Shown one piece after another: positions 1 to 64,000 of a stretch of DNA of 64,000 nucleotides (the stretch's first letter is position 1; every line of letters begins with the position of its first letter). Origin of the DNA: an uncultured Clostridia bacterium (GTDB taxonomy: Bacteria > Bacillota > Clostridia > Christensenellales > Borkfalkiaceae); assembly GCA_947629665.1 (NCBI GenBank), contig CANREJ010000003.1, positions 1-64,000 on the forward strand, written 5' to 3'. Under the pieces are notes generated by a model, which saw nothing but the letters and a program-made list of their open reading frames with translations, searched no databases and was not told the DNA's origin. The translations under genes and the position numbers were made by a program.

Positions 1-33
1 ATATCCTATATTTTTTAGCAAGCTTTTTTATTC

Positions 34-58
34 CCCCCAGTAGTACTGGGGGTTTTGT
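34..58. other. GC-rich inverted repeat CCCCCAGTA-G-TACTGGGGG followed by TTTT
   Basis: Direct reading: near-perfect palindrome ttccccccagtagtactgggggtttt; possible terminator. Confidence 0.4.
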
Positions 59-80
59 TAAGCTTAAAGCAGCCAATTAA

Positions 81-123
81 AGCCGCTTGACTTGCAAAAA
101 TACAAGTTAAGCGGCTTTTTTAT
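81..123 (+). terminator. Rho-independent terminator-like hairpin
   Basis: agccgcttgacttg / caagttaagcggct arms (13/14 pairing plus G-U) followed by a T tract. Confidence 0.65.
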
Positions 124-264
124 TATTAGAAACGAGCAGAACGGGAGAGCGCAAACGCAACACATTTTTGCGTAATTTATAACACGTTGTCGGGAGTCAT
201 ACTTTCCCTTGCGGTGGCAAAAGATTAAAATGGACTGATTAATCTTTCACCGTTTTTATATTAA

Positions 265-1317
265 TTATGCCGCATCCAAATTTATTTTGTAATAAATTTC
301 TATTTTTTGCGGTTGCCCGCTTTCATTCGGTGCGCCGACCACTATTTTATCGAGTAGCTCCAAGCAAAGTTCTCTCGTAACCAAAACGTCGCGCATATGC
401 TTTTTTATCCTTCCGATAAATTCATCTGCATCAATGCTCAACTGTTGAACGGAAGATAATACTTGTTCAAGTTCATTGATTTCAGTGTCCAAATCCTGTC
501 TTTCGGCTGAATATTTTTCAATCAACTTTACGCAAATATCGGCGGGAATTTTGCCTTCGAGTTTCTCTTCAAAAGCCGATTCTATCAAAGAATCAAGTTT
601 TTTGCGCCTTGCCTTATCATTTGCAAGTTCAGTCTGTTTTTCAAACTGCTCCCGCCGCATGAATTGCGTTTGCCTTGAAATAAAATTCTCTTTCACTTCT
701 AATTCGTTTGCAATGATAAATTTTGCCCTTTTCTTTACGTCGTCGCATATTAACTTTTCAATGTCGGCGGCTTTCACATAATGGCTAAAACAAAAAGATT
801 TCCCGTAACGCTTATGTCCGCCGCAATTGAACGCATAAACAATATCTCTTTTCTTGCCGTTCTTCTTTAAGGCATAATACTCCAATTTCATTTTGGAACC
901 GCAATCGGCGCAATACATAAACCCCGAAAGCGGGTGAACAAAACCTGTTCTTGTCTTTTTGCCCTGGCTTACAGACTTTTCAACTTCCCTAACCCTATCC
1001 CAAAGTTCTTTTGAGATAATTGCAGGATGAGCATTTTCAGTAACTATCCAATCCTCTTCGGGGCGCAAAACCGCCTTGTGGTTTTTATACGAAACCGTAG
1101 TTCTCCGTTGAAGTGCAAGATTGCCTATATACGCCGGATTTTGCAAAATCTTTCTTACGCAAAGTTGCGTCCAAAGGTGATAACTTTTAGCTGACAAATA
1201 TTTACCTGTCTGTCGAACCAAATAATCGTGCGGAGTGAGAATTTTCTCCCCATTAAACGTTTCTGCTATCCGTCCCGGAAAAAATCCCTTTGCACGCATT
1301 TCAAATATGCGCTCCAC
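265..1317 (-). pseudogene. Large serine recombinase C-terminal fragment (recombinase domain plus zinc ribbon); N-terminal resolvase catalytic domain missing
   Basis: LQNPAYIGNLALQRR..., zinc-ribbon CADCGSKMKL...YAFNCGGHKRYGKSFCFSHYV, coiled C-terminus; no catalytic Ser domain in this ORF. Confidence 0.85.
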
Positions 1318-1340
1318 AATACCGCTGACTTCTTTATCGA

Positions 1341-1481
1341 CTACATAAGTCCGTTATTGTCGGTACCGAACAAATAACCATAAGGGGCGTGCGACATATT
1401 ACTCTTGCCGATTTTTGCATTAGCCGTAAATATTGCACGGACTTTCCTGCTCGTATTTGCCGCATACCACTCGTTAATCAT
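1341..1481 (-). pseudogene. Frameshifted upstream piece of the same serine recombinase (MINEWYAANTSRKVRAIFTANAKIGKSNMSHAPYGYLFGTDNNGLM*)
   Basis: Manual translation of minus strand; matches the conserved 'NEWYARxTSRKIRAV...APYGY' segment of large serine recombinases, out of frame with the downstream ORF. Confidence 0.75.
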
Positions 1482-1623
1482 TATAGGTCTTTGAAACGGC
1501 TATTCGCGTTATAATTTCATCAATATTTTTCGTTCCGTAGTAATAACTGGTTACGGCAAATTGTCTTTTGCCGATATTTTTGATTGAGTGCTTAATTATT
1601 TTGCTCGTTGTTTCCCCCTCCAT
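1474..1623 (-). CDS. TnpW-like small transposon-encoded protein (49 aa)
   Basis: Manual translation MEGETTSKIIKHSIKNIGKRQFAVTSYYYGTKNIDEIITRIAVSKTYND*; resembles TnpW family (KxIGxxxYxVxSxF...E...I). Confidence 0.5.
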   Translation of the reverse strand: MEGETTSKIIKHSIKNIGKRQFAVTSYYYGTKNIDEIITRIAVSKTYND

Positions 1624-2421
1624 TAAAATAAATTTAAGTATTGAAATTTCTCATATTAAATCCTCCGCATTTCAATTTGCGTTTCATATCGCTTTATAAG
1701 CACTAAATTTTATATCTATGCCGCAGGCTGTTCTTTCAATCCCGAAATTACCTCTCTATGAGCGGGACGCTTAACCTTATATCTGCCCTGCCGGCATTAC
1801 TTTTTATATATGATTTTTATAAAAATTTATGGCCCTCTTAAATTTATCATTGTGTCCTCCTTTAATGTTGTTAGTCGCGGGTTTCCCGCTTGCTTTACCA
1901 AAATGCCGTTGTGGCATTTTTCTTAACCTGCCTGAAAATTTTGCCAAAGTGCAACAGTTTTCGGTATTCATCTAGTCCACTCAAAGCATAAAAATTCATT
2001 GACTTTTTAGCTGATGGAAAGAGCAGAAAGTGGGATTTTTCAAAGAAAAAGGTAAGCAGGATAAGGAAGGTGGGATAATTCCACCTTCGGGGTCAAATTG
2101 CGGGAAACCCGCATTTGTGTTTTTGCCATGCTTAAAACAAAAAATTTCCATAACAATTCCCTTCACTTGGTAGGCAAGTAAGAGGCTCCTTTCACAACCA
2201 TTTTTAAAAAATTCTTTATGCCCTACAATAGGTAGCCAAATGACAAGCCGAAAAGTTTACATTTTTACAAAACTTTCACCCAACTTTATTTTCGCCTTTT
2301 CAAGACAACGAAAAAGCCGCTGACTGCTTCTCCGCAAATCACCGACTTTAACCGAATTTGGTATTTTATATCACCCCATGTTGGTTAGACATTCTATAAA
2401 ACTGTTTTTTTAAAATTCGTA

Positions 2422-4365
2422 TCAGATTTGGTGTTCTTTTAAAATGCCGCACTTATAGCAGATTATCAATTCTTTTAAATCGGAAATCAACTCCTGCATT
2501 TCCCTACCCTTATCAGTATCGGCAATACGCAAGCGGTTATTGGTTGTATCGACCACTTCCGTAACAGAATGTATATCGCTTTCATTCAACACGGCGTCGT
2601 TTACCGATACAAACGGCTCATGGGCAACAAGTTTTAGTCCATGAGAATTAAAAACCAAAGTGTAACCTGCTATACCCGTAACGTCCCTGTAAACCTCTGA
2701 AAAGCCGCCGTCGATTATTATGACCTTGCCGTTGCAGTGTACGGGACGCTGCCCCTGCCGCACTTTAACGGGAACATGTCCGTTTATTATATGACCGGAA
2801 GCGAAGTCCAATCCGAATTCGTCAAATATCATTTTTACTTTTTCCGAATCGTTATAAACTGTATAATAGCTGTTTTTGCGTTCCTCCTTGGCGCTTTCGT
2901 CGGAAAGAAAATATCTTTCGAACGTAGCCATTTTTTCTTTTCCAAACAGCGGCGATGAAGGACATGCCCACATGTAATATAAAACGTCTTTGCCGTAATC
3001 CCTTGCTTTTTTTACCTTTGAATAACGTGCAATGCGTGCCCACTTTTCGAGTTCGTCGAAAAGCGCCTTACCTTTAACCTCTTTACCGTCCAATGTAACG
3101 GATAAAAAGTCTCCTTCCCCGTTAAAAGGCACACATCCGTGATAAAGCAGATTTCCGTTGTAAATGCGGTAAGTACTTCCCCTGTTATACAGAAACTCAA
3201 CGTGCCGTTGCAGTCTTTCGGATTGTGCGAAAGAGGCTTCCAAATGCCGCATTACCTCCTCTTCTTCCGCGGTAAGGCTGTAAGGATTATCGCTTTGCAG
3301 TGTGGGAAAATTTTTATCCAGAAGTTTATATTCTTTGCCGTCAATTGTTACCGTACCGTTTTGTTTATTGATATTTTCCAGAATACATCTGTTGGCCATT
3401 CCAAACTCAGTATGTTTTTTGCCAAGTTGCCCTTCGAGTTTGAGCAAAATTATAGTAATGGCTTTATGTACTTTGGTATAGATATATTTTTCGTTTTCAT
3501 TGTCGCTGTCCATTACGAACGGTTCGCAAGGGTCATTGGCATAAGTTTCGATTGCAAAAGAAATAAGCGGCACAAGATTGATACCGTATCCGTTTTCAAT
3601 GGTGTTTAAGTTGCCGTTTTTAACCGCAAGCCTTATAACCGAAGCGATGCATGCATGACTGCCGCAAGCCGCGCCCATCCATTCGACGTCGTGGTTGCCC
3701 CACTCTATATCCACCGAATGATAACCGATAAGCCTCTCCATTACGTGTTCCGCACCGTTTCCTCTGTCAAATATATCCCCCAAAACATGTAACCGCTCTA
3801 TGGCAAGCGTTTGAATAAGGCGGCAAAACTCGGATATGTATGCCTTTGCACTCTCCGTTTCTATGATAGCTTGGATTATCTCACCGTAATACAATTTTTT
3901 GTCGGGGACTTCGGCGCGTTCGGATAAAAGCTCGTCAATAATATACTCGTATTCAGGTTTGACTGCGGCCTTGACTTTTATACGGTTATACTTGGACACC
4001 ATTCTTCGCGTTATGCGTATAAGATATAAAAGAGTCTGCTTGCACCAACCGTAAAAATCTTTTTCGGTTTTTTCGATAAGCTCTAATTTTTCTTCCGGAT
4101 AGTAAATAAGCGTGCAAAGCGATTTTTTTTGCTTTTTGGTAAGTTCTTCGCTAAACTCGTCGTCTACCTTTTTTGCTATGGAACCCGAACCGTTTTTTAA
4201 AATATGGTTGAACGCCTCATACTCGCCATGGATATCGGAAATAAAGTGTTCGGTACCTTTTGGCAGATTTAAATTGGCTGAAAGATTTATAATTTCAGAG
4301 GCTGCTTTACGGGCTGTGGGAAAGGTATTGGAAAGTAACTTTAAATATTTTTGGGAATTCATCAT
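2422..4365 (-). CDS. fbp: Fructose-1,6-bisphosphatase, class III (Firmicutes type)
   Basis: HFISDIHGEYEAF, GDIFDRGNGAEHVMERL, WGNHDVEWMGAACGS metallophosphoesterase motifs; 647 aa. Confidence 0.95.
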   Translation of the reverse strand: MMNSQKYLKLLSNTFPTARKAASEIINLSANLNLPKGTEHFISDIHGEYEAFNHILKNGSGSIAKKVDDEFSEELTKKQKKSLCTLIYYPEEKLELIEKTEKDFYGWCKQTLLYLIRITRRMVSKYNRIKVKAAVKPEYEYIIDELLSERAEVPDKKLYYGEIIQAIIETESAKAYISEFCRLIQTLAIERLHVLGDIFDRGNGAEHVMERLIGYHSVDIEWGNHDVEWMGAACGSHACIASVIRLAVKNGNLNTIENGYGINLVPLISFAIETYANDPCEPFVMDSDNENEKYIYTKVHKAITIILLKLEGQLGKKHTEFGMANRCILENINKQNGTVTIDGKEYKLLDKNFPTLQSDNPYSLTAEEEEVMRHLEASFAQSERLQRHVEFLYNRGSTYRIYNGNLLYHGCVPFNGEGDFLSVTLDGKEVKGKALFDELEKWARIARYSKVKKARDYGKDVLYYMWACPSSPLFGKEKMATFERYFLSDESAKEERKNSYYTVYNDSEKVKMIFDEFGLDFASGHIINGHVPVKVRQGQRPVHCNGKVIIIDGGFSEVYRDVTGIAGYTLVFNSHGLKLVAHEPFVSVNDAVLNESDIHSVTEVVDTTNNRLRIADTDKGREMQELISDLKELIICYKCGILKEHQI

Positions 4366-4386
4366 ATTTTATTGGATTTTAATTTT

Positions 4387-4418
4387 TAAGGGTCAGGGCA
4401 AATATCCCCGACCCTATT
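4387..4418. terminator. Intergenic hairpin between uxuB-type SDR and fbp
   Basis: agggtcaggg-caaatat-ccccgaccct stem, one mismatch; modest T-richness on either side. Confidence 0.4.
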
Positions 4419-4440
4419 TTACTTTAATTGACTATAAATT

Positions 4441-5289
4441 TTAAACGCCGCTGTACGACGAGAACCCACCGTCGATTGGAATACATACCCCCGTTACAAA
4501 ACCGGCTGCCTCACTGCTTATAAGATAGAGCGTCGCGCCAACCAGATCGTCGACCACCCCGAACCTGCCCATTGGCGTAGCCGCAAGAATTTTTCCTGTT
4601 CGCGCCGTGGGAGTGCCGTCGTCATTCCACAGGAGTTTTTCGTTCTGCTTTGTGGAGAAGAACCCCGGAGCGATTGCGTTTACACGGATACCTATATGCG
4701 AGAAGTGTACCGCAAGCCACTGCGTAAAGTTGGATATTGCCGCCTTTGCGCCCGAATATGCGGGGATTTTGGTGAGCGGGGTATATGCGTTCATAGACGA
4801 AATGTTTAATATGTTACAGTCTTTTCTACCTACCATATCCTTGGAGAACACCTGCGTAGGCAAGAGCGTGCCGATAAAGTTGAGATTGAACACAAACTCC
4901 ACGCCCGACTGTTCTAAATCGAAGAAGGTTTTAATTCCCTTTGTTTCGTCGCCAAGCTCGGCATACTCGTTGTCGGTCGTGGCCCGCGGATTGTTGCCGC
5001 CGGCGCCGTTGATCAAAATGTCGCACTTACCGAAAGTTTTTAAAACTTCATCGTGACACTTTTCGAGAGATTCTTTTATAAGCACATTGGCCTCAAATCC
5101 CTTTGCCTTATAGCCTTCGGCAACCAACGTTTCGGCAAACTCCTGCGCCTTCTCCGCGTCTCTGTCAAGAATCGCCACTTTTGCGCCGCATTGAGCAATA
5201 GCCTTTGCTAGATGAGAACATATCACGCCCGCCGCGCCTGTTATTACTACCACTTTGTCTTTTAAATTAACGCTAAAAGGTAATTTCAT
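4441..5289 (-). CDS. uxuB: SDR oxidoreductase, probable D-mannonate oxidoreductase (fructuronate reductase)
   Basis: Rossmann SDR motifs (VVITGAAGVICSHLA, NILNISSMNAYTP, YSGAKAAISNFT); adjacent to uxuA. Confidence 0.8.
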   Translation of the reverse strand: MKLPFSVNLKDKVVVITGAAGVICSHLAKAIAQCGAKVAILDRDAEKAQEFAETLVAEGYKAKGFEANVLIKESLEKCHDEVLKTFGKCDILINGAGGNNPRATTDNEYAELGDETKGIKTFFDLEQSGVEFVFNLNFIGTLLPTQVFSKDMVGRKDCNILNISSMNAYTPLTKIPAYSGAKAAISNFTQWLAVHFSHIGIRVNAIAPGFFSTKQNEKLLWNDDGTPTARTGKILAATPMGRFGVVDDLVGATLYLISSEAAGFVTGVCIPIDGGFSSYSGV

Positions 5290-5300
5290 TTTTAATCTCC

Positions 5301-6341
5301 TTATTTGTTTTGTAAATCCTTTTTTACTGCTTCGAATAATCCGCTGAGATATGCAGCTCCCATAGCCCTGTCAAACAGTCCGTAACCGGGTTTTGCATCC
5401 TCGCCCCACACGTTTCTGCCGTGGTCGGGTCTGAGATATCCGTTAAAGCCGTTTTCCTCCAAAGCCTTTACTATCGCATATATGTCCACGTTTCCGCAGT
5501 CCGTCATATGACCGTTTTCGTAAAAGTCGGTTTCGGAAGTGTATTTCAGCTGTCTTAAATGCGCAAAGTATATCCTGTCTGCATATTTTGCCGCCATCCT
5601 GGGCAAATCGTTGAATCTGCCTGCACCCAAAGAACCCGTGCAGAAGGTTATTCCGTTGTGTTTGTCGGGCACGGCTTTGAACAGCTTGTCGTAGTCTTCT
5701 TCGCGGCCGACTATCCTCGGCAAACCGAATATATCCCAAGGAGGATCGTCGGGATGAACGGCAAGATTTACGTCCGCCTCGTTGCACGCGGGCATAACTG
5801 CTTTTAAAAAGTATACAAAGTTATCAAACAGCTTTTCGTGAGTCATACCCTCGTATTCTTTCAGCAACCCGTTCAGTTCTGTGGGCGTATAGCTTTCATC
5901 CCAACCCGGCAAACGCAAGTTGTGTTTATCGAGTTTGGCAAAGTCCTCTTCGCTGTATGAAAGCGAAGTGGCTCCGTCTGTATGCTTATAGTATAAATTG
6001 GTGCGGAACCAGTCGAATACAGGCATAAAGTTATAGCAGATGCACTTGACGCCCGCCTTGCCGCAGTTGATTATATTTTGCTTGTACGCTTCTATGTATT
6101 TATCCCTTGTGGGTTTACCGAGTTTAATATCCTCGTGCACGGGCACGGACTCTATAACTTCCATCTCCAACCCTGCATCATTACACAGTTTTTTAAGATG
6201 TAACAGCTTGTCCATACCCCAAACCGCACCCACAGGTTCATCGTATACGGCCGTAACCACGCCCGTCATGTCCTGTATCTGTTTGATATAGTTCAAAGGT
6301 ATGCAATCCTTCTCCCCGTACCACCTGAACGTCATTTTCAT
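5301..6341 (-). CDS. uxuA: Mannonate dehydratase
   Basis: MKMTFRWYGEKDCIPLNYIKQI...GVKCICYNFMPVFDW...HPDDPPWDIFGLPRIV...GYLRPDHGRNVWGE. Confidence 0.95.
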   Translation of the reverse strand: MKMTFRWYGEKDCIPLNYIKQIQDMTGVVTAVYDEPVGAVWGMDKLLHLKKLCNDAGLEMEVIESVPVHEDIKLGKPTRDKYIEAYKQNIINCGKAGVKCICYNFMPVFDWFRTNLYYKHTDGATSLSYSEEDFAKLDKHNLRLPGWDESYTPTELNGLLKEYEGMTHEKLFDNFVYFLKAVMPACNEADVNLAVHPDDPPWDIFGLPRIVGREEDYDKLFKAVPDKHNGITFCTGSLGAGRFNDLPRMAAKYADRIYFAHLRQLKYTSETDFYENGHMTDCGNVDIYAIVKALEENGFNGYLRPDHGRNVWGEDAKPGYGLFDRAMGAAYLSGLFEAVKKDLQNK

Positions 6342-6374
6342 AACTTTAACCTCCTTGATTGATTTAATCCGGCT

Positions 6375-7010
6375 TTAAACGGCCGTTAATAATATATCTT
6401 TAAAAGTATTTATAGAGATATCTGTTTTTTCGTAGCATGCGGCGCAACCTATGCCAATTGTAACAAAGCCGCCGGCTTTGCCCGCATCAATACCTGCTTC
6501 CGCATCTTCGACTATGTAACAGTCCTGACTTTTTAAACCGAGAAATTCCGCCGCTTTAAGAAACACCTCGGGATTGGGTTTGGAATACTTTATATTGTTG
6601 CCGTCGGAAACGGCGTCGAAGTATTTTTTTAAATCGCACTTTTCGAGTATGAGCGATGTATTCTTTGACGAGGAGCCTACGGCAAGTTTGTAGCCGCGAC
6701 TTTTGAGTTCTTCCAATGTTCGGCGTACCTCATTCGATACGTCGGAGGGTGTCATGTTTTCAAGTAATTTACGGTAAACACTGTTCTTTTCTTCCGCAAA
6801 TTTAATCTTTTCTTCTTCGGAATAAGTTTTATCTCCCAAAGACAAAATTATTTCCAAACTCTCCATTCTGGACACGCCGCGAAGCCTATCGTTGACACTT
6901 TCGTCGAAAGGTATACAAAGTTTATCGGCAACCGTCTTCCACGCCTCATAATGATACTTATCCGTAAAGCACAAAACGCCGTCCAAATCAAAAATAAACG
7001 CCTTCTTCAT
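6375..7010 (-). CDS. pgmB: Beta-phosphoglucomutase (HAD superfamily)
   Basis: FDLDGVLCFTDKYHYEAWKTVAD...LRGVSRMESLEIIL...AVGSSSKN...SKPNPEVFLKAAE...VEDAEAGIDAG. Confidence 0.88.
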   Translation of the reverse strand: MKKAFIFDLDGVLCFTDKYHYEAWKTVADKLCIPFDESVNDRLRGVSRMESLEIILSLGDKTYSEEEKIKFAEEKNSVYRKLLENMTPSDVSNEVRRTLEELKSRGYKLAVGSSSKNTSLILEKCDLKKYFDAVSDGNNIKYSKPNPEVFLKAAEFLGLKSQDCYIVEDAEAGIDAGKAGGFVTIGIGCAACYEKTDISINTFKDILLTAV

Positions 7011-7020
7011 TTTCAGTTCC

Positions 7021-8706
7021 TCAGTATTTAAGATATTCTTTACCGCAGAAAGGGTCTACGGGACTTACGCCCGTAAAAGGACTCCGCCCCAAAAGTTTTT
7101 CCACCGCCGCTTTTATTGCATCGTCATGGTTGGAATAGGCGTTGATGTACGTCCTTATTTGGGGTGCGTCCAACAGCGCATAGGGATTGCCGTGGCTTAT
7201 GTAAACCACCGGCACTTCCGCCGTGAACCACGGGCAGTTATTACCGTTTCCGAAAAACGTATACCACTGATAGCGGTTTGTTACTTGATTGGAAGCATTC
7301 TGCATGTTACCTACATACAGCACGGCGTCGTACTTTCTTTTAAATGTTTCAACACTGAAATCCATATTGCCGAAATCTTCGCGCCTATACACCGACACCG
7401 AAAATCCCGCCCTTTCAAGCAACTCCTTATATGTTTTTTCAATGTGTCCACTCGACGGATTTTCGCCTAAAACTTCAAGCAATAATTTTTTTGTCTTTTT
7501 GGGACTGAGAGGCAAAGCGTTTTGTGTATCCTTTACAAGGGTAACCGACTTATCCGCACATTCTTTTGCCCAAGCCCTATGCGTCTTATTATTCAAAATT
7601 TCAAGCGCGGTATCACCGGGAACTATTTTAGTCCTGTCTGTTTTATTTAATCCCAGCGCCGCCTTCATTCCAAGAATACGCGTCAACGCTTCGTCAAGCC
7701 GCTTTTCGGACAAAATCCCGCTTTCGTAACCGGCCTTCATATAGGCGAAATCTTCGCCCAAATCTTTATTGAAAAGAAACAAATCACAACCGCTTTCTAT
7801 TGCGTACGGCACGCTGACGCGCCTTGGATTTACTACGCCGAATCCCACCATGCAGGTTGAATCCGTAACTATAACGCCGTTAAAGCCGAGTTTTTCCCTT
7901 AAAAGTCCTTTAAGCAAAGCCGGAGATTGTGTGGCAGGTATAAGCATATTTTTCTTTTGGCCGCTTATCTGCTCTTCATACGCCGGCTGGGCGATATGCC
8001 CCACCATTACTGTCATAACGCCGGCGTCTATAAGTCCCTTGTATACTTTGCCGTAAGTTTTATCCCACTCCTCGCACGTAAGCGAATTTACCGAACAAAG
8101 TATATGCTGGTCTACTTCGTCTACGCCGTCGCCGGGGAAGTGCTTTATTGCAACCGCAACGCCCTCCTCATCCGCACCGCGTTTATATGCCAGACCGCAT
8201 TTTAAAACAAAGTCGGCGTTGTTTCCATATGTACGGGTATTGGTTATAGGGTTGTGGTAATTTAAATCGATATCTACTACGGGCGCAAAGCTCCAATTGC
8301 AACCGACGGCTTTGGCCTCGGAACACGAAATTTTTCCGAGACGGTACGCCTGTTCGCTGTCGCCCGTCGCGGCAACGGACATCTGGCTACCGAAATACGT
8401 TCCGTCCGAAGCTATGCCCGCGCCGCCGAATTCGAGATTTGCGCCTATAAGTAGCGGAACTTTGCTGTGAGTTTGCATGTAGCGGAAAGTTTCCTGCAAC
8501 TCTTTTCCGCTACCGTGGCGATACATAACTCCGCCTATATGATAGCGTAAAAGCGCGTTTTCAAGATAAGACGGGTTTGTTTCATAGCCAATAGGAACAA
8601 AAAGTTGCCCTATCTTTTCATCCGGGGTCATTTTGCTTTTTGTGTCCTGCACCCACGCAATATCTTCGTCGTTTAAATTGAATGGGGATTTTTTCAGATC
8701 AATCAT
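7021..8706 (-). CDS. Glycoside hydrolase family 3 protein, NagZ-type (His acid/base motif)
   Basis: KHFPGDGVDEVDQH loop, GVIVTDSTCMVGF nucleophile region, C-terminal GH3 domain. Confidence 0.88.
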   Translation of the reverse strand: MIDLKKSPFNLNDEDIAWVQDTKSKMTPDEKIGQLFVPIGYETNPSYLENALLRYHIGGVMYRHGSGKELQETFRYMQTHSKVPLLIGANLEFGGAGIASDGTYFGSQMSVAATGDSEQAYRLGKISCSEAKAVGCNWSFAPVVDIDLNYHNPITNTRTYGNNADFVLKCGLAYKRGADEEGVAVAIKHFPGDGVDEVDQHILCSVNSLTCEEWDKTYGKVYKGLIDAGVMTVMVGHIAQPAYEEQISGQKKNMLIPATQSPALLKGLLREKLGFNGVIVTDSTCMVGFGVVNPRRVSVPYAIESGCDLFLFNKDLGEDFAYMKAGYESGILSEKRLDEALTRILGMKAALGLNKTDRTKIVPGDTALEILNNKTHRAWAKECADKSVTLVKDTQNALPLSPKKTKKLLLEVLGENPSSGHIEKTYKELLERAGFSVSVYRREDFGNMDFSVETFKRKYDAVLYVGNMQNASNQVTNRYQWYTFFGNGNNCPWFTAEVPVVYISHGNPYALLDAPQIRTYINAYSNHDDAIKAAVEKLLGRSPFTGVSPVDPFCGKEYLKY

Positions 8707-8714
8707 ATCTTCAT

Positions 8715-9530
8715 CTACTTAAAATTTTTTGTGAATTGTTCTTTGAAATCTAATTTTTTGCCGCTTACAAAACCTTCGAGCACGTTGCCGATGTTACGCC
8801 AACTTTCTTTTTCGCGGTTTACCAAAATCGGATAAAACGAAACACTGTTCTTTTCCGCCGCCTCCAAATCGCCCTGCGCATCGCCAACCATTACCACGTC
8901 CGACGGTTCGTAACCTTTTTTAATGAGTTCGGCTATACAGTACGCCTTACTGCCGTCCTGTTGGGTAGTTATGCAATCGGTAAGTTCCAAAAGTTTACAG
9001 CGTTCCCACTCCTCTTTCACCGCAGCAAAATTGGCCGAAGAAACAATAGCAATGTCAAATGTAGCGCGCGCTTCTTTAAGAGCCTCACGTACGCCCTCAA
9101 AAGCCTTTTTCTCATCGGCGGGCAACGCCACAATCGCCGCATTGGTCTGCTGCGACCACAAAAGCGCTCTTTCGAAAATATCTCCGCCGCCCTCTTCAAT
9201 CTTATTTTTGAGGGAGCTTTCTGAAAGCTCTTTGGCACCGTCGGCCCACTCTTTAAAAGCCAGGCACTCTGCGTCTACGGGGTTGAGCTCGCATAAAATC
9301 TGTGCCAGCCCCTTGAATCTGTTTATCCCGCGGGTTATCTCGTATAAATTAATATCGTTCCACCTGTCGAGAACGGCCTGAACGTTTTCCGTTATATTGA
9401 ACACTTCTGCAAATTTCGGGCCGAAACACTTTATGTGCTTAATGTTCATTGTGTCCATTGCACAGCCGTCGCTGTCGACGCAAAGTAAATATTTTTTTGT
9501 TTTTTTAAATATTGAAAGAGGACAAGACAT
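8715..9530 (-). CDS. HAD-family hydrolase
   Basis: CVDSDGCAMDTM (DxD motif I), VMVGDAQGDLEAAEKN motif IV. Confidence 0.75.
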   Translation of the reverse strand: MSCPLSIFKKTKKYLLCVDSDGCAMDTMNIKHIKCFGPKFAEVFNITENVQAVLDRWNDINLYEITRGINRFKGLAQILCELNPVDAECLAFKEWADGAKELSESSLKNKIEEGGGDIFERALLWSQQTNAAIVALPADEKKAFEGVREALKEARATFDIAIVSSANFAAVKEEWERCKLLELTDCITTQQDGSKAYCIAELIKKGYEPSDVVMVGDAQGDLEAAEKNSVSFYPILVNREKESWRNIGNVLEGFVSGKKLDFKEQFTKNFK

Positions 9531-9531
9531 G

Positions 9532-11355
9532 TTATTTGTTTCCTTTGTAATCGGTTGGCAAACTGTCCCAACGTTTTTTGAGATTGAACGCCGTGCTCTT
9601 TGGATTACGTTCCCTTGTAAATATGCCCTTTTTATTGCCGTCTACGCGTAAAATCCCCTCCGTCGTCTGGAAATCAGCGAAGTTCCAGATCTGCTCACCC
9701 ATAACGCAGGCGTGTTTATCGAAAACTTTATGGTAGCCTTCAAGGAATTCTTCCTGATAATTTTCCGTCCACTGAATGGCGGGAAGCCTTGTCAGACCTT
9801 GCAACGCATCCGTTCCGTATTCGGTAAACATTACGGGCTTGCCCGTTTTATCCCATTTTGAAAGCTCCTCGTCAAGTTTTTTAAAACCGTCCTCTATTTC
9901 GTAACCGCTCAAAAGATACCAGCCGTAATAACGGTTAAGCATGACAAAGTCGGTAAGATGCGTACACATACATTTGTCCGGTTGGGAAGCTATTATGTGC
10001 GCAAAACTGCGGGGACGTTTCTGCACGTCAAGTTCGGCGCACCTGTCGAAAAGGGTCTTAAAATAATTTACGGCTTTTTCCGAGCCCGTAGTGTCCGGCT
10101 CGTTAAGAAGGGACCATGCCACTACCGAAGCGTGGTTTTTATCCCTCTGTATGCACTCTTCAAGGGTGTTCAGATGATTTTTAAGCGTAACGGTCTGCAC
10201 AATCTCTTCTTCGAAAAAGGGCTTTATCTTTGCCGCCGTAGCCGCATCCACTGCGTTTCTCGTGGAGACCAACATTCCGACGGCAGGCAATTCGTCTATA
10301 ACCAAAAATCCTTCCCTGTCGGCAAGTTGATAAATTTCTTCACTGTACGGATAGTGGCTGGTGCGGAAAGAATTTGCGCCTATCCATTTCATCAGCTCAA
10401 AATCAAGTTTTATGAACGGAAGATTAAATCCCCTGCCGCTGACCGCGCTGTCCTCGTGCTTGCCGAAACCCTTGAAATACACGGGTGAGCCGTTAATTAA
10501 AATGCGGTTGCCCTCTACCTTTACCGTGCGGATACCTATATCCAAAGAGTACTTATCGTAAACCGTGCCGTTTTTCGTCAAAGTAAACTCAAATGTGTAC
10601 AGATAGGCGTTACGCGGTTGCCAAAGATGTGCGTTTCTAATTTCAACCGTTCCGCTATTGCCCGTAACGCATGCAACCTTTTGATGGCTTTCGTCAAAAA
10701 CTTCCACCTGTATTTCACCTTTCCCCACCGTTTCCACGGTGTAATCGGTATAGGCCGTATTGCCTTCCGTCCTGTGGTTGACGGTAATATCTACGATGGA
10801 ATTTTTGGGCGTGATTACAAGTTTTACGGGGCGGATAAGGCCGGCATAGTTGAAGAAATCGAAATACGGCGTAGTAAGTTTTCTGCCGTTTTTAAGCACT
10901 TTGAACTCGCCGCAAGGCAAAGTTGTATGGGAAAGTTCGTTATTGAGTTTAACGACTATGCGGTTGGACTCGCCATATTTCAACAGTTTATTTATATTTA
11001 CAGTAAAGGGCAGAAATCCGCCGTGGTGATATGCCACTTTCTCCCCGTTAAAATATATTTCGGCCACGTGCGCCGCGGCATAAAAACGTATATCTACGTC
11101 CCTGTCCGCCCATGCCGTGTCGGCATAAAAGGAAGTTTCGTACCAAAAATCGCCGGTATATTCCTTATACTGCTTCTCGGTGAAAAAATCGGCGAAACTT
11201 GCGGGAACAGGCAACATTATTCCCTCGGGAATACCGTTTTTATAGTCTTTTGCGTCGCCCTCGCTTTCAAAGTCGAAAGCAAATTTCCACATGCCGGAAA
11301 GATCCACAACCTGCCTTGTCGCGCTGTTTTGGGGATATAAAAATTTATTGGCCAT
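9532..11355 (-). CDS. uidA: Beta-glucuronidase (GH2)
   Basis: GH2 sandwich/TIM features NSFRTSHYPYSEE, WSLLNEPD, FTEYGTDALQG, and uronate-recognition NKKG (GILRVDGNKKGIFTR). Confidence 0.92.
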   Translation of the reverse strand: MANKFLYPQNSATRQVVDLSGMWKFAFDFESEGDAKDYKNGIPEGIMLPVPASFADFFTEKQYKEYTGDFWYETSFYADTAWADRDVDIRFYAAAHVAEIYFNGEKVAYHHGGFLPFTVNINKLLKYGESNRIVVKLNNELSHTTLPCGEFKVLKNGRKLTTPYFDFFNYAGLIRPVKLVITPKNSIVDITVNHRTEGNTAYTDYTVETVGKGEIQVEVFDESHQKVACVTGNSGTVEIRNAHLWQPRNAYLYTFEFTLTKNGTVYDKYSLDIGIRTVKVEGNRILINGSPVYFKGFGKHEDSAVSGRGFNLPFIKLDFELMKWIGANSFRTSHYPYSEEIYQLADREGFLVIDELPAVGMLVSTRNAVDAATAAKIKPFFEEEIVQTVTLKNHLNTLEECIQRDKNHASVVAWSLLNEPDTTGSEKAVNYFKTLFDRCAELDVQKRPRSFAHIIASQPDKCMCTHLTDFVMLNRYYGWYLLSGYEIEDGFKKLDEELSKWDKTGKPVMFTEYGTDALQGLTRLPAIQWTENYQEEFLEGYHKVFDKHACVMGEQIWNFADFQTTEGILRVDGNKKGIFTRERNPKSTAFNLKKRWDSLPTDYKGNK

Positions 11356-11366
11356 AATTCACTCCT

Positions 11367-13103
11367 TTACCATCTTGTATCTTCGCCGCCGCAGAATGCA
11401 TCTACGGGTGAAACGCCCGTAAAACTTTCTTCGCCTGTCAGTTTTTTGCAAAGCGCTTTCATTGTATGTATGTTTGCGTCATAGCAATTGATATATGTCT
11501 GTACCTGAGGCACGTCTATCAGGTGGAACGGCGAATTTACCGAAACAAATACGACCGGTAACTCGTGTACGTACCAAGGTATATCTATACTGCCTTTGGT
11601 AAGCGCAAAGTCTATTCTCTGCACCACCCCGTTGCCGGGGATATTTGCCATCTGGATAATAAGGTCATATTTCTGCGTGAAAGTTTTTATAGCGCTCTTG
11701 GAAGTATACAGCTTATCCATTATTTCCTTTGTCTGTTCTTCGCCGGCATGGGCAAGCTGTTCAAGAACGGGCGTGTAAATTTCTACCTCAAAACCACGGT
11801 TTTCAAGCTCGGCTTTTACTATTTCGTAATATTTAACCTTTTTACCCGTCGTGTAAGTATTAAAAGGATTGGAACTGTTGTGCGGCACCAACAATATTTT
11901 TTTGTATTTCTGCGGCGACAGCGGCAACACGCCCGTTTGGTTGGATTTGACCAGCGTAACCGCCCTGCCGGAAACCTCCTCTGCAACCGCTCTATGTTTT
12001 TCGCAACCGATAACAGACAAATCGCCGGCGGTATGCGTTTTATTCAATTTAAGGTGCGCCTTGAAGGCAAGTATGCGCGTGACGGCTTCGTCAAGCCGTT
12101 CAAGGGACAAAATACCGCGTTCAATGCCTTCTTTAACGTAAGCAATATCTTCCTCGTAATCGTTATAAAACAGGAACATGTCGCATCCGGCCGCTATGGC
12201 TATGGGAATTATGTCTTTTCTCGGCAAACGTCCCGTCATGCCCACCATATGGCTTGCATCGGTTATTATTAACCCGTTGAAGCCGAGTTGTTTTCTTAGT
12301 AAGTCCTGCAATAAATATTTGCTGAGCGTTGCGGGCATGCACGCCTTGCCTTCGAGCGAGGGATTGAATTTACGCTCGTATGCGGGCAATAGAATATGAC
12401 CCACCATAATTCCTTCAACGCCCGCTTCAATCATTTCCTTATAGACGTAACCGAACGTTCTATCCCACTCGTCGCAAGACAGGCTGTTGACCGAATTTGA
12501 AAGGTGTTGATCTCTTTCGTCTATCCCGTCGCCCGGAAAATGCTTGCAAACGCAGGCAACACCCTCTTTATGGGCGGCATTCAGGTAGGCTTTTGAATAT
12601 TCGGCTACTTTTTTTTCGTCGCTCCCGAAGGTCCTTGTGGCTATTATGGGATTGCGAAAATTGCGGTGGATGTCGACAATGGGCGCAAACAGGGTGTTAC
12701 AGCCTACTGCCTTTGCCTCTTTTGCCGAAATTTCTCCGAGCGCGGCGGCGTATCTCACGTCGCCTGTAGCCGAAATTTTGGTTTCATTTCCCACTTCCGT
12801 GCCGTCCGAGCATGCGCCGTTACCGCCCGCTTCGGTATTGGCGGCAACTATCAGCGGAATTTCACTTGCACGTTGATAGCTTGAAATAAGTTTTGATACC
12901 GAAGCCCCGTCCCTGTTCATATAGCGCAGTCCGCCGGCTTTGTGTTCGCCCGCTATTTTTTTAATTATTTCTTCGGGAACCGGCGCCGCCATATCTATGA
13001 AAAGTTGTTTGATTTTATCTTCCGTGGACATTCCGGAAAGGGTTTTTTTCACCCATCCGGCCTCCTCGTTGTTTAAATAAAAAGGTTTTGATTTAAGATC
13101 CAT
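11367..13103 (-). CDS. Glycoside hydrolase family 3 protein, NagZ-type; paralogue of 7021..8706
   Basis: KHFPGDGIDERDQH, GLIITDASHMVGM; similar length and C-terminus (ESFTGVSPVDAFCGGE vs SPFTGVSPVDPFCGKE). Confidence 0.88.
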   Translation of the reverse strand: MDLKSKPFYLNNEEAGWVKKTLSGMSTEDKIKQLFIDMAAPVPEEIIKKIAGEHKAGGLRYMNRDGASVSKLISSYQRASEIPLIVAANTEAGGNGACSDGTEVGNETKISATGDVRYAAALGEISAKEAKAVGCNTLFAPIVDIHRNFRNPIIATRTFGSDEKKVAEYSKAYLNAAHKEGVACVCKHFPGDGIDERDQHLSNSVNSLSCDEWDRTFGYVYKEMIEAGVEGIMVGHILLPAYERKFNPSLEGKACMPATLSKYLLQDLLRKQLGFNGLIITDASHMVGMTGRLPRKDIIPIAIAAGCDMFLFYNDYEEDIAYVKEGIERGILSLERLDEAVTRILAFKAHLKLNKTHTAGDLSVIGCEKHRAVAEEVSGRAVTLVKSNQTGVLPLSPQKYKKILLVPHNSSNPFNTYTTGKKVKYYEIVKAELENRGFEVEIYTPVLEQLAHAGEEQTKEIMDKLYTSKSAIKTFTQKYDLIIQMANIPGNGVVQRIDFALTKGSIDIPWYVHELPVVFVSVNSPFHLIDVPQVQTYINCYDANIHTMKALCKKLTGEESFTGVSPVDAFCGGEDTRW

Positions 13104-13148
13104 TTTGAATACCTCCTTCCGATTCCGGGGCGTTGTAAGGCTTTAAAA

Positions 13149-13184
13149 CAGGGGCAATCATATCCCTATGATTGCCCCTGCCAT
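13149..13184 (-). terminator. Strong intergenic hairpin downstream of ABC permease
   Basis: Perfect 13-bp arms caggggcaatcat/atgattgcccctg; followed on minus strand by TTTTAAAG. Confidence 0.55.
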
Positions 13185-13185
13185 G

Positions 13186-14235
13186 TTATTGACTTTTTAC
13201 TTTTGGAGCAAGTTTTTGCGTAATTTTCTTAAATAGATTTTTAAGAAAAATCCAAATCTGATCCCAGAAACCGCTTATAAAGATAAATATGGCAAGGAAA
13301 CCGGCATAGAACAGCTTTAAGCCGCCGTTTTTAACTCCGAGCAAGCCGAGGCCGTAATAAAGTATCTGTATGGTCAATGCGCCTATAAACGTGCCTGCAC
13401 TGTCGTCAATCCAGCGTGACAGGAAAAGACCCACAAGCGAAGGGATGATGTTGGAGAACAGCGTGCCCGTCGTAGCCAAAGGAGCCTCTACGGGGGCCAG
13501 CCTGCTCTTAGTGGCATAGATTGCGCCTGCCAGACCGAATAAAATTCCCGAAACGATATAGGCATAAATCGTGTTCTTCTTCTCGTTGATACCTATATTG
13601 ACTGCGGAAAGCTGGTTATTGGCCAAAAGTTTGGATTGTCTGCCTACAACCGTAAACTTGTCGTAAACTATATATATTATGACGGCAATGGCAAGAGGCA
13701 ACAATACCAAATACGTTTTACCCAGCACATTGTATCCTGTGGCAAACTGAATCTCCGGCCCGGGTTTGGTACCCAAAAGAAGTCCGGGTATCGATTCGAA
13801 CAGAAACGCAAGCGCAAGCGAACATACCGAAATTGGTATTTTAAGCCATACGTAAACAGAGGCGTTTATTACCGAAAGGGCAACCGCAACCAAAACGCAG
13901 GTCAACAAAAGCAACGGCCAACCTACCGCCGCGCCCTCGCCGATCATTTTGGACGACAGTAAACCTCCGACAACTGCGGATACGACAATGATTGCGCCGC
14001 CCGCAAAGTCGAATCTTCCGTATTTAAGCTGGAAGCCTATACCCAAAGCAACGATTGTTACGTAAGAGGCTTCTACCAATATGGGTTTGATGGTTGCCTC
14101 GCTGAAAATATTATATACGTTTGAAGGATTGCGCAGGCTTATAAACATCAATATCAAATATATCAAAACGGGTAAAACGAAAACCGCCGCACACTTTTTT
14201 GATGCATTTTTAACCTGCTTTTGGGTTACTTTCAT
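13186..14235 (-). CDS. Sugar ABC transporter permease (RbsC/BPD_transp_2-like)
   Basis: Multi-TM, GIGFQLKYGRFDFAGGAI motif; operon with RbsA/RbsB-like genes. Confidence 0.85.
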   Translation of the reverse strand: MKVTQKQVKNASKKCAAVFVLPVLIYLILMFISLRNPSNVYNIFSEATIKPILVEASYVTIVALGIGFQLKYGRFDFAGGAIIVVSAVVGGLLSSKMIGEGAAVGWPLLLLTCVLVAVALSVINASVYVWLKIPISVCSLALAFLFESIPGLLLGTKPGPEIQFATGYNVLGKTYLVLLPLAIAVIIYIVYDKFTVVGRQSKLLANNQLSAVNIGINEKKNTIYAYIVSGILFGLAGAIYATKSRLAPVEAPLATTGTLFSNIIPSLVGLFLSRWIDDSAGTFIGALTIQILYYGLGLLGVKNGGLKLFYAGFLAIFIFISGFWDQIWIFLKNLFKKITQKLAPKVKSQ

Positions 14236-14262
14236 ATTTTTCCTCTTTAAAACTTATTAAAA

Positions 14263-15522
14263 CTACTTTATTTCGCGCCTTAAAATATATTCGGTGTCCC
14301 AGCTTGCAATAGTGGATTTGAGTTGTGCAAACGTACCGCCGTTGGCTGCAAGGAGGTCCTTTACTTCCGCAGGGCTTATGAGAGCGTATTTAAGGTCGCG
14401 TGCGTCGTTGAAATTCATGCAATGCGTTTTGCCGTCCTCGATATCCTTTGCGGATTCGATATGGCAGTACTTGGCCTCTATAATCTTATCATCGGGATTG
14501 GTGGGTTCGTCTGCATAGGGGGTACCGTTAACGGCGTTTAACATTCTTACAAGCGGATAAATTATAGTCTCGCAAGGGGTCTGGCAGAGGGCCTTTACAG
14601 GCTTGTTTGTATCATCCAAAGCGCCGAATTGCTTGGCTACGTCGTCATCCCAGCCTGCGTTGAAGATGGGGAATTTCGAGTCGGCGTACGTGGTCATACC
14701 CATTATGGTGCCCGCACAGTAGTTGAGGCCGACCAGCGCAAGGTCATTACCGCCCCACTGTTGCCATTTTGTCAATTGGGGTGCAAACGTCGCAGGAAGG
14801 CCGTAATCCAATTTGAAAGCCGGACCGTCGGTGCCTTCCGTCCACAATTCAAAATCATCCTCGTTTTCCTCGTTGTACTTGTCTACGAGTTTTTTGAACG
14901 TTTTTGCAGACTCGACGGAACGGGGATATGCATACTCGGGAGAGCGTGTTAAAACTATCTTCCTGTACGGAGATTCTTTAACGGCTTCAAAAAGCCACTT
15001 TGCCGTAGTCTCGGTGTCGAGCTCGCCGTCGGAGACAGATCCGAGGTAATATTGGCTGTCTTTGGGTGCTTTGCCCGTTGTCGGCGTGGCAGAAGTCTTC
15101 CAGAAGTCGGACATATAGCCCGCATAGTATACGCCTTCTTCTTCGCATAGCTCAATAACCTGTTGCGTGGTGCCCATTTCCATCTCGGTCATAGTTATAA
15201 TACCGATTGCGCCTTTCATGATTGCGTTTTCTATAAGCGTGAGGTTACTGTCATCCGAATAGCTCATTTGCGCTATCTGGTAGTCGAAATTCAATTCCGG
15301 CTTTAAAGCGTCGAGGAATTTGCACATAGCTTCATAGGTGTTGCCGCGTGTCTGCTGGACGCCGATGAAAATTTTGCCGCCGTACTGGCTGGAACTGCCA
15401 CCACCGCCGGTGCCAGAGCCACCGCCGCCTTCGCCGCCGCATGCGGCAAGGGCGCCAACCGAGCCCGCTACAGCCGCCGTTAAGAGAATTGCGCCTATCT
15501 TCTTTAAAATAGATTTTTTCAT
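14263..15522 (-). CDS. Sugar ABC transporter substrate-binding lipoprotein
   Basis: Lipobox LAAC + GGEGGGGSGTGGGGSSS linker; periplasmic-binding fold; between permease genes. Confidence 0.85.
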   Translation of the reverse strand: MKKSILKKIGAILLTAAVAGSVGALAACGGEGGGGSGTGGGGSSSQYGGKIFIGVQQTRGNTYEAMCKFLDALKPELNFDYQIAQMSYSDDSNLTLIENAIMKGAIGIITMTEMEMGTTQQVIELCEEEGVYYAGYMSDFWKTSATPTTGKAPKDSQYYLGSVSDGELDTETTAKWLFEAVKESPYRKIVLTRSPEYAYPRSVESAKTFKKLVDKYNEENEDDFELWTEGTDGPAFKLDYGLPATFAPQLTKWQQWGGNDLALVGLNYCAGTIMGMTTYADSKFPIFNAGWDDDVAKQFGALDDTNKPVKALCQTPCETIIYPLVRMLNAVNGTPYADEPTNPDDKIIEAKYCHIESAKDIEDGKTHCMNFNDARDLKYALISPAEVKDLLAANGGTFAQLKSTIASWDTEYILRREIK

Positions 15523-15551
15523 TTTTTATTATCTCCTAAAATAAATTTTAT

Positions 15552-16673
15552 TTATCTCGGCAACAGGTTGCCGGGTTTTCTGCAGGTCAAGCATACGATC
15601 GTTACGAACACCGCGGATTTAACCAGCATAATGTATGCCACCTCAACTCCGCACAGGGTAAGCCCCATATTTAAAAGGACGTAGGTGAACGTACCGACTA
15701 TAGCGTTAAAGAGTTTGCCCTTCATGCCTCCGGAAAGCGGCATACCGCCCATAAGAAGCATAATCATGATATCCATCTGGTAGGACGTGGTATCCGCCGA
15801 CGCAACGCTGTTGCTTCTTGAAATGAGCATAACCGCGCCGAAACAAAGGAATAAAGAGAATATAATGTAGCAGACTATTCTGGTCGCAAGCAGATTAGCG
15901 CCCGCCAAGTCTGCCGCTCGTTTGTTTGTGCCTATCGCCCTGCTCCTCTTTCCGACTTTGGTAAATGTTAAGAAATAGAATGCAATTAAGGCAAGCGTAA
16001 CAAGCGCGATTACCCTGAACCAAGTCGAACCCACAACGGCTTGAAGATCCATAGTCAGTGAATACGAATTCACCCCCTTATCTCCGTACATCGATAACAG
16101 CACGCCGTTAAAGAGTTGCATCAAAATAACCGAACTCATTACCGTGGGAAGTTTGACGTATGCGCCAACATATGCGTTGAAGATTGCACAGGCAATGCCC
16201 ATGATAAGTATTACCAAAAGCGCAACAAACAGATTGCTTAAATTGGCAACTATGATGAATACCGCCGCAAATACGCCCACCTGATAGCCGACCGATATAT
16301 CCATACAGCCCATAAGGTAGATGAATACCGCGCCTATGGCGAGAATGAAATATACGCTGACCTGCGATATTAAAGCCTTAACTGTTTGCGGACGCCATAA
16401 AAGAAGTTTTCCGTCTCTGGGATGACGTCCGGGAACGATTGTAAAGATTATAAGGCAGATAATAAGGCCGCCCAACGCGCATATGTCGTAAATATGGTTT
16501 CTTAAAAATTCTTTCAGGTGCTCACGCGTGAAGAAATTTTTGAAAGCGTTTACGACTTTTTGCACAAAACCCGTCTTTTGGGCAACGGCTGTGCCGCCCG
16601 AAGACTTGTTTAAATCTCCATCTGCGGCAGGGGTCGATTCGATTTTTTCTACTTTATCTTCTTTATTTTTCAT
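15552..16673 (-). CDS. Sugar ABC transporter permease (RbsC-like)
   Basis: GCMDISVGYQVGVFAAV, multi-TM, MGGMPLSGG. Confidence 0.85.
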   Translation of the reverse strand: MKNKEDKVEKIESTPAADGDLNKSSGGTAVAQKTGFVQKVVNAFKNFFTREHLKEFLRNHIYDICALGGLIICLIIFTIVPGRHPRDGKLLLWRPQTVKALISQVSVYFILAIGAVFIYLMGCMDISVGYQVGVFAAVFIIVANLSNLFVALLVILIMGIACAIFNAYVGAYVKLPTVMSSVILMQLFNGVLLSMYGDKGVNSYSLTMDLQAVVGSTWFRVIALVTLALIAFYFLTFTKVGKRSRAIGTNKRAADLAGANLLATRIVCYIIFSLFLCFGAVMLISRSNSVASADTTSYQMDIMIMLLMGGMPLSGGMKGKLFNAIVGTFTYVLLNMGLTLCGVEVAYIMLVKSAVFVTIVCLTCRKPGNLLPR

Positions 16674-16684
16674 TTTTCGTCTCC

Positions 16685-18187
16685 TTAAAGCATGTATTCG
16701 ATTATATCCGTTTCTTTAAGATCTTTTGAACGTTCGAACTCGTGTGAGATTTTAAAGTCTTTCATGACAATCAGTCTGTCCGACATACCTATAAGCTCGG
16801 CCATTTCCTCGCTTATCAAAAGTATGGCTTTGCCGGACTTTTTCATGTCGTTTATAATTTTGTACATTGCCTGCTTAACCGCAACGTCTACGCCTCGCGT
16901 GGGGCAATCCATTATAATCACGTCCGATTTTGCCGCCGTCCATTTTGCGAACGAAACCTTTTGCTTGTTGCCGCCCGAAAGTTTGGAAACGTACATACCA
17001 GAATTGTGGCATTTGATGGATAAATTCTTAATTTCCTGCTCCACTATTTCGTTTTCCGTTCTGGGACTTATAAAAGTGAATTTAGATATCCTGTCCAACG
17101 AAGGCAACAAAATATTTGCTTTTATGGGCGCCTCGAGCATAAGCGCTTCGGTATCCCTGTTTTTGGATACATAACCTATACCCGATTTTATTGCCTTGGA
17201 AGGCGATTTGACGGGTTTGCCCCTCCTTTCCACGCTGCCAGCAGAGGGTTTCCTTGCGCCGAAAGCAAGTTGCCCGATTATATGCATGCCGCAGTCGGAA
17301 AGCCCGCCTATGCCTACAATTTCACCCTTGTGAACCTGCAAATTGAAATCTTTTATGCCTTGATAAGTAACGTCTTTGAACTCAAGCTCGACCTCTTCGC
17401 CCGCAGTCGCTTCGAAATCGTCGCGGTAGTACGCGTCGCCGATATCGCGGCCGACCATAAGAGTTGAAATTTTCTTTGCGTCGAAATCCTTCTTTTCAAG
17501 CGTGTCTATAATCTCGCCGTCGCGGAGAACGGTTACATGGGTACATTTATCCATTATCTCGTCGAGGTCGTGCGAGATAAATACGACAGCCTTACCCTTT
17601 TCCGCCATATCTTTGATTATACCGTAAAGTATCTCGCGGCCGTCGAACGATAAGGCCGTAGTCGTTTCGTCGACAACCAGAATTTCCGGATCTTTTTCCA
17701 TGGCGCGGATAATTTCGATAAGTTTTCTCGTTTCAAAGCTCAAAGTGTTGATTTTAGTACTGCCCTTAAACGCGGTTATGTTGAATTTTGCAAGAACTGC
17801 GTCGGCGGCCTTATACATTTTAAGTATGTTGATAAAACCAAACCTGGCAAATTCTTTTTCACGGCCGGCAAACAGATTTTCGGCAACCGTTACGCCGGGA
17901 ATGGTGTTCGACTCCTGCAAAATCATTGCAATGCCGCCGTTTTGCCCTTCAAGCATGCTCTTGGGCGCCCAAGGCTGACCTTTATAAAACATTTCGCCGG
18001 AGGTCGCCGTTTGCATGCCTGCGGCAATGGACATTATCGTGGACTTGCCCGAACCGTTTTCACCGATCAGTCCCCTTATCTCGCCGCGGTGCAATTCGAA
18101 ATCGACGTCTTTAAGCGCGATGGTAGGCCCAAACGCCTTATGCATATGAGACGCTTTAAAAATCAATTCGCGATTTTCAAATTCCAT
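16685..18187 (-). CDS. Sugar ABC transporter ATP-binding protein with tandem NBDs (RbsA/MglA type)
   Basis: GLIGENGSGKSTIM Walker A, VDETTTALS, second NBD KLSGGNKQKVSFAKW, MDCPTRGVDV. Confidence 0.93.
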   Translation of the reverse strand: MEFENRELIFKASHMHKAFGPTIALKDVDFELHRGEIRGLIGENGSGKSTIMSIAAGMQTATSGEMFYKGQPWAPKSMLEGQNGGIAMILQESNTIPGVTVAENLFAGREKEFARFGFINILKMYKAADAVLAKFNITAFKGSTKINTLSFETRKLIEIIRAMEKDPEILVVDETTTALSFDGREILYGIIKDMAEKGKAVVFISHDLDEIMDKCTHVTVLRDGEIIDTLEKKDFDAKKISTLMVGRDIGDAYYRDDFEATAGEEVELEFKDVTYQGIKDFNLQVHKGEIVGIGGLSDCGMHIIGQLAFGARKPSAGSVERRGKPVKSPSKAIKSGIGYVSKNRDTEALMLEAPIKANILLPSLDRISKFTFISPRTENEIVEQEIKNLSIKCHNSGMYVSKLSGGNKQKVSFAKWTAAKSDVIIMDCPTRGVDVAVKQAMYKIINDMKKSGKAILLISEEMAELIGMSDRLIVMKDFKISHEFERSKDLKETDIIEYML

Positions 18188-18257
18188 ACAGCATATCTCC
18201 TTTATTTTTTAAAGAATTGCATTTCATAATAATTTTTAAAAATTTGTGACCGTTAAA

Positions 18258-19208
18258 TCAGGACGCTTTGCTTATAAGCCCCGTTTTAACGTAAAAGTTG
18301 TTCATATCGTCAAAGACCTTGCGATAATCTTCATTGCTGAAACTGTGGGGAGCGCCTTCCACTATACATACGGTGCAATGCTCTTCCCCGTAAATTTCAC
18401 TTGCCCGGTCAATGGTATCGCGGCTTACCATGTCGTCCCCGGTGCCGTACATTATGAGCACGTCTTTCTTATAGTTGCCGATTTCACTCCATGAATCGAA
18501 ATCCCACGCGTCGAGGAAGAACTTCTTGCCGACTTTCATATAGTTGAGGATAGACGTTTCGGGAATCTCGTCCTTGGAGGTATAACCGCCTCTGTCCGCA
18601 AAGCCTATTGCGGGAGCCTGCAACATAAGCGCGGCAACCTCGTCGTTGTGCCTTGCCGCCGTGACCGAGGCCACCATGCCGCCGAAACTCTGTCCGTATA
18701 AAGCAATTTTAGACGTGTCGATATAGCTCGTTTGTTGCATCTCGGCGATAATTGTTTCAAGGTCGGAGATTTCGGTAAGAACGGACATGTCCGTAGTTTT
18801 GCCTTCGCTGTTGTTCAAAACGGTTCCGCCGCCGCAGAAATCGAACGTGACGCACACAATGCCCTGCGCTACGGTGTTTGAAACCATAGTGGAATTACCG
18901 TCCTGCGAATGGGCATTGAAACCGTGGCACATGATAAGCAGGGGGTATTTTTTGGTTTCGTCAAAATCTTTGGGGCGATAGATTCTCGAATAAATCTCAA
19001 AACCCGTACTTTCGTTTTTTACCCAATGTATAACGCCCGTAAAGTCGTCGTATTTCTCCACGTATCCCTCGGCGAGTTTGCCCGTATGTTTGGGCTTTAC
19101 TGCCGGGGCGGGCGGCGTTTCTTCGCCGTTATTGCAAGCCGCGAATCCGAACGCACAGCAAAGCGCGCATACGATGGCAACAAGCACAAGTAAAATATTT
19201 TTCTTCAT
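18258..19208 (-). CDS. Alpha/beta hydrolase lipoprotein (start trimmed to MKKNILLVLV...)
   Basis: Lipobox FAAC; GQSFGGMVAS nucleophile elbow; YGTGDDMV; APHSF catalytic His; ORF-track start extended upstream of the signal peptide. Confidence 0.82.
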   Translation of the reverse strand: MKKNILLVLVAIVCALCCAFGFAACNNGEETPPAPAVKPKHTGKLAEGYVEKYDDFTGVIHWVKNESTGFEIYSRIYRPKDFDETKKYPLLIMCHGFNAHSQDGNSTMVSNTVAQGIVCVTFDFCGGGTVLNNSEGKTTDMSVLTEISDLETIIAEMQQTSYIDTSKIALYGQSFGGMVASVTAARHNDEVAALMLQAPAIGFADRGGYTSKDEIPETSILNYMKVGKKFFLDAWDFDSWSEIGNYKKDVLIMYGTGDDMVSRDTIDRASEIYGEEHCTVCIVEGAPHSFSNEDYRKVFDDMNNFYVKTGLISKAS

Positions 19209-19331
19209 ATACTTATCCTTTTGATAAATAGATAATTTTCCCTTTCTGCCAAAAGAATCTGTGAAGAAAATCTTCGACACAGATTCTATATGGAGAAAAA
19301 ATGAACTGTACATAAAAATACATACAATGTT

Positions 19332-20192
19332 CTATCTTGACTTTAACATAGCTTTTGCGGAATACTCGTCTGCCACAACCACATCGCATCCCTGCACCTC
19401 ATAAGCGGCATAGGCCTCGGCGTCGGTATCGTAAACCATAAGTTCCGCACCGCTGTCTTTAAGCTCGCCGTTTGCAATAGCCTCTTCGATTATCGTTTTT
19501 CCCGGACGACCCTCTATAACGGCTATTCTCATGCCTTTAAGTTGCGAAACCGACTTAAACGCTTCGTTCTTGTCGGAAACTATCTGCTGATAACCCGTCG
19601 AATAGACGTCGCTTATATAGAAGTCCGCCTCAACTTCGGGGGTCTTTGCCACAGCCGTGGCCAATATATCCCCCGTACCGTTTTTAACTGCATTGTATGC
19701 AGCCACATAACCCCAATCGTTGAATACAGGGTGCATTTCAAGTGCGTTTGCCACCTTCACCATAAGGTACATATCAACGCCGTCGACGCTGCTGCCGAAC
19801 GCCCCGGGAAACTGGTAGGGACTGCAAACTCCGGTATAGATATTTATCGGATCGCCTGTTTTATTTTCTATAGTCAGCTCGCCGAGGAAGTAGGTCATAG
19901 ACATCGACTGCCGGTTCAGATATTTCGTCATAAGGGCGTCGACGTCGGTAGAAGCTATGGCGGCGTTGATTGCGTTCAGATAAGTTTGGGCCTTCCCCGA
20001 CTTTTTGGATACGCAGAACACGTATTCCGTCTTTTCAATGCCCTCTATTGCATTGCAAACAGCAACGCCGCTCTTTACAACAGGCGTTTCCTGCTCTTCG
20101 TTGTTGCATGCCGCCAGTGCGGCCGCCGAAAAGACAGCGAGCGCACCGGCAAGGCATACCGAAATTTTTTTGATCACCGAAATACTTTTCAT
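19332..20192 (-). CDS. Substrate-binding lipoprotein, SBP_bac_3-like
   Basis: Lipobox LAAC; YTGVCSPYQFPG...LKGMRIAVIEGRPGKTIIEEAIANGE. Confidence 0.65.
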   Translation of the reverse strand: MKSISVIKKISVCLAGALAVFSAAALAACNNEEQETPVVKSGVAVCNAIEGIEKTEYVFCVSKKSGKAQTYLNAINAAIASTDVDALMTKYLNRQSMSMTYFLGELTIENKTGDPINIYTGVCSPYQFPGAFGSSVDGVDMYLMVKVANALEMHPVFNDWGYVAAYNAVKNGTGDILATAVAKTPEVEADFYISDVYSTGYQQIVSDKNEAFKSVSQLKGMRIAVIEGRPGKTIIEEAIANGELKDSGAELMVYDTDAEAYAAYEVQGCDVVVADEYSAKAMLKSR

Positions 20193-20222
20193 AATTTAGC
20201 TACACTGTTCCAAAACTTCGAC

Positions 20223-20900
20223 TTATTTTTCGTCGGAAACAATTATATTGTCATAACCGTTGATGTTCTTGCCGCCGTTGCTGGTAACCTCAACCGTCAT
20301 GCGGTGAAGTTCGCCGGTCTGAACGGTAACTTTGTACTCGCGGCCGATGGTGTTTAAAAACTGTTTTGCGGTTTCATATGTTTCCATAGTGGAACGGGAA
20401 GTAAGCGTATAGCTGAAGAATCCGCTTTCGTCCAAGGGAGAGCAACTTGCCCAGTTATCTGTATCGGCATAAGCGGTAACTTGGGTGGGAGCGCCGTTGG
20501 AGCCGCCGTACATTGCGAAAAATACTATTCTGGTAGGAGCGCTCAAATTGTAAACGGCAGTGCCCTCTTCGGAACTTTCGCCCGCGGTATATGTACCGTA
20601 CTGTATAACCGTTCTGTTACTGTTACCGGTCATCTGCGCAATAGCATAGAAAGCGTTGTACTCCATCTTGTAGGAGTTGTCGCTGTAAAGCTCAAGCGTG
20701 TATTCATGCTGATAGCCAAGTTGCATAGCTTCGGGCGACCCGCCGGAGGTGTTATGGTTGGTGGTATGGTATTCCTTATACGTACCCACAAGCTCGGCCT
20801 TCTTGTCTCCGCCGCATGCGGCAAATGCAATGCAGGCCAATACCGTTACGCAAGCTATTGCCGCAACAACGATAAGTTTTAAAATGTTTGACTTTTTCAT
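20223..20900 (-). CDS. Lipoprotein of unknown function
   Basis: Signal peptide with lipobox FAAC; 225 aa; no recognised fold. Confidence 0.7.
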   Translation of the reverse strand: MKKSNILKLIVVAAIACVTVLACIAFAACGGDKKAELVGTYKEYHTTNHNTSGGSPEAMQLGYQHEYTLELYSDNSYKMEYNAFYAIAQMTGNSNRTVIQYGTYTAGESSEEGTAVYNLSAPTRIVFFAMYGGSNGAPTQVTAYADTDNWASCSPLDESGFFSYTLTSRSTMETYETAKQFLNTIGREYKVTVQTGELHRMTVEVTSNGGKNINGYDNIIVSDEK

Positions 20901-20939
20901 AATGTTAAAAAACTCCTTAAAAAATTTTTTTGATTTTAT

Positions 20940-22331
20940 TTATTTTGCCGCAGGAGCCTTGAAAGCTACCTGTGCAAAGTTGAAGAGGTTGGTTATCCAA
21001 GTTGCATAGTTATGAGCCGTGCCGTTAACCTGAATAAATTCTATTCTGTCGCCGTGGGCTATATCCGAACCTTCGTTATTTGTCCAGCCCATAGCGTCCC
21101 TTATTTTAAGCATATTGGCGTCGGAACCCTGTGGACCTTCCTGCGAGCCGCAGCTTATGAATAAGTAGTTTACGGGATAGGTTGTAGCCTTAGCCTTCAT
21201 ATTGGCTAATTGAGCTTCGCCGGGCATAAATGCGCTTTCATATGCAAAATAAGATACATATTCAAGGGCGTTGCCGACTATACTGTTAACCGAACCGCCG
21301 CCGCGGGAAAGGCCGGTGTATGCAACGTGCCCTCTTGCCGCTTTGCAGGCGGTGAAGAATTCAGCGTCGTCCTCTTCGGTCAAGCCATGATTCTCTTCGT
21401 CGGCCATCTTATCCTTTATGGAAGAAGCGTCCGTATATGTGTTATACTTGGATACGATGGTGGGCATAAGGTGATACTTCCACTCTTTCCAGATTTCGGA
21501 GTCCTGCCCTTCGCCGCTTTGGCCTATGCCGAAGTCAAAGTCAACCTTGTCGCCTTCATCATCTGAAATATAGCCGCTGTAAACGTTCTGCTGTTCCCCT
21601 GTGCCGCCGACAAACTTGCTTACGTCGTCCCTTTCGTTAGCCGTCTTTGCTTCGCCGGTGTAGTATTGATACATAGTAACGCCGACGAATATGGTGTCCT
21701 CGCAGAGATCTTTCTCGGCAAGATAGTCAAGAACATTTTCCGTACCGTAACCATAGGTATAAGCAGATCTGTCGGCCTCATAGGAACCTTTACCGAACCA
21801 ATATCCCTCGTTGAGCTTATCGCCGTGCATCATGTACATTACGTTGTACTTTTTGGTAGTGTCCTCTTTGCTGTACCCGTAAGGCAGATATACCCAGCAT
21901 CTCTTGTAAATCCAGAGGGGAGAGCCGTCATATTTCTTGCCGTTTTTGTCCTGCTTGTCTTTGAATTTCTCCTCTACGCCGTATGCCCTTGTCTTGTACC
22001 ATACACATTCAACCGTGCCCTGTTGGGACTGCTCGGTAAGAAGTATGTCGGCAGACTTGTACATGGCGTCCTGCCTGAAACTGGTAGTCTGGTCGCACAT
22101 GGTGCACTTGCCGTCCACGAAGTTGTGGTGTTGCGTTGTACCGTCCGAGCCGGTAATTACATGGGTAATTTGGTCGTGCGTTTTAGTGGTTGCTGGGGGA
22201 GTTGTTCCGCCGCCGCCACCATTGCCGCCGCCACCATTGCCGCCGTTATCGCCGCCGCAAGCGGCAAAGGTTACCGCAAGCGCGCCTACCGCAAGCAAAG
22301 AACCCAAAGTCTTGAAAATCTTTTTGTTCAT
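20940..22331 (-). CDS. Surface esterase lipoprotein (CE1/esterase D-like)
   Basis: Lipobox FAACGGDNGGNGGGGNGGGGG; YLPYGYSKEDTTKKYNVMYMMHG; GLSRGGGSV nucleophile elbow; C-terminal HNYATW. Confidence 0.8.
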   Translation of the reverse strand: MNKKIFKTLGSLLAVGALAVTFAACGGDNGGNGGGGNGGGGGTTPPATTKTHDQITHVITGSDGTTQHHNFVDGKCTMCDQTTSFRQDAMYKSADILLTEQSQQGTVECVWYKTRAYGVEEKFKDKQDKNGKKYDGSPLWIYKRCWVYLPYGYSKEDTTKKYNVMYMMHGDKLNEGYWFGKGSYEADRSAYTYGYGTENVLDYLAEKDLCEDTIFVGVTMYQYYTGEAKTANERDDVSKFVGGTGEQQNVYSGYISDDEGDKVDFDFGIGQSGEGQDSEIWKEWKYHLMPTIVSKYNTYTDASSIKDKMADEENHGLTEEDDAEFFTACKAARGHVAYTGLSRGGGSVNSIVGNALEYVSYFAYESAFMPGEAQLANMKAKATTYPVNYLFISCGSQEGPQGSDANMLKIRDAMGWTNNEGSDIAHGDRIEFIQVNGTAHNYATWITNLFNFAQVAFKAPAAK

Positions 22332-22399
22332 TTTAAATTTCTCCTTATAATTTTTTTATAAATTTGATAATTTATAGCCTTTTGTACTCTGCGATTAAA

Positions 22400-22429
22400 A
22401 TAATATCATTACCCCCCCCCGTGAGTAAA
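22400..22429 (-). promoter_or_regulatory. Predicted sigma-A promoter with a G9 (C9 on +) homopolymer in the spacer
   Basis: Minus strand TTTACT-cac-GGGGGGGGG-taatga-TATTAT: 18-bp spacer, extended -10 TGaTATTAT; SD aaggag before ATG at 22331. Confidence 0.6.
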
Positions 22430-22443
22430 TTGCTTTTTTAACC

Positions 22444-22499
22444 AAAATGTTGCATTTTTTTATGAATAAAATTCACAATGTTTTGTAACAAATAACATT
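22444..22499. promoter_or_regulatory. Two dyad elements in divergent intergenic region
   Basis: AAAATG-TTG-CATTTT (22444-22458) and AATGTT-N11-AACATT (22477-22499). Confidence 0.35.
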
Positions 22500-22565
22500 T
22501 AAATTAAAATTGCCACACTATTCGTCCAAATAATAATTAAAAATTAAACATTCAATAAAAAACCC

Positions 22566-22594
22566 TTTACATTTCACATAAGGCATGATAAAAT
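22566..22594 (+). promoter_or_regulatory. Predicted sigma-A promoter for AraC/GH39 regulator
   Basis: TTTACA-17 bp-TAAAAT, only 6 nt before ATG at 22601. Confidence 0.6.
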
Positions 22595-22600
22595 ATAGCC

Positions 22601-25027
22601 ATGGATACATTGGTACACATTCCGCCGATTAAAATTTCATTGATAAGGGATAGAGTCCTACCTATTTATCCGAGCGAAAACATAACGGTATTGCTGAATC
22701 TGCGCGGCCATTCGAGGATTACTTTAAACAGCTTTCCCGTATCTCTTGCTCCGAACGACATACTCGCCGTCAATCCGCAGGATTTATGTACGGTGAGATG
22801 CCCGGACGCACTCACTCTCGCCGTTACGGTAGACCGGTCCCTTTTAAATCTTGATGCAAAGTATAAATCCATATACTTTGATTGCAACTCGTCAAAAAAC
22901 AATACAAAAGATATATTTTTACCGCTACGGGCAAGCATAATCAAAACCGTTAAACTTAAAACCACCTTGACGCAGGCTAAGGCTTATTCTTTTGCATATG
23001 AGATTTTTGACGAGCTGGTTGAAAATTTTTCAAGCGCTGCCGCATTGGCAAAAATCAAAAGCTCCAAAATAAACGAAATCGTCGACTTTATTGAGAAAAA
23101 CTACGGCGACAATCTTTTGCTTAACGATATTGCGGACCGGTTCCATATGTCCGTCCCCTACCTTTCCAAACTCTTTAAAGAAAGCGTAGGAAAGACTTTT
23201 GCGGATTTTTATGATGAGCTACGTATTAATCATTCGATGTACGACCTGACCGAAACGAACGAAAATATAGTTGATATTGCCTACAAGCACGGTTTCCCCA
23301 ATAATCACGCCTATATCCGCGCTTTTAAAAAAGTTATGCATGCGTTGCCAAACGAAACGAGAAAACAGCACGGCGCAATGCGGATTCAGACGATTCAGGA
23401 CGACAAAGAACTGAACGGTATAATTGATTCATTGGGGATAGAACAGCTTTCCCCGTGCGACGGTGATGAATTTTTTATTAACGTAGATTACACCGCAGAA
23501 AGCAAGTTGGTTCTTGACAGCAATCCTTCCAGCGAAATTTTGGGGATAGGCCCGGCGACGGACGTATTGCTTAGAGACATTCAGTCGATTATAAAAGATG
23601 TTCAAAACACTTTTCCCTTCCGGTATGCGTACATAAGGGGCATTTTCAGCGACGCACTCTCCTTTTGTTCGCGCGATATAAACGGACGGTTGCAATTCAA
23701 ATACACGATGATTGACGAGGTTTTGGATTTTTTGCTTTCTGTAAAACTGAGACCCGTGTTGTCATTTACCTACATGCCCAAAGCATTAACAAGGGATAAA
23801 AGCGTTGTCTTTCAGGACGGGTATTATATCTGCGAGCCTGCGCACTACGACGAGTGGCACCAGCTTATAACAAATTTTTTGAACCATGTAATATCACGCT
23901 ACGGAATTGCAGAGATTTCCAAATGGATTTATTTGCCGTGGGTACAGCTTGACTCGAACAATAAACATTTGGGATTTACCGACGAGCTGTCGTTCTTCCT
24001 GTTCTATAAAACTTCCTATACCGCAGTAAAAGAAATCTCGGAAGATTTGATAGTATCTTCACCCGAAATTTACCCTTCACTGAATATGGGATATCTTAAA
24101 AATTATTTGCAATGGAGCAAATACAACAACTGCTTCCCCGACCTTCTGTCGATAAAATTTTTCCCGAATATAAACTGGAAAGTAATAGAGGTAAAGGACA
24201 ACCCCGACATGGCTTACAGGGAAATTATCGACAACGAAATTTCTTCCGATGCGAGCCTGATGAACAGATTGCTGAATAACCTGCAAAACTTTCTGAACGA
24301 CAACGGGTATATGCTTGATATTTACGTTATGGCGTTTAACTACACCATTACCGATTCCCATCCCGTTCTCGATACACAATTTTCGGCAAACTACTATCTT
24401 AAAAATTATAATGAAAACCTGCATTTGCTGAAATCGCTCTGCTATTGGAAGTTAAGCGACGGCGACGAGGCAGACCGCGCGCCCTCTTTATTTTTCGGCT
24501 CGACGGGAATGTATCTCAAAAACGGTATACCCAAAGGCACGGCGCAGGCGTTGCGTTATCTATCGTATATCCAGCGGTATATAACGGACAGGGGCGACGG
24601 CTATATATTGTCGACGCGCGGAGAACAGTCGGATTATTACCGTCTGTTGCTGTATAATTACGAACACCCGGCGTCGGCAAAAGCAGAGGTTTTAAAAAGC
24701 CCCGAGTTTGATCCTTATTCTCTTTTCGAAAAAAGAAAAAAGCGGATAGTGCATTTTAAAATACATAACCTGCCCTATTCGCATGCTACGGTGAAGATGT
24801 TTATAATGGATTCGGAACACGGTTGCCCGTATGCCAAATGGATATCGATGGGTAAACCGCACCTCGACTATTATTCCGACAACGCCAGCGTTATATTCGA
24901 TATATTGGAAGCGTCTTCGGTACCCGATCTTAAAATTTTCGACGTGCCTGTTATAAACGGTGTGCTGTCTTTAAATTTCAACCTTGAACTGTTTGATATC
25001 GAAACAGTAGAGATAATTCTGGACTGA
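22601..25027 (+). CDS. AraC-family transcriptional regulator with C-terminal GH39-like domain
   Basis: HTH: NEIVDFIEKNYGDNLLLNDIADRFHMSVPYLSKLFKESVGKTFADF...IAYKHGFPNNHAYIRAFKK; GH39-like C-terminal 450 aa. Confidence 0.88.
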   Translation: MDTLVHIPPIKISLIRDRVLPIYPSENITVLLNLRGHSRITLNSFPVSLAPNDILAVNPQDLCTVRCPDALTLAVTVDRSLLNLDAKYKSIYFDCNSSKNNTKDIFLPLRASIIKTVKLKTTLTQAKAYSFAYEIFDELVENFSSAAALAKIKSSKINEIVDFIEKNYGDNLLLNDIADRFHMSVPYLSKLFKESVGKTFADFYDELRINHSMYDLTETNENIVDIAYKHGFPNNHAYIRAFKKVMHALPNETRKQHGAMRIQTIQDDKELNGIIDSLGIEQLSPCDGDEFFINVDYTAESKLVLDSNPSSEILGIGPATDVLLRDIQSIIKDVQNTFPFRYAYIRGIFSDALSFCSRDINGRLQFKYTMIDEVLDFLLSVKLRPVLSFTYMPKALTRDKSVVFQDGYYICEPAHYDEWHQLITNFLNHVISRYGIAEISKWIYLPWVQLDSNNKHLGFTDELSFFLFYKTSYTAVKEISEDLIVSSPEIYPSLNMGYLKNYLQWSKYNNCFPDLLSIKFFPNINWKVIEVKDNPDMAYREIIDNEISSDASLMNRLLNNLQNFLNDNGYMLDIYVMAFNYTITDSHPVLDTQFSANYYLKNYNENLHLLKSLCYWKLSDGDEADRAPSLFFGSTGMYLKNGIPKGTAQALRYLSYIQRYITDRGDGYILSTRGEQSDYYRLLLYNYEHPASAKAEVLKSPEFDPYSLFEKRKKRIVHFKIHNLPYSHATVKMFIMDSEHGCPYAKWISMGKPHLDYYSDNASVIFDILEASSVPDLKIFDVPVINGVLSLNFNLELFDIETVEIILD

Positions 25028-25054
25028 AAACCACTGAAAATACGACATGTAAAT

Positions 25055-25076
25055 GTGAATTATTATAATAATTCAC
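25055..25076. repeat. 22-bp perfect palindrome GTGAATTATTATAATAATTCAC
   Basis: Direct reading; equals its own reverse complement. Confidence 0.9.
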
Positions 25077-25088
25077 CCACCTTAAAGA

Positions 25089-25126
25089 AAAAAGAGCCAG
25101 GCACAAAAGCTTGACTCTTTTATTAT
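25089..25126 (+). terminator. Rho-independent terminator after AraC regulator
   Basis: aaagagccaggc-acaaaa-gcttgactcttt with G-U pairs, followed by tattatatt. Confidence 0.6.
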
Positions 25127-25167
25127 ATTGAGTGTTTAATTTCACAGAAATTCGGGTTGCTTTGACG

Positions 25168-26433
25168 TTAATTTTTTATTTGTCCATTGTTTTCCCTTGC
25201 CGTGGCAAGCATGAGCTTTATACGGTTTTCCTGGTTTACCTTCGTTGCCGAGGGGTCGTAGTCCACCGCAACTATGTTTTCGTCTTTATACAACTCCTTT
25301 AAGGTGCGGATTGCGCCCTTGCCCGCTATGTGGTTGGGCAGGCATCCAAAAGGTTGGGTGCAGACTATGTTGGGCACTCCCGTTTCGGCAAGAGCCGCCA
25401 TTTCCGCCGGAATAAGCCAGCCTTCGCCCATTTTTACGCCCTGGTTGAGAACTTTATCGGCGCATCGGCGGAGATGCTCAAAGTCGTGGACGGGCATAAA
25501 CGTGCCCTCTTTTTGAAATTCCTTGATTATATTTTTTTGCATGCGGTGGACAAATTTATAAACGACGTTATATATAAATGCTTTGAATTTGCTGTGGCCG
25601 TAGAGCTTGCCGTCGTTTACTACGTTTACCATGCAATATAACACAAAATCCAAAAGGGCGGGAACTACCGGCTCGCAATTTTCCGAAAGTAAAAATTTTT
25701 CCAAATCGTTGTTGCCGAGGCGGGAGTATTTTACGTAAATTTCGCCCACTATTCCCACCTTTACTTTTTGCTCTTTTTTGCGCCCGATTCCGGCAAATAT
25801 GTCTATGAGCCGCCTGTTGATTTTTTTGTATTTGGAATAGCCGCCGTTTTTGAACTTGTCCACAACATAGCTCACGGCTTTGTCGCGGGCGCTGTCCGCC
25901 GCGCCCGGCTCCTCTTCGTACGGCTTGGTTTGGTTGTAGCACCACATTATAGTGTCGCCGTAGACTATGGAATAGGCAAGTTTGATAAACAGTTTGGTAC
26001 TTATTTCAAAGGAGCTGTCCTTTTCCAGCCCCGAAAAATTGACCGAAACTACGGGCACCTGCGGGAACTCCGTTTTTATTGCCTTGCGGATTAAGGGCAT
26101 ATAGTTGGAGGCGCGGCAACCGCCGCCCGTCTGCGTTATCATGAGCGCAGTGCGGTTCAAATCGTAATTCCCGCTCTTTAAGGCGTTGATATACTGCCCC
26201 ACCACGCAAAGGCAGGGATAGCACGTGTCGTTGTGGACGTGCTTTAAGCCCTCGTCTATCACCGCACGGCTCTCGTTTTTGAGCACTTCGATATCATATC
26301 CCTCTAACTTTAAAACTTCCTGTATTATGAGGAAGTGCCAGGGGAGCATATCGGGCACGAGAATTTTATATGTGGATTTCATAGACTTGTCCCACTTGGG
26401 ATAGTCGTTTGTGTAGTCGCGTATTTCTTCCAT
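25168..26433 (-). CDS. 2-hydroxyacyl-CoA dehydratase activase-related protein, C-terminal (COG3581/DUF2229-type) part
   Basis: YKILVPDMLPWHFLIIQEVLKLEGYDIEVLKN...NDTCYPCLCVVGQ...TQTGGGCRASNY...QPFGCLPNHIAGKG. Confidence 0.85.
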   Translation of the reverse strand: MEEIRDYTNDYPKWDKSMKSTYKILVPDMLPWHFLIIQEVLKLEGYDIEVLKNESRAVIDEGLKHVHNDTCYPCLCVVGQYINALKSGNYDLNRTALMITQTGGGCRASNYMPLIRKAIKTEFPQVPVVSVNFSGLEKDSSFEISTKLFIKLAYSIVYGDTIMWCYNQTKPYEEEPGAADSARDKAVSYVVDKFKNGGYSKYKKINRRLIDIFAGIGRKKEQKVKVGIVGEIYVKYSRLGNNDLEKFLLSENCEPVVPALLDFVLYCMVNVVNDGKLYGHSKFKAFIYNVVYKFVHRMQKNIIKEFQKEGTFMPVHDFEHLRRCADKVLNQGVKMGEGWLIPAEMAALAETGVPNIVCTQPFGCLPNHIAGKGAIRTLKELYKDENIVAVDYDPSATKVNQENRIKLMLATARENNGQIKN

Positions 26434-26435
26434 GG

Positions 26436-29357
26436 TTATTTGTGCTTTTCCGCCTCCTCTATTGCCGCAAGCATGCTGCGAAGGCGGATTTTTACTACGC
26501 CGAGGTTGTTGATTTCGTCTATTTTAATCTGCGTGTAGAGCTTGCCGTTCTTTTCCATTATGGAGCGGACTTCGTCGGTTGTGATTGCGTCCAGCCCGCA
26601 ACCGAAGGACACGAGTTGGACAAGGTTTACGTTTTTGCGCGAGCAGGCAAAGTTTGCCGCCCTGTACAGTCTGGCATGGTATGTCCACTGGTTGAGAACA
26701 TTGACCTTTACAATCTCGCTCTTTTCAAATATGCTGTCCTCGGAGAGTACGGCAAGGTTAAGCGAGGTGAGAAGTTTGTTTATGCCGTGGTTGATTTCGG
26801 GGTCCAGATGATAGGGTCTGCCCGCCAAAACTATTATCTGCTTGCCCGTTTCGGTGGCCTTCCATAAAATTTCGTCGGCCTTATCCTTAACGTCGGCATG
26901 ATAGCTTTGAAGGCGCTCGAAGCCCTCCTTTAAGGCGTTTTGTATCTGTTTTTTTGTAAAACGATATTTTTTGAACACCGCGTGCAGTTTGTTCACGGTG
27001 GACTTTTCCATATTCAAATCTATGTAGGGCATTATAAAGTTTTTATCGGTCAAACGCTCGTTGTTTGCCTTTAAAAGCTCCGGATAATACGCCACAACGG
27101 GGCAGTTATAGTGGTTTGTGGAACAGTGTTCGTCGATATTGTAACTTTCGCAGGGCATGAAGATAAAGTCTACGCCCATATCCAACAGGCTCTCTATATG
27201 CCCGTGCATGAGTTTGGCGGGATAGCACGCCGTGTCCGACGCCACTGTATGCTGACCCTTGAAATAGAGGTTGCGGGAGGATTTTTCGGATAATACCACC
27301 TGAAAACCAAGACTTTCAAAGAAGCCCGCCCACAGTGGAAGTTGCTCGTACATGCCGAGTTGCAACGGTATTCCCACCCTGCCCATTTTGCCGGGGTTGC
27401 CGTGTATGCTGTCTATAAGCCTTGACTGCTTGTAGGAGTAGATATCGTACTCGGTGGAAACGGGCTTTAAACCCGCGCCGCGTTCGCACTTGTTGCCCGA
27501 AACGTACTTTCTGCCGTCGTTGAAGCGTATAAAGTTTACGCTGCAATTGGAAGTGCAACCGTGGCAATTTGCCGACTGCGAAGTATATGTAAAGTTTTCA
27601 AGCTCTTCCAAAGAGAGCGTTGAACTTTCGCCCTGCATATTTTCCATGGCGTACAGAGCCGCGCCGAAGGCGCCCATAAGCCCAGCTATGCCCGGACGTA
27701 TAACGTTTTTGCCCGTTTCCAGTTCAAACGAGCGGAGTACGGCGTCGTTTAAAAATGTGCCGCCCTGCACCACTATGTTCTGGCCGAGTTCGTCTGCGCT
27801 GGACGCGCGGATTACTTTGTATATTGCGTTTTTGACTATCGACGACGAAAGCCCGGCGGAAATATCGTCCACTCCCGCGCCCTCTTTTTGCGCCTGCTTT
27901 ACCGCGCTGTTCATAAACACGGTACAGCGCGAGCCAAGCTCCACGGGATGTTTGGCGTACAAGCCCTCCTGCGAGAACTTATCTATTTCCATGCCCATGG
28001 CGCGGGCAAATGTCTGGATAAACGAACCGCAACCAGAAGAACATGCCTCGTTGAGCATTATGGAGTCGATTGCGCCGTGCTTGATTTTAAAGCACTTTAT
28101 ATCCTGACCGCCTATATCTATAATAAAATCCACTTTGGGGTTGAAATGTAGGGCGGCCTTGAAGTGGGCAACCGTTTCAACTATGCCGAAGTCGGCCTTT
28201 ATTGCGCTCTTTATGAGGTCCTCGCCGTAGCCCGTAACCGCACTGCCCGCAATATGTACCCTGCCGCCGCCGAGCTTGATGAACTCTTTGAGCCTGCTTA
28301 TGACAATATCGAGGGGCTGGCCGTTGTTGGATTGGTAGTGAGACCACAAAATTTTGAAGTCGGGCGTGATTGCCATGAGCTTGGTCGTTGTGGAGCCGGA
28401 GTCAATGCCTATGTAGCAGTCGCCCGTGTAGGTGGCTATGTCGGTAAATTGCAAATCGGTGGCGCGGTGGCGTTTTACAAAATCGGCGTACTCCTCCTTG
28501 CTGTCGAAGAGGGGTTTGCCCGTTATTATATCGTCGCTACCCTTTGCCGCGGAAATTTTTGCAATGACGGAATTTATATCTTCCGCCTCCACGTTTTTTG
28601 CATAGAGCGCCGCGCCTATGGACATAAAACAGGGGGCGTTTTCGGGAAAGATTGCGTCCTCATCGGCAAGGTGCAGGGTTGTTTTAAAGGCCTTGCGCAG
28701 ACCCTTTAAAAAATAGAGAGGACCGCCCAAAAACAGCACCCGTCCCTTTATTTTGCGCCCCTGCGCCAATCCGGATACCGTTTGGTCAACAACCGCCTGG
28801 AAAATAGAGGCGGAAATGTCCTCCTTTTTTGCACCCTGGTTTAAAAGGGGCTGGATATCCGATTTTGCAAACACGCCGCAACGGGAGGCTATTGGATAGG
28901 TCTTTTCGGCTTTGAGCGCCAGATTGTCCATCTCCTCAACGGTGATATTCAAAAGGGTTGCCATTTGGTCGATAAACGCGCCCGTGCCGCCTGCGCAACT
29001 GCCGTTCATGCGCTGTTCGGTGCCGCCCGTAACGAATATTATTTTGGCGTCCTCGCCGCCGAGTTCTACGGCGACGTCCGTTTGGGGATAGTATTTGCGT
29101 ATAGCAATAAACGCAGCCTGCACCTCCTGCACGAAGGCGACGTTGCTGCGCTGGGAAAGCCCCAGACCTGCGCTGCCGGTTATGGCTACCGAATATTCGC
29201 CGGGAAACTGTTTGCCGATTTTAGTGAGTTCGGCCAAAACCGTTTCCTTGACGCGCGAAAAATGGCGCACGTAGGAGCTGTATATTATATTTTCTCCGTC
29301 GATGACCGCCGCCTTTACGGTGGTGGAACCGACGTCTATTCCTAAAAGTTTGGGCAT
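26436..29357 (-). CDS. CoA-substrate-specific enzyme activase (BadF/BadG/HgdC ATPase, tandem) with DUF2229-like domain
   Basis: LLGIDVGSTTVKAAVIDG; GSCAGGTGAFIDQMA; second copy YIGIDSGSTTTKLMAI, NEACSSGCGSFIQTFA. Confidence 0.9.
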   Translation of the reverse strand: MPKLLGIDVGSTTVKAAVIDGENIIYSSYVRHFSRVKETVLAELTKIGKQFPGEYSVAITGSAGLGLSQRSNVAFVQEVQAAFIAIRKYYPQTDVAVELGGEDAKIIFVTGGTEQRMNGSCAGGTGAFIDQMATLLNITVEEMDNLALKAEKTYPIASRCGVFAKSDIQPLLNQGAKKEDISASIFQAVVDQTVSGLAQGRKIKGRVLFLGGPLYFLKGLRKAFKTTLHLADEDAIFPENAPCFMSIGAALYAKNVEAEDINSVIAKISAAKGSDDIITGKPLFDSKEEYADFVKRHRATDLQFTDIATYTGDCYIGIDSGSTTTKLMAITPDFKILWSHYQSNNGQPLDIVISRLKEFIKLGGGRVHIAGSAVTGYGEDLIKSAIKADFGIVETVAHFKAALHFNPKVDFIIDIGGQDIKCFKIKHGAIDSIMLNEACSSGCGSFIQTFARAMGMEIDKFSQEGLYAKHPVELGSRCTVFMNSAVKQAQKEGAGVDDISAGLSSSIVKNAIYKVIRASSADELGQNIVVQGGTFLNDAVLRSFELETGKNVIRPGIAGLMGAFGAALYAMENMQGESSTLSLEELENFTYTSQSANCHGCTSNCSVNFIRFNDGRKYVSGNKCERGAGLKPVSTEYDIYSYKQSRLIDSIHGNPGKMGRVGIPLQLGMYEQLPLWAGFFESLGFQVVLSEKSSRNLYFKGQHTVASDTACYPAKLMHGHIESLLDMGVDFIFMPCESYNIDEHCSTNHYNCPVVAYYPELLKANNERLTDKNFIMPYIDLNMEKSTVNKLHAVFKKYRFTKKQIQNALKEGFERLQSYHADVKDKADEILWKATETGKQIIVLAGRPYHLDPEINHGINKLLTSLNLAVLSEDSIFEKSEIVKVNVLNQWTYHARLYRAANFACSRKNVNLVQLVSFGCGLDAITTDEVRSIMEKNGKLYTQIKIDEINNLGVVKIRLRSMLAAIEEAEKHK

Positions 29358-29481
29358 GATTTATTCCGTTTTATAAAATGTCGAAAATAATTATAGCATA
29401 TAGTTGAGGCTTTTTACAAATTTATAAAGCGGTATTTTTTGTGAAAATATACAATTTTTTCAATTTATTCATTTCGGCGTT

Positions 29482-29733
29482 TTACTGCTTTCGTCTGTAT
29501 TTGTTTTTGGTTGCCATGCCCCCTCTTATGTGCCGCTCGGATAGATTTTTGTCAAGCACGCGGCGCACGTCTTTATAAAGTTGCTTATCTATTGACCGCA
29601 ACCGCTCGGTTACGTCTTTGTGTACGGTGGATTTGCTGACGTGGAAGTATTCGGCGGCGGCACGGACGGTGTCGCCCGTTTCCATTATGTACAGCCCCTC
29701 TTTTACTACCCGCTCCGATATATAATCCTGCAT
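29482..29733 (-). CDS. spoIIID: Sporulation transcription factor SpoIIID
   Basis: 83 aa, MQDYISERVVKEGLYIMETGDTVRAAAEYFHVSKSTVHKDVTERL...NLSERHIRGGMATKNKY. Confidence 0.95.
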   Translation of the reverse strand: MQDYISERVVKEGLYIMETGDTVRAAAEYFHVSKSTVHKDVTERLRSIDKQLYKDVRRVLDKNLSERHIRGGMATKNKYRRKQ

Positions 29734-29764
29734 ACCCTTTCCCCTCGGAAATTTAAGTACTAAA

Positions 29765-29794
29765 ATTATATGTCGCTTTTTGGCGGGTTATGAC
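29765..29794 (-). promoter_or_regulatory. SigE-like promoter for spoIIID
   Basis: Minus strand GTCATAA-15 bp-CATATAAT, upstream of a strong SD (gaggggaaaggg). Confidence 0.5.
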
Positions 29795-29870
29795 GGATTG
29801 GCAGATTTGCCTATTTTCAATGTTTACGTCTTTTTAAGTAAGACGAGGATTATTTATGCGCGCGGGAAGG

Positions 29871-30884
29871 TTATTTATTGTAACCGCGGGGATTGAGCTG
29901 TTGCCAATGCCAGAGCGACGAACACATGTCCCCAAGGCCGAGTTTGGCCTTCCAGCCGAGTTCGCGTTCGGCCTTGGAGGCGTCCGCATAACATTCGGCT
30001 ATGTCGCCGTCCCTGCGCTGTACCACCGTGTAGGGTATGGGCTTGCCGCAAGCCGCGGAAAAGGCGTTTATTACGTCCAAAACGCTATACCCTGTGCCCG
30101 TGCCGAGGTTATATACGTATACGCCCGCGGCGTTTACCTTTTCAATTGCCGCAACGTGCCCTTGTGCAAGGTCCACAACGTGAATGTAGTCGCGCACGCC
30201 CGTGCCGTCCTTTGTGGGATAGTCGTTGCCGAAAACGCGGACTTCGGGCAATTCGCCTATTGCAACCTTGGCTATATATGGCGACAGGTTATTTGGTATG
30301 CCGTGAGGATCTTCGCCTATAAGCCCGCTCTTGTGCGCGCCTATGGGGTTGAAATAGCGAAGTAAGATTACCGTCCAGCCGTTGTCGGCGGCGTAGATAT
30401 CGGATAGAATTTTTTCCTGGAACAGCTTGGAAGTACCGTAGGGGTTTGTAGTGCCGCCCGTTTTGCAATCTTCGGTAAGCGGCAGTTTTTCGGGCGTGCC
30501 GTACACTGTTGCGGAGGATGAAAACACAATTTTTTTACAGCCGTTCCTCTTCATTGCGTTTACCAGCGAGAGCGTGCCGCCTATGTTGTTATCGTAGTAC
30601 TCTATGGGCTTTACGCACGATTCCCCCACCGCTTTTAAACCCGCAAAGTGGATAACGCAGTCTATTTTGTGTTCTTTGAAAATTTTATCCAGAAGCGCGC
30701 CGTCGCGGATATCGCCGCGATACAGCGGCAATTTTTTGCCTGTTATTTGCTGTACCCTGTTGATACTTTCGGGCAAAGAGTTGCAAAAATTATCTATTAC
30801 AACCGGTTGGTGGCCGCAATTTAAAAGTTCCACGCAGGTGTGGGAGCCGATATATCCGGCGCCGCCCGTTACGAGTATTTTCAT
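29871..30884 (-). CDS. galE: UDP-glucose 4-epimerase (start trimmed to MKILVTGG)
   Basis: MKILVTGGAGYIGSHTCVELL, FSSSATVYG, NPYGTSK, YFNPIGAHKSG. Confidence 0.95.
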   Translation of the reverse strand: MKILVTGGAGYIGSHTCVELLNCGHQPVVIDNFCNSLPESINRVQQITGKKLPLYRGDIRDGALLDKIFKEHKIDCVIHFAGLKAVGESCVKPIEYYDNNIGGTLSLVNAMKRNGCKKIVFSSSATVYGTPEKLPLTEDCKTGGTTNPYGTSKLFQEKILSDIYAADNGWTVILLRYFNPIGAHKSGLIGEDPHGIPNNLSPYIAKVAIGELPEVRVFGNDYPTKDGTGVRDYIHVVDLAQGHVAAIEKVNAAGVYVYNLGTGTGYSVLDVINAFSAACGKPIPYTVVQRRDGDIAECYADASKAERELGWKAKLGLGDMCSSLWHWQQLNPRGYNK

Positions 30885-31033
30885 GGTTAATTCTCCTTTT
30901 TGCAACGTTACATAGAGAGGGTTGCTTTTTTATTATACCATTGCGGCAAGGATATTGCAAGAATTTACATAAAAAATAACCGGCGCGGAGGGCGGGGATT
31001 AAAAGAAGCGTTTTTACACATAATACCGTAGAT

Positions 31034-32062
31034 ATGAAAGTGGCTTTTTTTGATACAAAGGAATATGACAGACAATTTTTCGAACCATATTCCAACGGGC
31101 AAATGCAGATTATTTTTTACGATACCGATTTGAACGAAAACACCGCCGAACTTGCGCGCGGGGCGGACGCCGTGTGCGCCTTTGTGAACGACGATATTAA
31201 CGCCGAAGTTATTGAAAAACTAAACACGTTCGGCGTAAAACTGCTTGCCATGCGCTGTGCGGGATACAATAACGTGGACTTGAAATCCGCCTTTGGAAAG
31301 TTGAGGGTGGCGAGAGTGCCTGCCTATTCTCCCTACGCCGTTGCCGAACACGCGATGGCAATGCTTCTTTGTTCGGTGAGGAGAATCCACAAGGCATACA
31401 ACCGCACGCGGGACTTTAATTTCAGTTTGAACGGGCTTACGGGGTTTGTGTTGCACGGAAAAACGATGGGAATTATAGGCACGGGAAAGATAGGCGCCGC
31501 CTTTGCGGAAATTTGCAACGGAATGGGAATGAGCGTTTTGGCATATGATAAATTTCCCAAGTGCGAAGGCGTGAATTACGCCGCGTTGGACGAAGTTATT
31601 GCAAACAGCGATATAATTTCCCTCCACTGCCCGCTGACGCCCGAAACGCGGCATATTATAAACAAAAATACCATATCCGCCATGAAAAAGGGCGTAATTA
31701 TAATTAACACTTCCCGCGGGGAACTTATAGATTCCGAGGCGCTGCTTGCGGGCATAAAGGACAGAAAAATAGGCGCCGCCTGCCTAGACGTTTACGAGGA
31801 GGAATCCGATTTGTTCTTTGAGGACAACTCCGGGCATATTTTGAACGACGATATTTTAGCGAGGCTCATCTCCATGCCGAACGTTTTGGTTACTTCACAC
31901 CAGGCGTTTTTGACGGTTGAAGCCCTTACCGCGATTGCCCGTACGACCATTGAAAACATACGCGGATTTTTTGAGCGGGGCGAACTGCAAAACGAAGTGG
32001 TTTACCGCACCGACAATATTGCCGCAGCGCCCAAAAGGGACGGCGTTGCGCCGTCCCCATGA
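31034..32062 (+). CDS. D-isomer 2-hydroxyacid dehydrogenase (D-lactate dehydrogenase-like)
   Basis: MRCAGYNNVDL, GIIGTGKIGAAFAEI, LHCPLTPETRHIIN, NTSRGELID, HQAFLTVEAL. Confidence 0.9.
   Translation: MKVAFFDTKEYDRQFFEPYSNGQMQIIFYDTDLNENTAELARGADAVCAFVNDDINAEVIEKLNTFGVKLLAMRCAGYNNVDLKSAFGKLRVARVPAYSPYAVAEHAMAMLLCSVRRIHKAYNRTRDFNFSLNGLTGFVLHGKTMGIIGTGKIGAAFAEICNGMGMSVLAYDKFPKCEGVNYAALDEVIANSDIISLHCPLTPETRHIINKNTISAMKKGVIIINTSRGELIDSEALLAGIKDRKIGAACLDVYEEESDLFFEDNSGHILNDDILARLISMPNVLVTSHQAFLTVEALTAIARTTIENIRGFFERGELQNEVVYRTDNIAAAPKRDGVAPSP
32037..32058. repeat. GGGACGGCG-TTG-CGCCGTCCC hairpin overlapping the 3' end of the dehydrogenase gene
   Basis: Direct reading, 9-bp perfect stem. Confidence 0.8.
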
Positions 32063-32096
32063 GCGATATTTATAAAATTAAATACCTGTGTGCCGT

Positions 32097-32792
32097 TTAA
32101 TCGCCGTAAATCTGCTTAAAGCGTTCCGCGGTGATGAGTACCTTGCGGGGCTTGTTGCCCAGAGCTTCACTTATATAGCCCATTGATTCCATCCAATCGA
32201 TGACCTTGCAGGACATTATATAACCTATGGGGAAGTTGCGCTGAACAAGCGATACGCTTGCTTCGCCTTTCTGTATGCAGAGCTTTAACGCCTTTATGCC
32301 AAATTCCACAACGGACATCTCCCTGTCCCTGAATCTGGGCGCGGAGTCCTCCTCTCCGTCATCGTCCTCGTCATCGTCCTCATATTCAAAGTCGTCCCCG
32401 TCGTCCTCTTCCTGCATGTTTTGCAATACACTGCGCATGGCAAAGCGTTGCTCTTCGATGGGCCGGCCTGCGGTGCGCTTTTTTAACTCATCCATCATTT
32501 CCGACAAAGATTTTGTGCGGGGAAGCTCGCCCGTCTCCTTTTTTGCGGGCTGTCCGGCGGGTTCCTCCTTGGGTTGCAACTCCTTTAAAAGCAAATTCCT
32601 GTCGCCCGTGAAAATATAATTTTCGTCGTCCGCAGGCTTTATTTGTCCGCGCTCTTCAAGCGATTTAAGGTAGGGTTGCATCTGGGCGTAGCGGCAATCC
32701 GCGTCGTAAATTACGTCGAATATGTTTACGGGCAGACCGTCCGCCGAACGCTCCAAAAAACTTCTCAATATCTTTATTTCAATGCTATCCAT
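32097..32792 (-). CDS. Stand-alone FtsK-gamma-like winged-helix protein with acidic linker
   Basis: C-terminal VEFGIKALKLCIQKGEASVSLVQRNFPIGYIMSCKVIDWMESMGYISEALGNKPRKVLIT resembles FtsK/SpoIIIE gamma domain; linker EEDDGDDFEYEDDDEDDDGEED; start trimmed to MDSIEIKIL. Confidence 0.75.
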   Translation of the reverse strand: MDSIEIKILRSFLERSADGLPVNIFDVIYDADCRYAQMQPYLKSLEERGQIKPADDENYIFTGDRNLLLKELQPKEEPAGQPAKKETGELPRTKSLSEMMDELKKRTAGRPIEEQRFAMRSVLQNMQEEDDGDDFEYEDDDEDDDGEEDSAPRFRDREMSVVEFGIKALKLCIQKGEASVSLVQRNFPIGYIMSCKVIDWMESMGYISEALGNKPRKVLITAERFKQIYGD

Positions 32793-32794
32793 CG

Positions 32795-34375
32795 TTAAAA
32801 CCCTCTCCCTATCCAACTGCTGTTATAGTGGTATTCGGGCGCTTTGAAGTTTATGCCCGACGCAGAACCGCCCTTTTCCGCGGGATATGCCCTGTATTCG
32901 GGGCAATCGAAGTAGAGTTCGAAGCTCCCCTTCATGGGCATATGGTTGTACACCGTTACATACACGTCGCCCGCCTTTACGCGGTGCATGAGCTCGTCCT
33001 CGGATACGACGTACGCTTCAACATACTTTATGTTGCCCTGCAAAAAGTGCGCGGGGTCGGGAATTACATGTCTGCCTATCTGCTCCTTTACCGCCTTTGC
33101 AGTGTTTATATCGTTTGTGCCGAGAAACAGAGTTAAGTTGCAGTTGTTGCGTATCTGCCTGGCAACGCCTTCCGAATAGGTTGTTTCAAGCTGGGTATAG
33201 TCCTGCACGATTGCAGTTATAAACATATTCATGCCCCTGCCCACACTGAATATGGTGGGGTATATGTCGTCCTTTTGCAACGTGGGAAACTCGTCGAGAA
33301 AGAATTGGACGGGCACGGCGAGAGGTTCGCCGCTCTCCACGGACTTCCTTTTTAGAACATCGAGAGACTTAACTATGTATTGGTTTACAAAGCCGCGCAT
33401 CCGTTTGTCGGTTATGTCATAGGTGAGGAATATCACTTGGGGGCTGTCGCCGAGGGTGGATATGTCGAGATTGTCCGCCAAAGTGAGGCAACGTATGTCG
33501 TGATAGCTGTAATCGTTTAAATAGCTCTCCACAAGTTGCAGATAGCATTGCCTGGTGGTGGGAGCGTCGTGCATTATTCCGCGCACGTACCGCCATACCA
33601 TGGAATCGGATTCGCGGCGGGAGAAAAAGCCGTAGTCTTCAAACTTGCCGGCGCAGTCGAACCGGCTGAACACCTCGGATATCGCCTCGAAATTTATCTG
33701 CGAGGGCAAAACGCGCTTCCTGCCCGTTCTGCGTTCGGTTTCGCGGGTCAGGAACATGTCCTCAAACAGCCCCACGGCTATGCCGTAGATAAAGCCGCGG
33801 GCGCCTTCATCCCACGATATATCCTTGGTTGAGCGCACGGGGAAGAGCTTATCGAAGAGTATTTTAAGCTCGGACAGCGCTTCGCCGCGGATAGAGTCGG
33901 CTTCCTCCGGGTTTAACTCCGCCTTTTGATATTTTTTGGCTATGTCGGTTATGGGATTGAAGAGTATCTGCGATCTTTCGGGGTGAATGAAGTCCATATA
34001 TTTGACGTTCTGTTCGCCGTACACTTCCTTTAACCGCGACGCCGTGTTGCGGTAGAGTTCGCCCTTGACGTCGGCTATTATCGCCGAAGTTTTGCCGTCG
34101 AGATTGAAAAGACAGTTTTCGAGATAGCGCATGGATTTGCCGCAACCCGTACTGCCCGCAACCAGCGCATGGCACAGACCGCGCTGTTGCAATATTGTAA
34201 GTTCGCCCGACTCGTTCCTGTATGCCGACACGGGCATACCCACTTCGTGCGGGGTGAGGGCTTTATATTCGCAGAAGCCCTCCTCCTTTGCTATGTCGGA
34301 AGCGGCGAGGAGGACGGTCTGTTCCCCCGGCACGCCGCTTGCGCACTTTTTTATAAGATTTATGTTGTACTTCAT
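32795..34375 (-). CDS. VirD4/TraG-like coupling ATPase lacking an obvious N-terminal TM segment
   Basis: Walker A VAGSTGCGKSM, IIADVKGELYRNTASRLKE, DPNPI-type FNPITDI, Walker B FFLDEFPTL, FSVGRGMNMFITAIVQDYTQLETTYSE. Confidence 0.85.
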   Translation of the reverse strand: MKYNINLIKKCASGVPGEQTVLLAASDIAKEEGFCEYKALTPHEVGMPVSAYRNESGELTILQQRGLCHALVAGSTGCGKSMRYLENCLFNLDGKTSAIIADVKGELYRNTASRLKEVYGEQNVKYMDFIHPERSQILFNPITDIAKKYQKAELNPEEADSIRGEALSELKILFDKLFPVRSTKDISWDEGARGFIYGIAVGLFEDMFLTRETERRTGRKRVLPSQINFEAISEVFSRFDCAGKFEDYGFFSRRESDSMVWRYVRGIMHDAPTTRQCYLQLVESYLNDYSYHDIRCLTLADNLDISTLGDSPQVIFLTYDITDKRMRGFVNQYIVKSLDVLKRKSVESGEPLAVPVQFFLDEFPTLQKDDIYPTIFSVGRGMNMFITAIVQDYTQLETTYSEGVARQIRNNCNLTLFLGTNDINTAKAVKEQIGRHVIPDPAHFLQGNIKYVEAYVVSEDELMHRVKAGDVYVTVYNHMPMKGSFELYFDCPEYRAYPAEKGGSASGINFKAPEYHYNSSWIGRGF

Positions 34376-34385
34376 TTTTCACCTC

Positions 34386-35036
34386 CTAAAAACCTATGGG
34401 GCGTTTGCCTTTGAACGGCGTTCCCTTGCAGTTGCCGTAGCGCTTTGACAGCGTTTTTAAAACGTCGGGGCGGACAAGCATTTCGGGGGTGCCGCCGAGG
34501 ACAGACATTACCTCCTCCCGCGATTGCGGCTTTATGTTCAAGAGCAACAAACCCGCGTCACTGTTATTTTCTTCGTTCAATTCCCTCATAAGGATATTGA
34601 CGGCAATTTCCCTGCCCTCGTCCTCGCCGTTTAAATACAGCACCGCGAGCGCATATACAACGGAGGCAACGCGGTCCTTTTCGTAGTAGTTGGAGAGCGT
34701 GCGGAGCCTGCCGCTCTTTATGGAGTTTTCGCCGAAAATATCGTTTATTTTTAAGAGCGCGTGCGCTTTTACGTCTATAACCGCCTGCTCGCGCCCGGAT
34801 ACGCCAAAACCGTTATCCTGCCCAAAGCCGCTGAGATAATTTTTGTAGATTTCTATATCGCCCAGCGACGAAAGTTCTCCAAATATGGGATTTTGTAATA
34901 TTTCGGCATACTCTTTTGCCTTTTTGGGGTCCACGCCGAAGCAATCTGCCAAAAACTTCCAGCTTGAATTGTTTGCTTCGCATACTTCCTGCATCATAAA
35001 ATTATAATACAATGCTCTTTCCGTTATGTAGTTCAT
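34386..35036 (-). CDS. Hypothetical, predominantly helical protein; first gene of VirD4/FtsK-gamma operon
   Basis: 216-aa ORF, 10 bp upstream of the VirD4-like gene; no recognised family. Confidence 0.65.
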   Translation of the reverse strand: MNYITERALYYNFMMQEVCEANNSSWKFLADCFGVDPKKAKEYAEILQNPIFGELSSLGDIEIYKNYLSGFGQDNGFGVSGREQAVIDVKAHALLKINDIFGENSIKSGRLRTLSNYYEKDRVASVVYALAVLYLNGEDEGREIAVNILMRELNEENNSDAGLLLLNIKPQSREEVMSVLGGTPEMLVRPDVLKTLSKRYGNCKGTPFKGKRPIGF

Positions 35037-35119
35037 AGTTCCTTTTTCATCCCGATAATATGCAGGATTTACCTCCTTTTGTTTGTACTTTTATTTTAAC
35101 TTATCTGCGCGGCCGAAAG

Positions 35120-35174
35120 ATAATAAAAATGACCCCGGTCTGTACAAGTTTCCTTGCCTTTATACCGGAGTCAT
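35120..35174 (-). terminator. Rho-independent terminator for XRE gene
   Basis: Minus strand ATGACTCCGGT...ACCGGGGTCAT stem followed by TTTTTATTATC; nested caag-gaaa-cttg hairpin in loop. Confidence 0.6.
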
Positions 35175-35211
35175 GTAGGATTTGTTGATTTATTGTAATT
35201 TTTACACCAAC

Positions 35212-35529
35212 TCAACGCGCAAAAACAACCACCTCGCCCATTGCCTTTTCGGATAGGTCGCAATAATACAAAATATATTCGAGTTGGGGTTTGCTTTTGC
35301 CGTTTTCCCAATTGACTATTCGGTTTTCGGGTACTTTGAACACTTGTGCGAGTTCGGCTTGACTTATGAGATGATCCATATCGAACTTACAGTCGGCACA
35401 TTCGCCTGAGCAATCACTGCTTAAAATATGGCAGACATTACGCCTGAGAGTAATATCGTCCCGACGCAATAATTTTAAATTTACGGCTGTTTTTGCCCAG
35501 TCAATGTATTTGATCTTTTTGGTTTCCAT
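35212..35529 (-). CDS. Small XRE-type HTH regulator with N-terminal Cys cluster
   Basis: CHILSSDCSGECADC followed by HTH SQAELAQVFKVPENRIVNWENGKSKPQLEYIL; start trimmed to METKK. Confidence 0.7.
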   Translation of the reverse strand: METKKIKYIDWAKTAVNLKLLRRDDITLRRNVCHILSSDCSGECADCKFDMDHLISQAELAQVFKVPENRIVNWENGKSKPQLEYILYYCDLSEKAMGEVVVFAR

Positions 35530-35609
35530 AGTCCACCGCAGACAAATTTTTTGATATTTTACCACAATTCGCCGTCGTTTGCAAATAAAAAAGACGTATT
35601 TTATAATAT

Positions 35610-35668
35610 TGAATACAAATGGCCGAAAATATGAATAATTTTACAAATTTGTGAATAATGTGAATTTT
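35610..35668. repeat. TGAATA-type direct repeats in divergent intergenic region
   Basis: TGAATACA 35610, TGAATAAT 35632, TGAATAAT 35652, TGAATTTT 35661. Confidence 0.5.
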
Positions 35669-35745
35669 TAAACCGCCGAGAACAAAAAATATTCAAAAAA
35701 CAATTGAAAATGAGGTGAAAATTACAGTAAACGGCGGAATTATAG

Positions 35746-35774
35746 TTGCGTGCGCGCGCGAAATATGTTATTAT
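35746..35774 (+). promoter_or_regulatory. Predicted sigma-A promoter for TlpA-domain lipoprotein
   Basis: TTGCGT-17 bp-TATTAT; downstream SD gaggtag before ATG 35814. Confidence 0.55.
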
Positions 35775-35813
35775 TAATTCAAAGAAAATAAATATACACG
35801 TGTGAGGTAGCGT

Positions 35814-38774
35814 ATGAATAAATTTAAAAAGACGCTTTTGATAATTTTGGGGGCATGTTGCGCCCTGGCGTGCGTTGCGGCAACGGCTTGCAGCGCCACG
35901 CAAAACTGGCGTGTGCCGCATAACGGTGTTGTGAACAACGGCACAATCGACGCCAACAATCCCAACGGCGATCTGCCTTTTTATTATCCCGAAGGCACCG
36001 ACCCCGACGACTATTTGGACAAGGAGAACGCCTACACCATAACCACCGTGAGCATGGGCGGGCTTTCCATAAGCGGCATGCGCATAACCATTAAGCAGAA
36101 GGGCGAGACGGTGATTGAAGGTATTTCCTTAAACGGCGGAGCCGTGTTTGGAATTCCCGCAGGCGAATACGATATAGAGTATTCAAATTTGCCGCTGGGT
36201 TACAGCGAGGACGAAACCGGAACCGTTAAGCACCTTACCGCGGACAATTTACAGGTTAAAACGGCGTTCACCTCCTCCGTTATAAGGACGGAAACGCCCG
36301 CGGGTAAAACTTACGCCCTTGGCGACGTTATGTATAATTTCAGCGTTACCGACGCCGACGGCAATACTATGAACCTTGCGGAAATTTTGCAGACGAAGCG
36401 CGCCGTGCTTTTGAACTTCTGGGCTATACGCTGTATGCCTTGCAGGGCGGAGTTCCCCATAATTGACACGGTTTATGCCGGTTACAAGGACAAATTGGAA
36501 GTGATTGCCATTTCCAACGAGGACAGCAATGCGAGCATTAAAAAATTTAAAGAGCAATACGGACACAGCTTTTTTATGGCGCACGACAGCGCGGGAGTTT
36601 TTAACCGCTTTAACACGGAATCCATACCCGTTTCGGTTATGGTCGACCGCTACGGCGTTGTGTCATACTACAACGTAGGCTCCGAAACGAGCGAAACAAA
36701 ATGGGACAACATTTTCAGCACCTTTACAGCGGACAACTACGAGCAGAGCATACAACAGGGCAGCGGCGGCGAAACGGGCAGCGAAGATCCCGTAGCTCCC
36801 CCCGCGGACGCCGAAATGCCTGCCGACGCCGCGCTTAACGGAGCCTTCCTTGACGCGTCTATGGACGGAACCGAACTGCACTATTACGAACCCGCGGAAG
36901 ATACCCGCGACGGAAAATTCAATTGGCCGTTTACGGTGAACGACAGCGATTCCGACGGCGCATGTATCTCTCCCTCCAACGTCGGCACGGACAATACGTG
37001 GTCCATAATGTACACCGACGTGGAACTCAATCCCGACCAAACGCTTTCGGTGGACGTCAAAGTTCAGGGCGATCCCGACGATATTTTGTATATAGTTTTA
37101 AACAACTCCGCCGATTTGTCCTTTACCTATTCGGGCAATACCAACGGCTGGCAGACGGTTGAGCTTTTTACCTCGACGAGATTGACTTCCATCAACCTGA
37201 CGATATTTTACATTAAGAGCGTTTTGGGCAGTCCCGATAACGAGTTTGTAGGTTTAAAGAATTTAAAGATTTTTGAAACGGACTATTACAGCTCCACCAG
37301 CCCTTTGGACGTGCGCACGGAAGCCGTTAGAATCGAAAACGATGAACCCGTGTACCCCACGGTCTATAAGGGGCAGGACGGATTCTACCGTATTCAACAG
37401 GGCGCGGAAGAAAACGAAACTACCGACCCCTGGTTGTTTGCCGATATACTTTCGGAATCGCTGTGGTCAGATAGGCACCTTGCCGATTACAATCTTGTGA
37501 ACGTGGACAACGGACAGAGCGTTGAACTTGTAAAGTCGCTTTATTTGATTTCGTTCTGGCACCCCGATTTCGGCAACGGCGGAGCGGCAGACTTTAAATA
37601 CGGACTGACCGAAACGGATACCGTGATTGACTGCTATTGGGTACAGGACGGCACAAATTATATGTCCGCCGTGGACGAAACGCTTGCAAACGCGCTTAAA
37701 GCCTTTGCGGCGCGCGCCTCCACCCACATTGCGGAATACAAAGGCGGGCATAACGAAAATACCTGGCTGGAACTTTGCAGTTACTACCGCACGCTCGGCG
37801 GCGATCACACCGCAGATGGGCATACCTGCCTTGTACGCCAAAATATGGGCGTAGGTAAAACTCTCAATTACGCAATCGAAGCTACGCAGGGCGATAAATT
37901 TACGGTTGATTTGCGGATAGCGCAAAAGAAGAACCGCGCGGGCGGAGTGTTCTATAAGTTCACCGCTCCCCAAACGGGCGTGTATGTGTTCACCTCCTAC
38001 CGCCCCTTCTCGGAGGAAGACCCCATAGACCCCAACCTACTCATCTGGCCCGCGGGCTCAAACGCATATAACGACAGTATAATTTTGGAACAGTCGGACT
38101 GCCATAGCTACGAAAGATTTGCAAACAACGACGACAATAAATTTACAAATAACTTCCAGGCATATTTGTATTTAACCGAAGGCACAACAATTTATCCGCA
38201 GTTTACGGTGGCTTCGGGCGATATTTCGCAGTTGGTAGACCAATATATATCTTCCGGCATAGACGTTACGTACCAGGTGGATATTAAATATCTCGGCGAG
38301 AGCAAGCATGTGCTTACGCTTGCCGCAACGGACGGAATGTGGGACTCCATGACGGAATATGCAGGCATAGATGTTGTTGCCGATGGCGCCGAGGCAAGTG
38401 ATTTATATTATCACGTATTGCCCGACAACAGCTACGGTTCGGTGATATATATAGACTTCATCCATCCCAACTATGTTGGCCTTACAAGCCTTAAAGATTT
38501 GATAGACCGCGGCGTGTTTGACCTTTCCGAATCGGGCGGCGGAAACTTTACGGCAAAAATGAACGAGTATTGGCAGACGGCAACAAGCAAATCCCAGGAC
38601 GACCCCACCTACGGCATGTGCGAGGCATCTGTGGAATTGGTACAAATTTTGAGCGAGGGACTCAGGGTAACTTCCGATGACGGCGACGGGCTTGAATCGG
38701 GACTTTGGAAGGCGTTTGCCTATTACTGGCAATACTACGGCAGCACCGCCTGGGAACCCGTTGAAGAGGCTTAA
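35814..38774 (+). CDS. Large lipoprotein with N-terminal beta-sandwich, TlpA-type thioredoxin domain and C-terminal repeated surface modules
   Basis: Signal peptide/lipobox ATAC; VLLNFWAIRCMPCRAEFPIIDTV (CMPC); 986 aa. Confidence 0.82.
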   Translation: MNKFKKTLLIILGACCALACVAATACSATQNWRVPHNGVVNNGTIDANNPNGDLPFYYPEGTDPDDYLDKENAYTITTVSMGGLSISGMRITIKQKGETVIEGISLNGGAVFGIPAGEYDIEYSNLPLGYSEDETGTVKHLTADNLQVKTAFTSSVIRTETPAGKTYALGDVMYNFSVTDADGNTMNLAEILQTKRAVLLNFWAIRCMPCRAEFPIIDTVYAGYKDKLEVIAISNEDSNASIKKFKEQYGHSFFMAHDSAGVFNRFNTESIPVSVMVDRYGVVSYYNVGSETSETKWDNIFSTFTADNYEQSIQQGSGGETGSEDPVAPPADAEMPADAALNGAFLDASMDGTELHYYEPAEDTRDGKFNWPFTVNDSDSDGACISPSNVGTDNTWSIMYTDVELNPDQTLSVDVKVQGDPDDILYIVLNNSADLSFTYSGNTNGWQTVELFTSTRLTSINLTIFYIKSVLGSPDNEFVGLKNLKIFETDYYSSTSPLDVRTEAVRIENDEPVYPTVYKGQDGFYRIQQGAEENETTDPWLFADILSESLWSDRHLADYNLVNVDNGQSVELVKSLYLISFWHPDFGNGGAADFKYGLTETDTVIDCYWVQDGTNYMSAVDETLANALKAFAARASTHIAEYKGGHNENTWLELCSYYRTLGGDHTADGHTCLVRQNMGVGKTLNYAIEATQGDKFTVDLRIAQKKNRAGGVFYKFTAPQTGVYVFTSYRPFSEEDPIDPNLLIWPAGSNAYNDSIILEQSDCHSYERFANNDDNKFTNNFQAYLYLTEGTTIYPQFTVASGDISQLVDQYISSGIDVTYQVDIKYLGESKHVLTLAATDGMWDSMTEYAGIDVVADGAEASDLYYHVLPDNSYGSVIYIDFIHPNYVGLTSLKDLIDRGVFDLSESGGGNFTAKMNEYWQTATSKSQDDPTYGMCEASVELVQILSEGLRVTSDDGDGLESGLWKAFAYYWQYYGSTAWEPVEEA

Positions 38775-38806
38775 TTGAATTTAATTTTACCGGAGGTAAT
38801 ATTTTA

Positions 38807-39265
38807 ATGAAACTAATTAAAAAACTTGCAGTGGTATTAACTGCGATTATGGCGGTTGTTTGCGTGGCGGCGTTTACCGCCTGCGACAAGGGAGGCGAAA
38901 CCTACGCCACTACTTCCTTTAACGTTACCGTACTCGGCGAGGACGGTAACCCCATTGACGGAACGAAAGGCGATGAGGACACAAAGGTAAAGTTACAGTT
39001 TTGTGCGGTTACGGCAGAAGGAAACGCCGACGCCTGCCTCTCCGCTTACCAGCCCGAAGTCGGCGCGGACGGAAAACTAACCGTGGACCTTTCAAGAATC
39101 AAGTCATTTGTGGAAAATAACGACGCAAACAGATTTGTAATACACATTATAAACCTTGAAGGTCAGGGTTATTCGTTCTTGGCAAACTACGGCGTATATG
39201 AAGTTGACAAGGTGCCGACCGAAATAAGCATTACGCTCAATAAAAACCAAACGGAAGCAATATAA
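38807..39265 (+). CDS. Small lipoprotein with carboxypeptidase-regulatory/SpaA-like domain
   Basis: Lipobox FTAC; FNVTVLGEDGNPIDGTKGDEDTKVKLQF... Confidence 0.65.
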   Translation: MKLIKKLAVVLTAIMAVVCVAAFTACDKGGETYATTSFNVTVLGEDGNPIDGTKGDEDTKVKLQFCAVTAEGNADACLSAYQPEVGADGKLTVDLSRIKSFVENNDANRFVIHIINLEGQGYSFLANYGVYEVDKVPTEISITLNKNQTEAI

Positions 39266-39269
39266 AACA

Positions 39270-39300
39270 AAGGGCTTTGCCGCAACGACAAGGCCCTTAA
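39270..39300 (+). terminator. Intercistronic hairpin (possible attenuator)
   Basis: aagggctttg...caaggccctt stem. Confidence 0.4.
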
Positions 39301-39317
39301 ATTATAAGGAGCAATAA

Positions 39318-41844
39318 ATGAAAAAGAAGAGAATATTATTGGCGGCGCTTGCCTCGATTTGCGTGGCGGCGGGCGCGGCGGGAATGGCGGCTTGCTCTAA
39401 CGGCGGCGAAACCCATGACCCCGCCCTTTACGCGGCATATCAATCTTATGCGGCTACGGTGGAAAACGCGCCCTCATACGAAGATTGGATAGCCGAACTA
39501 TTGTCCAAACTCAACGACGGCGGACAAAAGGGCGACGCGGGTGATAAGGGCGATAAGGGCGATAAAGGCGACCCCGGAGAGAGCGGCTACGACGGAAAGG
39601 ACGGTGTTGACGGCGAGGACGGCGTTGGAGTAGACGACGTCAAGATGGTTGAAATAAATGGCAAACAGTACTTTGAATTTACCTTTTCCAGCGGAAAAGT
39701 TGTCAGGCTTGCCGTGGACGGTTCGGACAGGCAGGAGTCCGTTGCATTTACAATAAACGCGGTTGACAACAACGGCGAACCCGTGGCGGACGCTTATTTC
39801 AACGTGGGATACACGGATAATTTCAACACCCGTCTTACAAAAGCGGGCACGGCGACTGACGATTCTTCGCAATACTGCGCGGTTAAAAGCAACCCCAAGG
39901 GAATTGCAACGCTTTACACCTTCCCCGAAGAATATACGGGGGGATACAGCGTATACCTTGCCGACCCCGCGTCAATTCCCGGCGGGACCGGTGTTCCCAA
40001 CGTGCCGCAGGGTTATACGGTTGATTTCGGCACCTCGCAGGGTATAAATAATACCAGCGCGCCCTTATTCGGTTACGGTAAACTTTAAAATAGACAACAG
40101 CTGGAACTCCCTCTACGACCCTGCAAACGATCTCGATTACAAGAGGTACGCGGAAGAGCCGCTGACTTCAAGCACGTTTAAAGTTACCTCCTCCCCCTAC
40201 GTTAAGCGGGCGCAAAAGGGCAAATACAACTACTTTACATTTTATCCCTACTATGAAAACAGGCCGCAAGGCGAACTTTCCGACAGCGATATAGAAACGA
40301 TAATTTCAAAGGCGCGCGAAGCGGCTTCGGGCGTGTACAGGCTGACATATACGGCGGATAATTCGGGGGCGAACGTTCAGTTAAACGCCTTCGACTTTAT
40401 AAACGGCAGTTACTTTGTGAGAAACGAGGACGGCTCACCCGCGGATTCGCTGGTGGCAATGCGCTCCGGCAATGTGCCCACGGACAGCGAGACGTTGCAG
40501 GCGGCATACCAAAGGTATAAAGCTACGGAGAGAAACTCCGCGCTTGATTATGACGCCTGGCTTGTGGAGTATTCCAAAACGTTCAGCGGCGGAAATTACG
40601 TTGACGTAACGGTTGAACAGGACGAGGCTTCGGCTACGTTCTGCCTTGGGTTTACAACAGATGTGAACTGCAACGTTACCATTACCGTTAAGAGGATAGG
40701 CGATGTAAGAAAATGGAGCAATGAGTATTCTACCGCAAAGATGCCGCAAGACGAGCCGCAAGCAATGGAAAACGACGGGAGAATTTTAGATGTGCCCCTT
40801 GACGCCGTTGTTGTCCGCGACGAAAAGGGCGTATACCATTTGAACAGCGCAACGGGGCCGGAAATTTACGTGCAACTCAATAATCCTACCCGCGTAAACA
40901 GCAGTTTTTCAATGATATATCTTTCGGACTATTCCGAAGTGTCCGTCAATCCCGAAGGCGGCACCACTTCCGAACACTTGACGGTGTTTAACTACTACAC
41001 CGAAACGACAGACGACAGTAACAACACGGGTGTGCGTACCTACACCGACTATACGGCGGTTGTTAAAGGGTACTCCGCGCTTGCCAACAGCGACGGCGGT
41101 TACCCCGTGAACGACCTTTTAAAGACCATTCTTGAAAACTTTTGCAAGAGCTTTATAGGCTGGGACGACTATGACGAATATTGGGTTGCCGCATGCTATT
41201 ACTACGGCGCGCCCTCAGACGGAACGGAAAATTCTCCTTACGACATAACAACGGGCGCAAATACCGTGGATTTGAATGCCGCGGGCACAACTTATCTCTC
41301 ATTCAAGCCCTCGGCTTCGGGATATTACACGGTTGTTTCTTCGGCCGGAACGCCGTCGGTTACGAACGGAATTGTTATTGACAACACGACGTATTTTTAC
41401 GCTTCAAGCGCGCAAGGCGTTACGTTTACGGTTGCCGGCAGCGGGTCTGCTACCGTTACCATAGGCACGGTTGCCGCAAACAAAGTAATTGAATACGCCG
41501 AAACTACCTCATCCAACTCCGACGGAACGTTTACCCAAACCGTTACAGGCACGGCGGAAAACCCCGTAAACAGAAGCGGCATAGGAGTGTTCCAGGTGAA
41601 TGTAGACCACTCGGCGTACAGCGGCAAGATTGCCGTTGACTTTAAGGCGGCGCTTGGCGGCGACGGCACGTACTTGATAACCGTTTACGGCTCCTCCACC
41701 GCCACCGTTGAAACAGGCGAAGCGGGCAATTACACAAGCGTTTTGGAAAGCACGTTTACCATGGCGTATGCGACAGCCACAAGGCTATGGTTCGATAACT
41801 CTGCGGACGGAACATTCTTTATAAAGGTTACCAAACTTTCCTGA
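39318..41844 (+). pseudogene. Surface lipoprotein with collagen-like segment, split by one frameshift near 40064 (ORFs 39318..40088 and 40333..41844)
   Basis: Lipobox MAAC, GQKGDAGDKGDKGDKGDPGESG; removing one T in gcgccc[t]tattcgg gives continuous ...NTSAPYSVTVNFKIDNSWNSLYDPANDLDYKRYAEEP... into the downstream ORF. Confidence 0.75.
39521..39632 (+). repeat. Collagen-like Gly-X-Y tract with tandem 9-bp GATAAGGGC units
   Basis: gataagggcgataagggcgataaaggc; protein GQKGDAGDKGDKGDKGDPGESGYDGKDGVDGEDG. Confidence 0.85.
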
Positions 41845-41906
41845 CGGCGGAATTTTAGAAAACCCCGATTTTTTAATTACAAAAGCCTTGAAAAGGCAAA
41901 CATAAA

Positions 41907-41928
41907 CGGCGCGCCGAATGGCGCGCCG
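41907..41928. terminator. GC-rich hairpin between convergent operons
   Basis: cggcgcgcc-gaat-ggcgcgccg; T-rich on minus strand (tttatgttt). Confidence 0.5.
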
Positions 41929-41962
41929 CTTGTTGTGTGGGGTGAATTGTTAATATCTGTAA

Positions 41963-44119
41963 TTATTTTAATGCTGCTTCGATTGCGGGGGTTAAATCGT
42001 CCAGGCGGGCGTTGATTACCGGGCCCTGCCGCACAAAGGATATATAACCTTCGGGATTGACTACTACCGTTATGGGATAGGAGCCCTTGCCGCCGAGACG
42101 GGTTGCGTAGAAGTCCGCACCTATGTCCTGCCCGAAAATTATCTGCCAATTAGACCAGCTTGCTTTGTTTCTGTCGGTGTTTTCGGAGTCTATAAACGTT
42201 TGGGCGCGGGGAGCGTCGTCGTTGTTGGCGTGCACGGCAAGCGTTACTACCTTGTCGCCGTACTGTTCGGTTATACTTTCAATATAGGGCAATTCTTCCA
42301 CGCAGGGACCGCAACTTACAAACCAGAAATTGATTACAAGAACCTTGCCGCGGGCACTCTCCGTGGAGAACGAGCCCTCCTTATAGGAGCTTTGATAGGT
42401 AGTTACGGTGAAGTCGTAGAGCTTGTCGCCCTCCCTGTACACCGTGGCGTCCCTTACGCTTGTAATTTCCGCCTCTATCTCCTCCGCTGAAAGCGGGCGG
42501 GTGTTGCGGGAGTAAATTTCGTGGTGAACGTTGAGTACCACCGTCGTGGGGAAAGCTCCGTCGCCGCCGCAGTCGGTGTAGGCGTCGAAACTGCCGTCCT
42601 GCACGAACGGAATATTATAGCCGTTGAAGCCGCGGGAGTCTATTATGCTTTGGACGGTTTCGCGGGAGTCGCTGTTCACAATGTGGACGGCAACTATGTT
42701 TGCCGTTTGGGTGAGCGTGGGAAGGCTTGCGCCGAGGTCGGCGAGATATTCCATGCTTGCGTCGTTCCTCGATGACCAGAATACAAGCACCGTGGGCTTA
42801 TCGCTGTTTTGGTAGAGCGTGTAGCTTTCGCCATCGTACTGCGTTTGATAGGTTTCGGCGGTGAAGTCCTTTACCGTTTTGCCGAACGACGCGTTTGCCG
42901 AGGGGCGGGTGTTGTAATACACGAGCGCGGATATAAGCAGCGCCGCCGCGAGTACCCAGGCTACGATTTCGAGTATTTTGCTTGTTTTGGTGCGCACATA
43001 GCGCACTTTTTGCATTTTGGGAGGCTCCTGCGCTTTATCTGCGGGCAAAGCTCCCTGTTCTTCGGTGGGCGCGGCCGCTGTTATGGGCGCGGGTTCCGCC
43101 GTTGAGGCTACATTTGCTACGGTTATTTCCGCAGGAGCGCTGTTTTCGGCTATGGGCATTGTTGTGCCGCTTACAAGTATTGCGCCGAGCGCAGAGCCTG
43201 CGCTTGCGGGGGCCTGAGAAGCGGTTACCGCAACGGAAGCGGGTTCCACAAACAGCTTGCCGCCCTTCCAGCTTATGGCATGGGTGGGGCATACCGATAT
43301 GCACTCGCCGCAGTTTATGCACTCGTGGTCGCCCACGTGGCGTATGTCCATCTTGCACTTGGCGATACATTTTCCGCAGTCGATGCACTTGCTCTTTTCA
43401 AACTTGACGCCGAGCAGGGCAATTCCGTTGAAGAAGCCGTAAATTGCGCCGAGAGGGCATATGAAGCGGCAAAAACCTCTGTATATGAATATGCACAGCA
43501 CTATGCACATTACCAATATGCAGAACTTCCAGCTGAAAAGATAGCCGAGCATTGCGTAGAGGTCGTTGTTGTACTCGCTTGAAAGCAAACCTATCGAGCC
43601 GCCGAACGTGCCCGCGGGGCAGATATATTTGCAAAAACCGGGAACGTTGTGATATATGAGCGGAACGGCGATTACGAGAGTTATCAAGAGTAGATATTTT
43701 AAATAACTCAACACGCGCGTTGCCGCGCTCTTTTTTACTTTGGGGGATTTTACTTTATATAACAAGTCCTGCGTCAGGCCGAAGGGGCACAGAAAACCGC
43801 AGATTGTTCTGCCGAGCATAAGCCCGAACAGCGCGATTATGCCCAAAATATAGTAGGGCGTTGTATTGCCCGAAGAGCCGAGCGAGTTTTGCAGGGCGCC
43901 CAAAGGGCAAGCCGCAACCGCGCCCGGACATGAATAGCAATTTAAACCGGGGGTGCAGACGTTTTTTGTTGCGCCCGTGTAAATCTGTCCCTCTCCAAAA
44001 CCTTTTAAATTGGCGTTGGTGAGTAGAGCCGCATAGAGCTGGATTATTCTTCTGCGCGTGGGAGCATGGTCTTTAAACCACCTGCCTACTCCCGTGAAAA
44101 ACGATTTTATTTTAGCCAA
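41963..44119 (-). CDS. NapH/NosR-type polyferredoxin membrane protein fused to two thioredoxin-like (TlpA) domains
   Basis: CTPGLNCYSCPGAVAACPLG, CGFLCPFG, CRFICPLG, CIDCGKCIAKCKMD, CINCGECISVCPTHA; two TlpA domains, the second with CGPC. Confidence 0.88.
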   Translation of the reverse strand: MAKIKSFFTGVGRWFKDHAPTRRRIIQLYAALLTNANLKGFGEGQIYTGATKNVCTPGLNCYSCPGAVAACPLGALQNSLGSSGNTTPYYILGIIALFGLMLGRTICGFLCPFGLTQDLLYKVKSPKVKKSAATRVLSYLKYLLLITLVIAVPLIYHNVPGFCKYICPAGTFGGSIGLLSSEYNNDLYAMLGYLFSWKFCILVMCIVLCIFIYRGFCRFICPLGAIYGFFNGIALLGVKFEKSKCIDCGKCIAKCKMDIRHVGDHECINCGECISVCPTHAISWKGGKLFVEPASVAVTASQAPASAGSALGAILVSGTTMPIAENSAPAEITVANVASTAEPAPITAAAPTEEQGALPADKAQEPPKMQKVRYVRTKTSKILEIVAWVLAAALLISALVYYNTRPSANASFGKTVKDFTAETYQTQYDGESYTLYQNSDKPTVLVFWSSRNDASMEYLADLGASLPTLTQTANIVAVHIVNSDSRETVQSIIDSRGFNGYNIPFVQDGSFDAYTDCGGDGAFPTTVVLNVHHEIYSRNTRPLSAEEIEAEITSVRDATVYREGDKLYDFTVTTYQSSYKEGSFSTESARGKVLVINFWFVSCGPCVEELPYIESITEQYGDKVVTLAVHANNDDAPRAQTFIDSENTDRNKASWSNWQIIFGQDIGADFYATRLGGKGSYPITVVVNPEGYISFVRQGPVINARLDDLTPAIEAALK

Positions 44120-44927
44120 GGCCTATACACTCCGTACAAATTCTTATTGCCTTGTTGAAAACTTCGCGTATGCTTCCGTTGAAACAACCGGCTATTACGA
44201 ACGCTATGCCGAGGCAGGCTATGGCAATGCGGACGCCGAGTTTAAAATATTTATGCGTTACAATCTGCATAAACTTGTTCTGTTTTGCGGCGGGAGCTTT
44301 TGAACCCGCAACGAGCTTTTTTACGTAGGGCAGTTGATTTTTGGCGGAAATCTTATACGCGGTTACATATAAAACCCCGGCTATGTAAACCACCGCCGCA
44401 ACGGGCAAGAGATACTTTGCCATGTTGAGCATATCCGCCGTTTTGTCCACGTTGGGGAAATTGGACGGCACACACAGATATACAACAACATAAATTAAAT
44501 ATGCGCATACCATGGCTAAAAGCACGCCGTGGATTATATTCAAGAATTTTTGTTGGCTCTTTACATATTCGAGAGAACTTTTAAGCTCCCCCTCCGCCTC
44601 CTTGGGCAGGCGTTTTTGGAGCCTTTTTAAGACGTAGCGGGGGTCGGTTACGGGGGAGATTTTTTCCTCGACGGCAAAAATTTCCCACAGTACGAAGCCG
44701 ACGGCTATCATGGCTATCCATATCCAGAAGGGCGCGGCGATTATGCCCAGGCGCTCCTCCACAAGCCCGCGCGAAAACGGACTGCTTTGCCCCGAAGCAA
44801 CGCCGCCCAGATAGATATCCAGCACCTGCCATATGAAGAGCGCGCCGACTACTGCCGTGAACGCCGTAAACGTCCAGCCGTAGATGAGCCGCACTTTTTT
44901 ACTTGTGCTTTCGCTTATTTTTTTCAT
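44112..44927 (-). CDS. Membrane protein with C-terminal CD1871A-like CXXC motif
   Basis: C-terminus VREVFNKAIRICTECIGLG-type motif (RICTECIGLG); 8-nt overlap with next gene. Confidence 0.7.
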   Translation of the reverse strand: MKKISESTSKKVRLIYGWTFTAFTAVVGALFIWQVLDIYLGGVASGQSSPFSRGLVEERLGIIAAPFWIWIAMIAVGFVLWEIFAVEEKISPVTDPRYVLKRLQKRLPKEAEGELKSSLEYVKSQQKFLNIIHGVLLAMVCAYLIYVVVYLCVPSNFPNVDKTADMLNMAKYLLPVAAVVYIAGVLYVTAYKISAKNQLPYVKKLVAGSKAPAAKQNKFMQIVTHKYFKLGVRIAIACLGIAFVIAGCFNGSIREVFNKAIRICTECIGLG

Positions 44928-44931
44928 AATT

Positions 44932-45201
44932 TTAACTCAACCAAAGATATGCAAACAGCCAAATTGCGCCGAAAATTGCCACAAATCCCAGGAGAATGGG
45001 CAACATCGCCGCAAACGCGCCGCGAACCATTTGCCTATATTCACGGCGGGTAACCTTGGGGGGAACTACCCCCATTTGTTTGTCCTTTAAGCGCTTTTCC
45101 AGCGTTGGGTCGTACCACTTAAAACCTTCTATGTTCATATTTGCAAAGGTTGTTGTGGTGTCCAATTCGGGCTTTTTGCGCTTTGCTTGTTTTTTTGACA
45201 T
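44932..45201 (-). CDS. Small membrane protein of unknown function
   Basis: 89 aa, one C-terminal hydrophobic region; tightly packed in operon. Confidence 0.6.
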   Translation of the reverse strand: MSKKQAKRKKPELDTTTTFANMNIEGFKWYDPTLEKRLKDKQMGVVPPKVTRREYRQMVRGAFAAMLPILLGFVAIFGAIWLFAYLWLS

Positions 45202-45219
45202 TTGATTTTATTTGCCTGT

Positions 45220-46290
45220 TTATTGTTTGGGATAGGACGCAAACGTTGCATCCGCGTTGGAATATGCCGCCTTGTATCCCACGGGATCCGCCAGATATTC
45301 GGGATCGTAGAGATGGCAGGCGCAGAAGTGCCCCGGAGTTACTTCCCTGTATTCGGGAGCGACTTTTTCGCACACGCTCATGCAACTGTCGCAACGGGTG
45401 TGGAATTTACAGCCCGAAGGAGGATTTACGGGCGATGGTATATCGCCCTTTAATATTACCCTGTTCATTTTATAGTGAACGTTGGGCACGGGTACAGCCG
45501 AAAACAGCGCTTTTGTATAGGGGTGCAAGGTGTTGTTGAAAATATCGTGCTTGGAGCCGTATTCAACAAGACTGCCCAAATACATTACGCCTACTTCGTC
45601 CGAGATGTGCTTGACCACCGATAGGTCGTGAGATATAAATACATATGTCAAACCGAGGGTGTTCCTCAGCTCTATGAGCATGTTTATTATCTGCGCCTGT
45701 ATGGATACGTCCAGCGCGGATACGGGCTCATCGCAGACAACAAGCTCCGGCTTTAATGCGAGCGCGCGGGCTATGCAGATCCTTTGACGCTGTCCGCCCG
45801 AAAACTCGTGGGGATATCTTTCAAAATAATGGGGTTGCAGGCCGCACATTTTCATTACGCCGATAACGTAGTCGTAGAAGCCCTTTTTATCCACCAGCCC
45901 GTGCTGGCGCGCCGCTTCGCCTATGATTTCACCGACGGTAAGCCTCGGCGAGAGGCTGGCGTAGGGATCCTGAAATATCATCTGCATGTTGGGGCGGCGC
46001 TTATCGAACTCACGGTTGGACAGGGCGGATACTTTTTCGCCCTTGAACCACACTTCGCCGCTCGTTATGTCATGCAGGCGGAGAATTGTTCTGCCCATGG
46101 TTGTTTTGCCGCAGCCGCTTTCGCCCACTATGCCCAGCGTTTTGCCCTTTTCTATTTTAAAGGAGACGTTGTCAACGGCTTTGAGCCACGCGTTGGGTCT
46201 TCCAAAAAAGTCCTTGCCGACCACAAAGTGCTTGCATAAATTGCGCACTTCAAGGAAGGATTGGGACGTGTATTCCGGATTTTCAGCCAT
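45220..46290 (-). CDS. oppF: Oligopeptide ABC transporter ATP-binding protein (start trimmed to MAENPEY)
   Basis: GIVGESGCGKTTMGRTILRL, FSGGQRQRICIARALAL, C-terminal Cys-rich oligopeptide domain. Confidence 0.9.
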   Translation of the reverse strand: MAENPEYTSQSFLEVRNLCKHFVVGKDFFGRPNAWLKAVDNVSFKIEKGKTLGIVGESGCGKTTMGRTILRLHDITSGEVWFKGEKVSALSNREFDKRRPNMQMIFQDPYASLSPRLTVGEIIGEAARQHGLVDKKGFYDYVIGVMKMCGLQPHYFERYPHEFSGGQRQRICIARALALKPELVVCDEPVSALDVSIQAQIINMLIELRNTLGLTYVFISHDLSVVKHISDEVGVMYLGSLVEYGSKHDIFNNTLHPYTKALFSAVPVPNVHYKMNRVILKGDIPSPVNPPSGCKFHTRCDSCMSVCEKVAPEYREVTPGHFCACHLYDPEYLADPVGYKAAYSNADATFASYPKQ

Positions 46291-47596
46291 TTGCTTCCTC
46301 CTTTGCGGGCTCGTTTTTATCTTCATATAAATAGCACGCCACTTTGTGGGTGGGCGTTACCTGCACGTACCCCGGATATTCGCCAGAACACTTCTCCATG
46401 CACTTGTCGCACCTGTCGCGGAAGTAGCAATAGTTGGGCATGTTTATTGGGTTGGGAACAAAGCCCGGTATACAGTACAGTTCATCGCTCTCCTGCTCTA
46501 CGGTGGGTTTGCTCTTTTGCAAGCCTATTGTGTAGGGGTGCAACGGGCGGTCGAAGATGTCCTCCGCCGTGCCCATTTCTATTACTTTGCCCGCGTACAT
46601 TACAACCACGTAGTCGGCCATTTCCGCAACGACGCCCAAATCGTGCGTGATGAGCATTATACTGCCGTTTATTTTGCCCTTTATCTCCCTTAACAAATCG
46701 AGTATCTGCGCCTGTATGGTTACGTCCAGCGCGGTTGTGGGCTCGTCGGCGACAATCAGCTTGGGGTTGCACAAAAGGGCTATGGCTATCATTACCCTTT
46801 GGCGCATACCGCCCGAAAGTTCGTGGGGATATTTTTTATATACGCCCTCCGGGTCGGCTATGCCCACAAGTTTGAGCATTTCTATACTGCGCGCTTTGAC
46901 GCGCTCCTTGGATATGCCCTCTATGTGAAGTTTGCCTACCTCGTCCAGCTGGTTGCCTATGGTGAACACGGGGTTCAAGGAGGTCATAGGCTCCTGGAAT
47001 ATCATTGAAATTTCTCTGCCGCGGATTGTGCGCATGGCGTCGGTGGGCATTTTGGCTATGTCCACTACCTGACGCTCCATTTCGTACATGGTGCCGCCGA
47101 GTTCGTTGGTTTTGACTATTTTTTTGCCATGCTCGTCGAGTTTGGGAATTTCGTTGCCGTTTTCGTCCGTCTCCGTTTCGTATACGGGGATTTTTCTGCC
47201 GCGGCTATCGCGCTTGAACATGTCGGCGCGGAAACGTATGGAACCGCTCACTATTTGGCCGCTGGGCGCCTGCACAAGGCGCATAAGCGAGAGCGATGTT
47301 ACCGATTTTCCGCAACCGCTTTCGCCCACAACGCCAACGGTGGAGCCTGCGGGAACGGAGAACGTTACGCCGTTTACCGCCTTTACCGTGCCTGCGTCCG
47401 AAAAGAAATATGTGTGGAGATCCTCAAATTCAACAACATTGTTGGGGTCCTTCATCTCGGTTACGTACTCTTCGGGGCGGACTCTGCGCTTTTTGGCCTT
47501 TTCATAGGTGCGTATGGCTTTGGAATTTTCTTTGGCGATCTGCCGCGATTCCCTATGAGATATATAGTGTTGTTTTTTATCCGATTTATCAGCCAT
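46283..47596 (-). CDS. oppD: Oligopeptide ABC transporter ATP-binding protein with unusual insertion
   Basis: GVVGESGCGKSVTSLSLMRL, LSGGMRQRVMIAIALLC, CYFRDRCDKCMEKC. Confidence 0.92.
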   Translation of the reverse strand: MADKSDKKQHYISHRESRQIAKENSKAIRTYEKAKKRRVRPEEYVTEMKDPNNVVEFEDLHTYFFSDAGTVKAVNGVTFSVPAGSTVGVVGESGCGKSVTSLSLMRLVQAPSGQIVSGSIRFRADMFKRDSRGRKIPVYETETDENGNEIPKLDEHGKKIVKTNELGGTMYEMERQVVDIAKMPTDAMRTIRGREISMIFQEPMTSLNPVFTIGNQLDEVGKLHIEGISKERVKARSIEMLKLVGIADPEGVYKKYPHELSGGMRQRVMIAIALLCNPKLIVADEPTTALDVTIQAQILDLLREIKGKINGSIMLITHDLGVVAEMADYVVVMYAGKVIEMGTAEDIFDRPLHPYTIGLQKSKPTVEQESDELYCIPGFVPNPINMPNYCYFRDRCDKCMEKCSGEYPGYVQVTPTHKVACYLYEDKNEPAKEEANG

Positions 47597-47599
47597 GGG

Positions 47600-48742
47600 T
47601 TACCTCTTCATTTTGGGGTCGAACGCGTCGCGCAACCCGTCGCCGACAAAGTTAAACGCAAGTATAGCAAGGGTTATACATATGCCCGAACCGAGCCACA
47701 TGTTGGGATAGAATTGCCTGTATTGGAATTGCGAGGCAAAGTTTATCATATTGCCCCAGGTTGCCGTCTGCACGGGAGCGCCTATGCCGAGGAAGCCCAG
47801 AGTTGCCTCCATAAGTATTACGCTACCCAGCCCCAGAGACATGGATACTATGAGCTGGGGAATTACGTTGGGCAACAAGTGTTTAAAGATTTTCGAACGG
47901 GTTGAAAGCCCCGAACACTTGGCGGCAAGCATAAACTCCTGCTCCCTTAAAGACAGTATTTGTCCGCGCACGAGCCGCGCGGTGCCAACCCAGCCTATAA
48001 GACACAGCACCGCCATTATTATATACAGCTTCCATATGGACGAATCAAAGCCCAAACTGTTGAGCGCGGTGCCCAAAATGAGCATTAACGGAATCGTTGG
48101 TATACAGCTTAACAGGTCGACTATTCGCATTATTATGCTATCCACAATACCGCCGAAGTAGCCCGCAATTCCGCCCAGAATTACGCCCAGCAACGTTTCC
48201 AGAATAATTACCACAAAGCCTATTGTAAGCGATACTCTGCCGCCGTACATGAGCCTTGTCATTATATCATAGCCGCTGTTATCGGTGCCCATCCAATGTT
48301 GGGCGGAAACGCCGTCCAGCTTATTGAGCGAAGAGTTCCAATCGTAGGTTATGGAATAACCGTCGTAAGTTTCGCCGTCCACTTCGTAGGAAAATATGTC
48401 GCCCGTGATTTGCGGGGTCGATTTGGTGTTGTCGGGGTCGGTTTCACCCCACGGGGAAAACAGGGGGCCTATAAAGGCAAATACAAACAAGAGTATTATT
48501 GTTACAAGCCCTATTACCGAAAGTTTGGAACGGAAAAAGCGTTTGGCAACGGTTGCGCCAGGAGAGAGCGCCTTTACCCTGTCGCCTAAATTTTCGCCGT
48601 GCAGATCGTCTCCCTCTTTTTGGGGGAGAGCTTTGATCTCCTCCTCCATTTCCGCTTCAAGGCGGATTTCGGGGACTTCGGCGGCTTCCGCCTGAATTTC
48701 GGGGTTAAATTCGTTTTTATTCTCTTCCATCAGTTTCCTCAC
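47600..48742 (-). CDS. oppC: Oligopeptide ABC transporter permease
   Basis: HWMGTDNSGYDIMTRLMYGGRVSL; EXLGFLGIG-type permease motifs. Confidence 0.9.
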   Translation of the reverse strand: MRKLMEENKNEFNPEIQAEAAEVPEIRLEAEMEEEIKALPQKEGDDLHGENLGDRVKALSPGATVAKRFFRSKLSVIGLVTIILLFVFAFIGPLFSPWGETDPDNTKSTPQITGDIFSYEVDGETYDGYSITYDWNSSLNKLDGVSAQHWMGTDNSGYDIMTRLMYGGRVSLTIGFVVIILETLLGVILGGIAGYFGGIVDSIIMRIVDLLSCIPTIPLMLILGTALNSLGFDSSIWKLYIIMAVLCLIGWVGTARLVRGQILSLREQEFMLAAKCSGLSTRSKIFKHLLPNVIPQLIVSMSLGLGSVILMEATLGFLGIGAPVQTATWGNMINFASQFQYRQFYPNMWLGSGICITLAILAFNFVGDGLRDAFDPKMKR

Positions 48743-49740
48743 TTTCCGAGTTTGACTCTGGGGTCTACCACCGCGTACATTATATCGGAGAGCAATATGC
48801 CTATAACCGTTAAGATGGCTATGAACATATTGTAGCCCATGGCAAGGGGAATATCGCCCTTCATTAAGGCGTCGTAGGTGATTTTACCTATGCCGGGGAT
48901 ACTGAACACCGTTTCGGTTATCATTGCGCCGCCGAAGAGCATGGGCAGAGTTGACGCCATTACCGTTACCAAAGGTATCATTGTGTTGCGGAAAACGTGT
49001 TTATACACTACCTTTCCCTCCCCAAGACCCTTTGCGCGCGCCGTCCTTATATAGTCGGCATTGAGTACTTCCAAAGTGTTGGTGCGCTGGTAACGCATAT
49101 AGGAGCCCACGTTCAAAAGAACGAGTACTATCATGGGTAACACGAGGTGCCAAAGCATATCGCCGAAGCGCGTCCAGCCCGACGCGTCCACTGGCAGGGT
49201 TGAGGATATTAAACCCAAAGACGGGTCAAACCAGCCCAAAGTGTCGGCAAACCACATTATGAACAGATTGCCCAAAAAGAATGTTGGGAACGCCGTTAAA
49301 GTCATGCAAATGACCGTGGCGGTGTAGTCCAACTTGCCGTATTGGTTTACGGCGCACTTTATGCCGAGGGGTATGGCGATTATAAGCTCGAATATGAGGG
49401 ATACAAAGGATATACCGAAAGATATGCCCATGTTTTCGAGGATAATCTCGCTTACCGGTCTGTTGTGGACGAACGACGTACCCATGTCGCCCTGTATAAA
49501 CTTGCCCAGCCAATTGAAATAACCTTTGAGTATTCCGCCGAAGCTGTTATCTTCAAGTCCGTACAGGGCTTTGAGCGCGTTATACTTCTCTTCGCTTATG
49601 CCGCCGTTGCCCGCAAGCGTGGCAAAGGTGTTGTCGATATAATCCATAGGCATGAGCCTAATAATGAAGTATATTATCATTGATACTCCGACCATAATGA
49701 ATATGGAAAGGAGCAGTCTTTTGACTATATATTTAACCAT
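48739..49740 (-). CDS. oppB: Oligopeptide ABC transporter permease
   Basis: YIVKRLLLSIFIMVGVSMIIYFI; ADYIRTARAKGLGEGKVVYKHVFRN. Confidence 0.92.
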   Translation of the reverse strand: MVKYIVKRLLLSIFIMVGVSMIIYFIIRLMPMDYIDNTFATLAGNGGISEEKYNALKALYGLEDNSFGGILKGYFNWLGKFIQGDMGTSFVHNRPVSEIILENMGISFGISFVSLIFELIIAIPLGIKCAVNQYGKLDYTATVICMTLTAFPTFFLGNLFIMWFADTLGWFDPSLGLISSTLPVDASGWTRFGDMLWHLVLPMIVLVLLNVGSYMRYQRTNTLEVLNADYIRTARAKGLGEGKVVYKHVFRNTMIPLVTVMASTLPMLFGGAMITETVFSIPGIGKITYDALMKGDIPLAMGYNMFIAILTVIGILLSDIMYAVVDPRVKLGK

Positions 49741-49764
49741 TTTTTAAATATCCGTTGCTGTTTA

Positions 49765-52461
49765 TTAAAGATAATTTACTTCCCAAATTCTGTCCATTAC
49801 GCCGTTGTTTGCGCTGGGATTTGTGTTGACTGTTTTGGAATCTATTATGGTTTTGTTGAACACGCACATGTCCTTGCGCTGGTAAATGGGAAGCTCTATT
49901 GCAAGATCCATTATCTTATTGAGGCACTGGTTATAGAGGTTTGCACGGCGGCTCTGGGAGTTGGTTTCGCGCGCCTGGTCAATGAGGTCGCTGAGTTCGT
50001 TTATAAGAGCAGGCTCATCGGTATATGTCCCCGAAACGTCGTTGAGAATGGTTCTGTAACCCCAGTTCAAAACGCTCGTCGCCATGCTGTCCTTATGGTA
50101 AACCTGATACATATCGGGGTCTACGCCGGACGACCAGGCGGCCGCCCAAACCGCAAGTCCGCCCCTTGTGAGCGCGAGGAGTGCATTGGGGTCGGTGGAT
50201 ACTTTTATGTTGAAGCCAGACCTATTGAGTATTGCCGCCGCATCCTGGAACATATTGTAGGCGGGGTGATCGGAGTTTGCGCCCGCTATTGTGAAGGTGT
50301 AAGTTAAAGATTTGCCGTCCTTTTGATATACTCCGCCGGCGCCTTCGGTGTAGCCGAGAGCCCTTAACTCAGCCCTTATGGCTTCGGGGTCGGAGAGAGG
50401 GTTGTTGAGATAGCCGTAAGCTGTTGCGCCATTGGGATATGCCCAGCTTGTGAGAGACATGGGTCTGTATAAGGGCTGGGCGAGCGAGCCGTAGTATTGG
50501 AGGCAAAGACCCGTGTTCATTGCGCGCATTATAATCTTTCTTACCTCAATATCCGGCACGAAAGTGGGGTTGATTCCCACGTAGCCGAAGCCGTTTGTAT
50601 CGTAAGTTACCTTTTCAAGCGTAGCCCTTTGCTCTGTTACCGCCGTGTTGTTGGTGTCGGTTGCGTTGGGTTCGCCGTAGTCGATTTGTCCGGTAGTGAG
50701 CGAAGATATAATTCTGTCCTCGGTTAAAACTTTGTATTTGAGGTTCTTGATTTTGGCGTTGCTCAAACCCGAACCCATAGTTTCAAAGTAGGGATTGCGC
50801 TCGTAGTAAACGATATAGTTATCTTCAAACTGGCTACCCGTAGTTGCAACGCCGCCCGATTCTTTGGAAGCCATGTAGGGGCCGGCGCCCTTGGGAAGGG
50901 CGCTCTTGCCGGAAGCGGTGCCCTTTACTATCTGGTCGAAGAACTCAAACGTGCCGCGCTCTACGCCGAAGCAGGTATTTGCGTTGCCCGTGGGATCGTT
51001 TGCATAATCTATCTGGTCGCCGTTGAAGGAAGTGATATAGTCCTTGCCGTTATATGTGCCCGAATAGTAATTTAAGGGGGCGATTGATATGCCGAACTGC
51101 CAGATTGCGGCGGGGTCAACCTTGTTTACTATGATTTTAAGCACGTCATAGCTACCGTCGAGAGTGTTACCCTTGAATGTGGTTACGTTCTTTTCGGTCT
51201 GTATACCCCTTATATAGTACTGGGGATGCTGGCTGTTTTGCAAAGTCTTGCCGCGCTCGTCGGCGAGGAACTCGTTGTAGGCGTTGGTGCCCGTCTGCCA
51301 ATAGCTTAAAACTTCGTCCAGACCGGAGCCGTCGTCGGGCATATATGTGTCATAAACGCGCTGTATGCAATAACTTTTTATTGCGGTGTCGCCCGAAAGG
51401 GCTTCGATTTCGCTGATCAAATCCTGGCGCTCTACCTTACCTACATTTGAACCCGCCTCGGTTGCGCCCTCAACCCAAGGATCGAGAGTGGTTTTGATTT
51501 TACCGAGATCATATGCCGCTTTGTCGGAGGGATTGATTTCGGCGCCGGTGGTGGCGTCGCACCTTATTTCCCTTACTGTGCCATCGTCATAGCGCCTCAT
51601 CTGCGCGGTAACAAGCCCCTCGTTGAAGAGATATGCCTGCCATGCGGCGGTGAAAGTGTAGTTTACTTTATACGTTTCCACCCAGCTTGTTTCATTGTTG
51701 TTCCAATCGCTTGTGGCTTCCTCTTTAAAGAGAACTTTTACGCGCTCGAAGTCCTTTTGGCCTTGCGCATCAAGCGAGGGATACGAGGGGTCTTTTGCGC
51801 CGTAGCCGATGAGGTTTTGCAACCTGTCCTGTGCGTTGGAAACGAACTGACCCGAACTGGCAGTATCGCTGTCGAGTATGGTCGAGTCGTTTTGCTGGTA
51901 TGCCTTTAAGCCCTGTATATCCACGGAATACATTGTGTTGGAGCCCGTATAAACGAAGTCGAGATATACGTAGAAGTTAAAGAGGACGTCCTTTATGGTG
52001 ATGGGAGTGCCGTCCGAGAACTTCATTCCGTTCTTGATAAGGAACCTGTACTCCGTTCTGCCGTTTTGAGCGGCAACCGTGTCGGCACATTCGGTACCGC
52101 CGGAAGGAGCATTGTAGTACTTTATTTCAAAGTCCTTGGCAACGGTGTTATAATTGTCGCCCGCAACCGGCTGAACATTGCCTTGTTCATCTACGTCGGA
52201 TGTGATGAGCGAGGATTGCGTCATGCTTATTACCTGGCCGTCTGTGAGCGAGGTATAGAAGAAGGGATTGAAGTTGCCGTCAAGCGCGCCTATGGACAGG
52301 GATAACGGACGGGTTTCGGGATTGTACGTCTGTTGCGACTCTCCGCCGTTGCCGCCTCCGTTACCATTGCCGTTGCCGCCGTTGTCTTTGTTGCACGCCA
52401 CGGCAAAAATCATTACACCGCCGAGTAGCGAGCAGGCTAATACCTTTAAAAATTTTTTCAT
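49765..52461 (-). CDS. oppA: Oligopeptide-binding lipoprotein (SBP_bac_5)
   Basis: Lipobox AVAC; DGTPITIKDVLFNFYVYLD; 898 aa; adjacent to oppBCDF. Confidence 0.9.
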   Translation of the reverse strand: MKKFLKVLACSLLGGVMIFAVACNKDNGGNGNGNGGGNGGESQQTYNPETRPLSLSIGALDGNFNPFFYTSLTDGQVISMTQSSLITSDVDEQGNVQPVAGDNYNTVAKDFEIKYYNAPSGGTECADTVAAQNGRTEYRFLIKNGMKFSDGTPITIKDVLFNFYVYLDFVYTGSNTMYSVDIQGLKAYQQNDSTILDSDTASSGQFVSNAQDRLQNLIGYGAKDPSYPSLDAQGQKDFERVKVLFKEEATSDWNNNETSWVETYKVNYTFTAAWQAYLFNEGLVTAQMRRYDDGTVREIRCDATTGAEINPSDKAAYDLGKIKTTLDPWVEGATEAGSNVGKVERQDLISEIEALSGDTAIKSYCIQRVYDTYMPDDGSGLDEVLSYWQTGTNAYNEFLADERGKTLQNSQHPQYYIRGIQTEKNVTTFKGNTLDGSYDVLKIIVNKVDPAAIWQFGISIAPLNYYSGTYNGKDYITSFNGDQIDYANDPTGNANTCFGVERGTFEFFDQIVKGTASGKSALPKGAGPYMASKESGGVATTGSQFEDNYIVYYERNPYFETMGSGLSNAKIKNLKYKVLTEDRIISSLTTGQIDYGEPNATDTNNTAVTEQRATLEKVTYDTNGFGYVGINPTFVPDIEVRKIIMRAMNTGLCLQYYGSLAQPLYRPMSLTSWAYPNGATAYGYLNNPLSDPEAIRAELRALGYTEGAGGVYQKDGKSLTYTFTIAGANSDHPAYNMFQDAAAILNRSGFNIKVSTDPNALLALTRGGLAVWAAAWSSGVDPDMYQVYHKDSMATSVLNWGYRTILNDVSGTYTDEPALINELSDLIDQARETNSQSRRANLYNQCLNKIMDLAIELPIYQRKDMCVFNKTIIDSKTVNTNPSANNGVMDRIWEVNYL

Positions 52462-53900
52462 TGTTGTCCTCCTGTTACTTGTGTTACTTGTTCGTTATCT
52501 ATTTTTAATGTGGCGTTTTGCACAATGTTGCCGTATTTGGAAATAAATTCCGCGTCCGTGTCCGTGCCGTAGAGCCAATTATCCGTTATATATACGCCGG
52601 CGTTATCCTTTTGTATGTTGAGGATTGTGCCGTTTGACGCGCCGCTGATACTCAATGTATAGTCCACAACCTTAAATCCGTTGAGCGTTGCACCCTCGTT
52701 TACGCCCGAAAATAGTGCGTAGATTGTGAGGTTGCCCGTCCTGAACGAAATGTCTGCGGTTACGGTTTGCAGGGTGAGATTGTTTATTTGCGCATTTGCA
52801 CCGAGCGTACCGAAAAGGGAAACATTGTTATTCCCCGGAAGCCGGCTTGTTATTTTTATATTTGATACTGTGAAGCCGTTGCCCTCCACCTTGCTGTTAA
52901 ACGTTGCGGTGCTGTTCCTCAACCCGAAACTTGCGTAGGAAGCACAGTCTATATCAAAGGGTATATAGTAGTTGCCCGCCGTACTGCTTGAAAGCATCGA
53001 GGCAAAGTTTGCTGCCGTGCGCACCGTTGTCCAACTGCCTTGAAGATATTTTACGTAGATTACCGCGTTTTTGCTATCGGCAGGCTTATCTATTACGCCG
53101 TTTTCCAAAACGGGCTCCTTACATTCTTCATCGTAATACAGGTGGATATAGGTGTGCGTATCGGCGAGTATTGCACGGTCGGAGAGCGTTTCGTCTGTAA
53201 CAGGGCTGAACGATGTGTCGAGATATATCTCGTTAAGCGTGAATACCTGCTTGGCAATGAGGTCGCCCGTATTGCAGGTTGCGGTTTTGGATTCGCCGTT
53301 TTCCGTTACCGTTGCCGAGATGGGGGTATCGGTTACGAGCCTATATTCAAGCACGACGTCCTGCACCCACGTTGCGGCAAGATAGATATGGTCGCCCTCG
53401 TGTATGACTATTTTGCCGTCCGCAAACGCCTTTGTGCCGTCCGGTTCGGCGGTGAAGCGCTTGTTCTGTTCAAGCAATTGCCTGCCGTTTACGTCCTTTA
53501 TGTCTGCCGTACCGTTATCCAGCACATTCAAAACGACGCCTTCGGTATCCTTCAAAATGGGTTCGCCCTCTTCGTTGAGTTTGCAATATTCCCAGCCCAT
53601 AAAAACATAGCCGTCGCGTGAGATGGTCATTGCCTGACCCGTGCTGGAATCTACGCCTATGTTGAAGATGGGCGTTTCGGGCTTATAGTACACCGTTCTG
53701 TATACCTTTTGATCCTTGCTGGTGCCGTCGACGAACTGACCGCCGTTGGCATAGTAGGTTACGGGGCAATTCAGCCCCATTTCGCCCGCAAGGTCCTGCG
53801 CTGTTTTTTCGCCTATGCTGCAACCCGCGGTTATTGCCGCCGCGAGTGATAGCACAAATAGGGCCATTAAAATTATCAGTGGTTTGATTTTGGCTTTCAC
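52458..53900 (-). CDS. Surface lipoprotein with InlB B-repeat-like and beta-helix/GLUG-like segments
   Basis: Lipobox ITAGC; YVFMGWEY; FDIDCASYASFGLRNSTATFNSKVEGNGFTVSNIKIT...NVSLFGTLGANAQINNLTL. Confidence 0.65.
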   Translation of the reverse strand: MKAKIKPLIILMALFVLSLAAAITAGCSIGEKTAQDLAGEMGLNCPVTYYANGGQFVDGTSKDQKVYRTVYYKPETPIFNIGVDSSTGQAMTISRDGYVFMGWEYCKLNEEGEPILKDTEGVVLNVLDNGTADIKDVNGRQLLEQNKRFTAEPDGTKAFADGKIVIHEGDHIYLAATWVQDVVLEYRLVTDTPISATVTENGESKTATCNTGDLIAKQVFTLNEIYLDTSFSPVTDETLSDRAILADTHTYIHLYYDEECKEPVLENGVIDKPADSKNAVIYVKYLQGSWTTVRTAANFASMLSSSTAGNYYIPFDIDCASYASFGLRNSTATFNSKVEGNGFTVSNIKITSRLPGNNNVSLFGTLGANAQINNLTLQTVTADISFRTGNLTIYALFSGVNEGATLNGFKVVDYTLSISGASNGTILNIQKDNAGVYITDNWLYGTDTDAEFISKYGNIVQNATLKIDNEQVTQVTGGQQ

Positions 53901-53912
53901 TTTTTTATTCCT

Positions 53913-56900
53913 TTATTTTTTGTTCGCCCTACGGCGCAGTCTGTTGATTAAAAGTATTGTTCCCGCCAAGGTGAGAAGCATAAGCCCCATGCCGCCAGCC
54001 GCAGAACCTATATCCATGGAACCGCAACCGCCGCAACCGCTGTTTGCGGGAGCTTCGGGAGTTTCGCCGGGGTTTTCGGGGTTTTCGCCGGGGTCGGTAG
54101 TTTCGCCGGGATTTTCGGCGCTTGCCGTTACGGTGATGGGAATCCTGAAATACTCGCCCTTATATTGCGCCGCGACAAAGGTGTTGTAGGTGTAAAGCGG
54201 AGCCGTGTACGCCGGTTGAAGTTGGACGTCGGTTAAATCGCTTATCGTTTCAACCGAATAATCGTCGTAAACCACACGCAGAACAAGACCCGTCAAGTCG
54301 AATGTTTCACCCTCGACGTATTGGGATTTGTGCGCGCTGGAACTATCGGGTGTTATGCTGGAAATTTTTGCCGATATTCCAAACTTGGCCTTTACGGGCT
54401 TTAACGCCTCCTCCACCGCCGTGAGCTTTGCAATTCTGTCCTCGCCCATAAATTCAAGCTGTTTGGAGCTTGTTGTGTTGTTGTAAATCCTGTGGGCGTC
54501 TTTAACCGATTGGGCAAATGCGGTTATTTTTGCGACGTTTTCGGGCGTGTTTTCAAGGTTTATCCAGCCGGCGATTTCCGCTTGGTCAAAGCTGTCCAAA
54601 AGATTTATGAACTCGTGCGTGTTTTCGTCGATGAGTTCGCCGAGACTGACATTGCTACCGAAGAAATGTCCGTAGGTGTAGTTGGTGTAGCCCGTGCCGT
54701 TTGAAGGATAAGCCAAAACCACGGTACTTGTCAGCCTGCCGTTGTATTGAGGGATAAAGTCGAGTATTTCCCTTGTGAAGTTGCGGAAGTACAGCGAGTG
54801 GAAAGCGTCGAAGGCGAACGTGGGCATATTTTTGGTCGTCAAATCCCAATAATTTGAGAGAAGTACGGGCGCGACGGTGCCTTCGAAGTTGTATCTTGTT
54901 ATATTTGAGCCATAGAAGGCCAAATCGCCTATGGTCTTTACGCTGTGGGGAACGGTTACCGTGAGCAGACGGTTATCGACGATCTCCCTGAATGCCTGCG
55001 CCTGAACGGTTACGGTGCCCTCCAAAATGCGGTAGTGGGCAAAATAATTCTCGTTTTCGGTTGCCGTTCTGCCCGCGGGGTAGAGACAGACCTCAAACTT
55101 GCCGCTCTGTTTGGAGCCCTCTATTATTCTGTAAAGTACGTTGTCTTCTGCAAAGAACGTTGTGTTGCCGCCGTCCACCGCCACCGTTGACAGGCGAGAG
55201 GCGTTTGCAAACGCGCCGTTTTGGTAGGTTTGGAGGGTTGACGGCAATGTGAGCGAATTTATTTGTATGCCGTAGAAGGCGTTTTCACCCACGCTCTTTA
55301 AAACGGGAATTGACAGGGTTGTTGCGGCTACGTTGTAGAACGCTTGGTTGCCGATATTTTCAGCCTTGGAAAGGTTGAGTGCGGTGAGCGCGGTGAGGCC
55401 GAACGCCCTGTAATCTATGTCGGTAACCTTATCGAGATTGGTAACGCTTTTAAGCTTTGTACAACTCAAAAACGCGCCTGCGCCAACCTTGGTTACGTTT
55501 TTAAGGTCGATTTCTTCAAGCTCTGTGCAGAATAAGAACATTCCTTCGCCGAGTTCGGTAAGTCCGCCCAGCGATACGCTTGTAAGGGAGGTGCGCTCGC
55601 CAACTTGAACGCCCGTCTGCATATCCATGTGCGTGCCGGGGCAGAACGTGTATGTGCCCGAAGCCGTAGCTTGCGCGCCGAACGAAGCCGTGGTAAGTTC
55701 CGGACAGCCCACAAAGGTGTACTCGCCGAGGGCTGTGAGCGAGGGCAGGTGAGCTTCGGTAAGATTTGCACAGTTTGCAAAAACTCTGTCGCCCATCTCC
55801 TTTACCGACGCAGAAAATTCTATCGAAGAAATTGCCGTATGCGAGAAAGCGTTACTGCCTATTGTCGTAAGCGAGGTCGCATGTAAGATGTCGATATTGT
55901 TAAGAGAGCTGCAATTCGCAAAGGCGCTTTCGCCTATGGAAGTTATGCCCGAATGGATTACAATCGAAGTGAGCCCGCTTTGCCTGAACGCGTGTGCGGG
56001 GATTTCCGTTACGCTTGTAGGAATTGTGATTTCGGTTATGCCCAGCCCCGCAAAGGCTCCCTCGCCTATCTTTTCTACCGAGGCGGGAATGTTGACCGTA
56101 GTTACGCCGTCGAGCTTACTGCTTGCAAAGGCGTAGGGCGCTATTTCCGTTGTGCCCGCTTTAATTGCAAAGCCCGCAGTGATTGTGTTGGGGGCAAGCA
56201 CTAATGTGGTGCCGTTGTATACGGCGCCGCCGTCGTCGGTGTAGCCTTCGCCCCAGGTAATATTTACGTTTTTGCCGTCGAATACGCTTTCGCCGAGAAC
56301 CGCTCCCTCCGGCACGGTGAAGTTTTGGATTGCGGTATTAGCAAAGGCATAGTCGCCTATATAGGATACGGGATAGTTAAACGTTACCGTTGAGAGCTTT
56401 GTGCAACCCGCAAAGGCGTAGGGGTCTATTCTAAATACCGTTCCGCTACGCGTGTTGTCGCCGCCGAAAGTTACGCTTGTAAGATTGGTGCAACCCTGGA
56501 ACGCGCCGCCGCCGAAGTTGAATATTCTGCTTCCGCCGTTTACGCGGGGGGTGTTTATGGTTACATTTTCAAGACCCGTACAGCCGTAGAACATGCCTTG
56601 GCTTATTGCCGAGTAGTGGTCGGTTACTATTTCTTCAAGCCCCGTACAGCCTTCAAATACGTTTGCCGCCGCCGTGTGCAGGCCGGTTATATCCGCCTTT
56701 TTTAAGGAGGTACAGCCGCGGAAGGCGTTTTCGTCGGCAATGCCTATCTTTTCCATATGGCGGATTTCGCGCAGGCTTTCGCAACCGGCAAAGGCGCTTG
56801 CGCCCACCGTAAGCACTTTGACGTTGGTGAGGTCTACAAGTTCGAGCTTGGTGCAACCCCGGAAAGCGTCTGCCAAAATGAGGTTGACCCTTGCAAGGTC

Positions 56901-59900
56901 CTTATCGGGTGTGGAATTTTCATCGGTGATATTTATAAAATATACCTCTTTGAGCGCGGTGCAGTTCAAAAATGCCCTTTCGCTTATCTGGGTTACCGTT
57001 CTGGGAATAACGACGCGCTCCATGGTGTCGTTGTCCTCAAACGCCTCCTCGTCGATATACATAATATTTTTATCGTCGGGAATGATAACCGTTGTTTCGG
57101 AGCCGTGATATTTATTTAAATAGGTATTGGCAACCGTGAACGGTTCGGCCACGTTGAGCCTTACCATTGCCGATACAGATGAGCCATCGATTGTTGCCTC
57201 GGCTATGATTGAGGCGTTGCCGTGTTTGTTGAGCGTGGTTACAACGCCGCTTTGGTCAACGGTGGCAATCTGCGTGTTGGAGGACGACCACGTGAACGTT
57301 AAACTGTCTACGGGGTAGTACCAAGGGTCGGAAACAACTTCCAGCGTAAATGTTTGCCCTGCGTTTACCTCCACCATGCCGTTGGGTTTTTGCAAGCCCA
57401 AATTGGAGTTCTGGATTACGTTGAATGAGAGCGACGGTCTGGGCAACGTGCGCGTACTGTCCACAACCGTTACGTTTAAACGCCTGGTTTGGCTGCCCTT
57501 TGTTACCGTTACCGTGGCTTTACCCGGTTTGAGGCCGAATATTTCGTTATTTTTTACCGCAACCGTGTTTACATTTACGGTATTCCATGTGTAATTGGAG
57601 GCGTTGGCTGTGCCGCAGTTGAGTTCCACGCGGTAGAGTTCGTTCTTTTCGAGCGTGAGTTCGTACGTTACATCCGAGGCGCTTGCGCCCTGTTTGCGGA
57701 CTATTCTGTCGCTTTCGGCAAAGTCAAATTCGTCCTGCGCGCCGTTGTTGTTGGAACTGTTGAAGTTGATTGTGTAAACGTTGTGGTTGAGCGCGTAGTC
57801 GTCTATCTGCACATACATTCTGTTTTTATACTTTTCGTATATATCCGTAATTTCGATTGAAACGGAAGTTGTGCCGTTTTTGTTGGGCGTGTAGATGGGC
57901 GTTACGTACTCTGTGGCAAGGTTTATCTCCTCCACCTGCGACGGGTCGTCGTACTCCCTGTCCGAATAACAGATGAGTACTGCCTGCGGATAGTGGTTGT
58001 CGTATATGTCGAGGTCGAGATAAACCCTCTGCTTTATCTTGTTGTTTTCCTCGTAGTCGTAGTACCTTATGCGCGAGCCTTCCAGAATGGGCGCGTCGTA
58101 GTCTACATAGAACGTTGAGGTGAAATTGTTTGCATAGGACACACTGCCGCTCTCTTTATCGGCCTGCGTTCTGTAAAAATCAAACTCGATACGGTATTTG
58201 CCGTTGTTTACAAGGCCGAGTTCGTCGGGTGTGAGCTTTAAGTCCACAAGGGCGGGCCTTGCACTGCCGCCGCCCGCAATGGCCTTGCCCACGCGGTATT
58301 TGGAATCGGCGCGGATAAGTTCGCCCGTGTCGTCGTTATATATCCTGTAATCGACAACCTCCGCGTTCCTCAAAAGTCCCGCATAGAGCGAGCGTATGCC
58401 CGTTGATGTGAGGTAGTTGTCGGTTGCCGTGGCACCGTTGAAGATATTGTAGCGGGAAACGGAGCAATGCTCCTCCTCTACATACACCTGGCGGACGCCG
58501 TCGGTATCGTCCTGCACGTAGGCAAAGCCGCCCATGGGCACGCCGTACCTGCCGTTATAATATGTGGAATAGAGCTGGGTTGCAAAGACGCTTTCGTGGG
58601 GCTTTTCCGCTTCCGTGAGGGATGTGTCCGCCTCGATTGCGGCTATTTCGTATGCGTTGTAGTCCAGCATGGGAGCCGCGTCCCAATCGCCGTAGAAGCC
58701 CATGAAGGGAAGATTTAAATCACACTGCCCCTCCGTTTTGGAGACAAGGGAGATAAAGCCTTCCACAAACATGCCGTTTTTAAAGTTATCGTCTAAATAT
58801 TTCTTTTCCGCCGCAGAGAGGGTGAGCGTTACGCTTACCTTTGCCTTTCCTCCCGCCTCAACCGTTATTATGTTGCCTTCGCGGGTGGCGTCCGTTACTT
58901 CGAACTGCGCGGCGTTGTCGGTGAGCATGTGCGCCGCTTCGGCAACGGCCAGCTTATCGGCCGCTATCGTTTCGGTGAAAAATCTCGATACAAGCTCGAA
59001 TTCAAGCGCGCTTTCCCCGAAGTTGGTTACGTAGAACGTGAAATTGTATATGCCTTTTTTATCTTCGTCCTCGCCGAGTTCTATCTTGGGTCTGTTGTCC
59101 TCCGCCCCGCCTTCTTGGTTTTCAACCGTTTCAAGGTAGGCTTTGGTGGAGAATATGTTGCTCAATGTGGCAAGCCCCGCGCCCTGTTTTCTGGGCGAGT
59201 AGGGCAATTTTTCCTCGTCGTAAACGAGGGTTGCCGAACTCATAACTATCTGGTTGGTCAAAGTTGTCAAGGCTTTGGCCGATATTCCGGGATTTTGGTC
59301 TTTTAAGTAGTCCTTTACAAGCGCCATTAAACCCGCGAGGTTGGGCGTTGCCATGGAAGTGCCGCTCATCTGCTCGTAGCCGCCGGCAACCGACGAAGTT
59401 ATTTCGCCGCCGTGAGAGGTTATATCGGGTTTGAGCTTTAAGTCGGGCGAGGCACCCCAGGACGAGTAGTCGTTCATGAAGGGGCCTGCTTTATACGATT
59501 TGTTTATTTCGATTGTGCCCGAAGTCCTCGTTCTTGTGGGGTTTTTGGGGTCGGTGGTTAGCATTGCGCCCGCGTCCATATTAATTGCAACGGCGGGGAT
59601 TCTGTCCTCTTCCTCTATTTCGCCGAGGGACATTCTTATGGTGCCGGGAACGTTATCGTAGACGATTATGCCGTCCGCGCCGAGGGAGTGCGCGTTTTCC
59701 ACCTTGGTCTGGAAGTCGAGCGTACCGCGCCTTACAAGGACGAGTATCTTTTCGCCTTCCTTTTTGTTTTTGAGGGCGTCCCGAACCGTTGTGGAATAGT
59801 CGCCCTGCGCGCCCGTGCCGGGGATTACATAGTAGGTGAAAATGCCGCTCTGCTTGTCGCCCAAAAGTTCATCGGCAAAGTTGAAGGGCACGGCGTTTGC

Positions 59901-61361
59901 GTCGTTGGATTCGGTATAGTACAGGGGGTAGTCGCCGTAGGCGCTGTCCTCGCCGGGGTTGCCTATCATATAGTCGGACTCCTGCCCGTTTATCGAAGCT
60001 ACGGACATTGCCCCCACAAAGGTTGAAGGCGAACCGACGGTGGACGAGTCGGGGTTGGAGGCGAGGTTGGTGCCGAATTCACTGCCTGAGCCCGAACTGT
60101 ATTCGTTGCCCGCGGCGGCGATAAGGCTTATGCCCGCGTCCTTTATGCTTTGATATGTTTGGTTGAGCAACTGACCTTCCGCGTCTCCGTCGATATTCAC
60201 GCTGGAAAAGCCGCTGGTTGTGCCGAGGCTCATATTTATTATGTCTACGCCCAAAGTTACGCAGTCGTCGAGGGCGGCTATAATATCTTCGCTGGTTGCG
60301 CCGCCTATGTCCTCGCTTTCGAGGTCGTCTGTGAACACCTTGCACACAACTATCTGCGCGTTGGGCGCAACGCCGCTGAAATGCTCCTCGCCCTCGTCGT
60401 CGCCTATAATATCGCCGTCCTTATTTACATAGGTGTCGGCGCTGCCCGCAACTATGCCCGCAACATGCACGCCGTGCTGGGAATATGAGGGATATACGTC
60501 GGTATCCTTGTCCGCGTAGTCGTAAGCAAAGGGAACTTTGTCGCTCAAATATACGTCGTCAACCGTGAGGTTGGGGGAAGTTTCGCTTGCCGAGAGCATG
60601 CCGCTTGCAACCTTTTGGCGCACATATTCCCTGTTGAAGCCGAGTTCCGTGGGCTGTTTTTCAAATGCGACGTGGGTATAATCCAGACCCGTGTCCAAAA
60701 TGGCTACGGTTACGCCGCTGCCGTCGTATCTGTCGAGAAATTCGGTGGAATCGTATATGCCCGTGCCGTGGACGTTGCTGGGGTTGACCTGCGCGCCCTG
60801 GTCGGCGAGAGCCGAGTACGTCTTGGAAACGCCCGCCATGCTTACGCCCGTTATCCCGCGGATTTTTTGGAACTGTTTTAAGTTGACTTCAATTGCCACG
60901 GCGTTTAAAACGGTGGAAAACCTGCCCTCTTCCTTATAGGAAATGCCCGCCGCGCCCAATTTTGAAAGGAAGGCGTTTTGGGAGTTGCGGACGTCGCTCA
61001 ACGCGCTCCTGCCTGCGGGCGTGGAGAGATATTCCGCCACGGTCTGATCCTCGCCTTTGCTCTCTGCAAGGGAGGGAACTTGTAAGCCGACTATCACCGT
61101 TTCGGTGGCGTCCGTACCCGTTATGGTGCGGATTTCCTCCTCCTCGCCGTAGTCCACGACGGAGGGATTGAGGTTGTTTTTTACCACCTGGGAGGTATCA
61201 ACCTTGCCCGTTACATTGGTAAAGGTTACGTCGGCCGTACCAAACCCGCCCGCCGCCGCTTTAGGTGCGTAGGCATAGGTTATCAGCTGGCTTGCCGTAA
61301 CGGTTGCCGCCATTGTGAGCGAGAGAGCGGCTATTGCTATTTTTCTTGTTTTTGACTTCAT
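53913..61361 (-). CDS. Giant subtilisin-like (S8) surface protease with PA domain, Ig-like domains and BspA-type LRRs (2482 aa)
   Basis: VAILDTGLDYTH (Asp), HGVHVAGIVAG (His), MSGTSMATPNLAGLMAL (Ser); LRR_5 repeats; C-terminal Cys motif, TM and RRR tail. Confidence 0.9.
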   Translation of the reverse strand: MKSKTRKIAIAALSLTMAATVTASQLITYAYAPKAAAGGFGTADVTFTNVTGKVDTSQVVKNNLNPSVVDYGEEEEIRTITGTDATETVIVGLQVPSLAESKGEDQTVAEYLSTPAGRSALSDVRNSQNAFLSKLGAAGISYKEEGRFSTVLNAVAIEVNLKQFQKIRGITGVSMAGVSKTYSALADQGAQVNPSNVHGTGIYDSTEFLDRYDGSGVTVAILDTGLDYTHVAFEKQPTELGFNREYVRQKVASGMLSASETSPNLTVDDVYLSDKVPFAYDYADKDTDVYPSYSQHGVHVAGIVAGSADTYVNKDGDIIGDDEGEEHFSGVAPNAQIVVCKVFTDDLESEDIGGATSEDIIAALDDCVTLGVDIINMSLGTTSGFSSVNIDGDAEGQLLNQTYQSIKDAGISLIAAAGNEYSSGSGSEFGTNLASNPDSSTVGSPSTFVGAMSVASINGQESDYMIGNPGEDSAYGDYPLYYTESNDANAVPFNFADELLGDKQSGIFTYYVIPGTGAQGDYSTTVRDALKNKKEGEKILVLVRRGTLDFQTKVENAHSLGADGIIVYDNVPGTIRMSLGEIEEEDRIPAVAINMDAGAMLTTDPKNPTRTRTSGTIEINKSYKAGPFMNDYSSWGASPDLKLKPDITSHGGEITSSVAGGYEQMSGTSMATPNLAGLMALVKDYLKDQNPGISAKALTTLTNQIVMSSATLVYDEEKLPYSPRKQGAGLATLSNIFSTKAYLETVENQEGGAEDNRPKIELGEDEDKKGIYNFTFYVTNFGESALEFELVSRFFTETIAADKLAVAEAAHMLTDNAAQFEVTDATREGNIITVEAGGKAKVSVTLTLSAAEKKYLDDNFKNGMFVEGFISLVSKTEGQCDLNLPFMGFYGDWDAAPMLDYNAYEIAAIEADTSLTEAEKPHESVFATQLYSTYYNGRYGVPMGGFAYVQDDTDGVRQVYVEEEHCSVSRYNIFNGATATDNYLTSTGIRSLYAGLLRNAEVVDYRIYNDDTGELIRADSKYRVGKAIAGGGSARPALVDLKLTPDELGLVNNGKYRIEFDFYRTQADKESGSVSYANNFTSTFYVDYDAPILEGSRIRYYDYEENNKIKQRVYLDLDIYDNHYPQAVLICYSDREYDDPSQVEEINLATEYVTPIYTPNKNGTTSVSIEITDIYEKYKNRMYVQIDDYALNHNVYTINFNSSNNNGAQDEFDFAESDRIVRKQGASASDVTYELTLEKNELYRVELNCGTANASNYTWNTVNVNTVAVKNNEIFGLKPGKATVTVTKGSQTRRLNVTVVDSTRTLPRPSLSFNVIQNSNLGLQKPNGMVEVNAGQTFTLEVVSDPWYYPVDSLTFTWSSSNTQIATVDQSGVVTTLNKHGNASIIAEATIDGSSVSAMVRLNVAEPFTVANTYLNKYHGSETTVIIPDDKNIMYIDEEAFEDNDTMERVVIPRTVTQISERAFLNCTALKEVYFINITDENSTPDKDLARVNLILADAFRGCTKLELVDLTNVKVLTVGASAFAGCESLREIRHMEKIGIADENAFRGCTSLKKADITGLHTAAANVFEGCTGLEEIVTDHYSAISQGMFYGCTGLENVTINTPRVNGGSRIFNFGGGAFQGCTNLTSVTFGGDNTRSGTVFRIDPYAFAGCTKLSTVTFNYPVSYIGDYAFANTAIQNFTVPEGAVLGESVFDGKNVNITWGEGYTDDGGAVYNGTTLVLAPNTITAGFAIKAGTTEIAPYAFASSKLDGVTTVNIPASVEKIGEGAFAGLGITEITIPTSVTEIPAHAFRQSGLTSIVIHSGITSIGESAFANCSSLNNIDILHATSLTTIGSNAFSHTAISSIEFSASVKEMGDRVFANCANLTEAHLPSLTALGEYTFVGCPELTTASFGAQATASGTYTFCPGTHMDMQTGVQVGERTSLTSVSLGGLTELGEGMFLFCTELEEIDLKNVTKVGAGAFLSCTKLKSVTNLDKVTDIDYRAFGLTALTALNLSKAENIGNQAFYNVAATTLSIPVLKSVGENAFYGIQINSLTLPSTLQTYQNGAFANASRLSTVAVDGGNTTFFAEDNVLYRIIEGSKQSGKFEVCLYPAGRTATENENYFAHYRILEGTVTVQAQAFREIVDNRLLTVTVPHSVKTIGDLAFYGSNITRYNFEGTVAPVLLSNYWDLTTKNMPTFAFDAFHSLYFRNFTREILDFIPQYNGRLTSTVVLAYPSNGTGYTNYTYGHFFGSNVSLGELIDENTHEFINLLDSFDQAEIAGWINLENTPENVAKITAFAQSVKDAHRIYNNTTSSKQLEFMGEDRIAKLTAVEEALKPVKAKFGISAKISSITPDSSSAHKSQYVEGETFDLTGLVLRVVYDDYSVETISDLTDVQLQPAYTAPLYTYNTFVAAQYKGEYFRIPITVTASAENPGETTDPGENPENPGETPEAPANSGCGGCGSMDIGSAAGGMGLMLLTLAGTILLINRLRRRANKK
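54900..57065 (-). repeat. BspA-type (LRR_5) leucine-rich repeat region within the protease
   Basis: Many copies of I...AF.GC..L..v.l....v..ig..aF. Confidence 0.85.
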
Positions 61362-61386
61362 ATATACCTCGGTTTGCGTTGTGTAC

Positions 61387-64000
61387 TCAGTCTTGTGCGG
61401 TGAGCGTTAATTTATATTCATCACTGTTGCCGCTACTCATATCGAGTACCGCGGTGTACTTCCTGCCGCTTGTATCGGTGAAGGTGAATGTTGCAATATT
61501 TCCGTCCTTGCTTACAAACTCATATGTGTAGTTTGCGGGGGATTCGGCAGTGTCGGTTGTGAGCCTTATTACCCTGCCTGCGCCGTCAAAGAAGAAGGAC
61601 GCCGTGGACGAATTTGCATCAACCGCGTTGATTTCAAAATAATCGTCCGCAAGTTGCATCTTTACCGTCCATCCATCCACTGTCTGGGCGGCCTGGTCGA
61701 GCGTAACGCTGTAAATTTTGCCTTCACTGTCCGTAAAGCGAATAACGTGCCTGTTTGTTACGTTGTCCGCCAAAAGCACATAGTACTTAAAGATTTGTTC
61801 GGAGCCGTCCGCGTTGTGGCGGACTACGCCGCCAACGCCGTCGAACGCGTAAGTTACCCCGCTCTCTGCGGCGTCCTTTACGGTGAGCCCGTAGAGCGAA
61901 TCGGGATAGAGAATCGCATAGTAGTCGTCTCCGGAGTGTACGTATTTGATTGCGGTGTAGTTGATTTGGGAATCCTTTTCCCAGCTTACCATTACATACC
62001 TGTTGTTGCCGTAAATTATGCGCACGTTGCCCTGTTCGTCGACCGTGTAGCCGTAACCTTCCGATACTTTGCCCTGCGCGCTGTACAAAACAGCCGTGCC
62101 GCTTGAAAATACCGAGGACGAAAGTCCGTCGAACACAAGCGTTTCGCCGCTGTCCTCTTTTGTTTCGGCATTGTATACTTTATAGGTTTTGCCGTAATAT
62201 GCGTCCGCCTTTGATTTGGGGATACATACGGAGTTTGTCGAACCCGTAGTGTTGTTTTCGGGGCCGACCGAAAGTTCGTTGGAGTCGCCGTACACAAGCG
62301 CATTTACGTAATATGTCTTTTTGCCGTAGGGGAACGTGAGGTTGCCTTCCACATAATTATAACGGAACGTTACATCGGTCTTTTCCTCGTCGCCGTAGAA
62401 TTTATAACTTCCGTCGGCGGAACCGTCGGCATATACCGTGCCTATGGTGAGCTCGCCCATTTCGCCGCCGATTATCCATTCGCCCGTGAAAGGCGTGTAA
62501 TATGTGAGGACTTTGGGTGAAGCCGCGCCCTCTTCCGCAAACATGAATACTGTTTTGCCGTTGCCGTTATCGCCGCGGGATATTCTGCCGCCTTTATAGT
62601 AGCTGCTCTCCTTTGATACGAGAATCAAATTTTCGCCGTCTATCGTATATGTGTATTGACGGTAATGGTCTACGCCGCCCGCCATATCGCCGTCGGTTGC
62701 CGTTACGGTGCCGCCGCTTGCAAGTTCGCCCCTGCCGTCAAAGGTATACACAAGCCCGTTTTCGTCCACGAGTTGGCGCAGATACCAGCTGTCGCGGTTT
62801 TGGAGAACGAAGGGCGAACCGCTTTCGGGGGTTACCTCTATATTGGCTTCCGCGCCGTTGGATATGTTATATTTAAATGTATATTTTACCGAACGGTAGG
62901 TAAAACTGCCCGTCATGTCGGCATAGTTGAGGGTATATTTGCCCGCGTTGGAACCGTTTACCGTTACGGCGCCGTTTACGGCAAGCGCGCCCGTGGCGGC
63001 ATCGCCCGAAAGATTGTATAAGCCCCTGCCGTTGAACTGCACTTCCTTTATTGTATCGTCGCCGCTTATCCAGAGCCCCTTCAAGCCGTCGGTTGCGGAT
63101 ATGCGCGCGGGTGTGCCGTTTAACGTGCCTACAAACAGGTGGCTTGTTTTATCGTAGGTTACGGTTGCGAAATTTGTGGACTGGTTATAGATTTCCACCC
63201 TATATGTGCCGTTATTTTCAACCGAGCAGTAGGTGAGGTTTACCGTTTCGCCCGTGGCGGCGTAAACCGCGGTGGCCGAGCCGAGCCCGCTGTTGCCTAT
63301 GCCTTTGAGCGTGAGGTTGACCGTTACCGCCGAGGAAGAGGTGCCCTGCCTCTGGCTGTAATACCACTCGCCCACAAAACTGCCGCCGGCATAGTAGGTT
63401 GTTTCAACGCCGCTCTCGGTTATAATCAACATTCCGTCGTCATTGAACGTAGCGGTGAACGCACCTGCCGCGTCCGTAAGCACTCCGTTTTCAACCGTGT
63501 AGGTACCCGTAGCGTCGCCGAAATAGCCGCTACGCGTCCATGTGCCCTCACTAACTTGCGATTTGCCGTTGAACGTGTAGGTTACGTTTTGGGCGAAAGG
63601 CCTTTCCCATGCGCCCGTAAAGCCGTCGTATGCCTTTACCTGCACATCGCCGATTGCCGTAACATAGCCGTCGGCGCCTACCGTGAGCGTTTGGGGATTG
63701 TTTTCGCCGCTGAACGTTACGGTGTATGTGCCGTCTGTTCCTTCATACGTGAATGAGGTTGAAACGTTGCCGTTTTTGCGCACGCCTGTGCCGTTGCCGT
63801 TGAACGTGTAAACGTCGTTGCCGTTAAAATAGTCAATATATTTAAAGTTTTCTATTTTTTTGAGCCCGCACAGAGCGTCCTCGCTTTCAAATAAGCGGAA
63901 GGCGTTGCCCGTCTGGCTTGTCTGTTCAACCTGGATTTCTTCGCCGAACACGTCGGTTGAGGGAACCATGGAGATTTCCACTTCCTGCAAGTAGCCGCCC
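61387..64000 (-). CDS. Partial repeat-rich surface protein; N-terminus beyond window
   Basis: Frame stays open to window end (GGYLQEVEIS...); repeated YTFDGxG units. Confidence 0.75.
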   Translation of the reverse strand, partial: GGYLQEVEISMVPSTDVFGEEIQVEQTSQTGNAFRLFESEDALCGLKKIENFKYIDYFNGNDVYTFNGNGTGVRKNGNVSTSFTYEGTDGTYTVTFSGENNPQTLTVGADGYVTAIGDVQVKAYDGFTGAWERPFAQNVTYTFNGKSQVSEGTWTRSGYFGDATGTYTVENGVLTDAAGAFTATFNDDGMLIITESGVETTYYAGGSFVGEWYYSQRQGTSSSAVTVNLTLKGIGNSGLGSATAVYAATGETVNLTYCSVENNGTYRVEIYNQSTNFATVTYDKTSHLFVGTLNGTPARISATDGLKGLWISGDDTIKEVQFNGRGLYNLSGDAATGALAVNGAVTVNGSNAGKYTLNYADMTGSFTYRSVKYTFKYNISNGAEANIEVTPESGSPFVLQNRDSWYLRQLVDENGLVYTFDGRGELASGGTVTATDGDMAGGVDHYRQYTYTIDGENLILVSKESSYYKGGRISRGDNGNGKTVFMFAEEGAASPKVLTYYTPFTGEWIIGGEMGELTIGTVYADGSADGSYKFYGDEEKTDVTFRYNYVEGNLTFPYGKKTYYVNALVYGDSNELSVGPENNTTGSTNSVCIPKSKADAYYGKTYKVYNAETKEDSGETLVFDGLSSSVFSSGTAVLYSAQGKVSEGYGYTVDEQGNVRIIYGNNRYVMVSWEKDSQINYTAIKYVHSGDDYYAILYPDSLYGLTVKDAAESGVTYAFDGVGGVVRHNADGSEQIFKYYVLLADNVTNRHVIRFTDSEGKIYSVTLDQAAQTVDGWTVKMQLADDYFEINAVDANSSTASFFFDGAGRVIRLTTDTAESPANYTYEFVSKDGNIATFTFTDTSGRKYTAVLDMSSGNSDEYKLTLTAQD

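Follow-up and report, generated by a model that had tools for sequence, protein, structure and literature searches.

A VirD4-type ATPase operon in Clostridia with a candidate ClpP-docking partner and an FtsK-gamma protein

Introduction

VirD4-type ATPases have their known roles in secretion and conjugation. To our knowledge, all motor-bearing partners of the ClpP protease are AAA+ Clp rings, e.g. ClpX, the 'IGF' tripeptide of which docks on ClpP. The docking-loop consensus of the Clp ATPases is (L/I/V)-G-(F/L) (PMC8745299). There is precedent for an FtsK gamma domain in the service of another motor, in that the phage small terminases Sam46 and Sam112 have borrowed a gamma domain from a host FtsK and use it, on its own, to read DNA (PMC8190038). 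A 2020 eLife survey of conflict systems mentions FtsK effector domains, but not ClpP or VirD4 (PMC7159879).

Here we describe a trio of genes encoding a helical partner, a VirD4-type ATPase and a winged-helix protein with an FtsK-gamma domain, present in the window, i.e. the whole 64-kb stretch of DNA analysed, which comes from an uncultured Clostridia bacterium. We regard the trio as a pared-down representative of an undescribed operon family, (clpP)–partner–VirD4-type ATPase–winged-helix reader. Searches of the openly licensed PMC literature found neither papers joining ClpP, VirD4 and FtsK, nor a precedent for a VirD4-type ATPase feeding ClpP. No studied machine is known to combine a DNA-pump-type ATPase, a DNA reader and ClpP, as this operon family appears to do.

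Results

Gene layout and surroundings

The open reading frames of the window place the partner, ATPase and third protein in three closely packed minus-strand genes (Table 1), as the original prediction had it, including the two nucleotides between the last two genes, which are read as TAA-CG-ATG from the ATPase stop to the third-protein start. The mechanically called frame of the third protein has a TTG start at 32816; its length is counted from the ATG. The HTH_3 (XRE) protein is a recurrent upstream neighbour, present at 18 loci, and is a possible regulator; an orthologue lies upstream of the trio of genome G064. Both the window and G064 trios are surrounded by housekeeping genes, rather than by a defence island, the G064 trio being flanked by ribosomal/elongation-factor genes and recG; at the trio of genome G596 the hydroxyacid dehydrogenase is once more the downstream neighbour.

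Table 1. Features of the window locus, in coordinates of the 64-kb stretch
Feature	Coordinates	Strand	Details and basis
Partner	34386..35036	(-)	216 aa; all-helical; family profile
Partner C-terminal Ile-Gly-Phe	34389..34397	(-)	Candidate ClpP-docking tail; disorder predicted, residues 209-216
VirD4/TraG-type ATPase without TM segment	32795..34375	(-)	526 aa; Walker A and B intact; Pfam
Third protein (winged helix, acidic linker, FtsK-gamma)	32097..32792	(-)	231 aa from ATG
N-terminal winged helix of third protein	32568..32792	(-)	HTH_45, Sso10a, five-way alignment
D/E-rich linker of third protein	32331..32420	(-)	Sequence
FtsK-gamma winged helix of third protein	32130..32294	(-)	PF09397; tree and alignment
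Small HTH_3 (XRE) protein	35212..35565	(-)	HTH_3, 4.9e-5

Several further features of the window genome and of related loci were observed. Divergent from the window trio, a gene at 35814-38774 encodes a secreted 986-aa multidomain protein with a TlpA/thioredoxin-like region, and a similar long gene adjoins the G596 trio (L095:11027-14032). The end of contig C3 of the window genome (G000; about 67.8 kb, L006:3819-4334) carries a near-perfect direct repeat of ~180 bp, which yields repeated overlapping frames on both strands. An island on contig C6 of the same genome (L004:667-13206) encodes VWA, Ser/Thr-kinase-like, PP2C-like and TIR/BspA-like proteins, a calcineurin-like phosphatase, a HAD protein, a tyrosine integrase and a stand-alone gamma protein (L004:10110-10772), the N terminus of which weakly resembles PRPP-synthetase/nucleotide-handling proteins; the HTH neighbour is common to this island and to the trio loci. 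A tandem array of three VWA (TerY-like) genes comes after the trio of genome G099 (L040:10326-12562), the first being nearly identical to a VWA gene of the C6 island. Coiled-coil proteins that by eye resemble the Snf7/PspA (ESCRT-III-like) type lie within a few kb of several trios (L128:4300-5970 and the regions of L111:5320-5595 and L122:118-2664).

The VirD4-type ATPase

The window ATPase matches the Pfam families T4SS-DNA_transf (2e-32) and TraG-D_C (7e-19), as well as the NCBIfam CD1115 VirD4 model, the latter with 1.8e-39 and 136 bits, under the cut-off of 250. It has intact Walker A (GSTGCGKS) and Walker B (FFLDE) motifs, the residues of which are invariant across the ATPases of the family; a PDB sequence search with it as query gave no match. 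A membrane-type hydrophobic stretch is absent, the highest 19-residue hydropathy being 1.07 in the window protein and 1.76 in the family. Assignment to the VirD4/TraG type and absence of a TM segment, both proposed from the sequence beforehand, are thus borne out.

The earlier statement that no relaxase, VirB4 or other T4SS gene occurs in the window likewise extends to the window genome, in which searches found no relaxase, no VirB4-like ATPase (AAA_10) and no second VirD4. A relaxase turned up in one of 23 trio genomes, and the searches gave no true VirB4-like match. Origin from a conjugative element was rejected on the negative relaxase and VirB4 searches. Origin from a phage was rejected, there being no relative on a viral contig and the phage matches, 22-34% identical, resembling ordinary coupling proteins; the plasmid matches are also ordinary coupling proteins, at about 22-26%.

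The partner and its C-terminal tail

The helical partner is the most informative of the three subunits. It occurs in a short form of ~216 aa, the type in the window, and a long form of ~525-550 aa. The window partner consists of the helical half and tail only and, in agreement with the original prediction, its AlphaFold2 model is all-helical (pLDDT 88.5); Foldseek found no confident match for the short-partner model. In the long partners Sel1-like helices make up the N-terminal half and are combined with a Lon-type AAA+ domain (model pLDDT 90.9; Foldseek 1e-8 for the C-terminal half against Lon AAA+), from which the P-loop is missing in 83 of 85 cases. Since the window partner is without the AAA+ half, the VirD4-type ATPase would be the sole remaining motor there, if the complex is ATP-driven.

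Partners of both forms end in a tail of the type [I/Y/F/L]-G-[F/Y], frequently followed by GG, in an end that is predicted to be disordered in both long and short models. A relaxed pattern, [LIVMFY]G[FLY] in the 25 C-terminal residues, is present in 88 of 91 distinct partners, compared with 56 of 530 control genes (11%), and the strict (L/I/V)-G-(F/L) pattern in 35 of 91 compared with 25 of 530, counts to be read with the shortness of a tripeptide motif in mind.

Linkage to clpP

The gene next upstream of the long partner is clpP, with a gap of -16 to +79 nt, at 33 GTDB loci and at 11 loci of a second genome set, some of which are shared with the GTDB loci; among long-form loci with sufficient upstream sequence, 41 of 68 are linked in this way. 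No clpP adjoins the trio in the window or at any other short-form locus, so a link to ClpP in the short forms depends on the tail and on the relatives. The linked ClpPs match Pfam CLP_protease and have an intact active site, the Ser-His-Asp triad being kept; they are without the N-terminal axial-loop segment and, in most copies, Gln replaces Tyr at the LYINSPGG strand. Six genomes with a linked ClpP have two ClpPs, and all other genomes tested have one.

The first residue of the tail is aromatic at 38 of 41 loci with clpP and non-aromatic at 31 of 42 loci without it. In the ATPase tree tail class and ClpP linkage each change at least 10 times, with about 4-5 concordant and 0 discordant independent contrasts, and a phylogeny-corrected test misses 0.05. 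The covariation of tail type with ClpP linkage after correction for descent is thus suggestive, but under-powered.

The third protein and its gamma domain

The C-terminal domain of the window third protein is, as predicted, a true FtsK-gamma domain, matching PF09397 at residues 167-221 (1e-16, 62 bits) and E. coli FtsK-gamma structures in the PDB; the acidic linker that had been proposed to precede it is also present. This gamma domain has neither an FtsK motor of its own nor a membrane anchor, and the host genome also encodes an FtsK proper, of 1078 aa, and a further gamma protein that stands alone. The N terminus, on which the original prediction was silent, is a winged helix with weak Sso10a/HTH_45-like matches (HTH_45 4.6e-4, below the cut-off; Sso10a 1e-4). 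Such a winged helix is present in every third protein read, and is the sole part recognisable in all members of the family.

The remainder of the third protein varies. A gamma domain is present in 17 of 41 third proteins, leaving 24 without; it stands alone in the window and G596 proteins, is in mid-protein in that of G064, together with a DUF1828-like module (a reader's call, with no Pfam match), and in G099 and relatives is joined to a complete FtsK motor, beside the VirD4-type ATPase (FtsK_SpoIIIE 5e-36 in G099). In one case (G541) a Clp_N domain (1.2e-15) takes the place of gamma, and some third proteins have none of gamma, FtsK motor, DUF1828-like module and Clp_N. Given this modularity, a fixed arrangement of motor plus orienting subunit is not general in the family.

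In a tree of 26 gamma domains, built on a short domain and with some long branches, the genus g1 trio gammas cluster with the gammas of g1 FtsKs (98/95); in genus g9 the trio gammas fall mostly among g9 FtsKs. A single common clade of all trio gammas was rejected (p-AU 0.006). The recognition helix is also host-like, i.e. GY-I/L-xxCxI/VIDWME-like in g1 and mostly GYNHAGKIIEWME-like in g9. This grouping by genus makes the trio gammas look captured from host FtsK, and from the match of the recognition helices the trio gamma should read the polar sequences of its host; the trio thus probably reads the sequences that are recognised by the FtsK of its host. Genus g9 also has further stand-alone or FtsK-adjacent gamma proteins, in open frames of 499 and 263 aa (L240, genome G652, contig C33; L238, genome G667, contig C12), and in the Clostridia family of the window genome gamma seems to be in free use for reading DNA.

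Distribution of the operon family

Of the 398 genomes searched from the family of the window genome, 47 match partner profile A1, some of the matches being weak and partial. Among 391 genomes of the class, the partner profile found the window genome and one weak partial match only; the class and phylum samples gave nothing convincing outside the family with partner profiles; the second of these scans, run without a positive control, shows rarity only weakly. A contig scan with a single ATPase sequence gave no match, whereas an alignment-based scan of GTDB found further relatives, among them MAGs labelled Oscillospiraceae, Christensenellaceae, Bacilli, Mollicutes and Anaeroplasma; at GC-rich loci the frames of the relatives were read in six frames. 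At complete loci the order is always partner, VirD4-type ATPase, winged-helix protein, with frames that overlap or nearly touch. The operon recurs in over 40 genomes of one Clostridia family, and the order is kept in about 40 genomes, which puts the trio far from a chance assembly and supports it as a conserved unit.

Discussion

We propose that the trio builds a ClpP-coupled motor that is addressed to DNA. The flexible IGF tail of the partner would dock in the hydrophobic pockets of ClpP, which in the window species would be the cell's single housekeeping ClpP (G000:C10:11369-11905). A VirD4-type hexamer is proposed as the motor because the Lon-like AAA+ domain of the partner is dead in the long forms and lost in the short ones; it may unfold proteins and feed them to ClpP, or run on DNA, stripping proteins from it into ClpP. 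The winged-helix protein would place the complex on the chromosome, with gamma reading the same polar sequences as host FtsK. The docking of the partner to ClpP, taken as a step by itself, is probable; for the chain as a whole we estimate a probability of roughly 0.5. A more specific proposal, in which ClpP is driven by a VirD4/FtsK-type (RecA-fold) ATPase that is loaded on the chromosome via the captured gamma, which would couple the destruction of proteins to the translocation of DNA, is put forward tentatively.

If correct, a gene family joining ClpP, an IGF-tailed adaptor, a VirD4-type motor and a DNA reader would represent a new kind of machine, and would show a DNA pump turned to the removal of proteins on DNA. 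The novelty applies to the gene set; should the tail not bind ClpP, the family would instead be an undescribed VirD4-type operon. The apparent repeated capture of gamma from host FtsK by an unrelated operon is of interest by itself, and suggests a reader of host chromosome polarity.

Alternatively, the complex could serve immunity or the stress response. On sensing foreign or damaged DNA, ClpP, motor and reader would together set off the proteolysis of a target or effector, with ClpP acting conditionally, as in conflict systems. The patchy presence of the operon, its highly variable third protein, and neighbours at some loci, including TIR_2, AAA, calcineurin-like phosphatase and HAD proteins and the VWA genes of G099, are in keeping with such a role, and gamma could mark the chromosome as self. 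By contrast, no effector-like gene is constant, the window and G064 copies are in housekeeping surroundings, and the PADLOC models gave no specific match with the trio components, the ATPase being weakly similar to mad8 and HerA (a long third protein has similarity to the FtsK-like SspH). We regard this possibility as rather unlikely.

We judge it also unlikely, and slightly more so, that the trio is a split FtsK-like DNA pump, as originally predicted, in which DNA is pumped by the VirD4-type ATPase, the separate gamma protein takes care of loading and orientation at KOPS/SRS-like sites, and the role of the helical partner is structural, with no proteolysis. Much of that prediction stands, i.e. 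a VirD4-type motor and a true gamma, tightly linked in a conserved unit with no T4SS, and the host-like recognition helix and the absence of clpP beside short-form loci agree with it. What does not stand is gamma as the obligatory orienting half, because most third proteins are without it, relatives have a second, complete FtsK motor, and Clp_N or unrelated modules occur elsewhere. A simple pump also leaves unexplained the conservation of the IGF-type tail and the ClpP linkage; the docking-like tripeptide, together with the adjacency of clpP in long-form operons, favours proteolysis.

That the ATPase is left over from an integrative or mobilizable element, or serves one as an accessory coupling protein, with a T4SS supplied in trans, is largely refuted and very improbable, since, although conjugative coupling proteins are its nearest ATPase families, relaxase and VirB4 are missing as described above, the TM segment is absent, gene order is kept across deep divergence, and the families most often met in the flanks do not include those of integrases, relaxases or the T4SS.

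The proposed ClpP-coupled machine differs from each of the systems that it resembles. The trio ATPase has the ATPase fold, Walker motifs and TraG-D_C region of the VirD4/TraG coupling proteins (CD1115 family), but is without their N-terminal TM segment and without relaxase, VirB4 and VirB6, and its gene stands in a fixed operon beside those of the IGF-tailed partner and the winged-helix protein. With FtsK/SpoIIIE the window trio shares the gamma domain, and the third protein of some relatives the whole motor plus gamma; by contrast with FtsK/SpoIIIE, the window gamma is separate from any motor or membrane anchor of its own, in a host that keeps its 1078-aa FtsK.

The likeness to ClpXP/ClpCP is in ClpP, the (L/I/V)-G-(F/L)-type tripeptide and, in one third protein, Clp_N; however, it is a C-terminal tail that carries the tripeptide, and not a loop of an AAA+ domain, the sole motor with intact Walker motifs is the VirD4-type ATPase, and the linked ClpPs are without the axial-loop segment. 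With the P-loop missing in nearly all long partners and no AAA+ domain in the window, the partner is not a Clp AAA+ unfoldase that combines an intact Walker A with the tripeptide. Similarly, the C-terminal half of the long partners has the fold of the Lon AAA+ module, but usually no P-loop, and no Lon protease domain, and the short partner of the window has no AAA+ domain at all. Sam46 and Sam112 belong to phage packaging and have no ClpP or VirD4 link, but in them, as proposed for the trio, a gamma domain derived from host FtsK serves another motor.
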